This document shows positions 1 to 48,626 of a stretch of 48,626 nt of DNA, one piece after another. How positions within the stretch are numbered: position 1 is the first letter of the stretch; every line of letters begins with the position of its first letter. The stretch is from a virus. The notes under the pieces were generated by a model. The model was not told where the DNA came from. It saw only the letters and a list, made by a program, of their open reading frames with translations, and ran no database searches. A program made the translations under genes and the position numbers. The DNA lies in IMG/VR virus record IMGVR_UViG_3300021368_001018, positions 1-48,626 of that record; one strand, given 5' to 3'.

Positions 1-657
1 TTAAACCTACGAATACCAACAGCAGACTTTGACGAGGTCACGGCGGCCGACGGATCAATAATCAATGCAAGTGATTCGGATACCTGGGATCAACCCGAAG
101 TACCGTACTCGGCCATTTACCCATATAACCACGTATTTGAGAGTGAACAAGGCCACATCAAGGAGTATGACGACAGTTGGGAATATGATGAGTACACTGG
201 TAAATACCACTATTACACACGTATACACGAAAGACACAAAAGTGGTACAGGTTATGAAATAGATAACAGTGGTAATATTGTTAAGTTAGTAAAGGCCGAC
301 TCTTATGAATTAATAGACAATGACCATTACGTAAACATCAAACAAGATTCAGATATTACAATCAATGGCCGTCATAAGATATTCATAAACAAAGACGCAA
401 AAGAAAATAACCATTACGACATACACGTAGGTGCCAATGCCAATATTAATATACAAGTAGACACAGGCGATATCAATATGGTTACCAAAGGTGGCCGTAT
501 CAATGTAAATGCAGGTGGTGACTACAACGTAAGAGTTGGTGGTAATTATACAATCAGTGTAGATGGTAATAAAACAGAGAGTATATCAGGTAGCAAGACA
601 TCTAATACAACAGGCGCAGTAGTACATAGAGGGGCTACAATAGATTTAAATCCATAA
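1..657 (+). CDS. gp5: Baseplate hub/needle protein gp5, C-terminal part (partial)
   Basis: The reading frame is open from base 1 and ends at TAA 655-657, so only the last 218 residues are present. The piece has the PYNHVxESExGH segment (about residues 42-53) followed by YTRIHERHKSGTGYEID, typical of the OB-fold-to-needle region of T4-like gp5 and VgrG-type spikes. After that come short beta-repeats rich in G, N, V and D up to the end, which in gp5 fold into the trimeric beta-helical needle. In T4 the full protein also has a lysozyme domain; that part would lie outside the window. A PAAR tip gene follows at 7563, after a cassette of unrelated genes. Identification is by motif and by synteny with gp25 and gp6. 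Confidence 0.85.
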   Translation, partial: LNLRIPTADFDEVTAADGSIINASDSDTWDQPEVPYSAIYPYNHVFESEQGHIKEYDDSWEYDEYTGKYHYYTRIHERHKSGTGYEIDNSGNIVKLVKADSYELIDNDHYVNIKQDSDITINGRHKIFINKDAKENNHYDIHVGANANINIQVDTGDINMVTKGGRINVNAGGDYNVRVGGNYTISVDGNKTESISGSKTSNTTGAVVHRGATIDLNP

Positions 658-664
658 TACTAGG

Positions 665-710
665 AAAACCTCCATATAAAAGCGCTATTGTTATATGGTG
701 GCCAGGTTTT
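665..710 (+). terminator. Hairpin after gp5, probable terminator
   Basis: AAAACCT-CCATATAA (665-679) pairs with TTATATGG (691-698) and AGGTTTT (704-710), with a five-base bulge at 699-703 and an 11-base loop. The 15-bp stem ends in four T and lies eight bases after the gp5 stop. The T-run is short, so an RNA processing or stability hairpin is the alternative. The bases from here to 851 hold only a second small hairpin (781-786 with 795-800) and no gene I can support. Confidence 0.5.
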
Positions 711-851
711 AATCTATAAATGCAATAACAATCTTTAGCTGTATCTTTTTCTTAATTTTTTCCTTGGAGGATTTTCCTGTCTCTGGAAAGCAGGCCAGAG
801 TTGTATTGTATTAAGCTTGACTTTATCTCTTGTTTCTGTTATATTAAGGTT

Positions 852-941
852 ATGGATATATTACTTGCGTTATTAGTACCAGCAATACCATTAGGTTTAG
901 TCACGTTATTATTGTTAATGTGGAATAAAGAAAAACCTTAA
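852..941 (+). CDS. Possible 29-residue membrane peptide
   Basis: ATG at 852 to TAA at 939-941. The product is MDILLALLVPAIPLGLVTLL followed by LLMWNKEKP: one hydrophobic span of about 20 residues with a basic C-terminal tail, suggesting a single-pass inner-membrane peptide with the tail in the cytoplasm. An AAGG sits only two to three bases before the ATG, so the ribosome-binding site is poorly placed. The stop codon interleaves with the stop of the convergent oxygenase gene in a shared TTAA (938-941). Small hydrophobic peptides of this type are common in T4-like phages and some act in lysis or exclusion, but no function is shown here. It may be a chance frame. Confidence 0.35.
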   Translation: MDILLALLVPAIPLGLVTLLLLMWNKEKP

Positions 942-1498
942 ACAAAAGGCCTTCCATAAAAGAATACAGGTAAACTATGTCTTTCTCCTGTTTGTACTGG
1001 AAATACACTATGACTTTGCCAAGCAGGAAATACTAATACACTTCCCTTATATAACTTTATCTCAAAGTCTTTTATATTGTGGTCTTTCATTTTAAACTCA
1101 CCACCTGTAAATTCAGACGGATCATTTAACAATACTGTCATTGATAGTTTTCTTGTAAGATTATGTAATGGACTTGAAAGGTCTTTAACTACACTGTTAT
1201 GGCCTACAATACCGTCTCTATGCCATCTATATTGGTTACCTACTCTATAGTTGTGTAGTTGTATTTGTTCACCGTCTATACTATAATGCCAACCGGCCTC
1301 CTCATTGGCCTTGTTCATATAATAGTATAATCTTTCTAACAACCAAGGGTCGTCTTTCTCACAATCTATTATACGTTTTATTTCTTCGTCATTAAACGCA
1401 TTGTCAAATTTCCAATATAGATTGTCTGTTTCTTTTTGATACTTAAAAGAGTTTGTGGTATCAGGACAATCGTTGTTGTTAGATGTCATCCATTTCAT
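938..1498 (-). CDS. 2OG-Fe(II) dioxygenase, prolyl-4-hydroxylase-like
   Basis: This 186-residue protein has the full metal and co-substrate set of the 2-oxoglutarate/Fe(II) oxygenase superfamily: HRD at 93-95 (HxD), distal His163 in WQSHSVFPV, and Arg173 ten residues later, which would bind 2-oxoglutarate. The spacing and the segment TGGEFKMK (131-138) fit the P4H/PKHD-type hydroxylases found in many marine T4-like phages. These enzymes hydroxylate an unactivated carbon, using O2 and 2-oxoglutarate and releasing succinate and CO2. The substrate is not known; a protein side chain (Pro or another residue) is the family default. No clear Shine-Dalgarno precedes the ATG; ACTAAATAG lies just upstream, a weak resemblance to a late promoter. 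It stands alone on the minus strand. Confidence 0.85.
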   Translation of the reverse strand: MKWMTSNNNDCPDTTNSFKYQKETDNLYWKFDNAFNDEEIKRIIDCEKDDPWLLERLYYYMNKANEEAGWHYSIDGEQIQLHNYRVGNQYRWHRDGIVGHNSVVKDLSSPLHNLTRKLSMTVLLNDPSEFTGGEFKMKDHNIKDFEIKLYKGSVLVFPAWQSHSVFPVQTGERHSLPVFFYGRPFV

Positions 1499-1521
1499 AT
1501 TACTATTTAGTCACAGCATAT

Positions 1522-1574
1522 CTAGGAGTTAAATCTTATATATAACGGTGTAGTTCCGTAAGGAAAGCTCCTAG
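1522..1574. ncRNA. Structured element with nested hairpins (candidate RNA)
   Basis: CTAGGAG (1522-1528) pairs with CTCCTAG (1568-1574). Nested inside is TTCC (1554-1557), a GTAA loop (1558-1561) and GGAA (1562-1565). On the plus strand the loop would be a GNRA-type tetraloop. It lies in a 220-base gap between divergent genes. The outer 7-bp stem recalls a tRNA acceptor, but 53 bases and no anticodon arm argue against a tRNA. A second hairpin, GAGATA (1636-1641) with TATCTC (1647-1652), follows. It could be a leader element of either neighbour or an independent RNA. Confidence 0.25.
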
Positions 1575-1653
1575 TACCAGAGGACGCAACTCAAATAAGT
1601 TTCTTTTACATAGCATTATATACCTAAATATTAGTGAGATATTTGTTATCTCG

Positions 1654-1661
1654 TATTTATT
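1654..1661 (-). promoter_or_regulatory. Possible late promoter for the oxygenase gene
   Basis: Read on the minus strand the bases are AATAAATA, one mismatch to TATAAATA. It is about 155 bases upstream of the start at 1498, so the leader would contain the nested hairpins at 1522-1574. Weak call. Confidence 0.2.
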
Positions 1662-1718
1662 CTATATAAGAATTTTCTGACATGACTGTATGAAGTTTAA
1701 ACAACATGGAGGAAATGC

Positions 1719-2045
1719 ATGGCGAAATTGCAAAAGTATGCCTTAATGGCATTAAAGAAAAAGGCGCCTAAAGTACCAAATTATACCTGTACTGATATTG
1801 ATAATATTATTACGACTTTGAACCAACTACATGAGGGTACGAAGAAGTTAACTAAATTACGTTTACAAGTATTAGAACGTAAATTAGAAAGACTACGAAA
1901 CTCTAATGAAGCGTTAAGAGACTCTGGTATATACTGGTACGGTGTATGTAAAAAGATATTAGGTTCTATAAAAGGAGTGAAGAAGGCCTCTTTGAGTAAA
2001 CAAAACAAAAAAAATCGGAAAAATCGGAATTACTACTCTGATTGA
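1719..2045 (+). CDS. Hypothetical basic coiled-coil protein
   Basis: 108 residues with a strong GGAGG (1708-1712) six bases before the ATG. Residues about 25-68 are predominantly helical with heptad-like Leu spacing (LNQLHEGTKKLTKLRLQVLE), suggesting a coiled coil. The C-terminal 30 residues are very rich in Lys, Asn and Ser (KQNKKNRKNRN), so the protein is strongly basic and could bind nucleic acid or an acidic partner. I do not recognise the family. It is the first gene of a plus-strand run leading into the Fe-S carrier and radical SAM genes, separated by 17 bases from the next gene. Confidence 0.6.
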   Translation: MAKLQKYALMALKKKAPKVPNYTCTDIDNIITTLNQLHEGTKKLTKLRLQVLERKLERLRNSNEALRDSGIYWYGVCKKILGSIKGVKKASLSKQNKKNRKNRNYYSD

Positions 2046-2062
2046 TCTAGAAGGGACGAAAA

Positions 2063-2299
2063 ATGGGAGAATACTTTATGGTTATATTATTCTGTTTAAT
2101 GGGTGAGTGCCAAACTATTTACCAAGAACAAGGGTTTGAAACTTATCGGGCTTGTTTAGAAGAGTCTGCTAAAACTTCACAATTGTTTCATAGACAATAT
2201 CCTAATAGTCAAGGCGAAATATACTGTCTAAACCAAGAGCAGTTTAATAACTATCTAAATAGTACTAATGAAATGAGTAAGGAAAAAATTAGTGCATGA
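2063..2299 (+). CDS. Small Cys-containing hypothetical protein
   Basis: 78 residues starting after AGAAGGGACG. The N-terminus is hydrophobic (YFMVILFCLM, residues 4-13), followed by four spaced cysteines in all (11, 16, 31, 55) and a hydrophilic remainder ending KEKISA. The hydrophobic stretch is short for a membrane anchor and lacks leading basic residues, so export is uncertain. The gene overlaps the next one by four bases in an ATGA junction (2296-2299), implying translational coupling with the Fe-S carrier. I have the impression of similar small proteins in marine myoviruses but cannot name the family. Confidence 0.6.
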   Translation: MGEYFMVILFCLMGECQTIYQEQGFETYRACLEESAKTSQLFHRQYPNSQGEIYCLNQEQFNNYLNSTNEMSKEKISA

Positions 2300-2619
2300 T
2301 ACAATTAACAGATAATGCAAGAAAGCATTTAACAAACTTAAAAGCCAAGCACAACGTAGACTACGTAAGATTAGAAGTCAAAGGTGGTGGTTGTGCTGGC
2401 TTTGAATACGAATGGTCTTTTATCCCTAATGAGTTTGATAAAGAACCAACTAAAGATGATGTGATCGTTGATGATTTATTAGTTATTGATAATCTATATG
2501 AATTGTATATTAAAGATATGAAACTAGATTATAAAGAAGAAATATTTGGCAGTTCATTTGTTTTTGATAATCCAAATAGTAAATCGTCATGTGGTTGTGG
2601 AACATCTTTTAGTATTTAA
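2296..2619 (+). CDS. A-type Fe-S carrier protein (IscA/SufA/HesB family)
   Basis: At 107 residues it has the usual family length and the three conserved cysteines: Cys33 in KGGGCAGFEY and Cys99 and Cys101 in the C-terminal SSCGCGTSF. These three ligate a [2Fe-2S] or [4Fe-4S] cluster, or iron, which A-type carriers pass to apo-enzymes in the cytoplasm. Such hesB-like genes are a known auxiliary gene of marine T4-like phages. Here it overlaps the gene before it by four bases and is followed 17 bases later by a radical SAM enzyme, whose [4Fe-4S] cluster is a plausible client; that link is inference. A second Fe-S factor, SufT-like, is at 29783. Confidence 0.9.
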   Translation: MIQLTDNARKHLTNLKAKHNVDYVRLEVKGGGCAGFEYEWSFIPNEFDKEPTKDDVIVDDLLVIDNLYELYIKDMKLDYKEEIFGSSFVFDNPNSKSSCGCGTSFSI

Positions 2620-2636
2620 CTAAATAGATTTATATT

Positions 2637-3320
2637 ATGGCTGAAACGAATAGACAAAAGATTGAAGGAACCGAGGAACAACACGGTATCAAAATTCAAG
2701 AAAACTCTTTTTTTGATAGAAGACATAAAAGATTAAATATTGATTTATCTCATAGATGTCCGTTAGAATGCTTACGTTGTGGTCGCCAAAGAAGTTTTAC
2801 AAGTAAAGGTCTCAAAGTACCAGGCCGAGATTTAACAATAGAAGAATTTAATAAAATATTAGATTGGTTTCCAAGAATATCTTTTTGTGGCCAATATTCA
2901 GACCCTATACATCACCCACAAATAAACGAATTATTAAAAATCACAAAAGAACGTAATACTAAAGTTGAAGTACATTTAGCTTCATCTTTAAAACCTATGA
3001 AACATTATATAGAGGCCTTTAAGGCAAACCCTAAAGCAAATTGGATATTTGGTATAGATGGCATACCTGAAGAAAGTAATAAGTACAGAGTAAATCAAGA
3101 TGGTAGAAAACTATTTAATATAATGTTAGAAAGTAAAAAGTATTTACAAACTAGACCTTTATGGCAATTTATTATATTCAGTTTTAATGAACATAGTATT
3201 GATGAATGTATGAAAATGGCCAAAGATAATGATGTTGATTTTATATTAGTTAACAGTGCAAGATGGACAGATGATGACGATTGGTTAATGCCAAAAACTA
3301 GGAGAACAATGAATGACTAA
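2637..3320 (+). CDS. Radical SAM enzyme, core domain of a split pair
   Basis: This 227-residue protein carries the radical SAM cluster motif CPLECLRC (Cys41, Cys45, Cys48) after the first beta-strand LNIDLSHR. A [4Fe-4S] cluster bound there cleaves S-adenosylmethionine to a 5'-deoxyadenosyl radical. The rest has the expected partial TIM-barrel segments (ISFCGQYSDPIHHP, WIFGIDGI, WQFIIFSFNEHS, DFILVNS), but the chain stops where a SPASM or twitch auxiliary domain would start. That domain is found in the next gene, which overlaps by eight bases, so the two products probably form one enzyme. A paralogous pair exists on the minus strand at 32332-33322. The substrate is unknown. Confidence 0.88.
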   Translation: MAETNRQKIEGTEEQHGIKIQENSFFDRRHKRLNIDLSHRCPLECLRCGRQRSFTSKGLKVPGRDLTIEEFNKILDWFPRISFCGQYSDPIHHPQINELLKITKERNTKVEVHLASSLKPMKHYIEAFKANPKANWIFGIDGIPEESNKYRVNQDGRKLFNIMLESKKYLQTRPLWQFIIFSFNEHSIDECMKMAKDNDVDFILVNSARWTDDDDWLMPKTRRTMND

Positions 3321-3699
3321 AGTTACCGATAACCATTTAGGTGGACAATCACAATGGGCTGAAGGAGATATTGAATTAGATCCTTTATGTTTCAAAGACG
3401 CCATTGCTTTAGCAGTGACAAACAAAGGTGTATTAATACCTTGTTGTAGAATGGACGACCCACACACCATGAATGATCCTAGAATGCAACAATTTTTAAA
3501 AGTATCTGTCATAAATGAAAACAATAGTATTGAAGATATATTAAAGTCAAAAGAGTGGAAAGAATTTGCAGATAATCTATCCAAGAATATAGGACCAAAT
3601 GCATGTAGGACTACTTGTGCAAAACAAAAAAAATATACACAAGTTGTAGAATGGGTAGATACTGAAAAAGGAGAAACCAAACACGTTGAAAAGAAATAA
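3313..3699 (+). CDS. SPASM-like auxiliary cluster partner of the radical SAM protein
   Basis: 128 residues, starting inside the end of the preceding gene (ATG at 3313, previous stop 3318-3320). Cysteines 26, 44, 45, 98 and 102 form two groups: LIPCCRMDDP and ACRTTCAKQ. The layout VTNKGVLIPCC is what is seen in C-terminal SPASM/twitch domains of radical SAM peptide- and sugar-modifying enzymes, which bind extra [4Fe-4S] clusters. The product of 32332-32712 is clearly related: it shares the N-G-x-LxPCC segment, the NSI(E/D)DIL-(K/D)-x-KEWK-x-F segment and the final Cys pair. The same split twice argues against a recent frameshift. No catalytic motif of its own. Confidence 0.7.
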   Translation: MTKVTDNHLGGQSQWAEGDIELDPLCFKDAIALAVTNKGVLIPCCRMDDPHTMNDPRMQQFLKVSVINENNSIEDILKSKEWKEFADNLSKNIGPNACRTTCAKQKKYTQVVEWVDTEKGETKHVEKK

Positions 3700-4559
3700 T
3701 GAGAAAGAAACTTGTAGTATCTGGTTGTAGTTTTACAGCAGAGAATTATTTTATTGATTCTGATAATGAACAACATACTTGTCCAGTGTGGGGAAAACTA
3801 TTAGCAGATGAATTAGATATGGACCTTGTATGTTTAGCAACCAACGGTGCAGGTAACGAATATATCTATTCAACTATACAAGATTATATTTTATCACATG
3901 ATCCAAAAGAAATAGGTTTATGTATTGCAGCTTGGTCAAAAGCGCAGAGGATAGATTTTCAAAAGAAAGGATTAGATTGGGCTAGGGCAAAACCTAGTAT
4001 ATATGGAGATGTAAGAGGTTTGATAAAAAGAAGTTTAAGGTTTATGTATTCGTTTCAAATTTTAATGGAACAACATAGAATACCATATAGACATTTTCAA
4101 ATGATTTCATTATTTGTAGATCATATATATGAATACGAATTTAAAGATCACGGTGGTGATTATAAAAAAATAAGAAATGAATGTGTAGATGTTATTAGAA
4201 ATTCACCACAATATAAACATATGAGAAACTTTATTGGTTGGCCTATCTTTAGTGAAGAAGGTGGTTTTGTTATATCAGATGTTCAATTACATAAAAATTG
4301 GGGAGTAGAAGATAGATTGGCAAATAATGATCCAATGTCCACTTTTAATCCTAATATTAGAGGGTATGATCAAAAAATATATTTTTACGATAAGTTTAAT
4401 AAACCTGTAGGTATAGCACCGAAAGGATCAATTAATTATGATTATGTTATTAGTGAGGCAAATCCACACCCAAATAAAAAAGGCCATGAGTGGCTTGCAA
4501 ACTATATTAAGTTGCATGGCTTTAATAGTCAAAGAGTTCAAGAAAAGGAGAAAAAATGA
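3699..4559 (+). CDS. SGNH/GDSL-hydrolase-like protein
   Basis: 286 residues; the ATG overlaps the stop of the previous gene by one base. The N-terminus VVSGCSFTAEN has the nucleophile block of SGNH hydrolases (Ser11 after GC), TNGAGNEYI (48-56) resembles the Gly/Asn oxyanion blocks, and NPHPNKKGH (255-263) resembles the C-terminal His block. In most members the block reads D-x-H-P-N; here the Asp is Asn255, so the catalytic dyad may be altered. Family members remove acyl or acetyl groups from sugars and lipids. Similar GCSFT proteins occur in marine phage genomes near sugar genes. It is followed by an overlapping cytidylyltransferase gene, which supports a glycan-related role. No signal peptide, so cytoplasmic. 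Confidence 0.65.
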   Translation: MRKKLVVSGCSFTAENYFIDSDNEQHTCPVWGKLLADELDMDLVCLATNGAGNEYIYSTIQDYILSHDPKEIGLCIAAWSKAQRIDFQKKGLDWARAKPSIYGDVRGLIKRSLRFMYSFQILMEQHRIPYRHFQMISLFVDHIYEYEFKDHGGDYKKIRNECVDVIRNSPQYKHMRNFIGWPIFSEEGGFVISDVQLHKNWGVEDRLANNDPMSTFNPNIRGYDQKIYFYDKFNKPVGIAPKGSINYDYVISEANPHPNKKGHEWLANYIKLHGFNSQRVQEKEKK

Positions 4560-4966
4560 AAGTAGGGTTTACTTGTAGCACGTTTGATTTATTACATGCT
4601 GGTCATGTACAAATGTTAAAAGACGCAAAAGAAGAATGCGATTACTTGATTGTAGGATTACAAACCGATCCAACAATTGATAGACCAGATACAAAGAAGA
4701 AACCAGTACAAACATTGGTTGAACGTAGTATACAATTAAAGGCTGTTAGATATGTTGATGACGTTATACCTTATGAGACTGAAAAAGATTTAGAAGACAT
4801 ATTACAAATGTATAATATTTCAGTTAGAATAATTGGCGAAGAATATCAAGGTAAGAATTTTACTGGTAAAGATATATGCGTTAAGAAACATATAAAGATA
4901 GTTTATAATAAACGTGAGCATAGATTTAGTTCAACGGATTTAAGAGAACGTATTAAGAATAGTTAA
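4556..4966 (+). CDS. Cytidylyltransferase-like nucleotidyltransferase
   Basis: 136 residues, the usual size of glycerol-3-phosphate cytidylyltransferase (TagD) and of the transferase half of HldE. The start FTCSTFDLLHAGHVQML has the HxGH signature (His14-His17) and the end RFSSTDLRERI (123-133) matches the second nucleotide-binding motif, usually TxGISTTxI. Such enzymes join CTP or ATP to a phosphorylated alcohol or sugar, releasing pyrophosphate, to give an activated precursor. It overlaps the SGNH-like gene by four bases and has AAGGAG before the ATG, so the two are translated together. Substrate undetermined: glycerol-3-phosphate and heptose-1-phosphate are the main options. Confidence 0.85.
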   Translation: MKVGFTCSTFDLLHAGHVQMLKDAKEECDYLIVGLQTDPTIDRPDTKKKPVQTLVERSIQLKAVRYVDDVIPYETEKDLEDILQMYNISVRIIGEEYQGKNFTGKDICVKKHIKIVYNKREHRFSSTDLRERIKNS

Positions 4967-5010
4967 TATTAAACTTTTATTACAACACTTTTTCTTATGT
5001 TAAATATATG

Positions 5011-5034
5011 TGATAGTTTTATTACTATCATTTT
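5011..5034 (+). terminator. AT-rich hairpin before pstS
   Basis: TGATAGT (5011-5017) and ACTATCA (5024-5030) form a perfect 7-bp stem with a six-base loop, followed by TTTT. It lies 45 bases after the cytidylyltransferase stop and 34 bases before pstS, so it could end the upstream transcript or attenuate pstS. Stem stability is low because it is AT-rich. Confidence 0.45.
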
Positions 5035-5067
5035 ATCAATCTCTAAAGTAAAACATAGGAAACCTAA

Positions 5068-6009
5068 ATGAGAATATTAAGTATTATATTAATGTGTTTG
5101 ATGACAACTATATCATATGCAAGAGATCAAATTAACATAGTCGGTAGTTCTACCGTTTATCCTTTTTCAACAGTAGTAGCAGAAAGATTTGGTAAGTCAG
5201 GTAAGTTTAAAACACCTGTAATTGAATCAACTGGTACTGGTGGTGGAATGAAACTATTTTGTAAAGGCATTGGTGTCAATACACCTGATATGTCAAATGC
5301 AAGTAGAAAAATAAAAGCAAAAGAAATCAAACTTTGTAAAGACAATGGTGTCACTGAAATTACCGAAGTAATGGTAGGTTTAGATGGTATCGCATTTACA
5401 AGTTCAGTAAAAGGTAAATCATATAACTTTACAAAAGAACATCTTTGGAAAGCAATGGCTGATTTAGGTCCAAAACCTGAAAAATGGTCAGACATTGATC
5501 CTTCTTTACCAGATTTTAAAATAGCAATTTTAACACCACCAGCAACAAGTGGTACAAGAGACGCTTGGAATAGTTTAGTAATGAAAAAAGGATGTCCAGA
5601 AAGTATCTTAAAAGAACAAGGTAAAAAAGCTTGTTATATGTTAAGAGAAGACGGACCTGTAATTGAAGTTGGCGAAAACGATACTTTGATTATCAATAAG
5701 TTAGTAGGTGAACCACAATACTTTGGTATTTTTGGTTTTAGTTATTATGATAATTCAAAAGATAAAGTTCAAGCACATACAATTGAGGGTGTTAAAATAA
5801 GTTTAAAAGCAATACAAGATGGTTCTTATCCAATAAGTAGACCATTATACTTTTATGTAAAAGATCAACATATTGGCGTTATACCAGGAGTTGAGGAATA
5901 TGTAAAAGAGTTTACTTCTAAAAGAGCTGCAGGTAGCAGAGGTTATCTTTTAGATTTAGGACTAGTGCCTTTAGAAAACTTAAAAGACGCAGTTAGAAAA
6001 GTAGACTAA
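5068..6009 (+). CDS. pstS: Periplasmic phosphate-binding protein PstS
   Basis: 313 residues, the usual PstS length. Residues 1-18 are a Sec signal peptide ending ISYA. The mature part begins INIVGSSTVYPFSTVVAERF, with the phosphate-binding loop GSSTVYPF, then ESTGTGGGMKLFCKG and TPPATSGTRDAW, all hallmarks of the PstS family. It delivers inorganic phosphate to the PstCAB transporter in the host inner membrane. Phage-borne pstS is known from marine cyanophages and is thought to help uptake during infection under phosphate stress. The ATG at 5068 follows AGGAAACCT. No classical Pho box was recognised in the 101 bases upstream. It meets the convergent gene at 6006 with a four-base overlap. Confidence 0.93.
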   Translation: MRILSIILMCLMTTISYARDQINIVGSSTVYPFSTVVAERFGKSGKFKTPVIESTGTGGGMKLFCKGIGVNTPDMSNASRKIKAKEIKLCKDNGVTEITEVMVGLDGIAFTSSVKGKSYNFTKEHLWKAMADLGPKPEKWSDIDPSLPDFKIAILTPPATSGTRDAWNSLVMKKGCPESILKEQGKKACYMLREDGPVIEVGENDTLIINKLVGEPQYFGIFGFSYYDNSKDKVQAHTIEGVKISLKAIQDGSYPISRPLYFYVKDQHIGVIPGVEEYVKEFTSKRAAGSRGYLLDLGLVPLENLKDAVRKVD

Positions 6010-6299
6010 CTATATCTAAAATAGTTGTTTGCTGGATTTCTATAATAAATTGCAAACGTATCAGCGCCGTGCATATGACAGAAAGATTGAGGTCTAGCAT
6101 AACCAGGTTTTGATTTTCCTCTATATCTGTATCTTATCTTCTTGGCGTCTTTATGTTTAGATACTAATTTGAAATATTTTAAATATTTGATTGGTATCCC
6201 AGCGGCTATGCATGACCCTTTGTATTTAAAAGGGTCTAGCATATGTTTAACTAACAAGGGATTAACAATTCGTCTAAAAACTTTTTCTCGTCTATTCAT
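6006..6299 (-). CDS. Hypothetical basic protein
   Basis: I start this at the ATG at 6299 (MNRREKVFRRIVNPLL), because AGGAG lies just upstream; the frame is open 12 codons further but with no ribosome-binding site. The 97-residue product is rich in Arg, Lys and Tyr (KIRYRYRGKSKPGYARP), with a C-terminal half containing CHMHGADTFAIYYR. I do not recognise a family; the Cys-x-His-x-His arrangement (residues about 74-78) could bind a metal, but this is a guess. It is the last of three closely packed minus-strand genes (6006-6855). Its stop (TAG, 6008-6006) interleaves with that of pstS. Confidence 0.6.
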   Translation of the reverse strand: MNRREKVFRRIVNPLLVKHMLDPFKYKGSCIAAGIPIKYLKYFKLVSKHKDAKKIRYRYRGKSKPGYARPQSFCHMHGADTFAIYYRNPANNYFRYS

Positions 6300-6307
6300 A
6301 TTTTCTC

Positions 6308-6673
6308 CTATTTTAAGTATAATGGACCAGTCCATTGAATTGCATAATTACCAGTAAGAACATTACCTCTGGCAGAATTTAAAGCAGGCGCATTGTAACC
6401 AGCGGCTTTCAATATATCACCTTTTTTAAAATGTTTAAAGTCTTCTTTTGCGATAAAACAAAACACACCAGTGTCTTGTACAATCTTAATGTACTTTTTA
6501 CCAGAAGAAACTCTAGTTTTTGAATCCCAAAGATCAACCTGTTCTTTAGAATAACCAACAAGTTCTTTTTTACCATAACTAGTTGACATTTGTATATAAT
6601 CGTCTTTCGCACCGGCCATCAAATTTTTGATTCCTTCGTCTAACGTATTAGCAGTTTTATCAACTTTAATCAT
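6308..6673 (-). CDS. Conserved-looking hypothetical protein
   Basis: 121 residues, soluble, no signal peptide or membrane span. The centre (SSGKKYIKIVQDTGVFCFIA followed by KEDFKHFKKGDILKAAGY) looks like a compact beta-rich domain, and the C-terminus GNYAIQWTGPLYL is reminiscent of a small phage protein whose family I cannot name. The N-terminal KTANTLDEGIKNLMAGAKDDYI is helical. GGAGG lies before the ATG (6680-6684 on this strand). It shares an overlap of one base with the membrane-protein gene upstream and is nine bases from the gene downstream, so the three form an operon. Function unknown. Confidence 0.65.
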   Translation of the reverse strand: MIKVDKTANTLDEGIKNLMAGAKDDYIQMSTSYGKKELVGYSKEQVDLWDSKTRVSSGKKYIKIVQDTGVFCFIAKEDFKHFKKGDILKAAGYNAPALNSARGNVLTGNYAIQWTGPLYLK

Positions 6674-6855
6674 TATTTTTCCTCCTTGTACATTTCTTGA
6701 GCATATAAAGCTAAAATATAAGACGCAATACCTAACAAGGCCATTGAACCACCTTGTAAATATTTGTCTACTTCAATTGAACCTACGGCACCAACCATTG
6801 CTAACGTACCTATAGTTGCCATTATCACTGACATGTATTCTATCATTTTTTTCAT
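6673..6855 (-). CDS. Small protein with two membrane spans
   Basis: I start at the ATG at 6855 (MKKMIEYMSVIMATIG), because AAAGGA lies six bases upstream; the open frame extends 29 codons more without a ribosome-binding site. The 60-residue product has two hydrophobic segments, about residues 6-23 and 37-54, joined by SIEVDKYLQGG, and ends EMYKEEK. Two spans with a charged tail is the build of class II holins, but also of many phage membrane peptides. A lipoprotein gene starts divergently 72 bases away. It could be a holin or an unrelated membrane factor; there is no lysozyme next to it in the window. Confidence 0.6.
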   Translation of the reverse strand: MKKMIEYMSVIMATIGTLAMVGAVGSIEVDKYLQGGSMALLGIASYILALYAQEMYKEEK

Positions 6856-6897
6856 AGTGTATCCTTTGTTGTTTTTCATTTTATACGACCATATTAC

Positions 6898-6905
6898 CAT
6901 AAATA
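6898..6905 (+). promoter_or_regulatory. T4-type late promoter (variant)
   Basis: CATAAATA, one mismatch to the T4 late consensus TATAAATA, 21 bases before the lipoprotein gene. Confidence 0.5.
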
Positions 6906-6926
6906 GACGTTGAAAGCAAGCAAAAA

Positions 6927-7118
6927 ATGAAGAAAAATACAAAAAAATTTGCTTTTTTTCTTGTCTGTTCTATCTTTGTTCTCATTTCCTGCTCAAAAAA
7001 CGTTAAGGATTGCAAAATTAGGCCAGATTATGAGAAAATTGGCGAATCAGCAATAGAAAATCAAGAAAATTTAAGTGAAACTGAGCTAAAATCAGCTCTA
7101 ATAAACTGTAAATTTTGA
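6927..7118 (+). CDS. Small lipoprotein
   Basis: 63 residues with a lipoprotein signal peptide: basic start MKKNTKK, hydrophobic core FAFFLVCSIFVL, then lipobox LISC with the lipidated Cys22. The mature part has about 41 residues, mainly acidic helix (EKIGESAIENQENLSETELK) and two more cysteines (29 and 61). The product should be anchored in the inner or outer membrane facing the periplasm. Small phage lipoproteins are often outer-membrane spanins that disrupt the outer membrane at lysis, but this one lacks the Pro-rich character of many of them. Exclusion is another possibility. Expression from a late promoter variant at 6898 fits a lysis or virion role. Confidence 0.6.
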   Translation: MKKNTKKFAFFLVCSIFVLISCSKNVKDCKIRPDYEKIGESAIENQENLSETELKSALINCKF

Positions 7119-7120
7119 AA

Positions 7121-7128
7121 TATAAATA
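7121..7128 (+). promoter_or_regulatory. T4-type late promoter
   Basis: Exact TATAAATA five bases before the ATG of the Cys-rich gene at 7134. Because transcription starts about a dozen bases downstream, the promoter more likely serves the gene at 7306 and the PAAR/baseplate genes, or the Cys-rich frame uses other transcripts. Confidence 0.7.
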
Positions 7129-7133
7129 AAAGT

Positions 7134-7304
7134 ATGAATAATAAACAATATTTTTGTCTAAATTGTGGGCATGAAGCTCATTGTGGCGAAAAATGCTATC
7201 AAAATTACGGAGAATCAGAAAAAACTCTTTGTTGTAGCAATTGCCGTTGCGAAAAAAACGAAAAATCAAGAATTTTAGACGAAGATTTATTTAATGGAGC
7301 ATAA
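7134..7304 (+). CDS. 56-residue Cys-rich, zinc-ribbon-like protein
   Basis: ATG 7134 to TAA 7302-7304. Eight cysteines are packed in 32 residues: C8 and C11 in FCLNCGHEAH, C17, C21, C33, C34, C37 and C39 in CCSNCRC. The CxxC pairs at 8/11 and 34/37 with a 22-residue spacer are the pattern of a small treble-clef or zinc-ribbon fold. The end ILDEDLFNGA is acidic. No obvious Shine-Dalgarno is visible before the ATG and the late promoter is very close, so it may be read mainly from upstream transcripts. The regular Cys pattern makes a chance frame unlikely. Function unknown. Confidence 0.6.
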   Translation: MNNKQYFCLNCGHEAHCGEKCYQNYGESEKTLCCSNCRCEKNEKSRILDEDLFNGA

Positions 7305-7305
7305 A

Positions 7306-7563
7306 ATGAGTAAAATGAGAATATTTAAGTTTTGGAATGAAGCAGGAGAAGAAAAAGAGAAAGAAGCGATGAGTTTAAAAAAGGCAGTCATGTCTGTTCA
7401 AGGGGATTATAAGGATAATTTCATAAGTGTTGAATATATGACTAAAAAAGGCAAAAATATTAGTCAATCTATAAAAATACCTATGGGTAGAAAAATAAGA
7501 CAATCAATATTAGTTGAAAAACGAAGAGCTGAAGCAAAAGCGGCTAGAGAAGCGAGAAGATAA
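7306..7563 (+). CDS. Small basic hypothetical protein next to the PAAR gene
   Basis: I start at the ATG at 7306, as GGAG (7296-7299) is well spaced for it; an in-frame ATG at 7294 has no ribosome-binding site. The 85-residue product starts MSKMRIFKFWNEAGEE, has a central beta-like segment (NFISVEYMTKKGKNISQSIK) and ends in a strongly basic helix (VEKRRAEAKAAREARR). Small proteins of this kind sit between gp5-like and baseplate genes in related marine phages by my recollection, but I cannot name a family. Its stop overlaps the PAAR start (TAATG at 7561-7565), indicating translational coupling and suggesting a role in spike or baseplate assembly. Confidence 0.6.
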   Translation: MSKMRIFKFWNEAGEEKEKEAMSLKKAVMSVQGDYKDNFISVEYMTKKGKNISQSIKIPMGRKIRQSILVEKRRAEAKAAREARR

Positions 7564-7862
7564 TGCCGGCAATCTGTAGAAAAGGCGATAGTTTAAGTAC
7601 CGGTCATATTTGTACAGGTACAACGACTTTAGATACGCCTGGTCAATCTACAGTTAGAGCAAATAGTATATTAATCGCAAGAGTGGGTGACCCAACAGTA
7701 AGTCACCCTTTCCCACCGGCACCACCTTGTGCGCCACATGTTGCAAATGTTAATGTTGGTAGTTCAACTGTTAGGGTTTGTGGTATACCAGTTGCAAGAA
7801 TAGGAGATAGTACAGACGCTGGAGCAATGACTTCAGGTTCTTCTAATGTTTTCTCGGGATAA
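7563..7862 (+). CDS. PAAR-domain spike tip protein
   Basis: 99 residues matching the PAAR family: the N-terminal MPAICRKGDSLSTGHICTG, the SxTVxANSxLIARVGD segment, the Pro-rich HPFPPAPPCAPHVA and the second STVRVCGIPVARIGD unit. PAAR proteins form a sharp cone capping the gp5/VgrG needle (gp5.4 in T4) and bind a zinc ion through His and Cys residues; here His16, Cys17, His48 and Cys56 are candidates. The protein would be the first part of the tail to pierce the host outer membrane. It is coupled to the preceding gene and followed by gp25. In T4-like genomes the needle gene is usually close; here it ends about 6.9 kb upstream. Confidence 0.92.
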   Translation: MPAICRKGDSLSTGHICTGTTTLDTPGQSTVRANSILIARVGDPTVSHPFPPAPPCAPHVANVNVGSSTVRVCGIPVARIGDSTDAGAMTSGSSNVFSG

Positions 7863-7864
7863 CG

Positions 7865-7872
7865 TATAAATA
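7865..7872 (+). promoter_or_regulatory. T4-type late promoter
   Basis: Exact TATAAATA between the PAAR stop and the gp25 start at 7880. The short distance suggests it serves gp6 and later genes as well as, or instead of, gp25. Confidence 0.7.
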
Positions 7873-7879
7873 TATACGT

Positions 7880-8305
7880 ATGCCAAATTACGATTCAAGT
7901 ACTACAAATAACAGTAAGAGATCAAATAGAATCTATAGTGATTTAGATTTGAATTTTGGTCGTAATACTGTGACGAGTGACGTAAATAAACTGACGGATG
8001 TAGAGGCCGTAAAGAGAAGTGTTAGAAACTTAATCAATACTTCACACTTTGAGAGACCTTTTCATCCTGAAATTGGTAGTGACGTAAGAAGAATGTTATT
8101 TGAACCAATGACACCTCTTACAGCACTTAATTTACAAAGAAAAGTTAACGAAGTTTTATCTAATTTTGAACCAAGAATAAAATTAGTTCAAGTATTGGCG
8201 AGACCAGACATAGATAGAAATAGTTATCATTTAACAATTATGTTTTATGTTATTGGAACATCGGAACCGGTAACAGTAGAAGCATTTTTAGAAAGATTAA
8301 GATAA
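7880..8305 (+). CDS. gp25: Baseplate wedge protein gp25
   Basis: 141 residues of the GPW/gp25 family. The diagnostic core is present: IYSDLDLNF near residue 18, then VKRSVRNLINTSHFERPFHP and GSDVRRMLFEPM (residues 55-87), ending with a beta-hairpin that closes with VEAFLERLR. gp25 forms part of the baseplate wedge with gp6 and gp53 and helps initiate sheath polymerisation; the family is shared by contractile tails, type VI secretion (TssE) and R-type pyocins. It is encoded two bases ahead of gp6, as in other T4-like genomes, and preceded by a late promoter. Confidence 0.93.
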   Translation: MPNYDSSTTNNSKRSNRIYSDLDLNFGRNTVTSDVNKLTDVEAVKRSVRNLINTSHFERPFHPEIGSDVRRMLFEPMTPLTALNLQRKVNEVLSNFEPRIKLVQVLARPDIDRNSYHLTIMFYVIGTSEPVTVEAFLERLR

Positions 8306-8306
8306 A

Positions 8307-10148
8307 ATGGCAAGTAATAAACTCATAGTATCAGATTTTGACTTTGATAACGTCAAAGCAAACTTAAAAACATTTTTACAAAATCAACCAGAATTTTCAG
8401 ACTACAATTTTGAAGGATCAGGCTTTGCCGTTCTTTTAGATACGTTAGCATACAATACACACTATCTTGGTTTCAATGCCAACATGTTTGTAAATGAATC
8501 TTATTTAGATTCTGCTGACATAAGAAAAAATGTAGTTGCATTAGCAAAGGCAATTGGTTATACACCATCAAGTGTAAGAGCACCAATGGCCGAAGTAGAT
8601 ATTACAATTAACAACGCAAGTGGTTCAAGTGTGTTAATGAATAAAGGTACAACGTTTACAAGTTCAGTAGACGGAACAGGTTATAACTTTTTAACTAACG
8701 AAGATATTACAATTACACCAAGTGCTGGTGTTTATAAGTTTTCAAATGTTAAATTATATGAAGGTACTTTAGTCACTTTTAAATATACAGTAGATAGTTC
8801 AGACGCAGATCAAAAATTCTTAATACAAAACGTAAATGCTGATACATCTACTTTAAAAGTCACTGTACAAAACTCAATTTCAGATTCTACATTAACAACT
8901 TACTCTTTAGCAACAGGTTTAAGAGGTATTAATGATGAATCAAAAATATATTTCTTACAAGAAACAGATAACGGTAAATTTGAAGTATATTTTGGTGATG
9001 GTGTTATCGGTAAAAAATTAGAAGATGGTAATATAGTTATTTTAGAATATATTGTCACAAATAAACTTGAAGCTAACGGTGCAAGTACTTTTGAATTAGG
9101 TTCTAACATCGGTGGTTTTTCTAATGTCACTATAACAACAAAATCAAATGCTCAAGGTGGTTCAGAGGCAGAAACAAAAGAATCAATTAGATACAATGCG
9201 CCTTTACAATATACATCACAAGATAGAGCAGTCACAGCAACAGATTATGAATCAATTGTTAAGACTTTATATCCTAATGCATTGTCAGTTAGTGCTTGGG
9301 GCGGAGAAGATGACGAAACGCCAGTTTACGGTGTTGTAAAGATTTCAATTAAAGCGGCTAGTGGTTCAACACTAACAGAAGCAACTAAAAATTCTATCGT
9401 TAAAGGTTTAATACCTTATAACGTAGCTTCAGTAAGACCACAAATAGTTGATCCAGAAACAACAAGTATTTTAATTACATCAAACGCAAAATATGATAAA
9501 AAAGGCACAAGTAAATCAGCAGACACAATTAAATCAGAAATAATAACTGCTATAACAAATTATAATACATCTACTTTACAAAAGTTTGATGGTGTATTCA
9601 GATTTTCTAAATTAACAGGTCTAATTGATGATGTTGATACAAGTATCTTATCTAATATCACAACTATTAATATGAGAAAGAATTTTACACCAACTGTGGG
9701 TTCATCTACAAAATATGATTTATATTTTAGAAATTCAATATACAATCCACATTCAGGACATGTACCAGTTTTATCATCTACAGGTTTCAAAGTTTCAGGA
9801 AGTGATTTTGAAATGTTTTTAGATGATGACAGTAATGGTAATATTAGAAGATACTATCTTGTAAGTGGTGTTAAAACTTATGCTAACAACACACAAGGTA
9901 CAATTGATTATGCAACAGGTCAAATCACATTAAATTCTTTAAACGTTTCGTCTATCTCTAATATAAGAGGCAGTTCTTCAAACGTTATAGAAATTACTGT
10001 ACAACCTAGTTCAAACGATATTGTACCAGTTAGAAATCAAGTAGTAGAAATAGATGTAGCAAATTCAAATATAACTGTAGAGGAAGATACATTTGTTGGT
10101 GGTTCATCTGAAGCCGGCGTAGGTTACAGTACAACAACAAGTTATTAA
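8307..10148 (+). CDS. gp6: Baseplate wedge protein gp6 (Baseplate J-like)
   Basis: 613 residues. The N-terminus FDFDNVKANLKTFLQNQPEF and NFEGSGFAVLLDTLAYNTHY is the T4 gp6 signature, followed by a SADIRKNVVALAKAIGYTP segment and, around residues 290-330, the baseplate-J core (SIRYNAPLQYTSQDRAVTAT then DYESIVK). gp6 dimers build the inner ring of the baseplate iris and hold the wedges together. The C-terminal 120 residues (from about 495) appear to be an added beta-rich domain. It starts one base after gp25 and is followed eight bases later by a large structural gene, all under the late promoter at 7865. Confidence 0.93.
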   Translation: MASNKLIVSDFDFDNVKANLKTFLQNQPEFSDYNFEGSGFAVLLDTLAYNTHYLGFNANMFVNESYLDSADIRKNVVALAKAIGYTPSSVRAPMAEVDITINNASGSSVLMNKGTTFTSSVDGTGYNFLTNEDITITPSAGVYKFSNVKLYEGTLVTFKYTVDSSDADQKFLIQNVNADTSTLKVTVQNSISDSTLTTYSLATGLRGINDESKIYFLQETDNGKFEVYFGDGVIGKKLEDGNIVILEYIVTNKLEANGASTFELGSNIGGFSNVTITTKSNAQGGSEAETKESIRYNAPLQYTSQDRAVTATDYESIVKTLYPNALSVSAWGGEDDETPVYGVVKISIKAASGSTLTEATKNSIVKGLIPYNVASVRPQIVDPETTSILITSNAKYDKKGTSKSADTIKSEIITAITNYNTSTLQKFDGVFRFSKLTGLIDDVDTSILSNITTINMRKNFTPTVGSSTKYDLYFRNSIYNPHSGHVPVLSSTGFKVSGSDFEMFLDDDSNGNIRRYYLVSGVKTYANNTQGTIDYATGQITLNSLNVSSISNIRGSSSNVIEITVQPSSNDIVPVRNQVVEIDVANSNITVEEDTFVGGSSEAGVGYSTTTSY

Positions 10149-10156
10149 TTTAGCCA

Positions 10157-12739
10157 ATGGCAAAATTTGATAATAAAATATCCAATTTAGTAAACACTCA
10201 ACTACCAGATTTTGTTGTTGATGATCACCCAAAATTTGTAGAGTTTTTAAAAACATACTTTCAATTTATGGAAGCTGCCGAATTATCGGTAACTTCTGTT
10301 GAATCTACAGACGGAATAACTTTAGAAAATCAAACAGGTGTTTTAAACAATCTAGTATTAGATGGTGGTTCACTTGGTGCAGAAAAAACACAATTAGATT
10401 TAGGCGATAAAATAATTTTAGAAGATAGTTCTTTTGGTAAATTTACTTTTCAAGAAACTGTCACAGGTGCAACTTCAAAAGCAACTGCTACTGTATTAGC
10501 TGAAGATTTAGATAATAATAGATTATTCATATCAGCACAAGATAAATTTATAGTAGGCGAAACAATTATTGGTGCTAGTTCAGGTGCTCAAGCAGTAGTT
10601 AATAAGTACAGACCTAATCCAGTTCAAACTATTCAACAGTTAACAAACTTTAGAGATCCAGATAAAGTTATTAATGACTTTTTAAATAACTTTAGAGACG
10701 AGTTCTTTAAAACTATACCAGAAAATTTATCTTCAGGTATAAACAAAAGAAATTTAATTAAGAATATTAAATCACTATACAAATTAAAAGGTACACAAAA
10801 AGGACACGAATTATTTTTTAGAATATTATTTAACGATAACTCTGAAACATTTTATCCTAGAGAGCAAATGTTAAAAGTATCCGATGGTAAATGGTCTTCT
10901 ACAAAAATTTTAAGAGTATTAAGTTCACAAGGAGAAACTTTAAGTTTAGTTGGTAGATCAATTAAAGGTAGAACGTCTGGCGCAACAGCTATAGTAGAAA
11001 ACGTATCTAAATTTTATATTGGTGCAAGTGAAGTTTCTGAAATAACATTGAACGATGATACTATAGTTGGTACTTTTCAAGTAAGTGAAACAATAGAAGG
11101 AACAGAAAACGATCAATCAGATTATTATATTCTAGCAACTATTACAGGTATACCAGGAGAAAAAACAATTTCTAATGGTGGTGCTCTTTATAGTACAGAC
11201 GATATTGTAAAAGTTACCGGTGGTGGTGAACAAGCTGCATTTAATATTAATGACGTTAGTTCAGGTAAAATAACAGACATTGTTGTAGATGGTGGTGGTT
11301 CAGGTTATGAAATAGGAGATACTTTATCTTTTACAAATACAGGAACATTTGGTGGTAATGCTTCAGGTGTTGTCACTGTAGTTAATGGTGCTATTGCTAA
11401 TGAAGATACAGATCATATAGTATTAGAAGACGAAACATCTTCAGGCGATCACTTAACAGGAAATAAAATTGTACAAGAGTCTGGTTCAGGCACAGGAGAT
11501 ATTACAGACATTTATCTAATAAGTGGTGGTGACGGATATAAATCTTTACCTACAGTTTCGGTTTCTTCTACTTCAGGTACAGGTGCAAACGTATTAGCAC
11601 ATGGTACAGGAATAGGAAAAATTTTAGGAATAGAAACATCTAATTTAGGTATTAACTATCAAAACTCTCCAGCACCAACATTATCATTTGTTAATTGTTT
11701 ATTCATCACTAATATTACAGGATCATTTACAGCAGGAGAAACTGTAAACGGTGGCACTTCAAGTGCTTCAGGTTTAGTTTCAGCATATGATTCATCAACA
11801 CAAGTTTTAAAATTAAAAGAAGTTTCAGGTACTTTTCAAGTAAACGAAGTTGTATCTTCAAGTGGTGGTAGTGGTACTATTAATAAATTAGATGTTGCTG
11901 TTGCAACTGTAGATGTAAGATCAGTTGTAGATACAAAAGGTGTATTCTTAAATGAAAAAGGACATATTTCAGAAAGTACAATGAAAGTACAAGATAGTTT
12001 ATACTATCAAGATTTCTCATATGTATTAAAAGTAGGTAACTCAATTAATTTATGGAGAGACGCATTTAAAAAAACAATGCATACTTCAGGTTTTTATTTT
12101 ACAGGTCAAGTTGATTTAGAAAGTAGATTAAATGCAAGAGTTCAAGTAGCAACAGGTTTCAATACAGGTACAGTTGGTGAACCATTACTTGCAATGATGA
12201 AACTAATATTTGAAACTGTATTTGGTAGAAGAATAGGAACAGTAGATGATGGTACATCAAAATCTATTCAACCAAATCAACCAAATCCAAATAATACTAG
12301 AGACGTGACTTTAACAAGAGCACCTATTGGTATTAGATTAAATTTAAGATTAAGAAGAACGTTTATGGGAGCTACTGTTGCAGACAACGTAAATGTTGCT
12401 CAAGGTTTTGCATATTGTGGTCCTAGATTTAACTCAATAAATAAATGGGCTAATACAGCATATGGCGTCACTGCTAATAGATCAGCTGGTATTAATGGTA
12501 CAAGTGGTATTACTTTTGAAAGATTAAATGAGTTAAAGGTAACTGGTACTAGAACAAGTTTAGATGGTAGACCAGCATTGATGGAAATGATAGCAGGTGA
12601 TGATCTTAATGCTGGTAGACAGTTCAAGACCAACTTTACTTTTCCAGCGGATATCACATTCCCAGGAGAAGAATCGTTTACTAGTTCATCAATAACTTTT
12701 GATAGTACTAATAAGAAATTTGACCAAACAAACGTATAA
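10157..12739 (+). CDS. Large baseplate/tail structural protein (gp7 position)
   Basis: 860 residues. The start, NTQLPDFVVDDHPKFVEFL followed by KTYFQFME, is a recurring N-terminal module of marine T4-like virion proteins. It is followed by NFLNNFRDEFFKTIPENL and a KGTQKGHELFFRILFNDN segment. Between and after these are repeated beta-modules with a GxTSGAxAxV core (for example GASSGAQAVVNK, GRTSGATAIVEN, GGTSSASGLVSA). The C-terminal third (from about 620) is alpha/beta and includes DLESRLNARVQVATGFNTG. By order, after gp25 and gp6, it takes the place of gp7, but the homology to T4 gp7 cannot be shown by eye. Cytoplasmic until assembled into the virion. Confidence 0.75.
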   Translation: MAKFDNKISNLVNTQLPDFVVDDHPKFVEFLKTYFQFMEAAELSVTSVESTDGITLENQTGVLNNLVLDGGSLGAEKTQLDLGDKIILEDSSFGKFTFQETVTGATSKATATVLAEDLDNNRLFISAQDKFIVGETIIGASSGAQAVVNKYRPNPVQTIQQLTNFRDPDKVINDFLNNFRDEFFKTIPENLSSGINKRNLIKNIKSLYKLKGTQKGHELFFRILFNDNSETFYPREQMLKVSDGKWSSTKILRVLSSQGETLSLVGRSIKGRTSGATAIVENVSKFYIGASEVSEITLNDDTIVGTFQVSETIEGTENDQSDYYILATITGIPGEKTISNGGALYSTDDIVKVTGGGEQAAFNINDVSSGKITDIVVDGGGSGYEIGDTLSFTNTGTFGGNASGVVTVVNGAIANEDTDHIVLEDETSSGDHLTGNKIVQESGSGTGDITDIYLISGGDGYKSLPTVSVSSTSGTGANVLAHGTGIGKILGIETSNLGINYQNSPAPTLSFVNCLFITNITGSFTAGETVNGGTSSASGLVSAYDSSTQVLKLKEVSGTFQVNEVVSSSGGSGTINKLDVAVATVDVRSVVDTKGVFLNEKGHISESTMKVQDSLYYQDFSYVLKVGNSINLWRDAFKKTMHTSGFYFTGQVDLESRLNARVQVATGFNTGTVGEPLLAMMKLIFETVFGRRIGTVDDGTSKSIQPNQPNPNNTRDVTLTRAPIGIRLNLRLRRTFMGATVADNVNVAQGFAYCGPRFNSINKWANTAYGVTANRSAGINGTSGITFERLNELKVTGTRTSLDGRPALMEMIAGDDLNAGRQFKTNFTFPADITFPGEESFTSSSITFDSTNKKFDQTNV

Positions 12740-12754
12740 ATATGGATATAAATA
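12735..12754 (+). promoter_or_regulatory. Two tandem T4-type late promoters
   Basis: Exact TATAAATA at 12735-12742 (overlapping the stop of the upstream gene) and again at 12747-12754, 12 bases apart, ahead of the fibre-like gene at 12765. Confidence 0.75.
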
Positions 12755-12764
12755 GAAAGTAATT

Positions 12765-13691
12765 ATGGCAAAACAAACAATAAACATAGGTTCAGCACCA
12801 AACGATGGACAAGGTTCTACAATAAGAGCCGGTGGTGATTTAATCAACGATAACTTTAATGAAATTTATACTGCTTTTGGAGATGGTACTAATTTAAGTT
12901 CTGGTTTTATTACAGGTAAACAAGAAGGAACAAATTTTACAAGTTCAATGTTAATTGGACATGGTACAACAGGTACTTTAAGTTCAGCAGAAAATAATAT
13001 TGGTGTAGGTACATCTACTTTGTCATCAATTACATCTGGTGATGGCAATACAGCAGTTGGTGTAGGTTCTTTAACAACATTAACAGCTGGTATAGGAAAT
13101 ACCACTGTAGGTCATCAAGCAGGAAAAGTTGCAACAGGAAATTATAATACAAACGTAGGTAAAGATTCAGGTTTAGCAGTATCAACTGGTGGATATAACA
13201 CATTCATAGGATTTGAAGCTGGTAAAACTATAACAACAGGTTCAGGTAACGTAATTTTAGGAAATGCGGCTGGAGATAATGCTGGTGATACTAGAACATT
13301 AAAGGTTGCAGGTTGGGACGGTTCAACAACAACTACTTGGTTTGAAGGAGATAGTACCGGTAAAGTAATACTTTCTGCTGATCCAACAGCTGCTATGGGT
13401 ATCGCAACAAAACAATATGTAGACACTCAAATTGCTTCTGAAAATGAAATATCAGAAATGAACGATGTCACTTTGTCAAGTATTTCAAGTGGTGATATTT
13501 TACAGTGGAACGGTGCAGCTTTTGTTAATATTGCTTTAGGTACTATAGGTACTATGGCGTCTCAAAATGCCAATGCAGTCAATATAACTGGTGGTTCTAT
13601 TACTATGGGATCACTATCTAACACGTCAGCTTTACTAGTTAAAAACTCTAGTGGTACAACATTAAAAACAATTATTGGAACAACATCATAG
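12765..13691 (+). CDS. Fibre-like structural protein with YadA-head-type repeats
   Basis: 308 residues. Residues 7-40 (NIGSAPNDGQGSTIRAGGDL then INDNFNEIYTAFGDG) form a start module typical of marine phage tail proteins, probably for attachment to the baseplate. Residues 77-171 hold five or so repeats of about 17 residues with the pattern GxxNTxVGxxAG (GNTAVGVGSL, GNTTVGHQAG, YNTFIGFEAG, GNVILGNAAG), as in trimeric autotransporter heads that fold as left-handed beta-rolls. Residues 200-217 (AMGIATKQYVDTQIAS) are a short trimeric coiled-coil-like piece. The last 21 residues contain LLVKNSSGTTLKTIIG, also found at the ends of the genes at 21504 and 46486. A short tail fibre or a baseplate-attached adhesin is likely. 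Confidence 0.75.
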   Translation: MAKQTINIGSAPNDGQGSTIRAGGDLINDNFNEIYTAFGDGTNLSSGFITGKQEGTNFTSSMLIGHGTTGTLSSAENNIGVGTSTLSSITSGDGNTAVGVGSLTTLTAGIGNTTVGHQAGKVATGNYNTNVGKDSGLAVSTGGYNTFIGFEAGKTITTGSGNVILGNAAGDNAGDTRTLKVAGWDGSTTTTWFEGDSTGKVILSADPTAAMGIATKQYVDTQIASENEISEMNDVTLSSISSGDILQWNGAAFVNIALGTIGTMASQNANAVNITGGSITMGSLSNTSALLVKNSSGTTLKTIIGTTS

Positions 13692-13699
13692 GAAAGTAT

Positions 13700-13707
13700 T
13701 ATAAATA
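13700..13707 (+). promoter_or_regulatory. T4-type late promoter
   Basis: Exact TATAAATA, 12 bases before the gp8 start at 13720. Confidence 0.75.
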
Positions 13708-13719
13708 GGAATAAGAATT

Positions 13720-15189
13720 ATGCCAGCGATAATAACAACAAAATTCAGAATAAACAACAGTGAGCAATTTCACGAGTCTTTTACGGAATCTGCTCCAAAT
13801 GTTTACTATCTAGGTCTAGCAAGACCACAAGCTTTCGGCACACCTACAAGAGCAGATGGCCGAACAGATTACGAAGGAACAGACTCAAATCCGATAACTC
13901 CAGGTGATACAGTTGTTGCAGAGTTTAATACCTTTGATGATCTTTTAGCAGCTAAAAAAATAACAAGTTCAGATGTTTCTTTTGCAATACCAAGAAGAAA
14001 TTGGGCAACAGGAACAACATACGATATTTACAGACACGACTATGGCGAATACGTGACTGGTAGTACTACTACTAGAAATACAGCTAATGGTGGTGCAACT
14101 ACTTTACATGACGCTAATTTTTATGTATTAACAAGTGATAGAAATGTTTACAAATGTATTGATAACGATGGCAATACTGCTTCAACAACAGAACCATCTG
14201 GTACAGGTACAAGTGTAATTACAACTGCTGATGGTTATAAATGGAAATACATGTATACTTTATCAGCGTCTCAACAATCTAATTTTTTATCAACAGATTT
14301 CATGGCAGTATCAACTAACTCAACAGTTAGTTCAGCCGCTGTAGACGGATCAATTGATTGTATTAAAATTAAATCAGCAGGTTCAGGTGGTGCTGATGGT
14401 ACTCACTCTGTCACTATTAAAGGTGACGGTACAAATGCAACTGCTAACGTAGTAGTTTCAGGTGGAACAATTATATCGGTAGCTATGACTAACATTGGAG
14501 CAGGTTATACTTTTGGTACAGTTTCAAATGCAGAAATAGTAACCGCTGGTGCAACAGGTTTAACTGGTGCAGAATTAGATGTAATAATTTCTCCAAAAGG
14601 TGGTCACGGTTTCAATGCAGTAGAAGAATTAGGTGGTTTCTTTGTAATGTTAAACATAAATTTAGAAGGAACAGAATCAGCAAACTCTGGAGATTTCCAT
14701 GCTGGTAATGATTTTAGAAAAATTTGTTTAATAAGAGATCCTAAATCAGGTGGTTCAGCTGCTTCAGCAAACACTTTGAGAGGAACAAAAGCAATTAGAA
14801 TTAACTCATCTCCAACACCAGGTACTTTTACAGTTGATGAAGAAATAAATCAAGCAACTACAGGTGCAGTTGGTAAAGTTGTAGAGTGGGACGCAATAAA
14901 CAGAATTTTATATTATATTCAAACAAGACACAATGACGCCGGCGTTGACGCTAATGGTAATTTGACAGCATTTTCTAGTACACACGTAATTACTGGTCAA
15001 TCTTCAAATGCGACTGGTACACCGGAGACAAGTGTATCAACTACAATTAACAATGTTGTATTTTCAGGTGGATATTCAACTCCGGAAATAGATCATGACT
15101 CTGGCGATGTAATGTACATAGAAAACAGAGCACCTATTCAAAGAGCAACAGATCAAACAGAAAATATAAAATTGGTCATTGAGTTTTAA
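13720..15189 (+). CDS. gp8: Baseplate wedge protein gp8
   Basis: 489 residues. The N-terminal third has the gp8 signature of T4-like phages: FRINNSEQFHESFTE (9-23), YYLGLARPQAF (29-39), FDDLLAAKKITSSDVSFAI (72-90) and PRRNWATGTTYDIYRHDY (91-108), followed by NFYVLTSDRNVYKCI and GYKWKYMYTLS. gp8 is a dimer in each baseplate wedge, contacting gp7, gp10 and gp6. The middle and C-terminal parts contain Gly-rich beta-modules, including a TTGAVGKVVEWD unit like the repeats in the neighbouring large proteins. It is about 150 residues longer than T4 gp8, as in other marine relatives. It is preceded by its own late promoter. Confidence 0.88.
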   Translation: MPAIITTKFRINNSEQFHESFTESAPNVYYLGLARPQAFGTPTRADGRTDYEGTDSNPITPGDTVVAEFNTFDDLLAAKKITSSDVSFAIPRRNWATGTTYDIYRHDYGEYVTGSTTTRNTANGGATTLHDANFYVLTSDRNVYKCIDNDGNTASTTEPSGTGTSVITTADGYKWKYMYTLSASQQSNFLSTDFMAVSTNSTVSSAAVDGSIDCIKIKSAGSGGADGTHSVTIKGDGTNATANVVVSGGTIISVAMTNIGAGYTFGTVSNAEIVTAGATGLTGAELDVIISPKGGHGFNAVEELGGFFVMLNINLEGTESANSGDFHAGNDFRKICLIRDPKSGGSAASANTLRGTKAIRINSSPTPGTFTVDEEINQATTGAVGKVVEWDAINRILYYIQTRHNDAGVDANGNLTAFSSTHVITGQSSNATGTPETSVSTTINNVVFSGGYSTPEIDHDSGDVMYIENRAPIQRATDQTENIKLVIEF

Positions 15190-15200
15190 GAAAGGAAATT

Positions 15201-18200
15201 ATGCCAAGTCCAACAGACTTTAACCTTTCGCCTTACTACGATGACTTTAACGAGTCAAAGAAGTTCCATAGAGTTCTTTTTAGACCGTCTTTCGCAGTTC
15301 AAGGTAGAGAGTTAACACAATCACAATCAATCTTACAAAATCAGATTGAAAGATTATCAGATCACGTCTTTGAACAAGGCGCTATGGTTATACCTGGCGA
15401 TATTTCTTACGACTTAAATTACTATGCAGTTAAACTAACTTCATTTACAGACTCAGCAGCTGTTGGTGTTACCTTAAATGATTTTGTAGGTTTAACTTTA
15501 ACAGGTGCAACTTCAGGAGTAAAAGCAAGAGTTGTTAAAGTATCAGCAACAGATGGTACAGATCCAAATACATTATTTGTAAAATACTTAAATTCAGGTA
15601 CAAATAAAACTTCATCAGCGTTTTCAGACGCAGAAACAATTTCAGTTGCAACTACTTTACAGTCTACATCAACAACAGTTTCAGCAGTAGTATCTGCTAC
15701 AGCAACAGGTAGTGCAGCTTCAGTTAAACAAGGTGTTTACTACATAAATGGATTTCATGTACAAGTAAATGATCAAGAATTAATATTAGATAAGTACACA
15801 AACACACCATCATACAGAGTAGGTTTATTAATATCAGAAAGTTTTGTCACACAAAACGATGATCTTACTTTAAACGATAATGCTCAAGGCGTTTCAAACA
15901 CAAACGCTCCAGGTGCTCATAGATTTAAAATAGATTTAACATTAACTAAAAAATCTTTATCTGCTACAGATGATTCAAACTTTGTAGAGTTATTAAGATT
16001 AAAAAATGGTATTATACAAAATCAAGTTAGAACAACTGAATACGCTATATTAGAAGATACTATGGCTCGTAGAACGTTTGACGAGTCTGGTGATTATGCA
16101 GTAAGAGATTTTGATTTAGATTTAAGAGAACATTTAATTAGTGGTACAAACAGAGGTATTTACAGTTCAAGTGCTGGTGGTGTTGAAAGTAAACTTGCAG
16201 CTGGTTTAGCACCAGGTAAAGCATACGTTAAAGGTTATGAAATAGAAACTATTGGTACAACTTTTGTTGACGTTGATAAAGCAAGAGATTTTGATACACA
16301 AAACAATTCAAATACAAGATTTGATGTAGGTAACTATGTTCACGTTAACAATGTATTTGGTTCTCCAGATGTAGGATTTGTATCAGGCGATGTTGAGTCA
16401 TTTAAAAAAGTAGGTTTATATAGTACAGCAACAGCAGTAAGAGGAACAGAAAATGCAGGATCAGGTTCTAACATAACTACAATTGGTCGTGCTAAGTCTA
16501 GAGGATTTGAATATGCTAACGGATCAGCAGTTGGTGGTTTCTTTTCTAGTGGAGGTACAACAACAAATATATTCAAACATTATCTATTTGACATAGTAAT
16601 GTTTACACATTTAAATTGTCCTAAAAATCAACCATTTGGATCTGGAGAAGAAATTACAGGAAGCACTTCAGGCGCTAAAGGTACTTGTGAAAATATTACT
16701 AGTCCTGTGGCTCATGTAATCACAGGTGCAACACAAGCCAATCCTGTAGTAATAACTTCTTCAAACACTTTACAAGATGGACAACAAGTACAAATTAACG
16801 GTGTTGTTGGTATGACACAATTAAATGGTAACACTTATACAGTTAAAAATCCAACTAGTTCAAATTTTGAATTAGATGTAGATGGTTCTGGTTTCAGTGC
16901 ATATGCAAGTGGTGGTACAGCAGATCACACTGTTGTTGTTTTATCTAGTGTATCAGGAACATTTACACCAGGAGAAACAATTACTGGTGCTATTACAGGA
17001 AACACAGCGACTATTCAAGCAGACGTTAGAGGTTATAAAGGTGCTACTTCATACGATTTCTCATCTACAAAACAAATTGGTATGGCTAGTTCTCAATGTG
17101 TATACACATCGGATACTGCTTTAGATAACACATACGGAGAAAGTTTACAAATTTCAGGTACAATATCAGTAGCAAACTCTAGTAATTCAATTACAGGATT
17201 TGGTACTAGATTTAATACAGAGTTAAGAATTGGTGACTCAATTACATTTACTACAGACGCAGGTACTTCAATAACAAAAATTGTTGAGGCAATAATTTCA
17301 GATACTTCTTTACAATTAACATCTAACGTTGGTGGTTCAGACGTATCAAATAAAACAAGTGCAAATAGAAATAGAACAACACTAAAAGAAACTGATAAGA
17401 ACGTTGCATTATTTGAATTACCATATGAAACAGTTAAAACATTAAAGACAACTTCAAACTCTGGTGCTAGTGATACTAATTTCAAAGTAAGAAGACACTT
17501 TACTCAAACTTTAGGTTCAAACGGTGACGCAACTATTTCAGCAGGTACAAATGAAACTTTTGTTTCTTTAGATGAAAAAGATTATGCAGTTTCAATTATG
17601 ACAACTGGTTCTGGTGGAACAGGTGGGGCTGGAGATTTCTTATCTTTAAGTGGTAATAACCATGAAGGAGATCCAATCTTCACATTAAGTGGTTCGCCAT
17701 CAGGTAAGTCTTTAATATTAGATTTTGGTTCTGACTTTGCAAATCACAAAATTAAAATTTTAGCAACTGTTAGTAGATCAGTTGTAGAAGAAAAATCAAA
17801 AACTTTAAACACTAATAAATTATTAGAAGTTGAAACACAAGCAGAGATTCAAAAACAAGGTGGTATTAGATTAATTAATTCTGATATCTACAGAATAGTA
17901 TCAATAAAAATGGCAACTGCTTTTGGTACATACAATAATAGTGGTGAAGTAGATATTACAGATAGATACGATTTAGATAATGGCCAAAGAGATAACTTCT
18001 ACGATATAGGTAGAATTACACTGAAAAAAGGTGCTTTAGAGCCAACAGGTTCAATTAGAATACTTTATGATTACTTCTCTCATGGTTCAGGTGATGTATT
18101 TACAGTAGATAGTTATTCAGGTGCTGTTGATTATGCAAATATACCTTCTCATACTTCCGACACTACAGGAAAAACTTATGAGTTAAGAGACTGTTTAGAT

Positions 18201-21200
18201 TTTAGACCAAGAGTAGATGACGCTTCAACAGTTAATAAAGGAGAACAAGACAGATACTTTAACGGTGCTGGCGCTTCAGTTGTTGACGTTGCTAAATTTG
18301 GTACAGACATAACTTCAGATTTAGAATATTATTTACCAAGAATAGATAAAATATTTTTAGATAAAGATGGTAGTTTTAAAGTTGCAAAAGGAGCTAGTGC
18401 ATTAGTACCTCAAGCACCGAAAAGTTTAGATGGTGCAATGCATTTATACACACTAGAAATTCCAGCATATACATTAGATACAGACGATATTACTATTACT
18501 AAAGTTGACAATCAAAGATATACTATGAGAGACATTGGTAAATTAGAGAATAGAATAGAAAATTTAGAATACTATACTCAATTGTCACTATTAGAAATGG
18601 AAGCACAAAATTTACAAGTACAAGACGCAGATGGTTTTGATAGATTTAAAAATGGTTTCATAGTTGATAACTTTACAGGTCATGGTGTTGGTGATGTAAG
18701 AAATTTAGATTACAAAGCTGCTATGGATATGGCAAGAGGTGAAATGAGACCTATGTTTAATGAGGACGCTGTACAGTTAATTGAAGCTGATGATGATGGT
18801 ACAACAATTACAGCGGCTGATAGAACAGCAGCTAATTATCAAAAAACAGGTGATTGTTTAACTTTACCTTATACTGAAACAACTTTAATAGATCAACCTT
18901 TTGCAAGTAAATTTGTTAACGTAAATCCATTTGACGTATTCTCATGGACAGGTAGTATTCAATTAACACCACCAAGTGATGAGTGGAAAGAAACTGAAAG
19001 AGCGCCTGAATTGGTTGTTAATAGAACAGGTGGTTTTGACACACTAGTACAAAATTTAGGAAATCCAAACTTAACAAGTGTTGAGATTGGTACTGTATGG
19101 AATGACTGGCAAGAGTTTTGGTCAGGAACACCAACTGAAATCGGCAGACGAAATATGGGTAACCATAGAGCTGGCAGACGAATATTCAGACGAGAAGAAA
19201 TTACAAGTAGAGGTCAAATGTCTGCTACAAGAACAGGTGTAAGAACAAGAATAGTTCCACAAGTAGTAAGAAATTCAATTGGCGACAGAGTTGTTAGTGT
19301 TGGTTTTGTTCCTTTCATAAGAAGTAGAACATTAACATTCAACGCAACAAGATTAAAACCTGAAACAAGAGTATATCCTTTCTTTGATAATATTGATATA
19401 ACAAGTTATGTGACACCAAATGGTGGTTCTTTAGGTGGCAACTTGGTTACAGATATTAATGGTGCAGTTTCAGGAACGTTTGCAATACCTGATCCAAAAA
19501 CTAGTAGTAATCCTAGATGGAGAACAGGTCAAAGAGTATTCAGATTAACAAGTTCATCTACAAATAATTTAAGTACGGCTGTTGAAACTTCAGGTGAGGC
19601 AGATTATCTTGCTAAAGGTGCTTTAGAAACTGTACAAGAAACAATTATTTCTACAAGAGAGCCTAGAACAGTTAGAGAAAGTACAGTAGAAACAGTAAGT
19701 AGAGGTACACAAACAAGAACAAGAATTACAGAAACTACAATAGGTTGGACTGATCCATTAGCACAAACATTTTTAGTTGATGATCCAGGTGGAGTTTTCT
19801 TAACATCACTTGATTTATATTTCAGTTCAAAAGACGACAATATTCCGGTAACAGTACAAATTAGAGAAGTGGTAAACGGATATCCAGGAAAAAGAATAGT
19901 TCCTTTTTCTGAAAAAACTTTAAATCCAAGTTCAGTAAATACAAGTACAGACGCAACAACGGCTACTACATTTACTTTTGATAGTCCAGTTTATTTACAA
20001 GAAAATACAGAATACTGTTTTGTTGTGATGGCAAATACTAACAATTACAACTGTTATGTTGGTAGATTAGGAGAAAGAGTAATAAATTCAGATAGAACAA
20101 TATCGCAACAACCGTATGCTGGTGTTCTATTTAAATCACAGAATGGTTCAACTTGGACGGCTGAACAAAACGAGGACATTAAGTTCAAAATAAAGAGAGC
20201 AGAATTTGAAAACGTGACTGGTACAGTGACATTATGCAATGACACTTTACCTACTAGAACATTAAAAACTAATCCGTTAAGAACAACAAATAGTTCAGGC
20301 GTAATTAGAGTTTATCATCCAAATCATGGAATGCATGGTACATCAAACAATGTCACAATTGCTGGTGTTCCTTCAGGTACTTACAATGGTATTGCTCATT
20401 CAGACATTAACGGAACATACACAAGTATTTCAAACGTCACTTTAGATAGCTATGATATAACAACTACAGGTACGGCAAATGCAACAGGAGATATAGGGGG
20501 TACTGTTGTGACTGCAACTCAAAATAGATTATATGATTTATTAAATTTAAACTTATCTACAGCGACAGTTCCAGGAACAAGCATTGCTTACTCTATGAGA
20601 CCAACTACAGGTAAATCTGTACACGGTTCAGAAACAGAGTTTAGTTTAACACCATCAAGTAGTGCAGTTTCAGTTATAGCAAATGATAATATTTACTTCA
20701 CAGCACCAAATATGGTTGCAAGTGATATAAATCAAACAAATGAAATGTCAGGAAGTAAATCTTTATTTGTAAACTTATCAATGACAACTAACAATACTAA
20801 ACTTTCGCCAGTATTAGACTTGCAAAGAATTAGTGCATACACAATTCAAAATAGATTAAACTCATGTACTACAGGTAATACACCTGATTACGTAAGTGAT
20901 GAAGAAAGCACAGGCACATCATCTGCTGGTGTTTATGTGACTAAACCAATTGTGTTAGAAAACTTGTCAACTGCTTTAGATGTAAGATTAACTCAAAACG
21001 TAAGATCAACTTCTAGTGTCCTCGTTTACTACAGATTATCATCATCTGAAGAAGCAAGAAATATAAATGACATAGGCTGGACGCCTTTTAATTCAGCAGG
21101 CGAAGAAGACACTACAGTGACGCCAGCTCAAGATGATGAAACATTTAAAGAATACAAATATAGTGCAAGTGGTCTAAATGAGTTTAGTACTTTCCAAATA

Positions 21201-21278
21201 AAAATTGTTATGAAAGGAACAAACTCTGCTTATCCACCTGTAATTAAAGATTTAAGAGGTATTGCATTGGCAGTATAA
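15201..21278 (+). CDS. Giant baseplate/tail protein, DUF4815-type
   Basis: 2025 residues, the largest gene in the window. The N-terminus YYDDFNESKKFHRVLFRP and GRELTQSQSILQNQIERLSD followed by FEQGAMVIPGDI is what I know as DUF4815, found in large structural proteins downstream of gp8 in marine T4-like phages. Domains in order: DUF4815 N-terminal region (1-400), beta-modules with TSGAKG- and TGNTATI-type repeats (430-620), a helical part RDIGKLENRIENLEYYTQLS near residue 1112, a WNDWQEFWSGTP segment (near 1299), and a beta-sandwich that begins DPLAQTFLVDDPGGVFLTSL (near 1516). The last domain resembles carbohydrate-binding or gp10-like folds. It probably joins the wedge to the fibres. SD AAAGGA precedes the ATG. 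Confidence 0.82.
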   Translation: MPSPTDFNLSPYYDDFNESKKFHRVLFRPSFAVQGRELTQSQSILQNQIERLSDHVFEQGAMVIPGDISYDLNYYAVKLTSFTDSAAVGVTLNDFVGLTLTGATSGVKARVVKVSATDGTDPNTLFVKYLNSGTNKTSSAFSDAETISVATTLQSTSTTVSAVVSATATGSAASVKQGVYYINGFHVQVNDQELILDKYTNTPSYRVGLLISESFVTQNDDLTLNDNAQGVSNTNAPGAHRFKIDLTLTKKSLSATDDSNFVELLRLKNGIIQNQVRTTEYAILEDTMARRTFDESGDYAVRDFDLDLREHLISGTNRGIYSSSAGGVESKLAAGLAPGKAYVKGYEIETIGTTFVDVDKARDFDTQNNSNTRFDVGNYVHVNNVFGSPDVGFVSGDVESFKKVGLYSTATAVRGTENAGSGSNITTIGRAKSRGFEYANGSAVGGFFSSGGTTTNIFKHYLFDIVMFTHLNCPKNQPFGSGEEITGSTSGAKGTCENITSPVAHVITGATQANPVVITSSNTLQDGQQVQINGVVGMTQLNGNTYTVKNPTSSNFELDVDGSGFSAYASGGTADHTVVVLSSVSGTFTPGETITGAITGNTATIQADVRGYKGATSYDFSSTKQIGMASSQCVYTSDTALDNTYGESLQISGTISVANSSNSITGFGTRFNTELRIGDSITFTTDAGTSITKIVEAIISDTSLQLTSNVGGSDVSNKTSANRNRTTLKETDKNVALFELPYETVKTLKTTSNSGASDTNFKVRRHFTQTLGSNGDATISAGTNETFVSLDEKDYAVSIMTTGSGGTGGAGDFLSLSGNNHEGDPIFTLSGSPSGKSLILDFGSDFANHKIKILATVSRSVVEEKSKTLNTNKLLEVETQAEIQKQGGIRLINSDIYRIVSIKMATAFGTYNNSGEVDITDRYDLDNGQRDNFYDIGRITLKKGALEPTGSIRILYDYFSHGSGDVFTVDSYSGAVDYANIPSHTSDTTGKTYELRDCLDFRPRVDDASTVNKGEQDRYFNGAGASVVDVAKFGTDITSDLEYYLPRIDKIFLDKDGSFKVAKGASALVPQAPKSLDGAMHLYTLEIPAYTLDTDDITITKVDNQRYTMRDIGKLENRIENLEYYTQLSLLEMEAQNLQVQDADGFDRFKNGFIVDNFTGHGVGDVRNLDYKAAMDMARGEMRPMFNEDAVQLIEADDDGTTITAADRTAANYQKTGDCLTLPYTETTLIDQPFASKFVNVNPFDVFSWTGSIQLTPPSDEWKETERAPELVVNRTGGFDTLVQNLGNPNLTSVEIGTVWNDWQEFWSGTPTEIGRRNMGNHRAGRRIFRREEITSRGQMSATRTGVRTRIVPQVVRNSIGDRVVSVGFVPFIRSRTLTFNATRLKPETRVYPFFDNIDITSYVTPNGGSLGGNLVTDINGAVSGTFAIPDPKTSSNPRWRTGQRVFRLTSSSTNNLSTAVETSGEADYLAKGALETVQETIISTREPRTVRESTVETVSRGTQTRTRITETTIGWTDPLAQTFLVDDPGGVFLTSLDLYFSSKDDNIPVTVQIREVVNGYPGKRIVPFSEKTLNPSSVNTSTDATTATTFTFDSPVYLQENTEYCFVVMANTNNYNCYVGRLGERVINSDRTISQQPYAGVLFKSQNGSTWTAEQNEDIKFKIKRAEFENVTGTVTLCNDTLPTRTLKTNPLRTTNSSGVIRVYHPNHGMHGTSNNVTIAGVPSGTYNGIAHSDINGTYTSISNVTLDSYDITTTGTANATGDIGGTVVTATQNRLYDLLNLNLSTATVPGTSIAYSMRPTTGKSVHGSETEFSLTPSSSAVSVIANDNIYFTAPNMVASDINQTNEMSGSKSLFVNLSMTTNNTKLSPVLDLQRISAYTIQNRLNSCTTGNTPDYVSDEESTGTSSAGVYVTKPIVLENLSTALDVRLTQNVRSTSSVLVYYRLSSSEEARNINDIGWTPFNSAGEEDTTVTPAQDDETFKEYKYSASGLNEFSTFQIKIVMKGTNSAYPPVIKDLRGIALAV

Positions 21279-21282
21279 TAAT

Positions 21283-21504
21283 ATGGCAAATTCTATATTA
21301 AAAGTTGAAGGTTTTGAAAGTTTAGTAAGAGACGTTAATACAAAGGCTATTATTAATACTAATAGAGCAGAATACAACAACTATATGAAAAGAATTAAGG
21401 CTAGAGAAAATAGTGCTGATACAATAAGAGGTCTTTGTAAAGAGATAAATAACTTAAAGAAAGAATTATTTGAAATTAAAAATAGTATGAAAGGTAAAAA
21501 ATAA
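21283..21504 (+). CDS. Small conserved phage protein
   Basis: 73 residues. I start at the ATG at 21283 (MANSILKVEGFESLVRDVNT), five bases after the stop of the giant gene; a TTG further upstream would overlap that gene and is less likely. The sequence TKAIINTNRAEYNNYMKRIKA is one I associate with a small protein that regularly follows the giant structural gene in marine myoviruses. The C-terminal half, IRGLCKEINNLKKELFEIKN, is a short coiled coil. Function is not known; a scaffold or small baseplate part would fit the context. It overlaps the next gene by one base. Confidence 0.7.
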   Translation: MANSILKVEGFESLVRDVNTKAIINTNRAEYNNYMKRIKARENSADTIRGLCKEINNLKKELFEIKNSMKGKK

Positions 21505-22040
21505 TGGCAGTTAAAAACATAGCAGTAACCGATACACTAGAAACATTTAGAACGCAATTTAATGATTTAGCGGCTAATGATTTTGGTGACGCAGCTGCTT
21601 TATCAGCTGCTGGTATTTCAGCAACATCTGTTGTTGGTGCAGTTGTAGAGTTATCTGCTCAAATAGGTACTGGAGAAGGACATTACATAAGAGACGCAAG
21701 TTCAACAGTTCAGTTGATTGCTCCAGGTAATACTATATCTTTTCTAGGTACAAGTAATCAAATAACTGCTACAGTTTCAAGTCCAGATACAGTGACGTTG
21801 GCGTTTCCAACTAACGTGACGGTTACCAACTTAACAGTTAATGGTACATTGAACGGACAATCAATTACTTTTCCAAGTGCAACAGGAGAAATTATAACAA
21901 CTGGATCAACTGATTTAGTTAGTGAAAGTATGATGGCTAATGACGCAATTAGTTCAACTGAATTGAAATCATTATCTACATTATTAATTAAAAACAGTTC
22001 AGGTACTACATTAAAAACAGTACACGGCGCTGGCGTTTAA
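21504..22040 (+). CDS. Fibre-like structural protein with shared C-terminal tag
   Basis: 178 residues. The N-terminus VTDTLETFRTQFNDLAAND is a common start of short marine phage tail proteins, probably a baseplate-attachment helix. The centre (60-125) is a beta-rich Ser/Thr/Val domain, and PSATGEIITTGSTDLVSESM leads to the last 21 residues containing LLIKNSSGTTLKTVHG, also present at the ends of the genes at 12765 and 46486. No enzymatic motif. It is the last gene of the structural run; a sugar epimerase gene follows behind a separate late promoter variant. A short trimeric fibre or a decoration protein is the likely role. Confidence 0.65.
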   Translation: MAVKNIAVTDTLETFRTQFNDLAANDFGDAAALSAAGISATSVVGAVVELSAQIGTGEGHYIRDASSTVQLIAPGNTISFLGTSNQITATVSSPDTVTLAFPTNVTVTNLTVNGTLNGQSITFPSATGEIITTGSTDLVSESMMANDAISSTELKSLSTLLIKNSSGTTLKTVHGAGV

Positions 22041-22046
22041 AAACTA

Positions 22047-22062
22047 GTCACTTAATTGTGAC
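22047..22062 (+). terminator. Small hairpin between fibre and epimerase genes
   Basis: GTCAC (22047-22051) and GTGAC (22058-22062) form a 5-bp stem with loop TTAATT, directly followed by the promoter-like CATAAATA. No T-run, so it is a weak terminator candidate. Confidence 0.25.
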
Positions 22063-22069
22063 ATAAATA
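22062..22069 (+). promoter_or_regulatory. T4-type late promoter (variant)
   Basis: CATAAATA, one mismatch to the consensus, five bases before the epimerase ATG at 22075. The same variant is at 6898. Confidence 0.5.
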
Positions 22070-22074
22070 AAATT

Positions 22075-22806
22075 ATGAATATATTATTAACAGGCAGTGA
22101 AGGCTTTATAGGCAAACACCTACACAAATTTTTAGAAAAAAACAATCACAAAGTTATACCAATTGACTTACTATCAGGTAATGATTTAGTAAGTTGTGAC
22201 CTCAAATACGATGTTGATATGGTTATACATCTTGCTGGTCTCTCGGGAGTTAGAGACAGTTTAGATAGACCAACAGAATACTGGACAAACAATGTAATTG
22301 CAGGTCAAAGATTATTTGAGTATTTTCCAAATACAAGAATACTATATGCAAGTTCATCAACGGCTGTAGAGCCTTGGAGAAACCCTTACGCTATGAGTAA
22401 GTTTTCTTTAGAACGTTTAGCACCAGAGAATAGTGTTGGCATGAGATTTACAACAGTATACGGACCAGGTGCAAGAGAGCATATGTTAATACCAAGAATA
22501 TTAAGAAACGATGTACCATTTGTACATACTAATCATACGAGAGATTTTGTACATATAGAAGATGTGTTAAATGCGATAAACACTTTGATGTGGAGTGATT
22601 ACAAAGGAATATTAGATGTTGGTTGTGGAAAATCCTATAATCTGTTAGAGTTATTAGATCATAATGGTATACAATGTGAGAAACGGATAGGGAACGAATC
22701 TGAACGTACAGATAACAGAGCAAACAACGAACAACTAAATAAATTAAATTGGTCACCTAAATGTGATCTATACAATTATATAAAGGAGAACAAAAATGTC
22801 CAGTGA
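22075..22806 (+). CDS. NAD-dependent sugar epimerase/dehydratase (extended SDR)
   Basis: 243 residues. TGSEGFIG (6-13) is the GxxGxxG dinucleotide-binding loop, IHLAG (51-55) the second nucleotide motif, ASSSTAV (92-98) the Ser of the catalytic triad and YAMSK (105-109) the YxxxK. TRDFVHIEDV is the characteristic segment of UDP-glucose 4-epimerase-like enzymes. The family changes nucleotide sugars, for example by 4-epimerisation or 4,6-dehydration. The protein is 60-90 residues shorter than typical members, with the C-terminal substrate domain reduced. It fits with the aminotransferase, glycosyltransferases and cytidylyltransferase elsewhere in the window as part of a sugar pathway. The following gene overlaps by 11 bases. 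Confidence 0.88.
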   Translation: MNILLTGSEGFIGKHLHKFLEKNNHKVIPIDLLSGNDLVSCDLKYDVDMVIHLAGLSGVRDSLDRPTEYWTNNVIAGQRLFEYFPNTRILYASSSTAVEPWRNPYAMSKFSLERLAPENSVGMRFTTVYGPGAREHMLIPRILRNDVPFVHTNHTRDFVHIEDVLNAINTLMWSDYKGILDVGCGKSYNLLELLDHNGIQCEKRIGNESERTDNRANNEQLNKLNWSPKCDLYNYIKENKNVQ

Positions 22807-23317
22807 AATAAAATCATTTGAACATAAACCAGTTGGCTACGGCGAACATTTATTAAAAGATCACTTTGTTGAAGCTAGATTTACAAACAGTGATAGAACG
22901 TGGATAGAAGTAATTACTAACGAAAAAGGAAGTTCTTTAACATCTACACATATTGAATTTGATGAAAACTCATGGCAATATAAAGCTTTGATGACAGTTA
23001 CCGATGTTGATAAAATACATGAGGCAACATATCATCATAATGAAAAACAAAGAAAAGAGTTTGAAGAATTTGCTTTACAAGTTGCAAAAGATGAGGGCTT
23101 AGTTCAAACAGATCAACAAAATCCTACAAAGATTTTAGATTTACTATTCAATGATAAAGAGGCAGACGAAGACGAAATGTTTGCTTTGAAAATTGCTGTA
23201 TTTGAAATAGATAAGATTAAAGATTCAACAAACCTTGAAGCTAAGAAAGCATTAAGAAAATCTAAAACTAGATTAGAATTAATTAAAGGTGCTATTGATC
23301 TTTATAGTGCGGAATAA
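22796..23317 (+). CDS. Conserved-looking hypothetical protein
   Basis: 173 residues. AGGAG lies before the ATG at 22796. The N-terminal half has a beta-pattern (HFVEARFTNSDRTWIEVITN, then THIEFDENSWQYKALMTVTD), and residues about 80-173 are strongly charged helix (ATYHHNEKQRKEFEEFALQV and onward). I have no family for it. It is overlapped by the epimerase gene upstream (11 bases) and runs 26 bases into the convergent glycosyltransferase gene at its 3' end. Being coupled to the epimerase does not by itself imply a sugar function. Confidence 0.6.
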   Translation: MSSEIKSFEHKPVGYGEHLLKDHFVEARFTNSDRTWIEVITNEKGSSLTSTHIEFDENSWQYKALMTVTDVDKIHEATYHHNEKQRKEFEEFALQVAKDEGLVQTDQQNPTKILDLLFNDKEADEDEMFALKIAVFEIDKIKDSTNLEAKKALRKSKTRLELIKGAIDLYSAE

Positions 23318-23879
23318 TATAATCTGACCACCAACCTTGCCAACCTGGTTCTAGTAGGTGGTTCATTTGACCTAAAGTACAAATACTAAATTCTTTTGGT
23401 GGTATTTCATACATGTGATTTTTTATAGAAGGACAAACTTTGTCATAACAGTTGTATTCTATTTCTCTATAGTAAAATTCATCACTACCTCTGTCGTATT
23501 TTTCTAAATAGACATCTTCATCTTCTTTAAACTTATCCCATATATGAGATACGTCACCTGTCCATGAAACGATAGTTGAGTTAAGTGGTGTATGAGCTTC
23601 TTCTCTCCACCATAAGTCATTTAATAGTGTAAAATCTTTTCTGAATAAATCTGGTAGTTCTTTCCATATAATAACATCTAAATCAAAGTATAAGTTTTCT
23701 CCGTCTCTAAACTTATCGTACATTTGAAACTTGTTATACCAATTACCATAAATGTCATTTTCAATAACTTCAAAACTATCATAAGATATTCCAGAATGGA
23801 AATCTATCATATATTTTAAGTTATCAACATGCCATTGAGTAAACTTATTACCGAATCTACAGGCTATTATTCTTCTCAT
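23292..23879 (-). CDS. Glycosyltransferase-like protein (GT-A fold)
   Basis: 195 residues from the ATG at 23879 (MRRIIACRFGNKFTQWHVDN), chosen because the first beta-strand starts there, as in the paralogue at 25928; GTG and ATG codons upstream would enlarge the overlap with the preceding gene. YFDLDVII (64-71) carries the DxD motif (Asp66, Asp68) that binds the metal and nucleotide sugar in GT-A enzymes. The end (EFSICTLGQMNHLLEPGWQG) has the form seen in small phage relatives of this kind. It overlaps the PP-loop gene by 23 bases and is the last gene of the minus-strand operon. Donor and acceptor are unknown; at this small size it may be a minimal catalytic domain. Confidence 0.65.
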   Translation of the reverse strand: MRRIIACRFGNKFTQWHVDNLKYMIDFHSGISYDSFEVIENDIYGNWYNKFQMYDKFRDGENLYFDLDVIIWKELPDLFRKDFTLLNDLWWREEAHTPLNSTIVSWTGDVSHIWDKFKEDEDVYLEKYDRGSDEFYYREIEYNCYDKVCPSIKNHMYEIPPKEFSICTLGQMNHLLEPGWQGWWSDYIIPHYKDQ

Positions 23880-24630
23880 CCTCAAACGCCCATTCTTTTT
23901 CATTACACCAAAAACACTTACCACAAGTTTCTAGTGTAGTTGACCAGGCACATGATTTAGTTTTAGGAAGTAAAGTATCCATTAGATTATGTTCTTTGAA
24001 TACACCTGCTACGAATTTTTTATCAACACGTAAGTAAGGTGCATAAGTTTGACCACCAGCAGGAATATTATCCATAACGTTGGCGCCAGTATCTCCTGGA
24101 TCTCTCTTTCTTTCAGCGACATCATAAAATCCTCTTTCTTTTTGTACTTCAATAGGAGGATTACAAGTCATAGCAACAGTTGATGGTACACCATATTTAA
24201 CAGACATAACTGATCTAGCGTTTCTGTTTTGTAAGGCCTTTGAACAACCATTTTTTGTTCTCCACATAGATTGCTCTTTACCATTTACCATAATCTTTCC
24301 TTTTGGCGAGGCCATTGCTTCTTCGGCTTTCTTTTGCCATTCAGGATCAGATGTTCTTACTGTAAAAATTTTTAAATCATTAACAGTAGAAAAGGTGTCT
24401 TGTAAAAATTTATGTACGTCTATTGCTCTTTCTGTATCTATTGTACCATCTTCATCTTTCATATGAAAAGGGTAGATTTGTGTATTTGGAAAATGTGTTC
24501 CAATTAAGTAAACTAATGAAGATGAATCACAGCCACCAGATAAAGACACAACTGCTTTTTCAGGTGCTCCATCAGGAAAATATTTTTCATCAAATAAGTC
24601 AATAGTTTGATTACCATATGTAAGTTTCAT
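23857..24630 (-). CDS. PP-loop ATPase with QueC-like four-Cys zinc site
   Basis: 257 residues. SGGCDSS (31-37) is the PP-loop that binds ATP in the N-type pyrophosphatase family (QueC, asparagine synthase, TilS, GMP synthase). The C-terminus has Cys227, Cys236, Cys239 and Cys242 in SCAWSTTLETCGKCFWC, which matches the spacing of the QueC zinc site. QueC converts 7-carboxy-7-deazaguanine to preQ0, used in tRNA queuosine and in some phage DNA modifications. However, no QueD, QueE, FolE or transglycosylase gene is visible in the window, and the long insert at 100-170 (KGKIMVNGKEQSMWRTKNG) is not one I know from QueC. It may therefore adenylate or amidate a different carboxylate. Confidence 0.75.
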   Translation of the reverse strand: MKLTYGNQTIDLFDEKYFPDGAPEKAVVSLSGGCDSSSLVYLIGTHFPNTQIYPFHMKDEDGTIDTERAIDVHKFLQDTFSTVNDLKIFTVRTSDPEWQKKAEEAMASPKGKIMVNGKEQSMWRTKNGCSKALQNRNARSVMSVKYGVPSTVAMTCNPPIEVQKERGFYDVAERKRDPGDTGANVMDNIPAGGQTYAPYLRVDKKFVAGVFKEHNLMDTLLPKTKSCAWSTTLETCGKCFWCNEKEWAFEDEKNNSL

Positions 24631-24639
24631 TTTTTCTCC

Positions 24640-25926
24640 TTAATAGTTCGTTTCTCTCTTAGCTTTTAAATAATGTTCTTCTAACTCCGGATGTAGTTCA
24701 AACAAGTCGTGGCCTTCTCTTTTACTAAAACCATTTTTATCTAAATCTTGACAATACTCAATAGTCTTAACAAATTCTTCCAAGTCTTGTTCTTTGTCTA
24801 GTGCCTTTAGAATATTAGGATAACCTTTGTATAGTGGTTTTAGTTTTTCCTTAATTTCTTTAGGCAAATTCTTTACTTGTAATATTCTTGGGTGTTCAAT
24901 AATATAAAACGTATGTTGTATACCCATTTCTTTTAACATTGCAATTAACTTATAGTTTTCTAATACAGATAAGAAAGATATTACAGAGTGAACATTAACT
25001 CTTGCATTTCTTCTTGATCTCATTAACTTCATATTTTCTACAAGTTGATTCCAATCAGATTTCTTTCTAATGTAATCATTATATTTACCATAACTGTCTA
25101 TAGATATTTTCATAACAAATTCTTTGAAGTGTGGGAAGTAATCTCTAAAATTATATCCTTCCATATCAAATACAGATAAATTTGTTTTGTATATCAAATC
25201 TATACCTTTTGAATAACCTGTTGCTACTAATTTGTCTAATAGTTTATAATGATTTACCATAACTAAAGGTTCGCCACCAATTAGTTTGATTGATCTAGTA
25301 TACTTTGCTACAGAGGCGATATCATCTAGATACTTTTCATCATCATGTTTCATAGTATTCATTCTTTCGCCATCTTTAGGATCTAAATCTGGATCGTATA
25401 CTTTTGATAATTTTTTTAATGATAGAGTTCTAGTGTTAGCACTTCTTGGTGTACACATATAACAATCTAGATTACAAGCATTACCAAACATTTTCATTTT
25501 AATGTCTAGTATTCTTTCGTCAAAATCTTTTATATCTCCTTCATCTATGAATTTTTGAACAGCTCTTAATAGTTCTGGTACTTTACTATCAAATGTACCT
25601 GCTAGTATTTGTTCAGTATATTTTTGTCTATCTGAACGACCATATTTTTGTTCTTGTTTCCAACAACCTGTACAATGATGTCTAAAGAATTTAGGATCCC
25701 AATCTTCTTTTAACATTTCTTTTCTTAATCTGTTTTGATATTCGGAAGTATACCATTCTTTGATAGTTGTATCTTCCATATTGTGGCCAGTTCTTGCTAG
25801 TGCGTCATAGCAAGGTGCATATCTACCACTTAAACTAGAGAATACGTGTGTGAAAGGTAAAGGACAGAACCATAATTTTTTATCCTTTAACTTTTGTTCA
25901 AATTTTTTTTTCTGTTCTTCATTCAT
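24640..25926 (-). CDS. Twitch/SPASM-type radical SAM enzyme
   Basis: 428 residues. The radical SAM motif CNLDCYMC is at 151-158 (Cys151, Cys155, Cys158), unusually far from the N-terminus, and IKLIGGEPLVM and the VMKISIDSYG strand follow as expected for the barrel. The first 90 residues hold Cys21 and Cys39 (FCPLPFTHV and YAPCYDA) and Cys85/Cys88 (HCTGC), an auxiliary cluster domain placed before the catalytic core. This domain order is found in a marine-phage group annotated as twitch domain-containing radical SAM proteins. The substrate is unknown; close relatives often sit next to glycan genes. It ends ten bases before the PP-loop gene. A GATAAATA (25933-25940) upstream could be a weak late promoter. 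Confidence 0.85.
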   Translation of the reverse strand: MNEEQKKKFEQKLKDKKLWFCPLPFTHVFSSLSGRYAPCYDALARTGHNMEDTTIKEWYTSEYQNRLRKEMLKEDWDPKFFRHHCTGCWKQEQKYGRSDRQKYTEQILAGTFDSKVPELLRAVQKFIDEGDIKDFDERILDIKMKMFGNACNLDCYMCTPRSANTRTLSLKKLSKVYDPDLDPKDGERMNTMKHDDEKYLDDIASVAKYTRSIKLIGGEPLVMVNHYKLLDKLVATGYSKGIDLIYKTNLSVFDMEGYNFRDYFPHFKEFVMKISIDSYGKYNDYIRKKSDWNQLVENMKLMRSRRNARVNVHSVISFLSVLENYKLIAMLKEMGIQHTFYIIEHPRILQVKNLPKEIKEKLKPLYKGYPNILKALDKEQDLEEFVKTIEYCQDLDKNGFSKREGHDLFELHPELEEHYLKAKRETNY

Positions 25927-25927
25927 A

Positions 25928-26707
25928 CTAGTTATTTATCCATATCTTATAAAGTGGACTTTCTGGTAGATTGTGTATGGCACGATTCGGACCTGTGTAG
26001 TGTACAACCTTTAATTTCTCATTAGGTTCATCTAATAACATATAATCTGTATTAAATTTTTTTGCATATATTTTATTAAGTCCCACCATATGATCTTTGT
26101 TCTCTGTATATTTACCTAGCCATTCAGATGGCATTAATGTAAGTTTACTTTTCTTTTCAAATATTTTCCAATCAACATAGTTTTGTTCGCCATAGTATTT
26201 AAAGTGTACTTTACCTGAATTGTAATAATGTAATTGCCAATATTCAGGATTAAGTGCAAAATCATCCCATACATGCTTAAATTCACCAGATTTAAACTTG
26301 TAAAAACCACCATTTAAAGGTAATATGTTATTATCATTATAATTGTCAGAGTGTGTTTTTTCATTCCACCAAACACCATATGATACTAACTCATCATTAC
26401 CAACAGGATAACCTATAAGATCATCTACATTACCTACGATAACTTGATCTATATCCATTATAATAATCTCATCGCCTGGTTGTTGGCCACCAAATAAAGG
26501 ACTAAAATATTTTAGTTTGTGCCAGTGTTTTACAACACTACTATGATGATTATATGGTAATACTACATCAGCCTTTACGTTAGGGTCGTCACTTAAACAA
26601 ACAGATTGAAAAGGTATTGTACTGTTTCTTTTCAGTCCATCATAAAAGTTAGCAACATAGTCTGGTGTATATTTGCCTTTGAAATATACAGTACATATTT
26701 TAATCAT
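25928..26707 (-). CDS. Glycosyltransferase-like protein (GT-A, GT8-like)
   Basis: 259 residues. The start MIKICTVYFKGKYTPDYVAN leads to a Rossmann-like half, and IIMDIDQVIVGNVDDL (82-97) has the DxD metal motif (Asp85, Asp87) in the style of GT8 and related retaining glycosyltransferases (WLDxDxxVxxDxxxL). ILPLNGGFYKFKSG (about 129-142) and EKLKVVHYTGPNRAIHNLPE are the usual acceptor-loop and His-metal-ligand parts (VVHYTGP). It is related to the smaller protein at 23292. It transfers a sugar in the cytoplasm to an unknown acceptor. It overlaps the next upstream gene by eight bases, so the three glycosyltransferase and methyltransferase genes are co-translated. Confidence 0.75.
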   Translation of the reverse strand: MIKICTVYFKGKYTPDYVANFYDGLKRNSTIPFQSVCLSDDPNVKADVVLPYNHHSSVVKHWHKLKYFSPLFGGQQPGDEIIIMDIDQVIVGNVDDLIGYPVGNDELVSYGVWWNEKTHSDNYNDNNILPLNGGFYKFKSGEFKHVWDDFALNPEYWQLHYYNSGKVHFKYYGEQNYVDWKIFEKKSKLTLMPSEWLGKYTENKDHMVGLNKIYAKKFNTDYMLLDEPNEKLKVVHYTGPNRAIHNLPESPLYKIWINN

Positions 26708-27584
26708 CTATACTTCTCCAGATTATATCAAACTTTTTGTTAATAGCATGTATCAGTTGAGCCGATTTAGGAACAAATCCTTGTGTATCAAAGAAATAAT
26801 GCCAGTCATCATCTAACCATTGTACTGGTATATTATTTTCTTTTAATTTAACAGCAAATATTGTTTCGTTATCGTAACCAAAGTATTTTGCAATCTTTTT
26901 AGGAAAGAAATCATCTTGTCCTATAAGACTTGTCATAAGGTCTAAAGTTTGTTTAAAATCTGTGAAATAATCTAATTCTTTTAAATGTTGTTTACTAATA
27001 CCTACTATACCTGTATTGATAACATCATTTTTAGGACTTAATCCTTTTTCTATCAACATCGCCTGAGCATTATAAAATTTTGAGTTAGGACTTCTTATTG
27101 TTTGTGTATTTTCTGTTATTAGATGAATAGGATTTACTCTTTCGTTATTGTTCTTAACTGCCACACCTTTTGATAAGTCCCATACTTCAAAAAAGTTTTG
27201 ATCTGTATTAGGTACAACATCAAAGTCTAGATATAAAACCTCGTCATACTCTTTAGCAAATTCGTATAGTAAATGTATTTTAAAAAAGTTAACTATATTA
27301 TAACTTGTAATTTCTGGATAAAATTCTCTCATCCATTTGTAATAATCAACATAACTAGTATTTAAACTACCACACTTTGTATCATTTTCTATCATAGTAA
27401 AATCTACACCTATTTTCTTGGCGTATTCTACTTTACAATCTACTAATCGTTGGTAGTTCTTTTCAAATTCGTTTTTAGTATTATAGTTTGTAAACTCGGC
27501 ATCCTTTTTCTTGATATGCTCATCAAACGTATCTAATTCTTCTTTTGGAATATTAATGTATAAACTAAATATTTTTCTTTTCAC
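26700..27584 (-). CDS. Glycosyltransferase-like protein (GT-A fold)
   Basis: 294 residues starting with GTG at 27584, supported by GAGG six bases upstream. VLYLDFDVVPNTDQNFFEVW (117-136) has the DxD motif (Asp120, Asp122), and the flanking pattern YDEVLYLDFD is that of Gly-Sug-binding, DXD-containing glycosyltransferases (GT32 or GT8 type). NDVINTGIVGISKQHL (about 190-205) is the usual following strand and acceptor loop. The gene overlaps the upstream methyltransferase gene by 20 bases and the downstream glycosyltransferase by eight. Donor and acceptor unknown. It lacks a membrane segment and should be cytosolic. Confidence 0.75.
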   Translation of the reverse strand: MKRKIFSLYINIPKEELDTFDEHIKKKDAEFTNYNTKNEFEKNYQRLVDCKVEYAKKIGVDFTMIENDTKCGSLNTSYVDYYKWMREFYPEITSYNIVNFFKIHLLYEFAKEYDEVLYLDFDVVPNTDQNFFEVWDLSKGVAVKNNNERVNPIHLITENTQTIRSPNSKFYNAQAMLIEKGLSPKNDVINTGIVGISKQHLKELDYFTDFKQTLDLMTSLIGQDDFFPKKIAKYFGYDNETIFAVKLKENNIPVQWLDDDWHYFFDTQGFVPKSAQLIHAINKKFDIIWRSIDD

Positions 27585-28236
27585 TTTTCGCCTCTTCCCA
27601 TGACATAATCGGATCAGGAGTACCTTCCATTTTTCCTACTATTATAAATCTTGTACCTCTGTAATCTGTTACCTTTTCCTCTGATAATACAGTTGCATTA
27701 CTAGGTAATTGTTTTTTAAAATCTTCTATTGTATCAACACAATTAATATGTCCTTCAATATCATACATATTGTTTGATGTAAAAGCAAAGTGTGTTGGCG
27801 AAGTTCTTCCCCACCAAGGATTTTTCATTATTGGTGCTGGTCCCCATTCTTTCATTGGTTTCATATGTTCACAAGAAGTATTAATAAACAAATCAACATT
27901 ATCGTATTGATCTCTGTACTTTTCAAATACATCGCCTGTAATCCAATCTATATTCCAATCTTTAAATATTCTATACTTTGATCTACTAATTACTTGTGCG
28001 TCTGTATCTACACATACTATTTGTTTTACTTTGTGATAAAATGCAGGTATTAAAATACTACCATACCAACTACCAAATATAACTATCTTTGAATCTTTAT
28101 TTAAAAAATCTAATTTGTTTACTGCTTCAACAAGTTTTAGTTTAGTGTTGAATTGATTAGGACTTAACGAATCTAATAGGTCGTCATTCTCCCTAATTTC
28201 TGCCATTATATTTCTTAATATTTCTAAATCAATCAT
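27565..28236 (-). CDS. Class I SAM-dependent methyltransferase-like protein
   Basis: 223 residues. SKIVIFGSWYGSILIPAF (48-65) is in the position of motif I (usually E/DxGxGxG), QIVCVDTDAQVISRSKYRI (72-90) has the acidic end of strand 2 that binds the ribose of SAM, and WITGDVFEKYRDQYDNVDLF corresponds to strands 3 and 4. The glycine loop is degenerate (FGSWYGS), so activity is plausible but not assured. The C-terminal NATVLSEEKVTDYRGTRFII is the usual antiparallel strand pair. The acceptor may be a sugar, as it is flanked by a carbamoyltransferase (four-base overlap) and glycosyltransferases. No membrane span. Confidence 0.7.
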   Translation of the reverse strand: MIDLEILRNIMAEIRENDDLLDSLSPNQFNTKLKLVEAVNKLDFLNKDSKIVIFGSWYGSILIPAFYHKVKQIVCVDTDAQVISRSKYRIFKDWNIDWITGDVFEKYRDQYDNVDLFINTSCEHMKPMKEWGPAPIMKNPWWGRTSPTHFAFTSNNMYDIEGHINCVDTIEDFKKQLPSNATVLSEEKVTDYRGTRFIIVGKMEGTPDPIMSWEEAKSEKKNI

Positions 28237-29759
28237 TTTCTGTAAATATAATCGTTAATAACTAACATATCTAATGCTGTCTTTTTAAATGTTCTCATTG
28301 CATTTTCTGGTGTTTCTACAATAGGTTCTTGACAATTAAAACTTGTATTAAGCAACATAGGTACACCAGTAATTTCTCCAAACTCTCTTATTACTTCATA
28401 GAATTTACTGTTATCGTTTTTGTTAACTGTTTGTATTCTGGCCGTACCATCAACGTGAGTGATACCTGGTATTACACTTTTCATTTCTGGTTTTACTTTA
28501 CATATTCTAGACATGTAAGGACTAGGTAAATTAGTATCAAAATATTGTTTGTAGTGTTCTTCTAAAACAGCAGGTGCAAATGGTCTAAAGTCTTCTCTCA
28601 TTTTTATTGTACTGTTAATAATATCTTTTATATCTGGATTACGAGGATCAGCCAATATACTTCTATTACCTAATGCTCTATTACCACTTTCTGATTTACC
28701 TTGAAACCAACCTACTATCTTGCCATCGGCGATTGCTTGTGCTACTTCTTTATATGAAGTTAATTTTTCATCACCTTTATACCAGTCATATGATTTACCA
28801 GCATACAAGTTAGACTTATGTACATTACCATTGATTGTATAATCAGCATGTTGATAAGCACCAATAGCCTGGCCTTCATCACCAATTGCAGGTGGAACAA
28901 ATACATTATCCCATTTTTCAGTAAACATTTCATTACAATAACCGTTGTATGCAACACCACCAGCAAGACATAAGTTGTCGGAAGTTTTTAAAGGATAGAC
29001 ATGTTCTTTAATTCTTTCCATTGTTATTTCTTGTAGTGTGTATGCTAAATCATCTATACCGTGTTCAGCAATTTTTATTTGTTTCCATTCTGGATATTTT
29101 CTTTCTAAAATAGGTCCTTCTAAAATTTGTGTAAGTACGTTGTAATAGTAATCGCTGTGTTTACCATAACCAACTTTTCCCATAAGTTTACTTGCACCTA
29201 ATGTTCCAAATCCTGTTAAGTTAGACATATGATTCCATAACCAACCGATAGGAAGTTTTGATGATAGATCAGTTGCGTTACCGTCTCTATCAAAAAATAA
29301 ACATCTATATCTTGAGCCAATACCATCAATTGCAAGTACATCACTTTGTTTGTAACCTGAATTTAAAAATGCATAAGCGGCATGTGATTGATGATGATCT
29401 ATGTAATAGATACCATCTTTATAATGATTTTGCCATAATGTCTTAACTTCATAATCAAAGATTTCATCGTGACCTTTGAATATGCCGTTCCATAATTCTT
29501 CTTTTGATTTTCTTACACCACCATATGTGTATGTAAATGCTAGAACACCGTCTTCCGGTTTATGTAAATATTCTTTTAAAAATTGATCGTTGAGAGTATA
29601 ATCGCCAGGATTTAATATATCTGATTGATGATCGTAAGCTTCTGCTCTGTATGGTAAATTATGTTTGAAACGTGTATGTCTTTCACGTTGATTATGATAT
29701 TCGCCATCATAAGTATTGTGATCATGTAAGTTTATTGCAACAGCGTAAATTTTCTTCAC
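28233..29759 (-). CDS. O-carbamoyltransferase (NodU/CmcH family)
   Basis: 508 residues beginning with GTG at 29759, with AAGGAG seven bases upstream; a three-codon ATG frame overlaps this start. DHHQSHAAYAF (121-131) is the conserved YrdC/Kae1-like metal-binding motif of the carbamoyltransferase N-domain, and GKSESGNRALGNRSILADPR (around 360) and CQEPIVETPENAMRTF (around 476) mark the C-terminal domain. The family moves a carbamoyl group from carbamoyl phosphate, through an adenylate, to a hydroxyl of a sugar or an antibiotic. It suggests an O-carbamoylated sugar as one product of this operon. The length is somewhat shorter than the usual 550-600. Related genes are known in marine T4-like phages. 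Confidence 0.9.
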   Translation of the reverse strand: MKKIYAVAINLHDHNTYDGEYHNQRERHTRFKHNLPYRAEAYDHQSDILNPGDYTLNDQFLKEYLHKPEDGVLAFTYTYGGVRKSKEELWNGIFKGHDEIFDYEVKTLWQNHYKDGIYYIDHHQSHAAYAFLNSGYKQSDVLAIDGIGSRYRCLFFDRDGNATDLSSKLPIGWLWNHMSNLTGFGTLGASKLMGKVGYGKHSDYYYNVLTQILEGPILERKYPEWKQIKIAEHGIDDLAYTLQEITMERIKEHVYPLKTSDNLCLAGGVAYNGYCNEMFTEKWDNVFVPPAIGDEGQAIGAYQHADYTINGNVHKSNLYAGKSYDWYKGDEKLTSYKEVAQAIADGKIVGWFQGKSESGNRALGNRSILADPRNPDIKDIINSTIKMREDFRPFAPAVLEEHYKQYFDTNLPSPYMSRICKVKPEMKSVIPGITHVDGTARIQTVNKNDNSKFYEVIREFGEITGVPMLLNTSFNCQEPIVETPENAMRTFKKTALDMLVINDYIYRK

Positions 29760-29782
29760 TTCATTTCTCCTTATCTTATTTA

Positions 29783-30124
29783 TTATAGTCCTAACAAACC
29801 TCTAATCTCTGGATCAATCATGTCTCTTGTCCATTGAGGTGTCATCGTGACTCTTACATTGCATTTTAGTCCTGGAATACTTTCAACATTCATCTTTACA
29901 TTGTTTACTATTTGATCTGCCGCCGGACAAAAGGCAGACGTTAAACTCATTAAAACAAACACGTGTCTTGCTTCAGTTACCTTAACATCATATATTAGAC
30001 CAAGTGTGTATATATCTGTAGAGATTTCAGGATCGTATACTTCTTTTAGTACCTCTGTAATCTTATTAATATATTCTAACCTAGTTTCTTGATGGTCTGT
30101 TATATCGCTCAAATCTGTTTTCAT
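29783..30124 (-). CDS. SufT/MIP18-like Fe-S assembly protein (DUF59)
   Basis: 113 residues of the DUF59 family. VYDPEISTDIYTLGLIYDVK (29-48) has the DPEIxxxIxxLGLI signature, LTSAFCPAADQI (61-72) has the conserved Cys66 and the C-terminal VRVTMTPQWTRDMI closes the fold. Members such as SufT and PaaD help to place Fe-S clusters in target enzymes. It overlaps the downstream end of the radical SAM gene at 30124, whose maturation is a reasonable client; that is inference. The window also has an IscA-type carrier (2296), so the phage carries two separate Fe-S delivery factors. Cytoplasmic, no membrane segment. Confidence 0.88.
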   Translation of the reverse strand: MKTDLSDITDHQETRLEYINKITEVLKEVYDPEISTDIYTLGLIYDVKVTEARHVFVLMSLTSAFCPAADQIVNNVKMNVESIPGLKCNVRVTMTPQWTRDMIDPEIRGLLGL

Positions 30125-30963
30125 TATACATTCAATATATTACTATACTTCTCAATAGGAAAATGTCCTTTCGGTTGTACATACTCTTTACATGTCACAC
30201 AATACTTTTCGTATTTAAATAACTGAAAGTTCATCATCTTATCAATATTTTCTTTTGTCATAGGAAAAGACCTAGACAATTCAGTGTTGTTTGCAAATTT
30301 TTTACTACAGTGTACTATATGTCTTTTTTCAAAGTCAATAACAGGTACCATAGGAAAAGCGGCACACATTTTACGATCTATTTCAGCCGCTTGTTCGTGT
30401 ACTGCTAACACATCACCTTTTGTTGGTGTTCTACCATTGAACGCCTTAAACATGGTGTTTTTGTGATCTAATTTCTTTTTAAAATCTGGATAGTTTTCTA
30501 CGTATTTAAAGTAATTAGGTGTTTTAAGTACTACATTGTAGTTGTTCATTTCGTTTTCTCCGAAATAATCATAATTACCTAGTTTTTTAATTTTGTCTGG
30601 ATAAAAATCTAATGTCAAGTGTTCTACATATAAGATTTCTGGATCTTCCAATATTTCAGGATATCTTTTTCTTACAAAAGAGTTAGATAATACTGAACAT
30701 ATAAAATTAGGATATTCTTTTATCATTGCAATAACTTCACGTAGATTTTTAATTAAGCCTGGTTCACCACCAAGTAAACATATTCTAACTTTATATTTAC
30801 TTAATGCGTTTAATGTTTCTCTTAAAAAATCTAAATCTACTGTTAAGTTTCTCATTTCTAGAGTATAGCTTGTACAATAGTGACAGTCTTTATTACAAGA
30901 CATTGATAAAAAGAAATCTATTGCTAAATAGTTTTTTTGTACGTATGTTAAATCAAATTTCAT
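30124..30963 (-). CDS. Radical SAM enzyme
   Basis: 279 residues. CNKDCHYC (23-30) is the CxxxCxxC motif that binds the catalytic [4Fe-4S] cluster, and VRICLLGGEPGLI (about 54-66) is the GGEP SAM-binding motif. At the C-terminus Cys in HIVHCSKKFAN and the pair YCVTCKEYVQ suggest a small auxiliary cluster domain or a twitch-like extension. It shares one base with the downstream DUF59 gene and overlaps the upstream hypothetical gene by four, so the enzyme and a likely Fe-S delivery factor are coupled. The substrate is unknown. The glycan context (aminotransferase two genes upstream) favours a sugar or an amino-sugar. Confidence 0.85.
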   Translation of the reverse strand: MKFDLTYVQKNYLAIDFFLSMSCNKDCHYCTSYTLEMRNLTVDLDFLRETLNALSKYKVRICLLGGEPGLIKNLREVIAMIKEYPNFICSVLSNSFVRKRYPEILEDPEILYVEHLTLDFYPDKIKKLGNYDYFGENEMNNYNVVLKTPNYFKYVENYPDFKKKLDHKNTMFKAFNGRTPTKGDVLAVHEQAAEIDRKMCAAFPMVPVIDFEKRHIVHCSKKFANNTELSRSFPMTKENIDKMMNFQLFKYEKYCVTCKEYVQPKGHFPIEKYSNILNV

Positions 30964-31265
30964 TTTATTTTACTCCAGAATAACTTATTAAAAGCTATCT
31001 TTAATTTTTGTTTAGGTCCTTCTTTAAAATTTAAAGGTCCATAATCGTATTCAGGCATTGTATATGTTTTTTCAACAATATACTCATAAACCGGTTCATG
31101 TTCTTTATCTATCAAACTTTCGTCAAAGATGTCATTTGTGCCTAATGCTCTTTTCATCATTTGACAAGTTTTTATAAGATTTTGATCAGAGACAGAAACA
31201 GGATTACCATTATTATCTATATAATTAATTTTGTCTAGATCAGGACTTGTTATAATTTCAATCAT
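30960..31265 (-). CDS. Hypothetical protein between aminotransferase and radical SAM genes
   Basis: 101 residues, acidic in the middle and basic at the end (KQKLKIAFNKLFWSKIK). No recognisable motif, signal peptide or membrane span. The distribution of Pro, Tyr and Gly in TYTMPEYDYGPLNFKEGPKQ suggests an extended linker or binding segment. It overlaps both neighbours by four bases (30960-30963 and 31262-31265), so it is translated together with the DegT-type aminotransferase upstream and the radical SAM gene downstream. Its constant coupling makes an accessory role to one of them, such as a carrier or chaperone, possible, but this is inference. Confidence 0.6.
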   Translation of the reverse strand: MIEIITSPDLDKINYIDNNGNPVSVSDQNLIKTCQMMKRALGTNDIFDESLIDKEHEPVYEYIVEKTYTMPEYDYGPLNFKEGPKQKLKIAFNKLFWSKIK

Positions 31266-32332
31266 AGGTTATTTAATAATAAATTACACGTACTATTTAT
31301 ATCTTCATCTTCCAACCATGGATGAATAGGCAGTGTTAATATCGTCTCACTGACAACTTTTGCGTTTTTACAGTTGTCACTTCTATGTTCTATGTTTTTA
31401 TACATAGGTCTTTCCGAAATAGGTTTTTCATAGTGTACTTGAGCACCTATCTTTTGTTTTATTCTATCTCTTGCCTCGCCACCTTCAACTGGATCTCCTT
31501 CATCAAATCTTATAATATACTTATGATATGTATGATTAAGACCATTAGTTGGTTTATGTACATACACGTAACCATCTAATAGTTCATCATATTTTTTTGC
31601 TATAGCTTGTTTTGCTTCAATATACTGATCTAGTTTTTTTAATCTATAATCTATAAACTTTGCATTAAAGAATAACATTTTAGAGTTGTATCCTAGTATC
31701 TCATGGTTACCATGTTTTCTTAACTTGATACACATATTAGCATAGTCTTTGTTATCTGTCAATACCACACCACCTCCGGCGATTCCACCTATCGTTTTGT
31801 TTGCATTAAAGCTTATTGTACTCAATTCTCCTAGAGTACCTGCTTTAGTGCCATTAAGACTAGAACCTATAGCCTGAGCTGCGTCTTCTATAAATGCTAT
31901 GTTTTTCTCTTTACAAAATTTTAGTATCTCTGTCACATCTGACATACTACCAAATAAATGTGGATAGACAATTGCTTTTACTTTGTCTGAATACATACGT
32001 TTAATACTATCAAGTGTGATATGAAAAGAGTATGGATCAATATCACAAAATACTGGTGTTGCACCTACCATAGATATACAAGAAGCTGTTGATATCCACG
32101 AAAAGTTGGTAGTTAATACTTCGTCTCCTGGTTTTACACCTAAACATTTTAAAGAAAACATTAAAGCGTCTGTACCGTTTTGACATGCAACGGCATATTT
32201 TCTTGGTATTATACTTGTGATTGTTTTTTCTAGAAACTCTATGTTTTGTTCCTGATTTTCTTTCATGCATTCATCAAAGAGTTTAGTATAGTTCTCTTTG
32301 TCATGCTCATATTCATATTTCCATGCGTCCAT
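31262..32332 (-). CDS. DegT/DnrJ/EryC1/StrS-type PLP aminotransferase
   Basis: 356 residues, the usual family size. Lys179 in SFNANKTIGGIAGGGVV is the PLP Schiff-base lysine, EDAAQA (149-154) contains the Asp and Gln that contact the cofactor, and ACQNGTDALMFSLKCLG (49-65) is the phosphate-binding part. LTTNFSWISTASCISMVGAT is also typical. The family transfers an amino group, usually from glutamate, to a keto-sugar bound to a nucleotide, to make an amino sugar. Together with the epimerase at 22075 it fits a nucleotide-amino-sugar pathway. The gene starts with ATG at 32332, shares one base with the SPASM-like gene upstream and overlaps the next by four bases. Confidence 0.9.
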   Translation of the reverse strand: MDAWKYEYEHDKENYTKLFDECMKENQEQNIEFLEKTITSIIPRKYAVACQNGTDALMFSLKCLGVKPGDEVLTTNFSWISTASCISMVGATPVFCDIDPYSFHITLDSIKRMYSDKVKAIVYPHLFGSMSDVTEILKFCKEKNIAFIEDAAQAIGSSLNGTKAGTLGELSTISFNANKTIGGIAGGGVVLTDNKDYANMCIKLRKHGNHEILGYNSKMLFFNAKFIDYRLKKLDQYIEAKQAIAKKYDELLDGYVYVHKPTNGLNHTYHKYIIRFDEGDPVEGGEARDRIKQKIGAQVHYEKPISERPMYKNIEHRSDNCKNAKVVSETILTLPIHPWLEDEDINSTCNLLLNNL

Positions 32333-32712
32333 TATTTTATATCCTTTGCTACTTTTTTACCTTTTTCAAAATACGTTTCAATTTTTACTGCGTCATCTTC
32401 TTGTCTCGCTTTACAATGATGAAGACACGTTTTCAATATACTATTTATGTTGTCTCCTATATCTCTAGCCTGGATCAAGTCATCTTCAAACTTCTTCCAT
32501 TCTTTCTGATCTAGTATATCATCTATACTATTATGATCTTCTAACTTACTGACTTTGTAAAGAGGTTGATACTTTTCATCTTTTGTTGTTTTAGGGTGAT
32601 CACACCAACAACAAGGTAATAGATGACCTCTGTTATCTATCGCCAAAGGCATAGGTACAAAACTTTTATTGTCTGGATCAGGCAGACATTTAGGTTTAAT
32701 TTTTATAGACAT
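32332..32712 (-). CDS. SPASM-like auxiliary partner of a split radical SAM enzyme (second copy)
   Basis: 126 residues with Cys9, Cys34, Cys35, Cys37 and, near the end, Cys96 and Cys100. The segments NRGHLLPCCWCDHP (27-40) and NSIDDILDQKEWKKFEDDL (61-79) match the product of 3313 (NKGVLIPCCRMDDP and NSIEDILKSKEWKEFADNL). These cysteines should hold auxiliary [4Fe-4S] clusters like those of SPASM domains. The gene overlaps the end of the radical SAM gene 32696 by 17 bases, so the two are co-translated. No enzyme motif of its own, and the N-terminal SIKIKPKCLPDPDNK is not shared with the first copy. Confidence 0.7.
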   Translation of the reverse strand: MSIKIKPKCLPDPDNKSFVPMPLAIDNRGHLLPCCWCDHPKTTKDEKYQPLYKVSKLEDHNSIDDILDQKEWKKFEDDLIQARDIGDNINSILKTCLHHCKARQEDDAVKIETYFEKGKKVAKDIK

Positions 32713-33322
32713 CGTTTTTAGTTTTTAAAGCTTTTGTTGGCATAAAAGGATCGTCATCACTTAACCACCTTGAAGACTCTACAGATATAAAACTTAATCC
32801 TTCATCTTCAGCCATTTTTTTACATGTTTCAATATCATTTTCATTATAATTAAATCTTATACATTGCCATACTGGTGTACTTAACAAATGTTTCTTTGCT
32901 TCTTTCATTATCTCAAACATCTTCTCCCCATCCTGGTTTTTTCTATACTTGTGACTATCTTTTGGTAAACCGTCACAAGCAAAAATCCATACTGCTTTAG
33001 GGTTTGCTTTCCAAGATTTAATGTACCAAGACATAGGTTTAGCTGTAGCTGCATTATGAACAAATACCTCTGGCACATCTTTTAGTTCTTTCATTATCTC
33101 ATTAAATTTAGGGTGATGTACAGGATCAGATAACTGACCACAAAAAGCAACATCTTTAAAAAACTTTGCAATCATTTTAATTTCTTTTATAGTTAAGTCA
33201 CGACCATGTGGTACTAGGCCGTTATTAGTAAAAGATGTTTGTCTTTGACAATTAGGACATTCAAGAGGACACCTATGTGTCACGTCTAAATTTAATCTAC
33301 GTCTTTGTTTAAAGTATGTCAT
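32696..33322 (-). CDS. Radical SAM enzyme core of a split pair (second copy)
   Basis: 208 residues. CPLECPNC (18-25) is the CxxxCxxC cluster motif (Cys18, Cys22, Cys25) and is almost identical to that of the protein at 2637. Many further segments agree between the two: FCGQ(Y/L)SDP(I/V)HHP, the KPM-x-(H/W)YI segment and the dipeptide-rich stretch AVWIFACDGLPKDSHKYRKN. As in the first copy, the protein ends before a SPASM domain, which is encoded separately by the overlapping next gene. Substrate unknown; the presence of two paralogues in one phage suggests two related substrates or steps. It overlaps the glycosyltransferase-like gene upstream by 14 bases. Confidence 0.87.
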   Translation of the reverse strand: MTYFKQRRRLNLDVTHRCPLECPNCQRQTSFTNNGLVPHGRDLTIKEIKMIAKFFKDVAFCGQLSDPVHHPKFNEIMKELKDVPEVFVHNAATAKPMSWYIKSWKANPKAVWIFACDGLPKDSHKYRKNQDGEKMFEIMKEAKKHLLSTPVWQCIRFNYNENDIETCKKMAEDEGLSFISVESSRWLSDDDPFMPTKALKTKNDVYKN

Positions 33323-34178
33323 TCATTGCCTTTATAATAACTTCTATATTTGGTTTGTTAACAGGATCAGTAAGACAGTTTGCTGGTCTTTTATAGTAAA
33401 TAGGTCCTGCGTCTTTAATATTTTTATCTCTTGCATATATAAAATTCATTCCAAAGAAACGACACTCTTGCATTAATCTTGGTGCCGGATCAAATGTATG
33501 TTTAGTGTAAACGTAAGTATCAAACATACCTAATAAATTTTTTACAGGTACAAATATATGATTTAGATTATGATCTATGTACTTATCTTTGTATGCCAAG
33601 ATACCATGATTTTGGTATTTGTGAATATGTTTTTTTAGTTCAGTATAATAACTTTCGTTTGTGCCTAAAAACAAATATTTAAACTTAACGTCTCTGACTA
33701 TAGGTTTATATACACTGTAGTTAATAATCTTTTCAAATTGTCTACCAACACCATTAGTATAAACTTCATGGTCGCATAAGTCAATTACTTTTTCTGGTTT
33801 AAAAAATTCTAGTGCTAAAGGATATTCTTTAGGGTGGTTTTCTGAATATACTGATATGAGAGGTTTCTTAAATAATAAACGTAAAGTCAATTGTGTATCT
33901 TTATCATAATCTTTAATACTTTTATATGCCAAAGTTAACATACTTCTACCCATGATTAAATTTACATCAGCTTCTTCATAATCAAAATATACATTTTTCA
34001 TATGTATATACTTTTCTGTTAAGGCCTCTATGTAGGTTTCTTTGGTAAATCTGTAGTGAGGTATGATTATAAGCTTTGCATTAATACCTAGATCATTTAG
34101 ATATTGTACTTGTTCAAAGCTATAATGCATTAAACCATCGCCTGGTTTAGAAGTCACTATTACGTTTAATGTACTCAT
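33309..34178 (-). CDS. Probable GT-B glycosyltransferase-like protein
   Basis: 289 residues, first gene of the minus-strand operon. TSKPGDGLMHYSFEQVQYLN (9-28) resembles the N-terminal beta-alpha segment of GT4 enzymes, and TFDPAPRLMQECRFFGMNFI (around 233-252) resembles the donor-binding E-x7-E region of this group (PAPRLMQECRFFG). Between them, the strands LTLRLLFKKPLISVYSENHP and FKYLFLGTNESYYTELKKHI look like the two Rossmann halves. The protein is shorter than usual GT4 members (350-400) so the call is moderate. It is transcribed from a late promoter at 34222, in the opposite direction to the gene at 34266. Confidence 0.55.
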   Translation of the reverse strand: MSTLNVIVTSKPGDGLMHYSFEQVQYLNDLGINAKLIIIPHYRFTKETYIEALTEKYIHMKNVYFDYEEADVNLIMGRSMLTLAYKSIKDYDKDTQLTLRLLFKKPLISVYSENHPKEYPLALEFFKPEKVIDLCDHEVYTNGVGRQFEKIINYSVYKPIVRDVKFKYLFLGTNESYYTELKKHIHKYQNHGILAYKDKYIDHNLNHIFVPVKNLLGMFDTYVYTKHTFDPAPRLMQECRFFGMNFIYARDKNIKDAGPIYYKRPANCLTDPVNKPNIEVIIKAMNDIL

Positions 34179-34221
34179 ATATTAATATAACATTTTTTGT
34201 CTATTTTGTCAATGTTATGCA

Positions 34222-34229
34222 TATTTATA
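34222..34229 (-). promoter_or_regulatory. T4-type late promoter for the minus-strand operon
   Basis: Plus-strand TATTTATA reads TATAAATA on the minus strand, 44 bases upstream of the first gene of the 34178-to-23292 operon. It is separated by only five bases from the plus-strand copy at 34235, making a divergent promoter pair. Confidence 0.75.
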
Positions 34230-34234
34230 ACTCA

Positions 34235-34242
34235 TATAAATA
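34235..34242 (+). promoter_or_regulatory. T4-type late promoter
   Basis: Exact TATAAATA, 23 bases before the ATG at 34266. Together with the minus-strand copy it forms the sequence TATTTATA-ACTCA-TATAAATA. Confidence 0.75.
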
Positions 34243-34265
34243 GTATAATAGAGAATGGAGGCTTT

Positions 34266-34424
34266 ATGACCATAAAAGAAACACACAAAGATTTAAAAAA
34301 GAAAGTAAATGAATTAATCACTACAAGAAGATCAACCAGAGATTCTAAAAGTTGGTTTGATTTAAGAGAGTTAAAAAAATGGAAATTAAAGGCGAAAGAA
34401 AAACTATTAAAAAGTAAAAAATGA
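34266..34424 (+). CDS. Small DUF465/YdcH-like protein
   Basis: 52 residues. The ATG at 34266 has TGGAGG eight bases upstream, so I use it instead of any earlier start. KETHKDLKKKVNELITTR then LRELKKWKLKAKEKLLK has the pattern of the DUF465 (YdcH) family: short N-terminal helix, an acid/basic turn and a second helix with LKKxKLxxK. Such small coiled-coil proteins are found in proteobacteria and their phages; the role is not established. It is the first gene of a plus-strand set that continues with a nitroreductase-like gene, overlapping it by four bases. Confidence 0.6.
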   Translation: MTIKETHKDLKKKVNELITTRRSTRDSKSWFDLRELKKWKLKAKEKLLKSKK

Positions 34425-35089
34425 TAGATGAAGTATTAAGTAAAAGAAGACATGTTATAGAATTTGAAAGTGATTTTAAAGATGACCTATTAATAAAATC
34501 GCTTTTACAAAAAACATGGAAGGTCACACCTTCAAAAAATCAACTTATGGCATATACGGTAAATGTTATAGGTACAGATCAAAGAGAAATTAAAGAGGCA
34601 GTTTATGATATTTGTACTCAAAATGAAAGAGACGTAAACGATGATTTATACGTAAAATTACAAAATGATAAACATATAATAAATGAAAACTTGCTTTGTC
34701 TATTGACTGCACCATATCTTTTGATATTTACAAATAGACTTGTTGATACACCTAATAAAAAAATTAACGGTAATAAAGAAAACGGTGTTTATTATGAGGC
34801 TACTGATCCTAAAAACTTTGAGCAGTCATATTCAACTAATTGTATTGAAGTTGGTATGTTTGCAAAATGTTTGACAGGACTTTGTTTGGAAAATAATTTA
34901 GATGTTTCATATACAAAATGTTTTTCAAATAGTCCTAAAAAATGGACAAAAACAATACCATTTATTAGAACAAGTCCTATAATGATTATGACTATTGGTA
35001 AAGGAAAAGTATATAAAAAACCTGAAAAATATAATGATGAGATATTAGATAAACGTCCAGATTTTGGAAAAATTATTAATTGGATATAA
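34421..35089 (+). CDS. Nitroreductase-like protein
   Basis: 222 residues. The start VLSKRRHVIEFE and the segment WKVTPSKNQLMAYTVNVIG (33-51) match the FMN-binding and dimer-helix region of nitroreductase-fold enzymes (SxRxxRxF and xPSxxNxQP). The Arg and Ser residues for FMN phosphate are thus present; the rest is divergent and short of the usual catalytic glycine-rich GxxGxG. Related proteins in marine phages are annotated as nitroreductases. Nitroreductase-fold enzymes reduce quinones, flavins or nitro groups, and some (for example BluB and cofactor-free dehalogenases) do unrelated chemistry. It overlaps the gene before it by four bases. The following gene starts two bases after the stop. 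Confidence 0.6.
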   Translation: MIDEVLSKRRHVIEFESDFKDDLLIKSLLQKTWKVTPSKNQLMAYTVNVIGTDQREIKEAVYDICTQNERDVNDDLYVKLQNDKHIINENLLCLLTAPYLLIFTNRLVDTPNKKINGNKENGVYYEATDPKNFEQSYSTNCIEVGMFAKCLTGLCLENNLDVSYTKCFSNSPKKWTKTIPFIRTSPIMIMTIGKGKVYKKPEKYNDEILDKRPDFGKIINWI

Positions 35090-35091
35090 AA

Positions 35092-35553
35092 ATGAAAACA
35101 TATCAATACGATCTAGAAAAAATTAAACAAGAGTTATCAACGCTGCCTGAATATAAGAAACAGTTATACTTACAAGGGTATTCAAAAGATATGAATCCTG
35201 AAGAAGGAGCTGGCGATGGCTATGCTATAGATAGCGTAGAACACACTTATAATATACCTCTTTTTGATATACCTTACATTAATAGTATAATGCAAGAACA
35301 TAAACTTACTAGAACGAGATTGATGAGAATGAAACCAAAATCATGCTATCTATGGCACAATGACTTAACAAAGAGATTACATATACCAATTGAAACACAT
35401 GAACATTGTTTTTTGATATTAGATAATGATAGATTTCATATACCAGCCACAGGTGAAGCATATGTGATAGATACTACAAAAAAACATACGGCGTTAAATT
35501 GTTCAACAATAAATCGTGTTCATATTGTTGGAGGTTTGCCAAATGGAGAATAG
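35092..35553 (+). CDS. 2OG-Fe(II) oxygenase, aspartyl/prolyl hydroxylase type
   Basis: 153 residues from the ATG at 35092. HND at 89-91 (HxD), the basic stretch RLHIPIETHEHC (95-106), His132 in KKHTALN and Arg142 in NRVHIVG make up the Fe(II) and 2-oxoglutarate set of the Asp/Asn beta-hydroxylase family, which also includes L-proline hydroxylases. It differs in motif spacing from the oxygenase at 938, so the phage has two unrelated subfamily members. The substrate could be a free amino acid, a side chain or a biosynthetic intermediate. It is followed by a radical SAM gene that overlaps its end by 11 bases. The Shine-Dalgarno is weak. Confidence 0.82.
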   Translation: MKTYQYDLEKIKQELSTLPEYKKQLYLQGYSKDMNPEEGAGDGYAIDSVEHTYNIPLFDIPYINSIMQEHKLTRTRLMRMKPKSCYLWHNDLTKRLHIPIETHEHCFLILDNDRFHIPATGEAYVIDTTKKHTALNCSTINRVHIVGGLPNGE

Positions 35554-36895
35554 ATTTCCTACGGCCGATGAAAGATGGCCTAGAGCAGGAGAAGTTATCA
35601 AAGAAGATATACTTTATGACGCCGTTATTACATCACTACCAGGCATGGACAAAAGTAAACCTGCACCTGGTCCTTCTTTTCTAAAAGGTTATCTAGAACC
35701 ATTAGGTTTCAAAATTAAAGTTGTTGACGGTCATATGTATGACACGTTAGATAATATAGAAAAAGAAATAAACAAATACAATTTTAGATGGTTAGGTATA
35801 TCAGTATTTTCTTTTATGCAAAAAGAAGATGGTTTAAATCTAGGTAAAAGATTTGAAAATGTATTTTATGGTGGTTCGGGTGTTGATATTAAATGGCCAA
35901 CTCCTTATTACATAGTAGGAGAAGGAGAATATGCTTTACGTGAGTTCTTAAATGGCAACTTTGATTATCCAGGTATCAACGGAAAATTACCAGTACAGAT
36001 AGAGAACATAGAAGACTTACCACCACCAGACTATTCAGACGTAATACAACATCAAAAATATAGAAAGTTTGTAATATCAGGATCAAGAGGTTGTGTTAGA
36101 AATTGTACCTTTTGTGATGTTGCAAGTATATGGCCTAAATTTAGATGGAAGACAGGTAAGAAAATCGCTGATGAAATGCACCAAGTATCTGAACAAACAG
36201 GCACAAAGAAAATACACTTTTCAGATTCATTAATCAATGGCTCTATGAAACATTTTAGAGATTTATGTAGAGAATTAGCAAGTAGGCCTAAAAAGATTAA
36301 ATGGGAGGCACAGTTTATTGTAAGAGATAAAAAGACTTTCTCACAAGAAGACTTTGACAATCTAGCAAACTCTGGTTGCAATGGACTAGAAATGGGTATA
36401 GAAGCAGGTAATGAGGAAGTTAGAGACCATATGAGAAAGAAATTTAGTAATGAAGATATAAAATATTTTGTGGAAAATCTCGGAAAGCGGAATATAACTA
36501 TGAAGTTCTTACTGATTGTCGGTTATCCTACGGAAACGGAAGAAATGTTTGAAGATACTCTGCAACTATTAAGAGATTATGCCAAGTATTCTCATTTAAT
36601 TAGTATATCGCACCACGTGATGATGACTTTTAAAAATACTCCATTAGATTTTGATCATAGAGAGTTATTTGATAGTGAGTTTGGATTTAAATGGAAAAAT
36701 GAAAACTCTGATTTTGATATACGATTTGAAAGATTTATAAAAGTATATGAATTGGGAGTTAAACTAGGTTATCAATTTCAAGCACACTGTTTAGAAAAAA
36801 TAGAAAGATATAAATCTGATAAACTTAATGAAGATAGAAAGTCAATAGGATTTGTACACCCTAAAGATAAGAATAAATTACACGTACAATCTTAA
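35543..36895 (+). CDS. Radical SAM enzyme with B12-binding-like N-terminal domain
   Basis: 450 residues from the ATG at 35543, with GGAGG (35530-35534) eight bases upstream. The first 160 residues form a Rossmann-like domain (YDAVITSLPGMDKSKPAPGP then LKGYLEPLGFKIKVVDGH) as in BchE/MiaB-type cobalamin-binding radical SAM proteins; the His-box DxHxxG that anchors cobalamin is not visible, so B12 binding is uncertain. SRGCVRNCTFC (181-191) has the CxxxCxxC motif (Cys184, Cys188, Cys191), then FSDSLINGS, GLEMGIEAGNEEVRDHMRKK and LLIVGYPTETEEMFEDTLQL complete the barrel. The gene is convergent with the TonB receptor gene, with interleaved stops. Confidence 0.85.
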   Translation: MENRFPTADERWPRAGEVIKEDILYDAVITSLPGMDKSKPAPGPSFLKGYLEPLGFKIKVVDGHMYDTLDNIEKEINKYNFRWLGISVFSFMQKEDGLNLGKRFENVFYGGSGVDIKWPTPYYIVGEGEYALREFLNGNFDYPGINGKLPVQIENIEDLPPPDYSDVIQHQKYRKFVISGSRGCVRNCTFCDVASIWPKFRWKTGKKIADEMHQVSEQTGTKKIHFSDSLINGSMKHFRDLCRELASRPKKIKWEAQFIVRDKKTFSQEDFDNLANSGCNGLEMGIEAGNEEVRDHMRKKFSNEDIKYFVENLGKRNITMKFLLIVGYPTETEEMFEDTLQLLRDYAKYSHLISISHHVMMTFKNTPLDFDHRELFDSEFGFKWKNENSDFDIRFERFIKVYELGVKLGYQFQAHCLEKIERYKSDKLNEDRKSIGFVHPKDKNKLHVQS

Positions 36896-38484
36896 AAAGA
36901 TTTATTAAATCCTAAAGTAAACTTTCTTCCTTCTTGATTAAACCCATGAGGTGATTCATAGTTTTCATCTAATACATTTGTTAGACTAATACCAAAGTCT
37001 ATGCCATAGTAATTATATCCAAGATTTAAATCTAATAGGTGTGTTTCAGGCATTGATATAGTTGACCAATTAGAATTGTGTACATCTAAATGTTTGCCTT
37101 TATATTTGTAATTGGTAGTTATAGAAAAATTATTTTCTAATTCTTTCGTATGCATAAAGCCAAGAGACCAATTAGGCCTTCTTAAATTTACACTATCGTT
37201 TGTTTTACTGTTTAAATGACTAACAAAAAATTTAGAGTTCTCTTGTTTAAAACTAAACTCTATACCATCAGAATTTAAATTACCAATATCATTTTTAAAT
37301 ATAGTTGTTGTAAAGTTATTTTTAGTTAGTGTTAGTTCTTGTGATTCACCATACTCAATATCTGTCCAAGTAGTTTCATCTTTATAACTTGTTGATGTAC
37401 TACCACTTATACTTAAACCATCTTCTATTTCTTTAAAGAAGCCTAATTTATATGTTTCGTGTTCTTCATCAATTCTATGATGATATGAAAATATATTGTG
37501 TGAAAAATTAAAGAAGTATCCTAAATTATGATGTTGACCTGTTAATGATTCATTATGTTTGTAATCAAAACCAAATCCATATTTTTGTTTTTGATGTGTG
37601 CCTCTTATAGTGTAGTTTTCACTTTCATAGTGAGAGTTATCATAATCTCTATCATATTCATGTGTATGAAAAGTTAAACTGTTATTTAAATAATCAACAC
37701 CTGTTTGTAAAGCAAAGAAAGTATTATCTGCCCATTTTCCGTCTTGTATAGAAACATTATGGCCGTCTAAATCTGTAAGTGTGTTTCTTGCAAACCAAGT
37801 TGTTCGCCAATGTACAAGATCGTACCACTTACTTACATTAACACCTATTGTTTTATTATTAGTACCATCTTTCTCGTCAGCACCTGATAAAGCAGATACA
37901 TTTTCTGATTTGTGTTGACCTGCTGAAACAGATATATCAAAATCATTTAATCTAGTATAATAATTACCATTAATAGTACTATCATTACCATTACCAGATA
38001 AACTTAATCTTTTATCATAATCTACAGTTGTTCTAAAGTTGATTGCACCACCAACGGCGTCTGCTCCCCAATGAGCACCTTGTGACCCTTTATATACATC
38101 TACTTGTACAACATTGAACATAAAGTCTTGACCAACATCGTGGGCACCTGTGGGTGTAGAGAAGTCATTGATAGGTATGCCGTTCAATAAAACTAATGTG
38201 TGATTAGAGTTTGTACCTCTTAAAAACAAAGATGATTGTTGACCTGTTGGACCTGATTGGGTTACGTCTAGGCCTTGAATATGATTTAATACTTTAGGTA
38301 GGTCTATGAGATTGTGTTTTTCTATTTCCGATTTTGTTATTGTATATGTGGGTGTTATCTTATCTCCTAGTGCATTTGAATTGTTTATATTTGGATATAT
38401 GGTTACACAAGGAACATCGTCTTCCCAATTACACGCATAGGCATTGGAAATCAATAACAAAAGTATAACAAAGACTCTCAGCAT
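36892..38484 (-). CDS. TonB-dependent outer-membrane receptor, BtuB-like
   Basis: 530 residues from the ATG at 38484. The N-terminus MLRVFVILLLLISNAYA is a signal peptide (cleavage after Ala17). Residues 42-152 are the plug domain, with SSLFLRGTNSNHTLVLLNGI and YKGSQGAHWGADAVGGAIN, which correspond closely to the E. coli BtuB plug. The remainder (153-530) is a beta-barrel of alternating hydrophobic and polar segments, ending in EGRKFTLGFNKSF with the C-terminal Phe needed for outer-membrane assembly. The barrel of about 378 residues is shorter than BtuB's (about 460). VPCVTIYPN (24-32) may be the TonB box. It would import cobalamin or another chelate, or act in superinfection exclusion. No clear ribosome-binding site precedes the ATG. 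Confidence 0.88.
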   Translation of the reverse strand: MLRVFVILLLLISNAYACNWEDDVPCVTIYPNINNSNALGDKITPTYTITKSEIEKHNLIDLPKVLNHIQGLDVTQSGPTGQQSSLFLRGTNSNHTLVLLNGIPINDFSTPTGAHDVGQDFMFNVVQVDVYKGSQGAHWGADAVGGAINFRTTVDYDKRLSLSGNGNDSTINGNYYTRLNDFDISVSAGQHKSENVSALSGADEKDGTNNKTIGVNVSKWYDLVHWRTTWFARNTLTDLDGHNVSIQDGKWADNTFFALQTGVDYLNNSLTFHTHEYDRDYDNSHYESENYTIRGTHQKQKYGFGFDYKHNESLTGQHHNLGYFFNFSHNIFSYHHRIDEEHETYKLGFFKEIEDGLSISGSTSTSYKDETTWTDIEYGESQELTLTKNNFTTTIFKNDIGNLNSDGIEFSFKQENSKFFVSHLNSKTNDSVNLRRPNWSLGFMHTKELENNFSITTNYKYKGKHLDVHNSNWSTISMPETHLLDLNLGYNYYGIDFGISLTNVLDENYESPHGFNQEGRKFTLGFNKSF

Positions 38485-38532
38485 TATATTATATAGTATA
38501 CATTTTTTAGTACAAAATGGCAACTCTCCTTA

Positions 38533-38540
38533 TATAAATA
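38533..38540 (+). promoter_or_regulatory. T4-type late promoter
   Basis: Exact TATAAATA, five bases before the ATG at 38546 of the small virion protein. It lies in the 61-base gap shared with the receptor gene that starts at 38484 on the other strand. Confidence 0.7.
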
Positions 38541-38545
38541 ACTAC

Positions 38546-38896
38546 ATGGCGGGCATAGCAAACTTAACAATAGATCAAGGATCCAATTTTACTTACGACC
38601 TAGAAGTCACTAACTCTGACGGAACGGCGTTTGATCTTACTGGATTTACAATGGTTGCAAAAGCAGCTCAAGGTTATGCAACTACTTACCCTAGAGTATT
38701 ATTTACTAGTACATGTACAAGTGACATGGCCGTTCAAGGTGTTGTGACTATCAGTTTAACTGCTGATCAAACAAAAGCTATGAAAGCTGGTCGTTGGGTT
38801 TTTGATGTTGTTGCAACTCACACTGATAGTACGGTTACTCGTTTATTAGAGGGTATCGCAATTGTCACACCGTCTGTAGTAAAAGCCTTTACTTAA
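38546..38896 (+). CDS. Small virion structural protein (marine phage family)
   Basis: 116 residues from the ATG at 38546; an upstream extension into the receptor gene region has no ribosome-binding site. MAGIANLTIDQGSNFTYDLE followed by AFDLTGFTMVAKAA is a beta-rich domain I associate with small structural proteins of marine T4-like phages. Further strands VVTISLTADQTKAMKAGRWV and TRLLEGIAIVTPSV follow, as in Ig-like or neck-fibre domains. No enzymatic motif. Preceded by a late promoter and enclosed by unrelated minus-strand genes, it is the only structural gene between 23.3 and 42.4 kb, which suggests a transposed or modular unit. It converges with the gene at 38889 with an eight-base overlap. 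Confidence 0.7.
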   Translation: MAGIANLTIDQGSNFTYDLEVTNSDGTAFDLTGFTMVAKAAQGYATTYPRVLFTSTCTSDMAVQGVVTISLTADQTKAMKAGRWVFDVVATHTDSTVTRLLEGIAIVTPSVVKAFT

Positions 38897-40289
38897 TATA
38901 TTCAAACACTGCTTTGTTCATACCTTTGTGAACAAGTTTAAACTCTGCTTTATTCATAAAGTTTTCTAGAGTAGCCCATTTTAATCCAGAAATATCGTCA
39001 AATACCCATACAGTTTGATCTGCTTTTCTTTGATTAAAGAAAACGGCCTCTTTCATAACAGATAATGTATCATGTGGACCATCAAAGTGTATCATTTCGT
39101 ATTTGTCTACCATTCTTTTATATTCATCATAGACAGGATAACCATCAGCAAATCTTTTCATAAATTCAGTATCTTCAAAGTTAACTAAATGAAACTCTGG
39201 ATAATCTTCAGCAAAGTTTATCAATGTAGTCTTTCTCATTAAATTATCATAGTTAAACTTTCTTGCTAATACACTATCAGAAGCTGCATAGTCAATATTG
39301 CCGTAAGGATCAACACCTAAATGAACAAGACTAGTATTAGGGTGATGATGTCTATATGCGTCTATAATAGTTTTACTTCCTAGACCTAATCTAACACCAA
39401 TCTCCATACTCGCACCTATAGGATTTTTTAATCTTTTTACTGCGTCTGCTAATGAATTATATTCAACACTGTCGCCTGTAAATTTTTCTCCTTCGTTTAC
39501 TTCTAATGCATATTTTCCTGTTTCAGGATCAATACCTGGATATACTCTTTTAACTGCTTTTGCAGTCTTATCAATAAATCTAGTATCTTTGGCACCTTTG
39601 CCTTCAACTTCCGTTTTATATGTTGTTGTATCGTGACCTAAATCATTTACTGTTGGTATTTTAGTTTCAGCAAACATATCACGATTATTCATAATTTGAC
39701 CAACTTGAAACGTACTATTACCTGTGTGTCTACAACGTATTGTAGTATCAGCAAATATTTTAAATCCTTTTGATCTTGCTTTTCTACAGAAATCAACATC
39801 TTCAGAAACAGTATTGTTGTGATCTAGTGCTGAGTGATAAGTGAAGTAAGGATAACCAACTTTTCTAAAAACTTCTCCTTTAATCAAAGCACAACCCATA
39901 CCACACGCAACTATTTCAAAGAAAGGATTGTCTTTACAGTTTTCCCATGGTATACGTCTAGAACCGCCGTTAGGACCTGCTTCGTAAATTTCTAATGAGT
40001 GTGTACCTGGTATTCTTTGTATATAAAGACCTGACACTATATCTACATCATGTTTTACCATTTTGACTAATGTATCTTTATCAAAGGCAATATCACTATC
40101 TACTGAAAACAGATAGTCATAATGTTCAGCCCATGAGGCTATTAAATTTCTTATTTGATCTATTTGATATCCATAAAAGAATTGAAACTCTACTTTAAAT
40201 CCTTCTGGCGCTGTTAAATCGTATATTGCTTTGTATGTATCCGGCTCAATATACTTATTTGTTGGAATTGCTATTAATATTTTTTTCAT
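38889..40289 (-). CDS. Glycosyltransferase fused to a methyltransferase domain
   Basis: 466 residues with two domains. Residues 1-220 look like a GT-A glycosyltransferase: MKKILIAIPTNKYIEPDTYK, the DxD at 64-66 in LFSVDSDIAFDKDTL, and EDVDFCRKARSKGFKIFAD, which is typical of GT2. After a linker, residues about 290-466 are a class I methyltransferase: ASMEIGVRLGLGSKTIIDAY, HLGVDPYGNIDY, MIHFDGPHDTLSVMKEAVFF and VWVFDDISGLKW, as in the Methyltransf_24/macrocin-O-methyltransferase group. One chain would add and then methylate a sugar, or methylate the acceptor. It overlaps the downstream end of the gene at 40286 by four bases, so both are co-translated. Confidence 0.82.
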   Translation of the reverse strand: MKKILIAIPTNKYIEPDTYKAIYDLTAPEGFKVEFQFFYGYQIDQIRNLIASWAEHYDYLFSVDSDIAFDKDTLVKMVKHDVDIVSGLYIQRIPGTHSLEIYEAGPNGGSRRIPWENCKDNPFFEIVACGMGCALIKGEVFRKVGYPYFTYHSALDHNNTVSEDVDFCRKARSKGFKIFADTTIRCRHTGNSTFQVGQIMNNRDMFAETKIPTVNDLGHDTTTYKTEVEGKGAKDTRFIDKTAKAVKRVYPGIDPETGKYALEVNEGEKFTGDSVEYNSLADAVKRLKNPIGASMEIGVRLGLGSKTIIDAYRHHHPNTSLVHLGVDPYGNIDYAASDSVLARKFNYDNLMRKTTLINFAEDYPEFHLVNFEDTEFMKRFADGYPVYDEYKRMVDKYEMIHFDGPHDTLSVMKEAVFFNQRKADQTVWVFDDISGLKWATLENFMNKAEFKLVHKGMNKAVFEYIK

Positions 40290-42316
40290 TGGTTAATTAT
40301 CCTATTTGCATTTTTTGTTTGTTCGTCACTGTTAATTTTATAATCATTAAGAGGATTTATATCATTATAATTATAGACTATATCAGATACGACTTTTACT
40401 TTATTCGGATCGGCTTTTTCTATTAGTGTGTAGAATATAGAACCGTCTCCGCCGGCTTTGTACCATTTTTTGTTTTCATCTTGGAAATTACTGTCATCAC
40501 AACCATTTAAAAGTCCTGCTTTAAATGTTCTTAAATGTGTGTATGGCATATTCCAATTAAATTTATATTTTCTATATTCTTTTTTTCTCTTTATTTCTTC
40601 TGGATAATTTTGTGCTACTAAAGGTATTTTGTCTACCATTGAATAACACGACCCATAAGTAAATTCTGTAGTGCCGTCATAAAGATTATTATACATTTGT
40701 AATATCTGATTATCATTTATAAATGAATCATCGCCATCTAAAAACATAACAATGTCATCATCATTACAATATTTTCTTATAGACTCTATTTGATTTCTAA
40801 CAGCGCCTTTATTTTCTTCATTACGAATCACCTTTATCCTATCAGATTCAAACTGTTTGGCAACGTTGTAAGTATCATCTGTAGAACAATCATCAATTAC
40901 AATCATTTCGTAATTATCATAATCTTGTGAGATAACTGATCTAATACAGTTTGCAATATATCTTTCTGAATTGTAAGTAGGCGATATAATAACAATCTTT
41001 TGTTCTTTTCTTCTAGGTATATAATTTTCTTCTAGATTTGTAAATCTTCTACCAAATACTTCTCTAACTCTTGAATTGATATAACTTACTTTTCTATATT
41101 CATCTACAGGTAAATAATGTCCTAACATTCTGTAGAAGTGTTGTTTCCATTGTAGAGCAACAGAGTCCCAACCAACAATACCTTTTATCATATTACAAGC
41201 GTATTGTTTTTGTTGATGTAAATATCTATTATGATGTGCCATTAATACTTCGCCGACAAATTTTTCTACTTGTCTCTTTTTAGGTATAAATGGAAATAAA
41301 GAGTTTGGCTCTATAGCATAATCAATTAAATAACATGCTGACGCTACAGCAGTTTCTTCTAAAGCACCGAAACGTGTAGTGATTAAAGGTGTGTTATATG
41401 CGATTGCTTCTAAAGAAGATATACCAAATGTTTCAGGAAAAGCACCTGGAAATAATTTATAACTTGCCTTAGCCATTATATCTGCTATTTCAGATTGTTT
41501 AATAACTCCTGTAAATTCTATTCCTAATTCTTTATTTTTAGGATCTTGTGACATCTTTAACCATTCTTGACCTTGAGCGTCCATCTGTCCATCTTTAAAT
41601 GTATAAAAACCACCAATACAGATTAATCTTGCTTCAGGTATTTTTTGTTTAACTATAGGCCATATATCTTCTACTAAAGGTTTCATACCTTTAGTGAAAG
41701 CTGCGTTGAACACATAAAGATATGGATCTTTTTTTCTTATGTCAACTTCATTATGATATTGTACTATACCATTTCTAGTTTGAAAAAATCTATGTTTCAA
41801 TACTTCAAAATTTCTACGTTTACCATGATCACAATTCATAACATACGTTGAATGAAAATCAGATAAAGTAAATACTTCATCTATATGACCTTGTACTAAT
41901 AAATCTTCTAACATAAGATCGCCGTTTGCAAATGTATCATGCATCCAAACTACTCTATGTTTTGCGTTTACTTTAATGTGTCTGTATCTTTGAGGTTGAT
42001 ATCCTTCAAAGTGTTTGTATTGATTAGGTGCTAAGAAAGGTATAATTGTTCTTAATGAAACTACAATATCAAATTTAAAATCATTTTTGTAATCTAAAAT
42101 AGAGTTGTCTAGATACTGTACGCCGTCATATGTTCCTTCTCTCGCAAGATTAGGATCACTATTACAATTATTAAATACTGTGACTTTAAACCCTAGTTTT
42201 GATAAGTTCTTGGCCATTAAAATGGTTGCAGACTCGGAACCACCTAGACCTCTCTTTGTCAACGTGTCGCCATCATATGGTAGACCAATTATGTCTAAAA
42301 ATGCTATAGAAATCAT
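40286..42316 (-). CDS. Two-domain glycosyltransferase, GT4 plus GT2
   Basis: 676 residues. Residues 1-400 form a GT-B (GT4-like) enzyme: GLGGSESATILMAKNLSKLG (23-42, the N-terminal glycine loop), YVFNAAFTKGMKPLVEDIWP and YKLFPGAFPETFGISSLEAI, which holds the E-x7-E-like donor motif. Residues about 430-676 form a GT2 domain: IVIISPTYNSERYIANCIRS, MIVIDDCSTDDTYNVAKQFE and the DxD MFLDGDDSF. Such chains add two different sugars in sequence. It is the first gene of a two-gene minus-strand unit starting 30 bases downstream of the bidirectional late promoter at 42347, with fibre genes on the other side. Cytoplasmic. Confidence 0.87.
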   Translation of the reverse strand: MISIAFLDIIGLPYDGDTLTKRGLGGSESATILMAKNLSKLGFKVTVFNNCNSDPNLAREGTYDGVQYLDNSILDYKNDFKFDIVVSLRTIIPFLAPNQYKHFEGYQPQRYRHIKVNAKHRVVWMHDTFANGDLMLEDLLVQGHIDEVFTLSDFHSTYVMNCDHGKRRNFEVLKHRFFQTRNGIVQYHNEVDIRKKDPYLYVFNAAFTKGMKPLVEDIWPIVKQKIPEARLICIGGFYTFKDGQMDAQGQEWLKMSQDPKNKELGIEFTGVIKQSEIADIMAKASYKLFPGAFPETFGISSLEAIAYNTPLITTRFGALEETAVASACYLIDYAIEPNSLFPFIPKKRQVEKFVGEVLMAHHNRYLHQQKQYACNMIKGIVGWDSVALQWKQHFYRMLGHYLPVDEYRKVSYINSRVREVFGRRFTNLEENYIPRRKEQKIVIISPTYNSERYIANCIRSVISQDYDNYEMIVIDDCSTDDTYNVAKQFESDRIKVIRNEENKGAVRNQIESIRKYCNDDDIVMFLDGDDSFINDNQILQMYNNLYDGTTEFTYGSCYSMVDKIPLVAQNYPEEIKRKKEYRKYKFNWNMPYTHLRTFKAGLLNGCDDSNFQDENKKWYKAGGDGSIFYTLIEKADPNKVKVVSDIVYNYNDINPLNDYKINSDEQTKNANRIINQ

Positions 42317-42346
42317 TTAAAATTCTTTGTTATACTCACTACAGTT

Positions 42347-42358
42347 TATTTATAAATA
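42347..42358. promoter_or_regulatory. Palindromic bidirectional T4-type late promoter
   Basis: TATTTATAAATA is a perfect palindrome that contains TATAAATA on both strands (plus 42351-42358, minus 42347-42354). It lies 31 bases upstream of the glycosyltransferase gene on the minus strand and 68 bases before the collagen-like fibre gene at 42426 on the plus strand. A single sigma-type recognition site may thus fire in both directions. Confidence 0.75.
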
Positions 42359-42425
42359 TACTATAACAGAATAGTAAAAAAAAGTCAATGCTTGGACTTT
42401 AATGAGGGGGGAATAGTATTCACAC

Positions 42426-44255
42426 ATGCCGGTAATTAAGAATGCAGGTGTTCGTGTCGGCCTAGGAAGAATAGGTTACACAGGATCAGCAGGACCACAA
42501 GGTTTTACAGGATCAAAAGGGGATAAAGGTGCTGACGGTTCACCAGGAGGTTACGCCGGGTCACAAGGTTTCACTGGTTCACGTGGTGAACGAGGACCAG
42601 CAGACGGCTACACAGGTTCACAAGGTGCCGTAGGTTTTACAGGATCCCTTGGTTATACTGGTTCGTCAGGAACAACAGGATTTACAGGTTCAAAAGGGGA
42701 ACAAGGACCCGCTGGAGGTTTTACAGGTTCAGTTGGTTATACTGGTTCTGCTGGAGCAGGTTATACAGGTTCTAAAGGCGACACAGGTTTTGACGGCTCT
42801 GTAGGATTTACAGGTTCAAAAGGCGATCAAGGTGTAATTGGTTTTTCAGGATCTAAAGGAGACGCAGGTGTTGACGGCTCAGATGGTGCAACTGGTTTTT
42901 CAGGATCAAAAGGTGATCAAGGAGATATTGGTTATACTGGATCTGCCGGTGCTGATGGTTCAGCAGGTGTAGCTGGGTTTACAGGATCACAAGGTCTTGT
43001 TGGTTTTACAGGATCAGCAGGAACAGGATCAGACTCACCATTAGTATTCACAACTTCAGGAGATTATAGAACACTTACAGGATTTTTAGAAAGTGGTTCA
43101 ACAAGCACTATAAGAACAGCAGAGTTTCATAATGACTTATTAAGATTAACTCTTGCTACATTTACTCCTTCTTTTTCAGCTTCATCAACTCCAAGTTCAT
43201 CATTAAATTGGGATGTTCCTTGTACAGGATTTTCTGTATCAGTAGATAACCCTAGTGATGTCACAAACGATTTTATAAGTTCAGTTTACTCTATCACTCA
43301 AACAAGTGGAAGTGTTAACGGTACTTTATCTAATTATACAGCAGGTAGTTTTTCACAAACACCAGCAGGTGGTGTAGATTGGACTCAATCTTTCACTGTA
43401 GATAATTCAAATTCATATATTAGATCAACATCAACTAATCGTAGTGGTGGCTCAGCAGGCGCAACAGTTAAATTTAATCACAATGACGGCAGTGAATCAG
43501 AATATACAGCTTCTGATACAAGTTTTTCCGTTAACTGGTCAACAGCGTCTATGAGTTTATCTAAAAGTAATGTCAGCGGAAAGACATTCTTAAAAACATA
43601 TTCAAGTACCTCTTACAGTACAAGTGTAAGCGGCCTCAATAGTTCAAGCAATAGTTCACATTCGCTTTCGGCTACTGGAGGTACTTTGAACAATACATCT
43701 GGCAATGGCTATGTTAGTGGAACATTTACGTTCACTACTCCTATTCATAAGGACAATACAGGTACTACTCGTACAGTTAGTAATACTTGTACATTCTCAC
43801 GGCCTGCCAATGTAACCGGTACAGCGTATACTGTAGATCAATCATCTACAACATCCAACGTATCAGCTTCGTTTACATATCCAAGTTTTTGGATTTGGAC
43901 TGCAAGTACAGGAACCCCTCCTACACTTACAGATATAATTGACGATGCTCAGAGTACCGGTTTTCACTCTAACACGAACCAATTGGCCAATCAGACTCAT
44001 GATTTTTCCGTCCAAGCAGTGAACAATACTGATTCTAATCCTCGTGCTTTTTGGTTCGCCGTTAGGGATGCTGCTACGCAGCCAACAACATTTAAAACTG
44101 GTGCAAGTTCAGCTTTATTAAGTGATGTTGCTACAACTGACGGTGGTGTAATTAATTTAATACCATCTTCTCCTCCTTCAGGACTAACAGATGAAGCATA
44201 TCACATATACGGAATTACACTTCAACCAGGTACAACTTATGTGGAGATTAGTTAA
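42426..44255 (+). CDS. Collagen-like fibre protein with large C-terminal head
   Basis: 609 residues. Residues 17-202 are Gly-Xaa-Yaa triplets built from GFTGSKGDQ-type nonapeptides, with few prolines and many Thr, Ser, Lys and Asp, forming a collagen-like triple helix. Residues about 205-609 are a Ser/Thr/Asn-rich beta-domain (FHNDLLRLTLATFTPSFSAS onward, ending TLQPGTTYVEIS), probably the receptor-binding or adhesin part. GGGGGG (42405-42410) lies 15 bases before the ATG and is a poor ribosome-binding site. The segment 43440-44090 uses more CGN and GCN codons than the rest, suggesting a recently exchanged tip. The next gene overlaps by one base. Confidence 0.82.
   Translation: MPVIKNAGVRVGLGRIGYTGSAGPQGFTGSKGDKGADGSPGGYAGSQGFTGSRGERGPADGYTGSQGAVGFTGSLGYTGSSGTTGFTGSKGEQGPAGGFTGSVGYTGSAGAGYTGSKGDTGFDGSVGFTGSKGDQGVIGFSGSKGDAGVDGSDGATGFSGSKGDQGDIGYTGSAGADGSAGVAGFTGSQGLVGFTGSAGTGSDSPLVFTTSGDYRTLTGFLESGSTSTIRTAEFHNDLLRLTLATFTPSFSASSTPSSSLNWDVPCTGFSVSVDNPSDVTNDFISSVYSITQTSGSVNGTLSNYTAGSFSQTPAGGVDWTQSFTVDNSNSYIRSTSTNRSGGSAGATVKFNHNDGSESEYTASDTSFSVNWSTASMSLSKSNVSGKTFLKTYSSTSYSTSVSGLNSSSNSSHSLSATGGTLNNTSGNGYVSGTFTFTTPIHKDNTGTTRTVSNTCTFSRPANVTGTAYTVDQSSTTSNVSASFTYPSFWIWTASTGTPPTLTDIIDDAQSTGFHSNTNQLANQTHDFSVQAVNNTDSNPRAFWFAVRDAATQPTTFKTGASSALLSDVATTDGGVINLIPSSPPSGLTDEAYHIYGITLQPGTTYVEIS
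42474..43032 (+). repeat. Collagen-like 27-base repeat array in the first fibre gene
   Basis: Imperfect nine-residue units GF/YTGSxGxx, each 27 bases, with GGTTTTACAGGATCA-like cores recurring throughout. It encodes residues 17-202. Confidence 0.75.
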
Positions 44256-46306
44256 TGGCTAGTAATTACGACGGATTAACCAGAAACGTATGGCCAGGTA
44301 CATGGAGTACCGGTACTAATTCTCCTATTGTACTTGATACGGAGATTAGAGGTACTTTACATTCTATCACAGGTGTTGGAACAGATACATTAACAAATAT
44401 TCCTGGTGCTAGAATACAAGAAGGTATGTTAGTATATGTTAAGACAACATATACATCGGGATCAACAACATACACAGGCGATAATTATTATACTTACAAA
44501 TTACAAGGTGGCCAGGCTAGAGACGCTGGAACAGGTGCTGTTCCTAATGCAGACGCAAACTGGTCATTGTTTAGTGTATCGGGTGGTTCAGGTTATACAG
44601 GATCAGCAGGTGCAATTGGTTTTACAGGATCAGCAGGTGCCATTGGTTACACAGGTTCTAAAGGAGATTTAGGATATTCAGGATCAAAAGGCGATACAGG
44701 ATTTACAGGAAGTAAAGGCGATCAAGGTACAACAGGATTTGCAGGATCAAAAGGCGATCAAGGAGATATTGGTTATACAGGTTCAGCAGGCGCTATTGGT
44801 TATACAGGATCAAAAGGTCTTCAAGGCGCTACAGGTTTCACTGGTTCAAAAGGTGATCAAGGTGATCAAGGAGATCCTGGTTATGTTGGTTCAAAAGGCG
44901 ATGTAGGATTTACAGGTTCAAAAGGAGATTTAGGTTATGCCGGCTCAGTAGGGTTTACAGGAAGTAGAGGAGAAGCAGGCGCTGATGGTTCCGATGGTGC
45001 AACAGGATTTACCGGCAGTAAAGGAGATTTAGGTTACACAGGATCAGTTGGCTACACAGGATCAAAAGGCGATACAGGTTTTGATGGATCAAAAGGTGAT
45101 ACAGGATTTGCAGGTTCAAAAGGAGATTTAGGTTATACAGGATCAATTGGTTATAGTGGATCAAAAGGTGATCAAGGTGCTATAGGTTATACAGGTTCGG
45201 AAGGAAATTTAGATGTAAGTTTATCATCAACTCCACCAGGTTCAGCAGGACTTGGCGATGTTTGGATTGATGACGCAACAGGTATTCAATACTTCTACAT
45301 GAACGATGGTAATAGCAACCAATGGGTTGAATTAGCTAACCAAGGTGTAGTAGGATTTACAGGTTCAGTAGGTTATACAGGTTCAAGTAGTGCATTAAGT
45401 AATATTCAAGATGAATCTTATGGTGTAAGTGTCACTGGTAAGATGGCAGTAACCACTATAGACATTGGTACAGGAGGTATTAATGCTTCGGCTGGTGGAA
45501 CTTATGATTTGCAAGGTACAACAATAAACTTTGGTAGTGCAACAATTATGGGTGGTAATGCATTTGATGGTGTTATCAATAATCATTTATGGTCAGGTAG
45601 CACAGCACCAACAAACGGATATGTGTTGAGTTGGAATACAAGTTTATTATCAGGTAGTGGAGATTATGAATGGGTCAACAACCTTGGTTTAAATAATATT
45701 CAAGATGAATCTTATGGTGTAAGTGTCACTGGCAAAATAGCAGTAGGCACTATAGACATTGGGTCAGGAATTAATGCTTCGGCTGGTGCAACTTTTGATT
45801 TACAAGGTACAACAATTAATTTTGGTAGTGCAACCATTATGGGTGGCAATGCATTTGACGGTACTATAAACACTCATCTATGGTCAGGTTCTACACAACC
45901 AACAGATGGATATGTATTAAGTTGGAACACAAGTTTATTATCAGGTAGTGGAGATTATGAATGGATTGTTCCTGGTTCTGCTACGTTTACAGTGACAGCA
46001 AATGGTTCAAGTGCATATAGATTTGATGGTCATGGCTTCCCAGCAGGAACAAGTGGCGATAATCCTACACTTTATCTTAAAAAAGGACATACATATAGTT
46101 TCAAAAATACAACTAGTGGACACCCATTTAGAATACAATCAACAACAGGTACTAGTGGTACAGTATATAGCACAGGCGTGACAAATAATAACGCTTCAGG
46201 ACCTAACGGAGTTGTTGTATTTCACGTTCCTATGGACGCTCCGGCGACATTATACTATCAATGTTCATCGCACGGTTCTATGGTAGGGACAATTACTATA
46301 AGTTAA
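44255..46306 (+). CDS. Collagen-like fibre protein ending in a cupredoxin domain
   Basis: 683 residues. Residues 1-110 are a beta-domain; 113-318 are collagen-like GYTGSKGDx triplets. Then follows GDVWIDDATGIQYFYMNDG, which is also in the gene at 46486. A 90-residue unit occurs twice in tandem (383-473 and 481-570), starting NIQDESYGVSVTGK. The last 108 residues resemble a cupredoxin: KGHTYSFKNTTSGHPFRIQ and YYQCSSHGSM, with His623, Cys670, His673 and Met676 in the place of type 1 copper ligands. The end of the chain is VGTITIS. Similar terminal domains occur in other marine phage fibres. It overlaps the preceding gene by one base. Confidence 0.82.
   Translation: MASNYDGLTRNVWPGTWSTGTNSPIVLDTEIRGTLHSITGVGTDTLTNIPGARIQEGMLVYVKTTYTSGSTTYTGDNYYTYKLQGGQARDAGTGAVPNADANWSLFSVSGGSGYTGSAGAIGFTGSAGAIGYTGSKGDLGYSGSKGDTGFTGSKGDQGTTGFAGSKGDQGDIGYTGSAGAIGYTGSKGLQGATGFTGSKGDQGDQGDPGYVGSKGDVGFTGSKGDLGYAGSVGFTGSRGEAGADGSDGATGFTGSKGDLGYTGSVGYTGSKGDTGFDGSKGDTGFAGSKGDLGYTGSIGYSGSKGDQGAIGYTGSEGNLDVSLSSTPPGSAGLGDVWIDDATGIQYFYMNDGNSNQWVELANQGVVGFTGSVGYTGSSSALSNIQDESYGVSVTGKMAVTTIDIGTGGINASAGGTYDLQGTTINFGSATIMGGNAFDGVINNHLWSGSTAPTNGYVLSWNTSLLSGSGDYEWVNNLGLNNIQDESYGVSVTGKIAVGTIDIGSGINASAGATFDLQGTTINFGSATIMGGNAFDGTINTHLWSGSTQPTDGYVLSWNTSLLSGSGDYEWIVPGSATFTVTANGSSAYRFDGHGFPAGTSGDNPTLYLKKGHTYSFKNTTSGHPFRIQSTTGTSGTVYSTGVTNNNASGPNGVVVFHVPMDAPATLYYQCSSHGSMVGTITIS
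44591..45210 (+). repeat. Collagen-like 27-base repeat array in the second fibre gene
   Basis: About 20 imperfect copies of GY/FTGSKGDx, 27 bases each, with some shorter triplet gaps and one GADGSDGATG insert also found in the first fibre gene. Confidence 0.75.
45401..45964 (+). repeat. Tandem duplication of a 90-codon module
   Basis: 45401-45673 (91 codons) and 45695-45964 (90 codons) encode near-identical units starting NIQDESYGVSVTGK and ending SLLSGSGDYEW, joined by a seven-residue linker. Differences are mainly silent or conservative. Confidence 0.85.
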
Positions 46307-46350
46307 TAAAAAGTTAATAAAAATATAGTATATTTGAAGAAGAAATAACT

Positions 46351-46358
46351 TATAAATA
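46351..46358 (+). promoter_or_regulatory. T4-type late promoter
   Basis: Exact TATAAATA 127 bases before the gene at 46486. The leader would hold GGAGG at 46362-46366 followed by an AT-rich segment and a proper AGGAG at 46473. A 15-codon frame (46360 onward) is the only coding possibility in the leader. Confidence 0.7.
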
Positions 46359-46485
46359 GATGGAGGAAAAAGAAACGAAATACTTTTTTCTTGCAAGAAA
46401 TTTATAAAATGATTATAACGTTAAAATTATGTATTAAGTGAAAGAGTATTATTTAATTAAATAAAACAATTAGGAGAAACACAAA

Positions 46486-47382
46486 ATGGCAATAAACTTT
46501 CCAAATTCGCCATCGTTGAACGACATATACACTCTCGGTACTAGACAGTGGAAATGGAACGGCAACGGTTGGGCGCTACAGCCTTTAACAGCAGGTTTCA
46601 CTGGATCAATCGGTTATACCGGTTCTAAAGGTGATATTGGTTATACAGGTTCAAAAGGGGACACAGGTTTAGGTTTTAACATTGCTAAGACTTATACAAG
46701 TGTTGCTAACTTACAAGCAGATACATCTCCATCAGGCATTGCGACTGGTGAATTTGCTATCATTGAAAACGGGTCATTAACTGACTCAGAAAATTCTAGA
46801 TTATACCTATGGAACGGTTCAGCATACTCATTCGTATCTGACCTTTCTGGTACAATCGGTTTCACAGGTTCTAAAGGGGATACTGGTTTCACTGGATCAA
46901 AAGGTGATATTGGTTTCACAGGATCTAAAGGTGATATTGGTTTCACAGGTTCTAAAGGTTTCACAGGTTCTAAAGGGGACACTGGATTCACAGGATCTCT
47001 AGGTTACACTGGATCTAAAGGTGACATTGGTTACACTGGATCTAAAGGTGACATTGGTTACACAGGTTCTAAAGGTGACATTGGTTACACTGGATCTGAA
47101 GGTAATCTTGACATCACAACTTCAGCTTCTCCGCCAACTTCAGGCGTAGGCGAAGGTGATATTTGGGTAGACAACGCAACTGGCGTACAATACTTTTACT
47201 ACAACGATGGTAACAGTGTACAGTGGGTTGAATTAGCTAACCAAGGTGTTGTTGGTTTCACTGGATCAAAAGGTGATCAAGTAGATACTATCGACTCATC
47301 TAACTTTAGTTCAGCAGTGACTTTACTAATTAAAAATAGTTCAGGCACAACTTTAAAAACAATCATAGGTAACGCTTCGTAA
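46486..47382 (+). CDS. Collagen-like fibre protein with shared C-terminal tag
   Basis: 298 residues. INFPNSPSLNDIYTLGTRQW (3-22) followed by KWNGNGWALQP is the attachment module, also present at 48483. Collagen-like repeats GYTGSKGDI occupy residues about 37-63 and 125-206, with a globular insert FNIAKTYTSVANLQADTSPS in between. A GEGDIWVDNATGVQYFYYND segment matches the second fibre gene. The last 21 residues carry LLIKNSSGTTLKTIIG, as in the genes at 12765 and 21504. AGGAG (46473-46477) precedes the ATG. The whole looks like a mosaic of phage-fibre modules; the protein probably forms a thin trimeric fibre. Confidence 0.82.
   Translation: MAINFPNSPSLNDIYTLGTRQWKWNGNGWALQPLTAGFTGSIGYTGSKGDIGYTGSKGDTGLGFNIAKTYTSVANLQADTSPSGIATGEFAIIENGSLTDSENSRLYLWNGSAYSFVSDLSGTIGFTGSKGDTGFTGSKGDIGFTGSKGDIGFTGSKGFTGSKGDTGFTGSLGYTGSKGDIGYTGSKGDIGYTGSKGDIGYTGSEGNLDITTSASPPTSGVGEGDIWVDNATGVQYFYYNDGNSVQWVELANQGVVGFTGSKGDQVDTIDSSNFSSAVTLLIKNSSGTTLKTIIGNAS
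46858..47106 (+). repeat. Collagen-like 27-base repeat array in the third fibre gene
   Basis: The most regular array: nine-residue units GFTGSKGDI/GYTGSKGDI with neighbouring copies nearly identical at the DNA level (for example around 47017-47097), which should promote slippage or recombination. Confidence 0.8.
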
Positions 47383-47411
47383 GAAGTAGAGTAAGAAGGA
47401 GAAAATAAATT

Positions 47412-48344
47412 ATGGCAACAAGAAACCCATTAGTATACAGCTCGGGAAATCTAGTTGAAATGACTTCAGCTCAAGTTGACGCTGTGGTTGACAATATTGT
47501 TTATCAATATTCTCAATCGCCGTCAGTGACATTATCAGTAGTAGGTTCAGGTGGCTCTTTAGGAGCAATATCTGATACAAGAAAGAAAGCAGGTACAGTT
47601 TCAACATCTGCTACATCTTTTCCAGGATCAGGTACTACACAAGACCCTCAAACGGTAACAGTCAACTATGATAAAGTTAATCAAACAGTTGCTTCGGTTT
47701 CGCCGACAGCTGATACAGGTACAACATGGCCAGTTTACTACACAAGTGGTGGTGAAATCCATGCTATGCCGTTAGCAGATATTAAGGACACGTTCTTACA
47801 TCCTGCTATTGACTTACTTACAAGTGGTTCAACAGGTACACAACAAGGTGGTACATATTTTGTATCGTCTAACGCCTCTGAATCAGGTGCGACTGAAGTT
47901 AGTGGTTCAAGTACACCGATCTTCGTAGACACAAGAGCCAACACTGGCGCTTATGCTTCAGGATCAATCGGTGATCATGCATTGGACAACCCGACTACGA
48001 TTACAAGCTATTACTTACATAGAGTAAATGGCGCAACGTCATCATACGAAAGTCTATTAAATATAGACGGCTCAAATCACTTACAGCAAACTGGTTCATC
48101 TTTTGACACACTTTGTCAAGAATGGATTAGATACACAGCTGCTAGTTCAGGAGACGGATATACTATTAGATATAACTTTAATGGTTCAGGTACTACAAGA
48201 GGTTCTGGTATGGCTAACACTATACTTGATGGCTCTAATTACCAAACTAGACAAGTTAACGGTGATGATTACAGAGCGCAAGAGTTTCCAGCAGGTTCGG
48301 TAACGACAGCTGCTACTCACACTCTAAAGATTGTTAAAGCATAA
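47412..48344 (+). CDS. Virion structural protein, conserved in marine phages
   Basis: 310 residues. MATRNPLVYSSGNLVEMTSA (1-20) and VDAVVDNIVYQYSQSPSVTL (22-41) form the start of a family I know as structural proteins following collagen-like fibres in T4-like marine phages. It has no collagen repeats. The centre WPVYYTSGGEIHAMPLADIK and DTFLHPAIDLLTSGSTG is well ordered, followed by HRVNGATSSYESLLNIDGSN and a C-terminal strand run ending ATHTLKIVKA. AGGAG precedes the ATG. It shows weak similarity to no enzyme. It probably caps or anchors a fibre, or is a minor tail component. A strong terminator follows. Confidence 0.75.
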   Translation: MATRNPLVYSSGNLVEMTSAQVDAVVDNIVYQYSQSPSVTLSVVGSGGSLGAISDTRKKAGTVSTSATSFPGSGTTQDPQTVTVNYDKVNQTVASVSPTADTGTTWPVYYTSGGEIHAMPLADIKDTFLHPAIDLLTSGSTGTQQGGTYFVSSNASESGATEVSGSSTPIFVDTRANTGAYASGSIGDHALDNPTTITSYYLHRVNGATSSYESLLNIDGSNHLQQTGSSFDTLCQEWIRYTAASSGDGYTIRYNFNGSGTTRGSGMANTILDGSNYQTRQVNGDDYRAQEFPAGSVTTAATHTLKIVKA

Positions 48345-48370
48345 TAATCTAAAGTAATCAACTTAAAATT

Positions 48371-48402
48371 AACCCCCGGCGATTCGTCTCCGGGGGTTTT
48401 TT
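48371..48402 (+). terminator. Strong intrinsic terminator
   Basis: AACCCCCGG (48371-48379) pairs perfectly with CCGGGGGTT (48390-48398), loop of ten bases, followed by a run of six T (48397-48402). It is the only GC-rich hairpin with a long T-run in the window, placed 26 bases after the structural gene. Confidence 0.93.
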
Positions 48403-48429
48403 ATTGGAAAATAGCTATCCTAAAGTTAG

Positions 48430-48446
48430 TATAAATATTATAAATA
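48430..48446 (+). promoter_or_regulatory. Two tandem T4-type late promoters
   Basis: Exact TATAAATA at 48430-48437 and 48439-48446, nine bases apart, ahead of the last gene, which starts at 48483. AAAGGA lies in the leader as ribosome-binding site. Confidence 0.75.
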
Positions 48447-48482
48447 TGTGGAACGAGAAACTTAAAAGGATAGAATTATAAT

Positions 48483-48626
48483 ATGCCAACGATAAATTTT
48501 CCGACTGGTCCGTCAACAAATGACACGTATAATTTAGGTACACGTACTTGGCGATGGAACGGTGAGGCATGGGAATTACAACCATTAACAGGTGGTTTTA
48601 CAGGTTCACAAGGTTATACAGGTTCA
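48483..48626 (+). CDS. Collagen-like fibre protein (partial, N-terminal 48 residues)
   Basis: ATG at 48483 and open to the window end. The start MPTINFPTGPSTNDTYNLGT and RTWRWNGEAWELQPLTGG match the attachment module of the gene at 46486 (roughly 60% identical by eye), followed by the first collagen-like units GFTGSQGYTGS. It is a paralogue, transcribed from its own tandem late promoters after a strong terminator. The rest of the gene and its tip domain lie outside the window. The two related fibres separated by a structural gene may be alternatives or co-assembled parts. Confidence 0.85.
   Translation, partial: MPTINFPTGPSTNDTYNLGTRTWRWNGEAWELQPLTGGFTGSQGYTGS

Follow-up and report, generated by a model that had tools for sequence, protein, structure and literature searches.

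A phage-encoded, BtuB-like outer-membrane receptor and its relatives in SAR11 bacteria

A whole 48.6-kb IMG/VR record (IMGVR_UViG_3300021368_001018; 48,626 nucleotides, hereafter the window), probably a genome fragment, was found to carry a phage-encoded, BtuB-like outer-membrane receptor gene, and every check run agrees with this assignment. We consider it probable that the phage has its own version of the SAR11-type receptor for corrinoids (vitamin B12) and produces it during infection to bring in B12, which would probably be used by radical-SAM enzymes; these data suggest that the virus causes infected cells to take up B12. Vitamin B12 is a limiting and structuring factor in plankton communities, and SAR11 bacteria are among the most abundant in the ocean. 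If true, a virus-installed B12 receptor, with its own B12 sensor in many relatives, would be a new way for a phage to reprogramme host nutrition. An earlier note on this DNA described the receptor from the sequence alone; it did not include the riboswitches of related loci, the sister family in SAR11, the CxW..PC motif that replaces the Ton box or the absence of a detectable TonB from SAR11.

The receptor and the virus that encodes it

The receptor gene is an intact open reading frame with an ATG at 38484 and a stop codon ending at 36892 (Table 1); an in-frame TTG upstream of the ATG gives a possible extension to 38523. The product ends in ...FNKSF, and its N-terminus, MLRVFVILLLLISNAYA, is hydrophobic and signal-peptide-like by inspection; the signal peptide named in the earlier note is supported at that level, the plug and the terminal Phe are confirmed, and the barrel is seen in a predicted model. 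Pfam Plug (PF07715), which the earlier note had named for a check, matched the protein at E 1.8e-18 (67.4 bits; cut-off 23.9), and the plug motif that it quoted, SSLFLRGTNSNHTLVLLNGI, is present. The best NCBIfam match was the TonB-B12 model (TIGR01779; E 1.1e-28) at 100.2 bits, under the BtuB equivalog cut-off of 599.7 bits; heme and siderophore receptor HMMs also matched, weakly. A Pfam barrel family was not detected in the phage receptor and was detected in one SAR11 homologue.

Table 1. Features of the receptor region in the window
Feature	Position	Strand	Basis or remark
Aspartyl/asparaginyl hydroxylase-like protein; its gene precedes the radical-SAM gene and is co-oriented with it; context conserved	35092..35553	+	PF05118
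Radical-SAM protein, 450 aa, convergent to receptor with 4-nt overlap	35543..36895	+	Pfam Radical_SAM, NCBIfam
TonB-dependent-receptor-type outer-membrane protein, BtuB-like, 530 aa	36892..38484	-	ORF, Plug HMM, AF2, Foldseek
22-strand barrel, residues 159-529, trimmed turns/loops	36898..38010	-	AF2 secondary structure; gaps vs SAR11 homologues
Plug domain, residues 45-147, BtuB-like loops QSGPTGQQSSLFLRG and NDFSTPTGAHD	38044..38352	-	PF07715; BtuB alignment
Signature CNWEDDVPC, residues 18-26, C-x-W-x(3-7)-P-C	38407..38433	-	Present in all phage and SAR11 clade members
Signal-peptide-like N-terminus, residues 1-17, MLRVFVILLLLISNAYA	38434..38484	-	By inspection
Sigma-70-like promoter TTGCCA-N17-TATACT, abuts start codon	38495..38523	-	10/12 consensus matches
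Tail-fibre-assembly-like divergent phage gene (phrog_1084, phrog_3304)	38546..38896	+	Adjoins receptor in most context-A loci

An AlphaFold2 (AF2) model built on a 27-row viral alignment (pLDDT 76.3, pTM 0.78) contains a plug and the 22-strand barrel on which the earlier note had made its reading depend, if residues 453-468 and 475-492 are taken as one strand each; the N-terminal 42 residues of this model are unreliable, and a previous model from 18 close relatives was poor (pLDDT 44). When the model was compared with the PDB by Foldseek, the best 12 matches were all E. coli BtuB (TM about 0.7-0.83), with FepA and others behind. Similarly, a profile of the phage and SAR11 receptors aligned with almost the whole of BtuB at E 1e-50, and the next family was the colicin I receptor at 2e-23. 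Like BtuB (PDB 1NQH, TIGR01779/NF007926), the receptor is predicted to combine a plug with a 22-strand barrel, with the same order of parts in profile and fold, and the ligand-facing plug loops, which are among its best-conserved parts, are alike; the relatives of the window receptor also share cobalamin-riboswitch control with BtuB. The two differ in that their identity is about 20%, far under the equivalog cut-off, and in that the phage protein has 530 aa including the signal peptide, compared to 594 aa for mature BtuB. Furthermore, the Ton box of BtuB is replaced by x-Pro-Cys within the CxW..PC motif, and, unlike BtuB, the receptor is viral and its likely host lineage has no detectable TonB. 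A by-eye alignment, which offers only a lead, places E204, D206, D240 and D253 of the receptor as acidic counterparts of BtuB D193, D195, D230 and D241, which we take to be calcium ligands. Because the equivalog cut-off is missed, the receptor is described as looking and probably working like BtuB, yet it is not filed as a BtuB equivalog.

The virus resembles T4-like pelagimyophage isolates (HTVC008M, Mosig and Melnitz), and the close structural-gene similarity lies in gp6. The gp6-like baseplate gene of the window is 70% identical to that of Pelagibacter phage Mosig and 54-55% identical to those of HTVC008M and of Melnitz, an OM43 phage; PstS of the window and PstS of Mosig share 68% identity. 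These similarities indicate a pelagimyophage-type virus, in keeping with the T4-like virus named in the earlier note, and from them a SAR11 host appears likely.

Three scans of viral contigs yielded approximately 74 distinct viral loci with receptor relatives at 40-96% identity, and a patterned search for BtuB-type plugs in viral contigs brought in two more distant ones, L277 and L279 (30-31% identity); a viral-contig scan with a SAR11 receptor as the query returned no viral relatives. Some of the roughly 75 viral copies are cut by contig ends, and the full-length copies are intact; dN/dS of the relatives against the window receptor was 0.05-0.23 where computable. Long receptor-bearing contigs include L046 (165.7 kb), L037 (128.7 kb), L283 (137.6 kb) and L289 (172.4 kb). 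The receptor lies in T4-like, amidase-bearing and other phage settings with phage genes around it, and within each of several contexts its flanking genes are kept across independent metagenomes. Since the receptor is intact in about 75 viral contigs and under purifying selection, it is neither chance nor an assembly accident; a chimera, a pseudogene and chance were all rejected on this conservation, and the many independent viral contigs exclude the host chimerism against which the earlier note had cautioned. The receptor occurred in no isolate phage of the phage collection searched, where neither the window protein nor a SAR11 homologue found a similar phage sequence at E 1e-5. Salmonella and Acinetobacter matches in that collection were rejected as phage relatives, because their contigs look bacterial and carry btuB or siderophore receptor genes of the host.

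SAR11 homologues, the N-terminal motif and TonB

A scan of genome contigs with the phage alignment returned no relative, and the SAR11 family was then found by whole-genome search. Among 398 Pseudomonadota genomes, the best match by far came from one SAR11-order genome. A plug was present in 75 of 297 genomes of the SAR11 order, one copy in each, and the other 222 had no Plug; SAR11 membership of the homologues is taken from the order label and from a named SAR11 locus that served as the search centre. About 11 close SAR11 homologues form a clade, are 29-34% identical to the phage receptor over most of their length and, where complete, have 568-649 aa (L269 is masked). In a maximum-likelihood tree the phage receptors formed one clade (100/99) that was sister to the SAR11 clade (100/97), the two being joined at 100/99; L277 and L279 fell outside both.

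The earlier note had suggested shortened loops from a comparison with BtuB, and the SAR11 homologues bear this out: the window receptor is missing approximately 93 of their residues, most of them in barrel turns or at strand ends. The viral receptor of L289 has 608 aa and still carries a long loop, so the trimming looks to have occurred within the phage line. Altogether, the SAR11 CxW..PC receptors (L259-L269) are like the phage receptor in being its sister clade, in having the same N-terminal signature and in sharing an AdoCbl-II riboswitch class with its phage relatives. They differ in being cellular, in their greater length (568-649 aa) and longer loops, including a PSLYELYG..PEKS segment, and in usually standing beside a DUF6580 gene and a B12-binding radical-SAM gene, unlike the phage receptor.

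The motif CxWx(3-7)PC follows the signal peptide in 25 of 25 phage receptors and in 11 of 11 members of the SAR11 clade, and in 0 of 42 other receptors. A canonical Ton box was not found near the mature N-terminus of the receptor, where x-Pro-Cys-x-x-Ile stands at the aligned position, and the protein is therefore named TonB-dependent-receptor-type rather than TonB-dependent. The Pro-Cys of the signature aligns with the Leu-Val of a canonical-looking Ton box in viral L277 (DGALVITIYVP); such boxes are kept in L277 and L279 and in other SAR11 receptors. The TonB C-terminal domain (PF03544) was found in 0 of 297 SAR11-order genomes and a second TonB model (TIGR01352) in 0 of 30, while PF13103 exceeded its cut-off in 1 of 117 and gave no useful TonB candidate; 29 of 30 SAR11 genomes have one ExbD/TolR each. 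The canonical-looking boxes of the other SAR11 receptors make it quite possible that SAR11 has a divergent TonB which escapes these models. No TonB-dependent transporter is listed for P. ubique strains in culture (PMC3400609).

Riboswitches and radical-SAM neighbours

In sampled viral loci, Rfam placed an AdoCbl-II riboswitch (RF01689) directly upstream of the receptor with scores of 70-84 bits (gathering score 36.5). Our own AdoCbl-II model, for which four SAR11 copies and two from phages were used, located the riboswitch at 28 of 65 phage loci and also at L277, L279 and L289; the total is 31 of 76 viral loci. The aptamers of L277 and L279 lie about 550 nt upstream. Across 20 viral records searched whole, eight had AdoCbl-II, in exactly one copy each and at the receptor. 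The riboswitch helices covary (score 0.525 vs 0.175 for shuffled alignments, 0/500), in an alignment that was fitted to the structure. Among SAR11 receptor loci, 14 of 17 have cobalamin riboswitches, of which 10 are AdoCbl-II and 4 are the larger RF00174.

Neither Rfam nor our own model found a riboswitch in the window, and an Rfam mir-217 match there was rejected as far under its gathering score. Promoter-like sites are no more numerous in the region than chance would give, but the receptor promoter element is conserved among loci. In relatives this promoter precedes the riboswitch and a Shine-Dalgarno-like sequence, whereas the window and L002, its nearest relative, retain TTGCCA-N17-TATACT and have neither riboswitch nor ribosome-binding site.

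The earlier note had also described a convergent radical-SAM enzyme with a B12-binding-like domain. The gene is there, and the best NCBIfam matches of its core are B12-dependent radical-SAM subfamilies; for the domain, Pfam B12-binding (PF02310) gave no match in this protein. A radical-SAM gene is the immediate receptor neighbour in about 30 phage loci, and most phage lineages have one either directly beside the receptor or no more than five genes away. The radical-SAM genes near the receptor in L032, L033, L035-L037, L045, L046, L056 and L285-L288 are SAR11-like, and representatives of them have Pfam B12-binding, over the cut-off, together with Radical_SAM; B12-type radical-SAM genes accompany the phage receptor in several separate contexts. 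In the nrdA/nrdB-type and tRNA-type contexts, no radical-SAM gene was found within the flanking DNA examined. The window holds further radical-SAM genes, and because such phages carry many, the linkage to the receptor is on its own moderate evidence.

In SAR11, 15 of 17 receptor loci encode a DUF6580 membrane protein next to the receptor or close to it (PF20221 was confirmed for sampled members), and a radical-SAM gene of the B12-binding family is close to the receptor in 10 of 17. In the T4-like contig L277, riboswitch, DUF6580 and receptor follow one another, and uvsX and gp32-like genes adjoin them; DUF6580 was not found in 19 of the 20 viral records.

Proposed function, alternatives and known phage systems

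Among the roles proposed in the earlier note, import of cobalamin or another corrinoid is strongly favoured, because riboswitches lie upstream of both the phage and the SAR11 receptor genes; this support is strong, if indirect. The gene and its conservation, the predicted BtuB-type fold, the sister family in SAR11, the riboswitches of relatives and the linkage to radical-SAM genes are observed here. In the scheme that we infer, for the ligand as for the direction and energy of transport, the identity of the host, the timing and the use of the corrinoid, transcription during infection would start at a host-type promoter, and the receptor, after export and insertion into the outer membrane, would bind cobalamin or a related corrinoid there and pass it to the periplasm; host or phage partners would carry it onward. 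In relatives, the AdoCbl-II riboswitch would stop receptor synthesis when adenosylcobalamin is plentiful; the window phage, without the switch, would make the receptor unconditionally. The imported corrinoid would most likely serve B12-dependent radical-SAM enzymes, either of the phage, encoded near the receptor, or of the host, since the B12-dependent methionine synthase MetH is absent from SAR11 (PMC12478193). The same absence means that a SAR11 need for B12 is not obvious, which counts against B12 import. Also counted against it were the window's lack of a riboswitch, the lack of a Pfam B12-binding domain in the neighbouring protein, the missed equivalog cut-off, the failure to find TonB in SAR11, the receptor contexts with no radical-SAM gene in the flanking DNA, the abundance of radical-SAM genes in these phages in any case and the absence of DUF6580 from nearly all of the viral records.

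A wider proposal is put forward tentatively, as a possibility: SAR11 and its phages may share a corrinoid route without a canonical Ton box or recognisable TonB, in which the invariant CxW..PC element, perhaps a loop closed by a disulfide, would link the plug to another power source or allow it to work unpowered, and a phage metabolic cassette, often with a riboswitch, would feed B12-dependent radical-SAM enzymes. The receptor family offers an entry to two questions, whether any part of the SAR11 group takes up B12 and what powers a receptor of this kind when no TonB can be recognised, and it suggests a function for DUF6580.

It is rather unlikely that the B12 is supplied for a step other than radical-SAM chemistry, such as one in the metabolism of nucleotides or of the host. 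In favour of such a use, nrdA/nrdB-like or thyX-like genes stand beside the receptor in some lineages, with no radical-SAM gene nearby; however, the nrdA/nrdB-like neighbours resemble, by size and sequence, a class I ribonucleotide reductase, a B12-independent enzyme, and the B12-binding domains in phage records lie in open frames of 505-639 aa, a size that matches the radical-SAM proteins, and those tested by Pfam are radical-SAM proteins.

TonB-dependent receptors are common phage entry points, and the receptor might instead act in superinfection control as a decoy, mask or replacement for a host surface receptor, with trimmed loops that deny rival phages a landing site and with transport secondary. 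The loss of loops and turns relative to the SAR11 homologues and the tail-fibre-related genes beside the receptor in context A would fit this role, but we regard it as improbable: a cobalamin riboswitch at 31 loci ties expression to B12 and not to phage encounter, most SAR11 genomes (222 of 297) lack Plug and hence a receptor to replace, conservation is among the highest in the ligand loops of the plug, and the receptor context differs between lineages, so the linkage to tail genes is not general. The masking and superinfection exclusion raised in the earlier note found no positive evidence.

Import of a different ligand of comparable size, be it heme, a siderophore or some other metal chelate, likewise has little probability; weak matches to heme and siderophore receptor HMMs and the window copy's lack of a riboswitch could be read in its favour, but in viral and SAR11 relatives the riboswitches belong to cobalamin aptamer classes, BtuB comes first by a wide margin in fold and profile searches, and the SAR11 receptors are linked to genes for DUF6580 and for radical-SAM proteins that bind B12. 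That the receptor is a drifting or non-functional gene of host origin, or host DNA misbinned as virus, is very improbable, for although the window copy has no riboswitch and is about 90-110 aa shorter than most SAR11 forms, full-length copies are intact with low dN/dS, the gene occurs on contigs of 128-172 kb and in T4-like, amidase-bearing and other phage settings, and flanks are conserved across independent metagenomes.

Phage TonB-dependent receptors have already been described; the receptor reported here belongs by its plug and fold to the TonB-dependent-receptor type, appears to be BtuB-like in function and lies outside the BtuB equivalog. The open-access literature searched reported no phage cobalamin riboswitch or BtuB-like phage receptor, an absence that is not proof. 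In the same virus group, the CsgGF outer-membrane pore of pelagimyophages is a phage-encoded channel, formed by a protein unrelated to the window receptor and with no B12 link reported (PMC7029224, PMC9004378). The pelagipodophage Skadi-1, compared here by description, is a SAR11 virus in which a TonB-dependent receptor, unspecified, was reported, and its authors see in it a pointer to an adsorption receptor (PMC10504331). The marine megaphage Mar_Mega_1 encodes a SusC-type TonB-dependent receptor that was proposed as an auxiliary metabolic gene; it belongs to a carbohydrate-type family, and the parts of that report consulted here mention no riboswitch (PMC9723777). This receptor is probably BFVD A0A8D9FQQ5, which has 805 aa and is 12% identical to the window receptor.

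Receptors and DUF6580 in SAR11-order genomes

A single plug-type receptor was encoded in 75 of the 297 SAR11-order genomes, or about one quarter, in contrast to the zero TonB-dependent transporters given for cultured P. ubique strains in a published listing (PMC3400609). A cobalamin riboswitch was present upstream of the receptor at 14 of the 17 SAR11 loci examined (L259-L275), and DUF6580 (PF20221), a candidate inner-membrane corrinoid transporter, adjoined the receptor in most of these loci as well as in one phage.

Setting of the receptor cassette

An rRNA operon adjoins the SAR11 receptor cassette in two loci, L267 (10745-15380) and L268 (11109-15744); this flanking site is possibly a hypervariable island, and such a location may account for the patchy distribution of the cassette. 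In the viral locus L017 (4634-6346), an almost identical riboswitch and receptor pair lies at another location, with an nrdA-like gene as its neighbour, which hints at movement of the cassette between phages. In the phage lineage of L040, a tmRNA of alphaproteobacterial type (5565-5916) is encoded immediately upstream of the receptor, which fits an alphaproteobacterial host for that lineage.

Other genes of the window

Multiple radical-SAM genes occur together with iron-sulphur assembly genes on this one phage fragment. The collagen-repeat protein and its similar neighbours, probably tail fibres, occupy a region of higher GC than the remaining window.

Positions of the features discussed
Feature	Locus	Position	Setting
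Radical-SAM gene	window	2637-3317	
Radical-SAM gene	window	24643-25926	
Radical-SAM gene	window	30127-30963	
Radical-SAM gene	window	35543-36895	
Iron-sulphur assembly gene	window	2296-2616	
Iron-sulphur assembly gene	window	29786-30124	
Collagen-repeat protein and similar neighbours	window	42426-47382	
DUF6580	L277	5945-6454	phage, beside receptor
DUF6580	L268	10591-11082	SAR11, beside receptor
DUF6580	L272	9847-10362	SAR11, beside receptor
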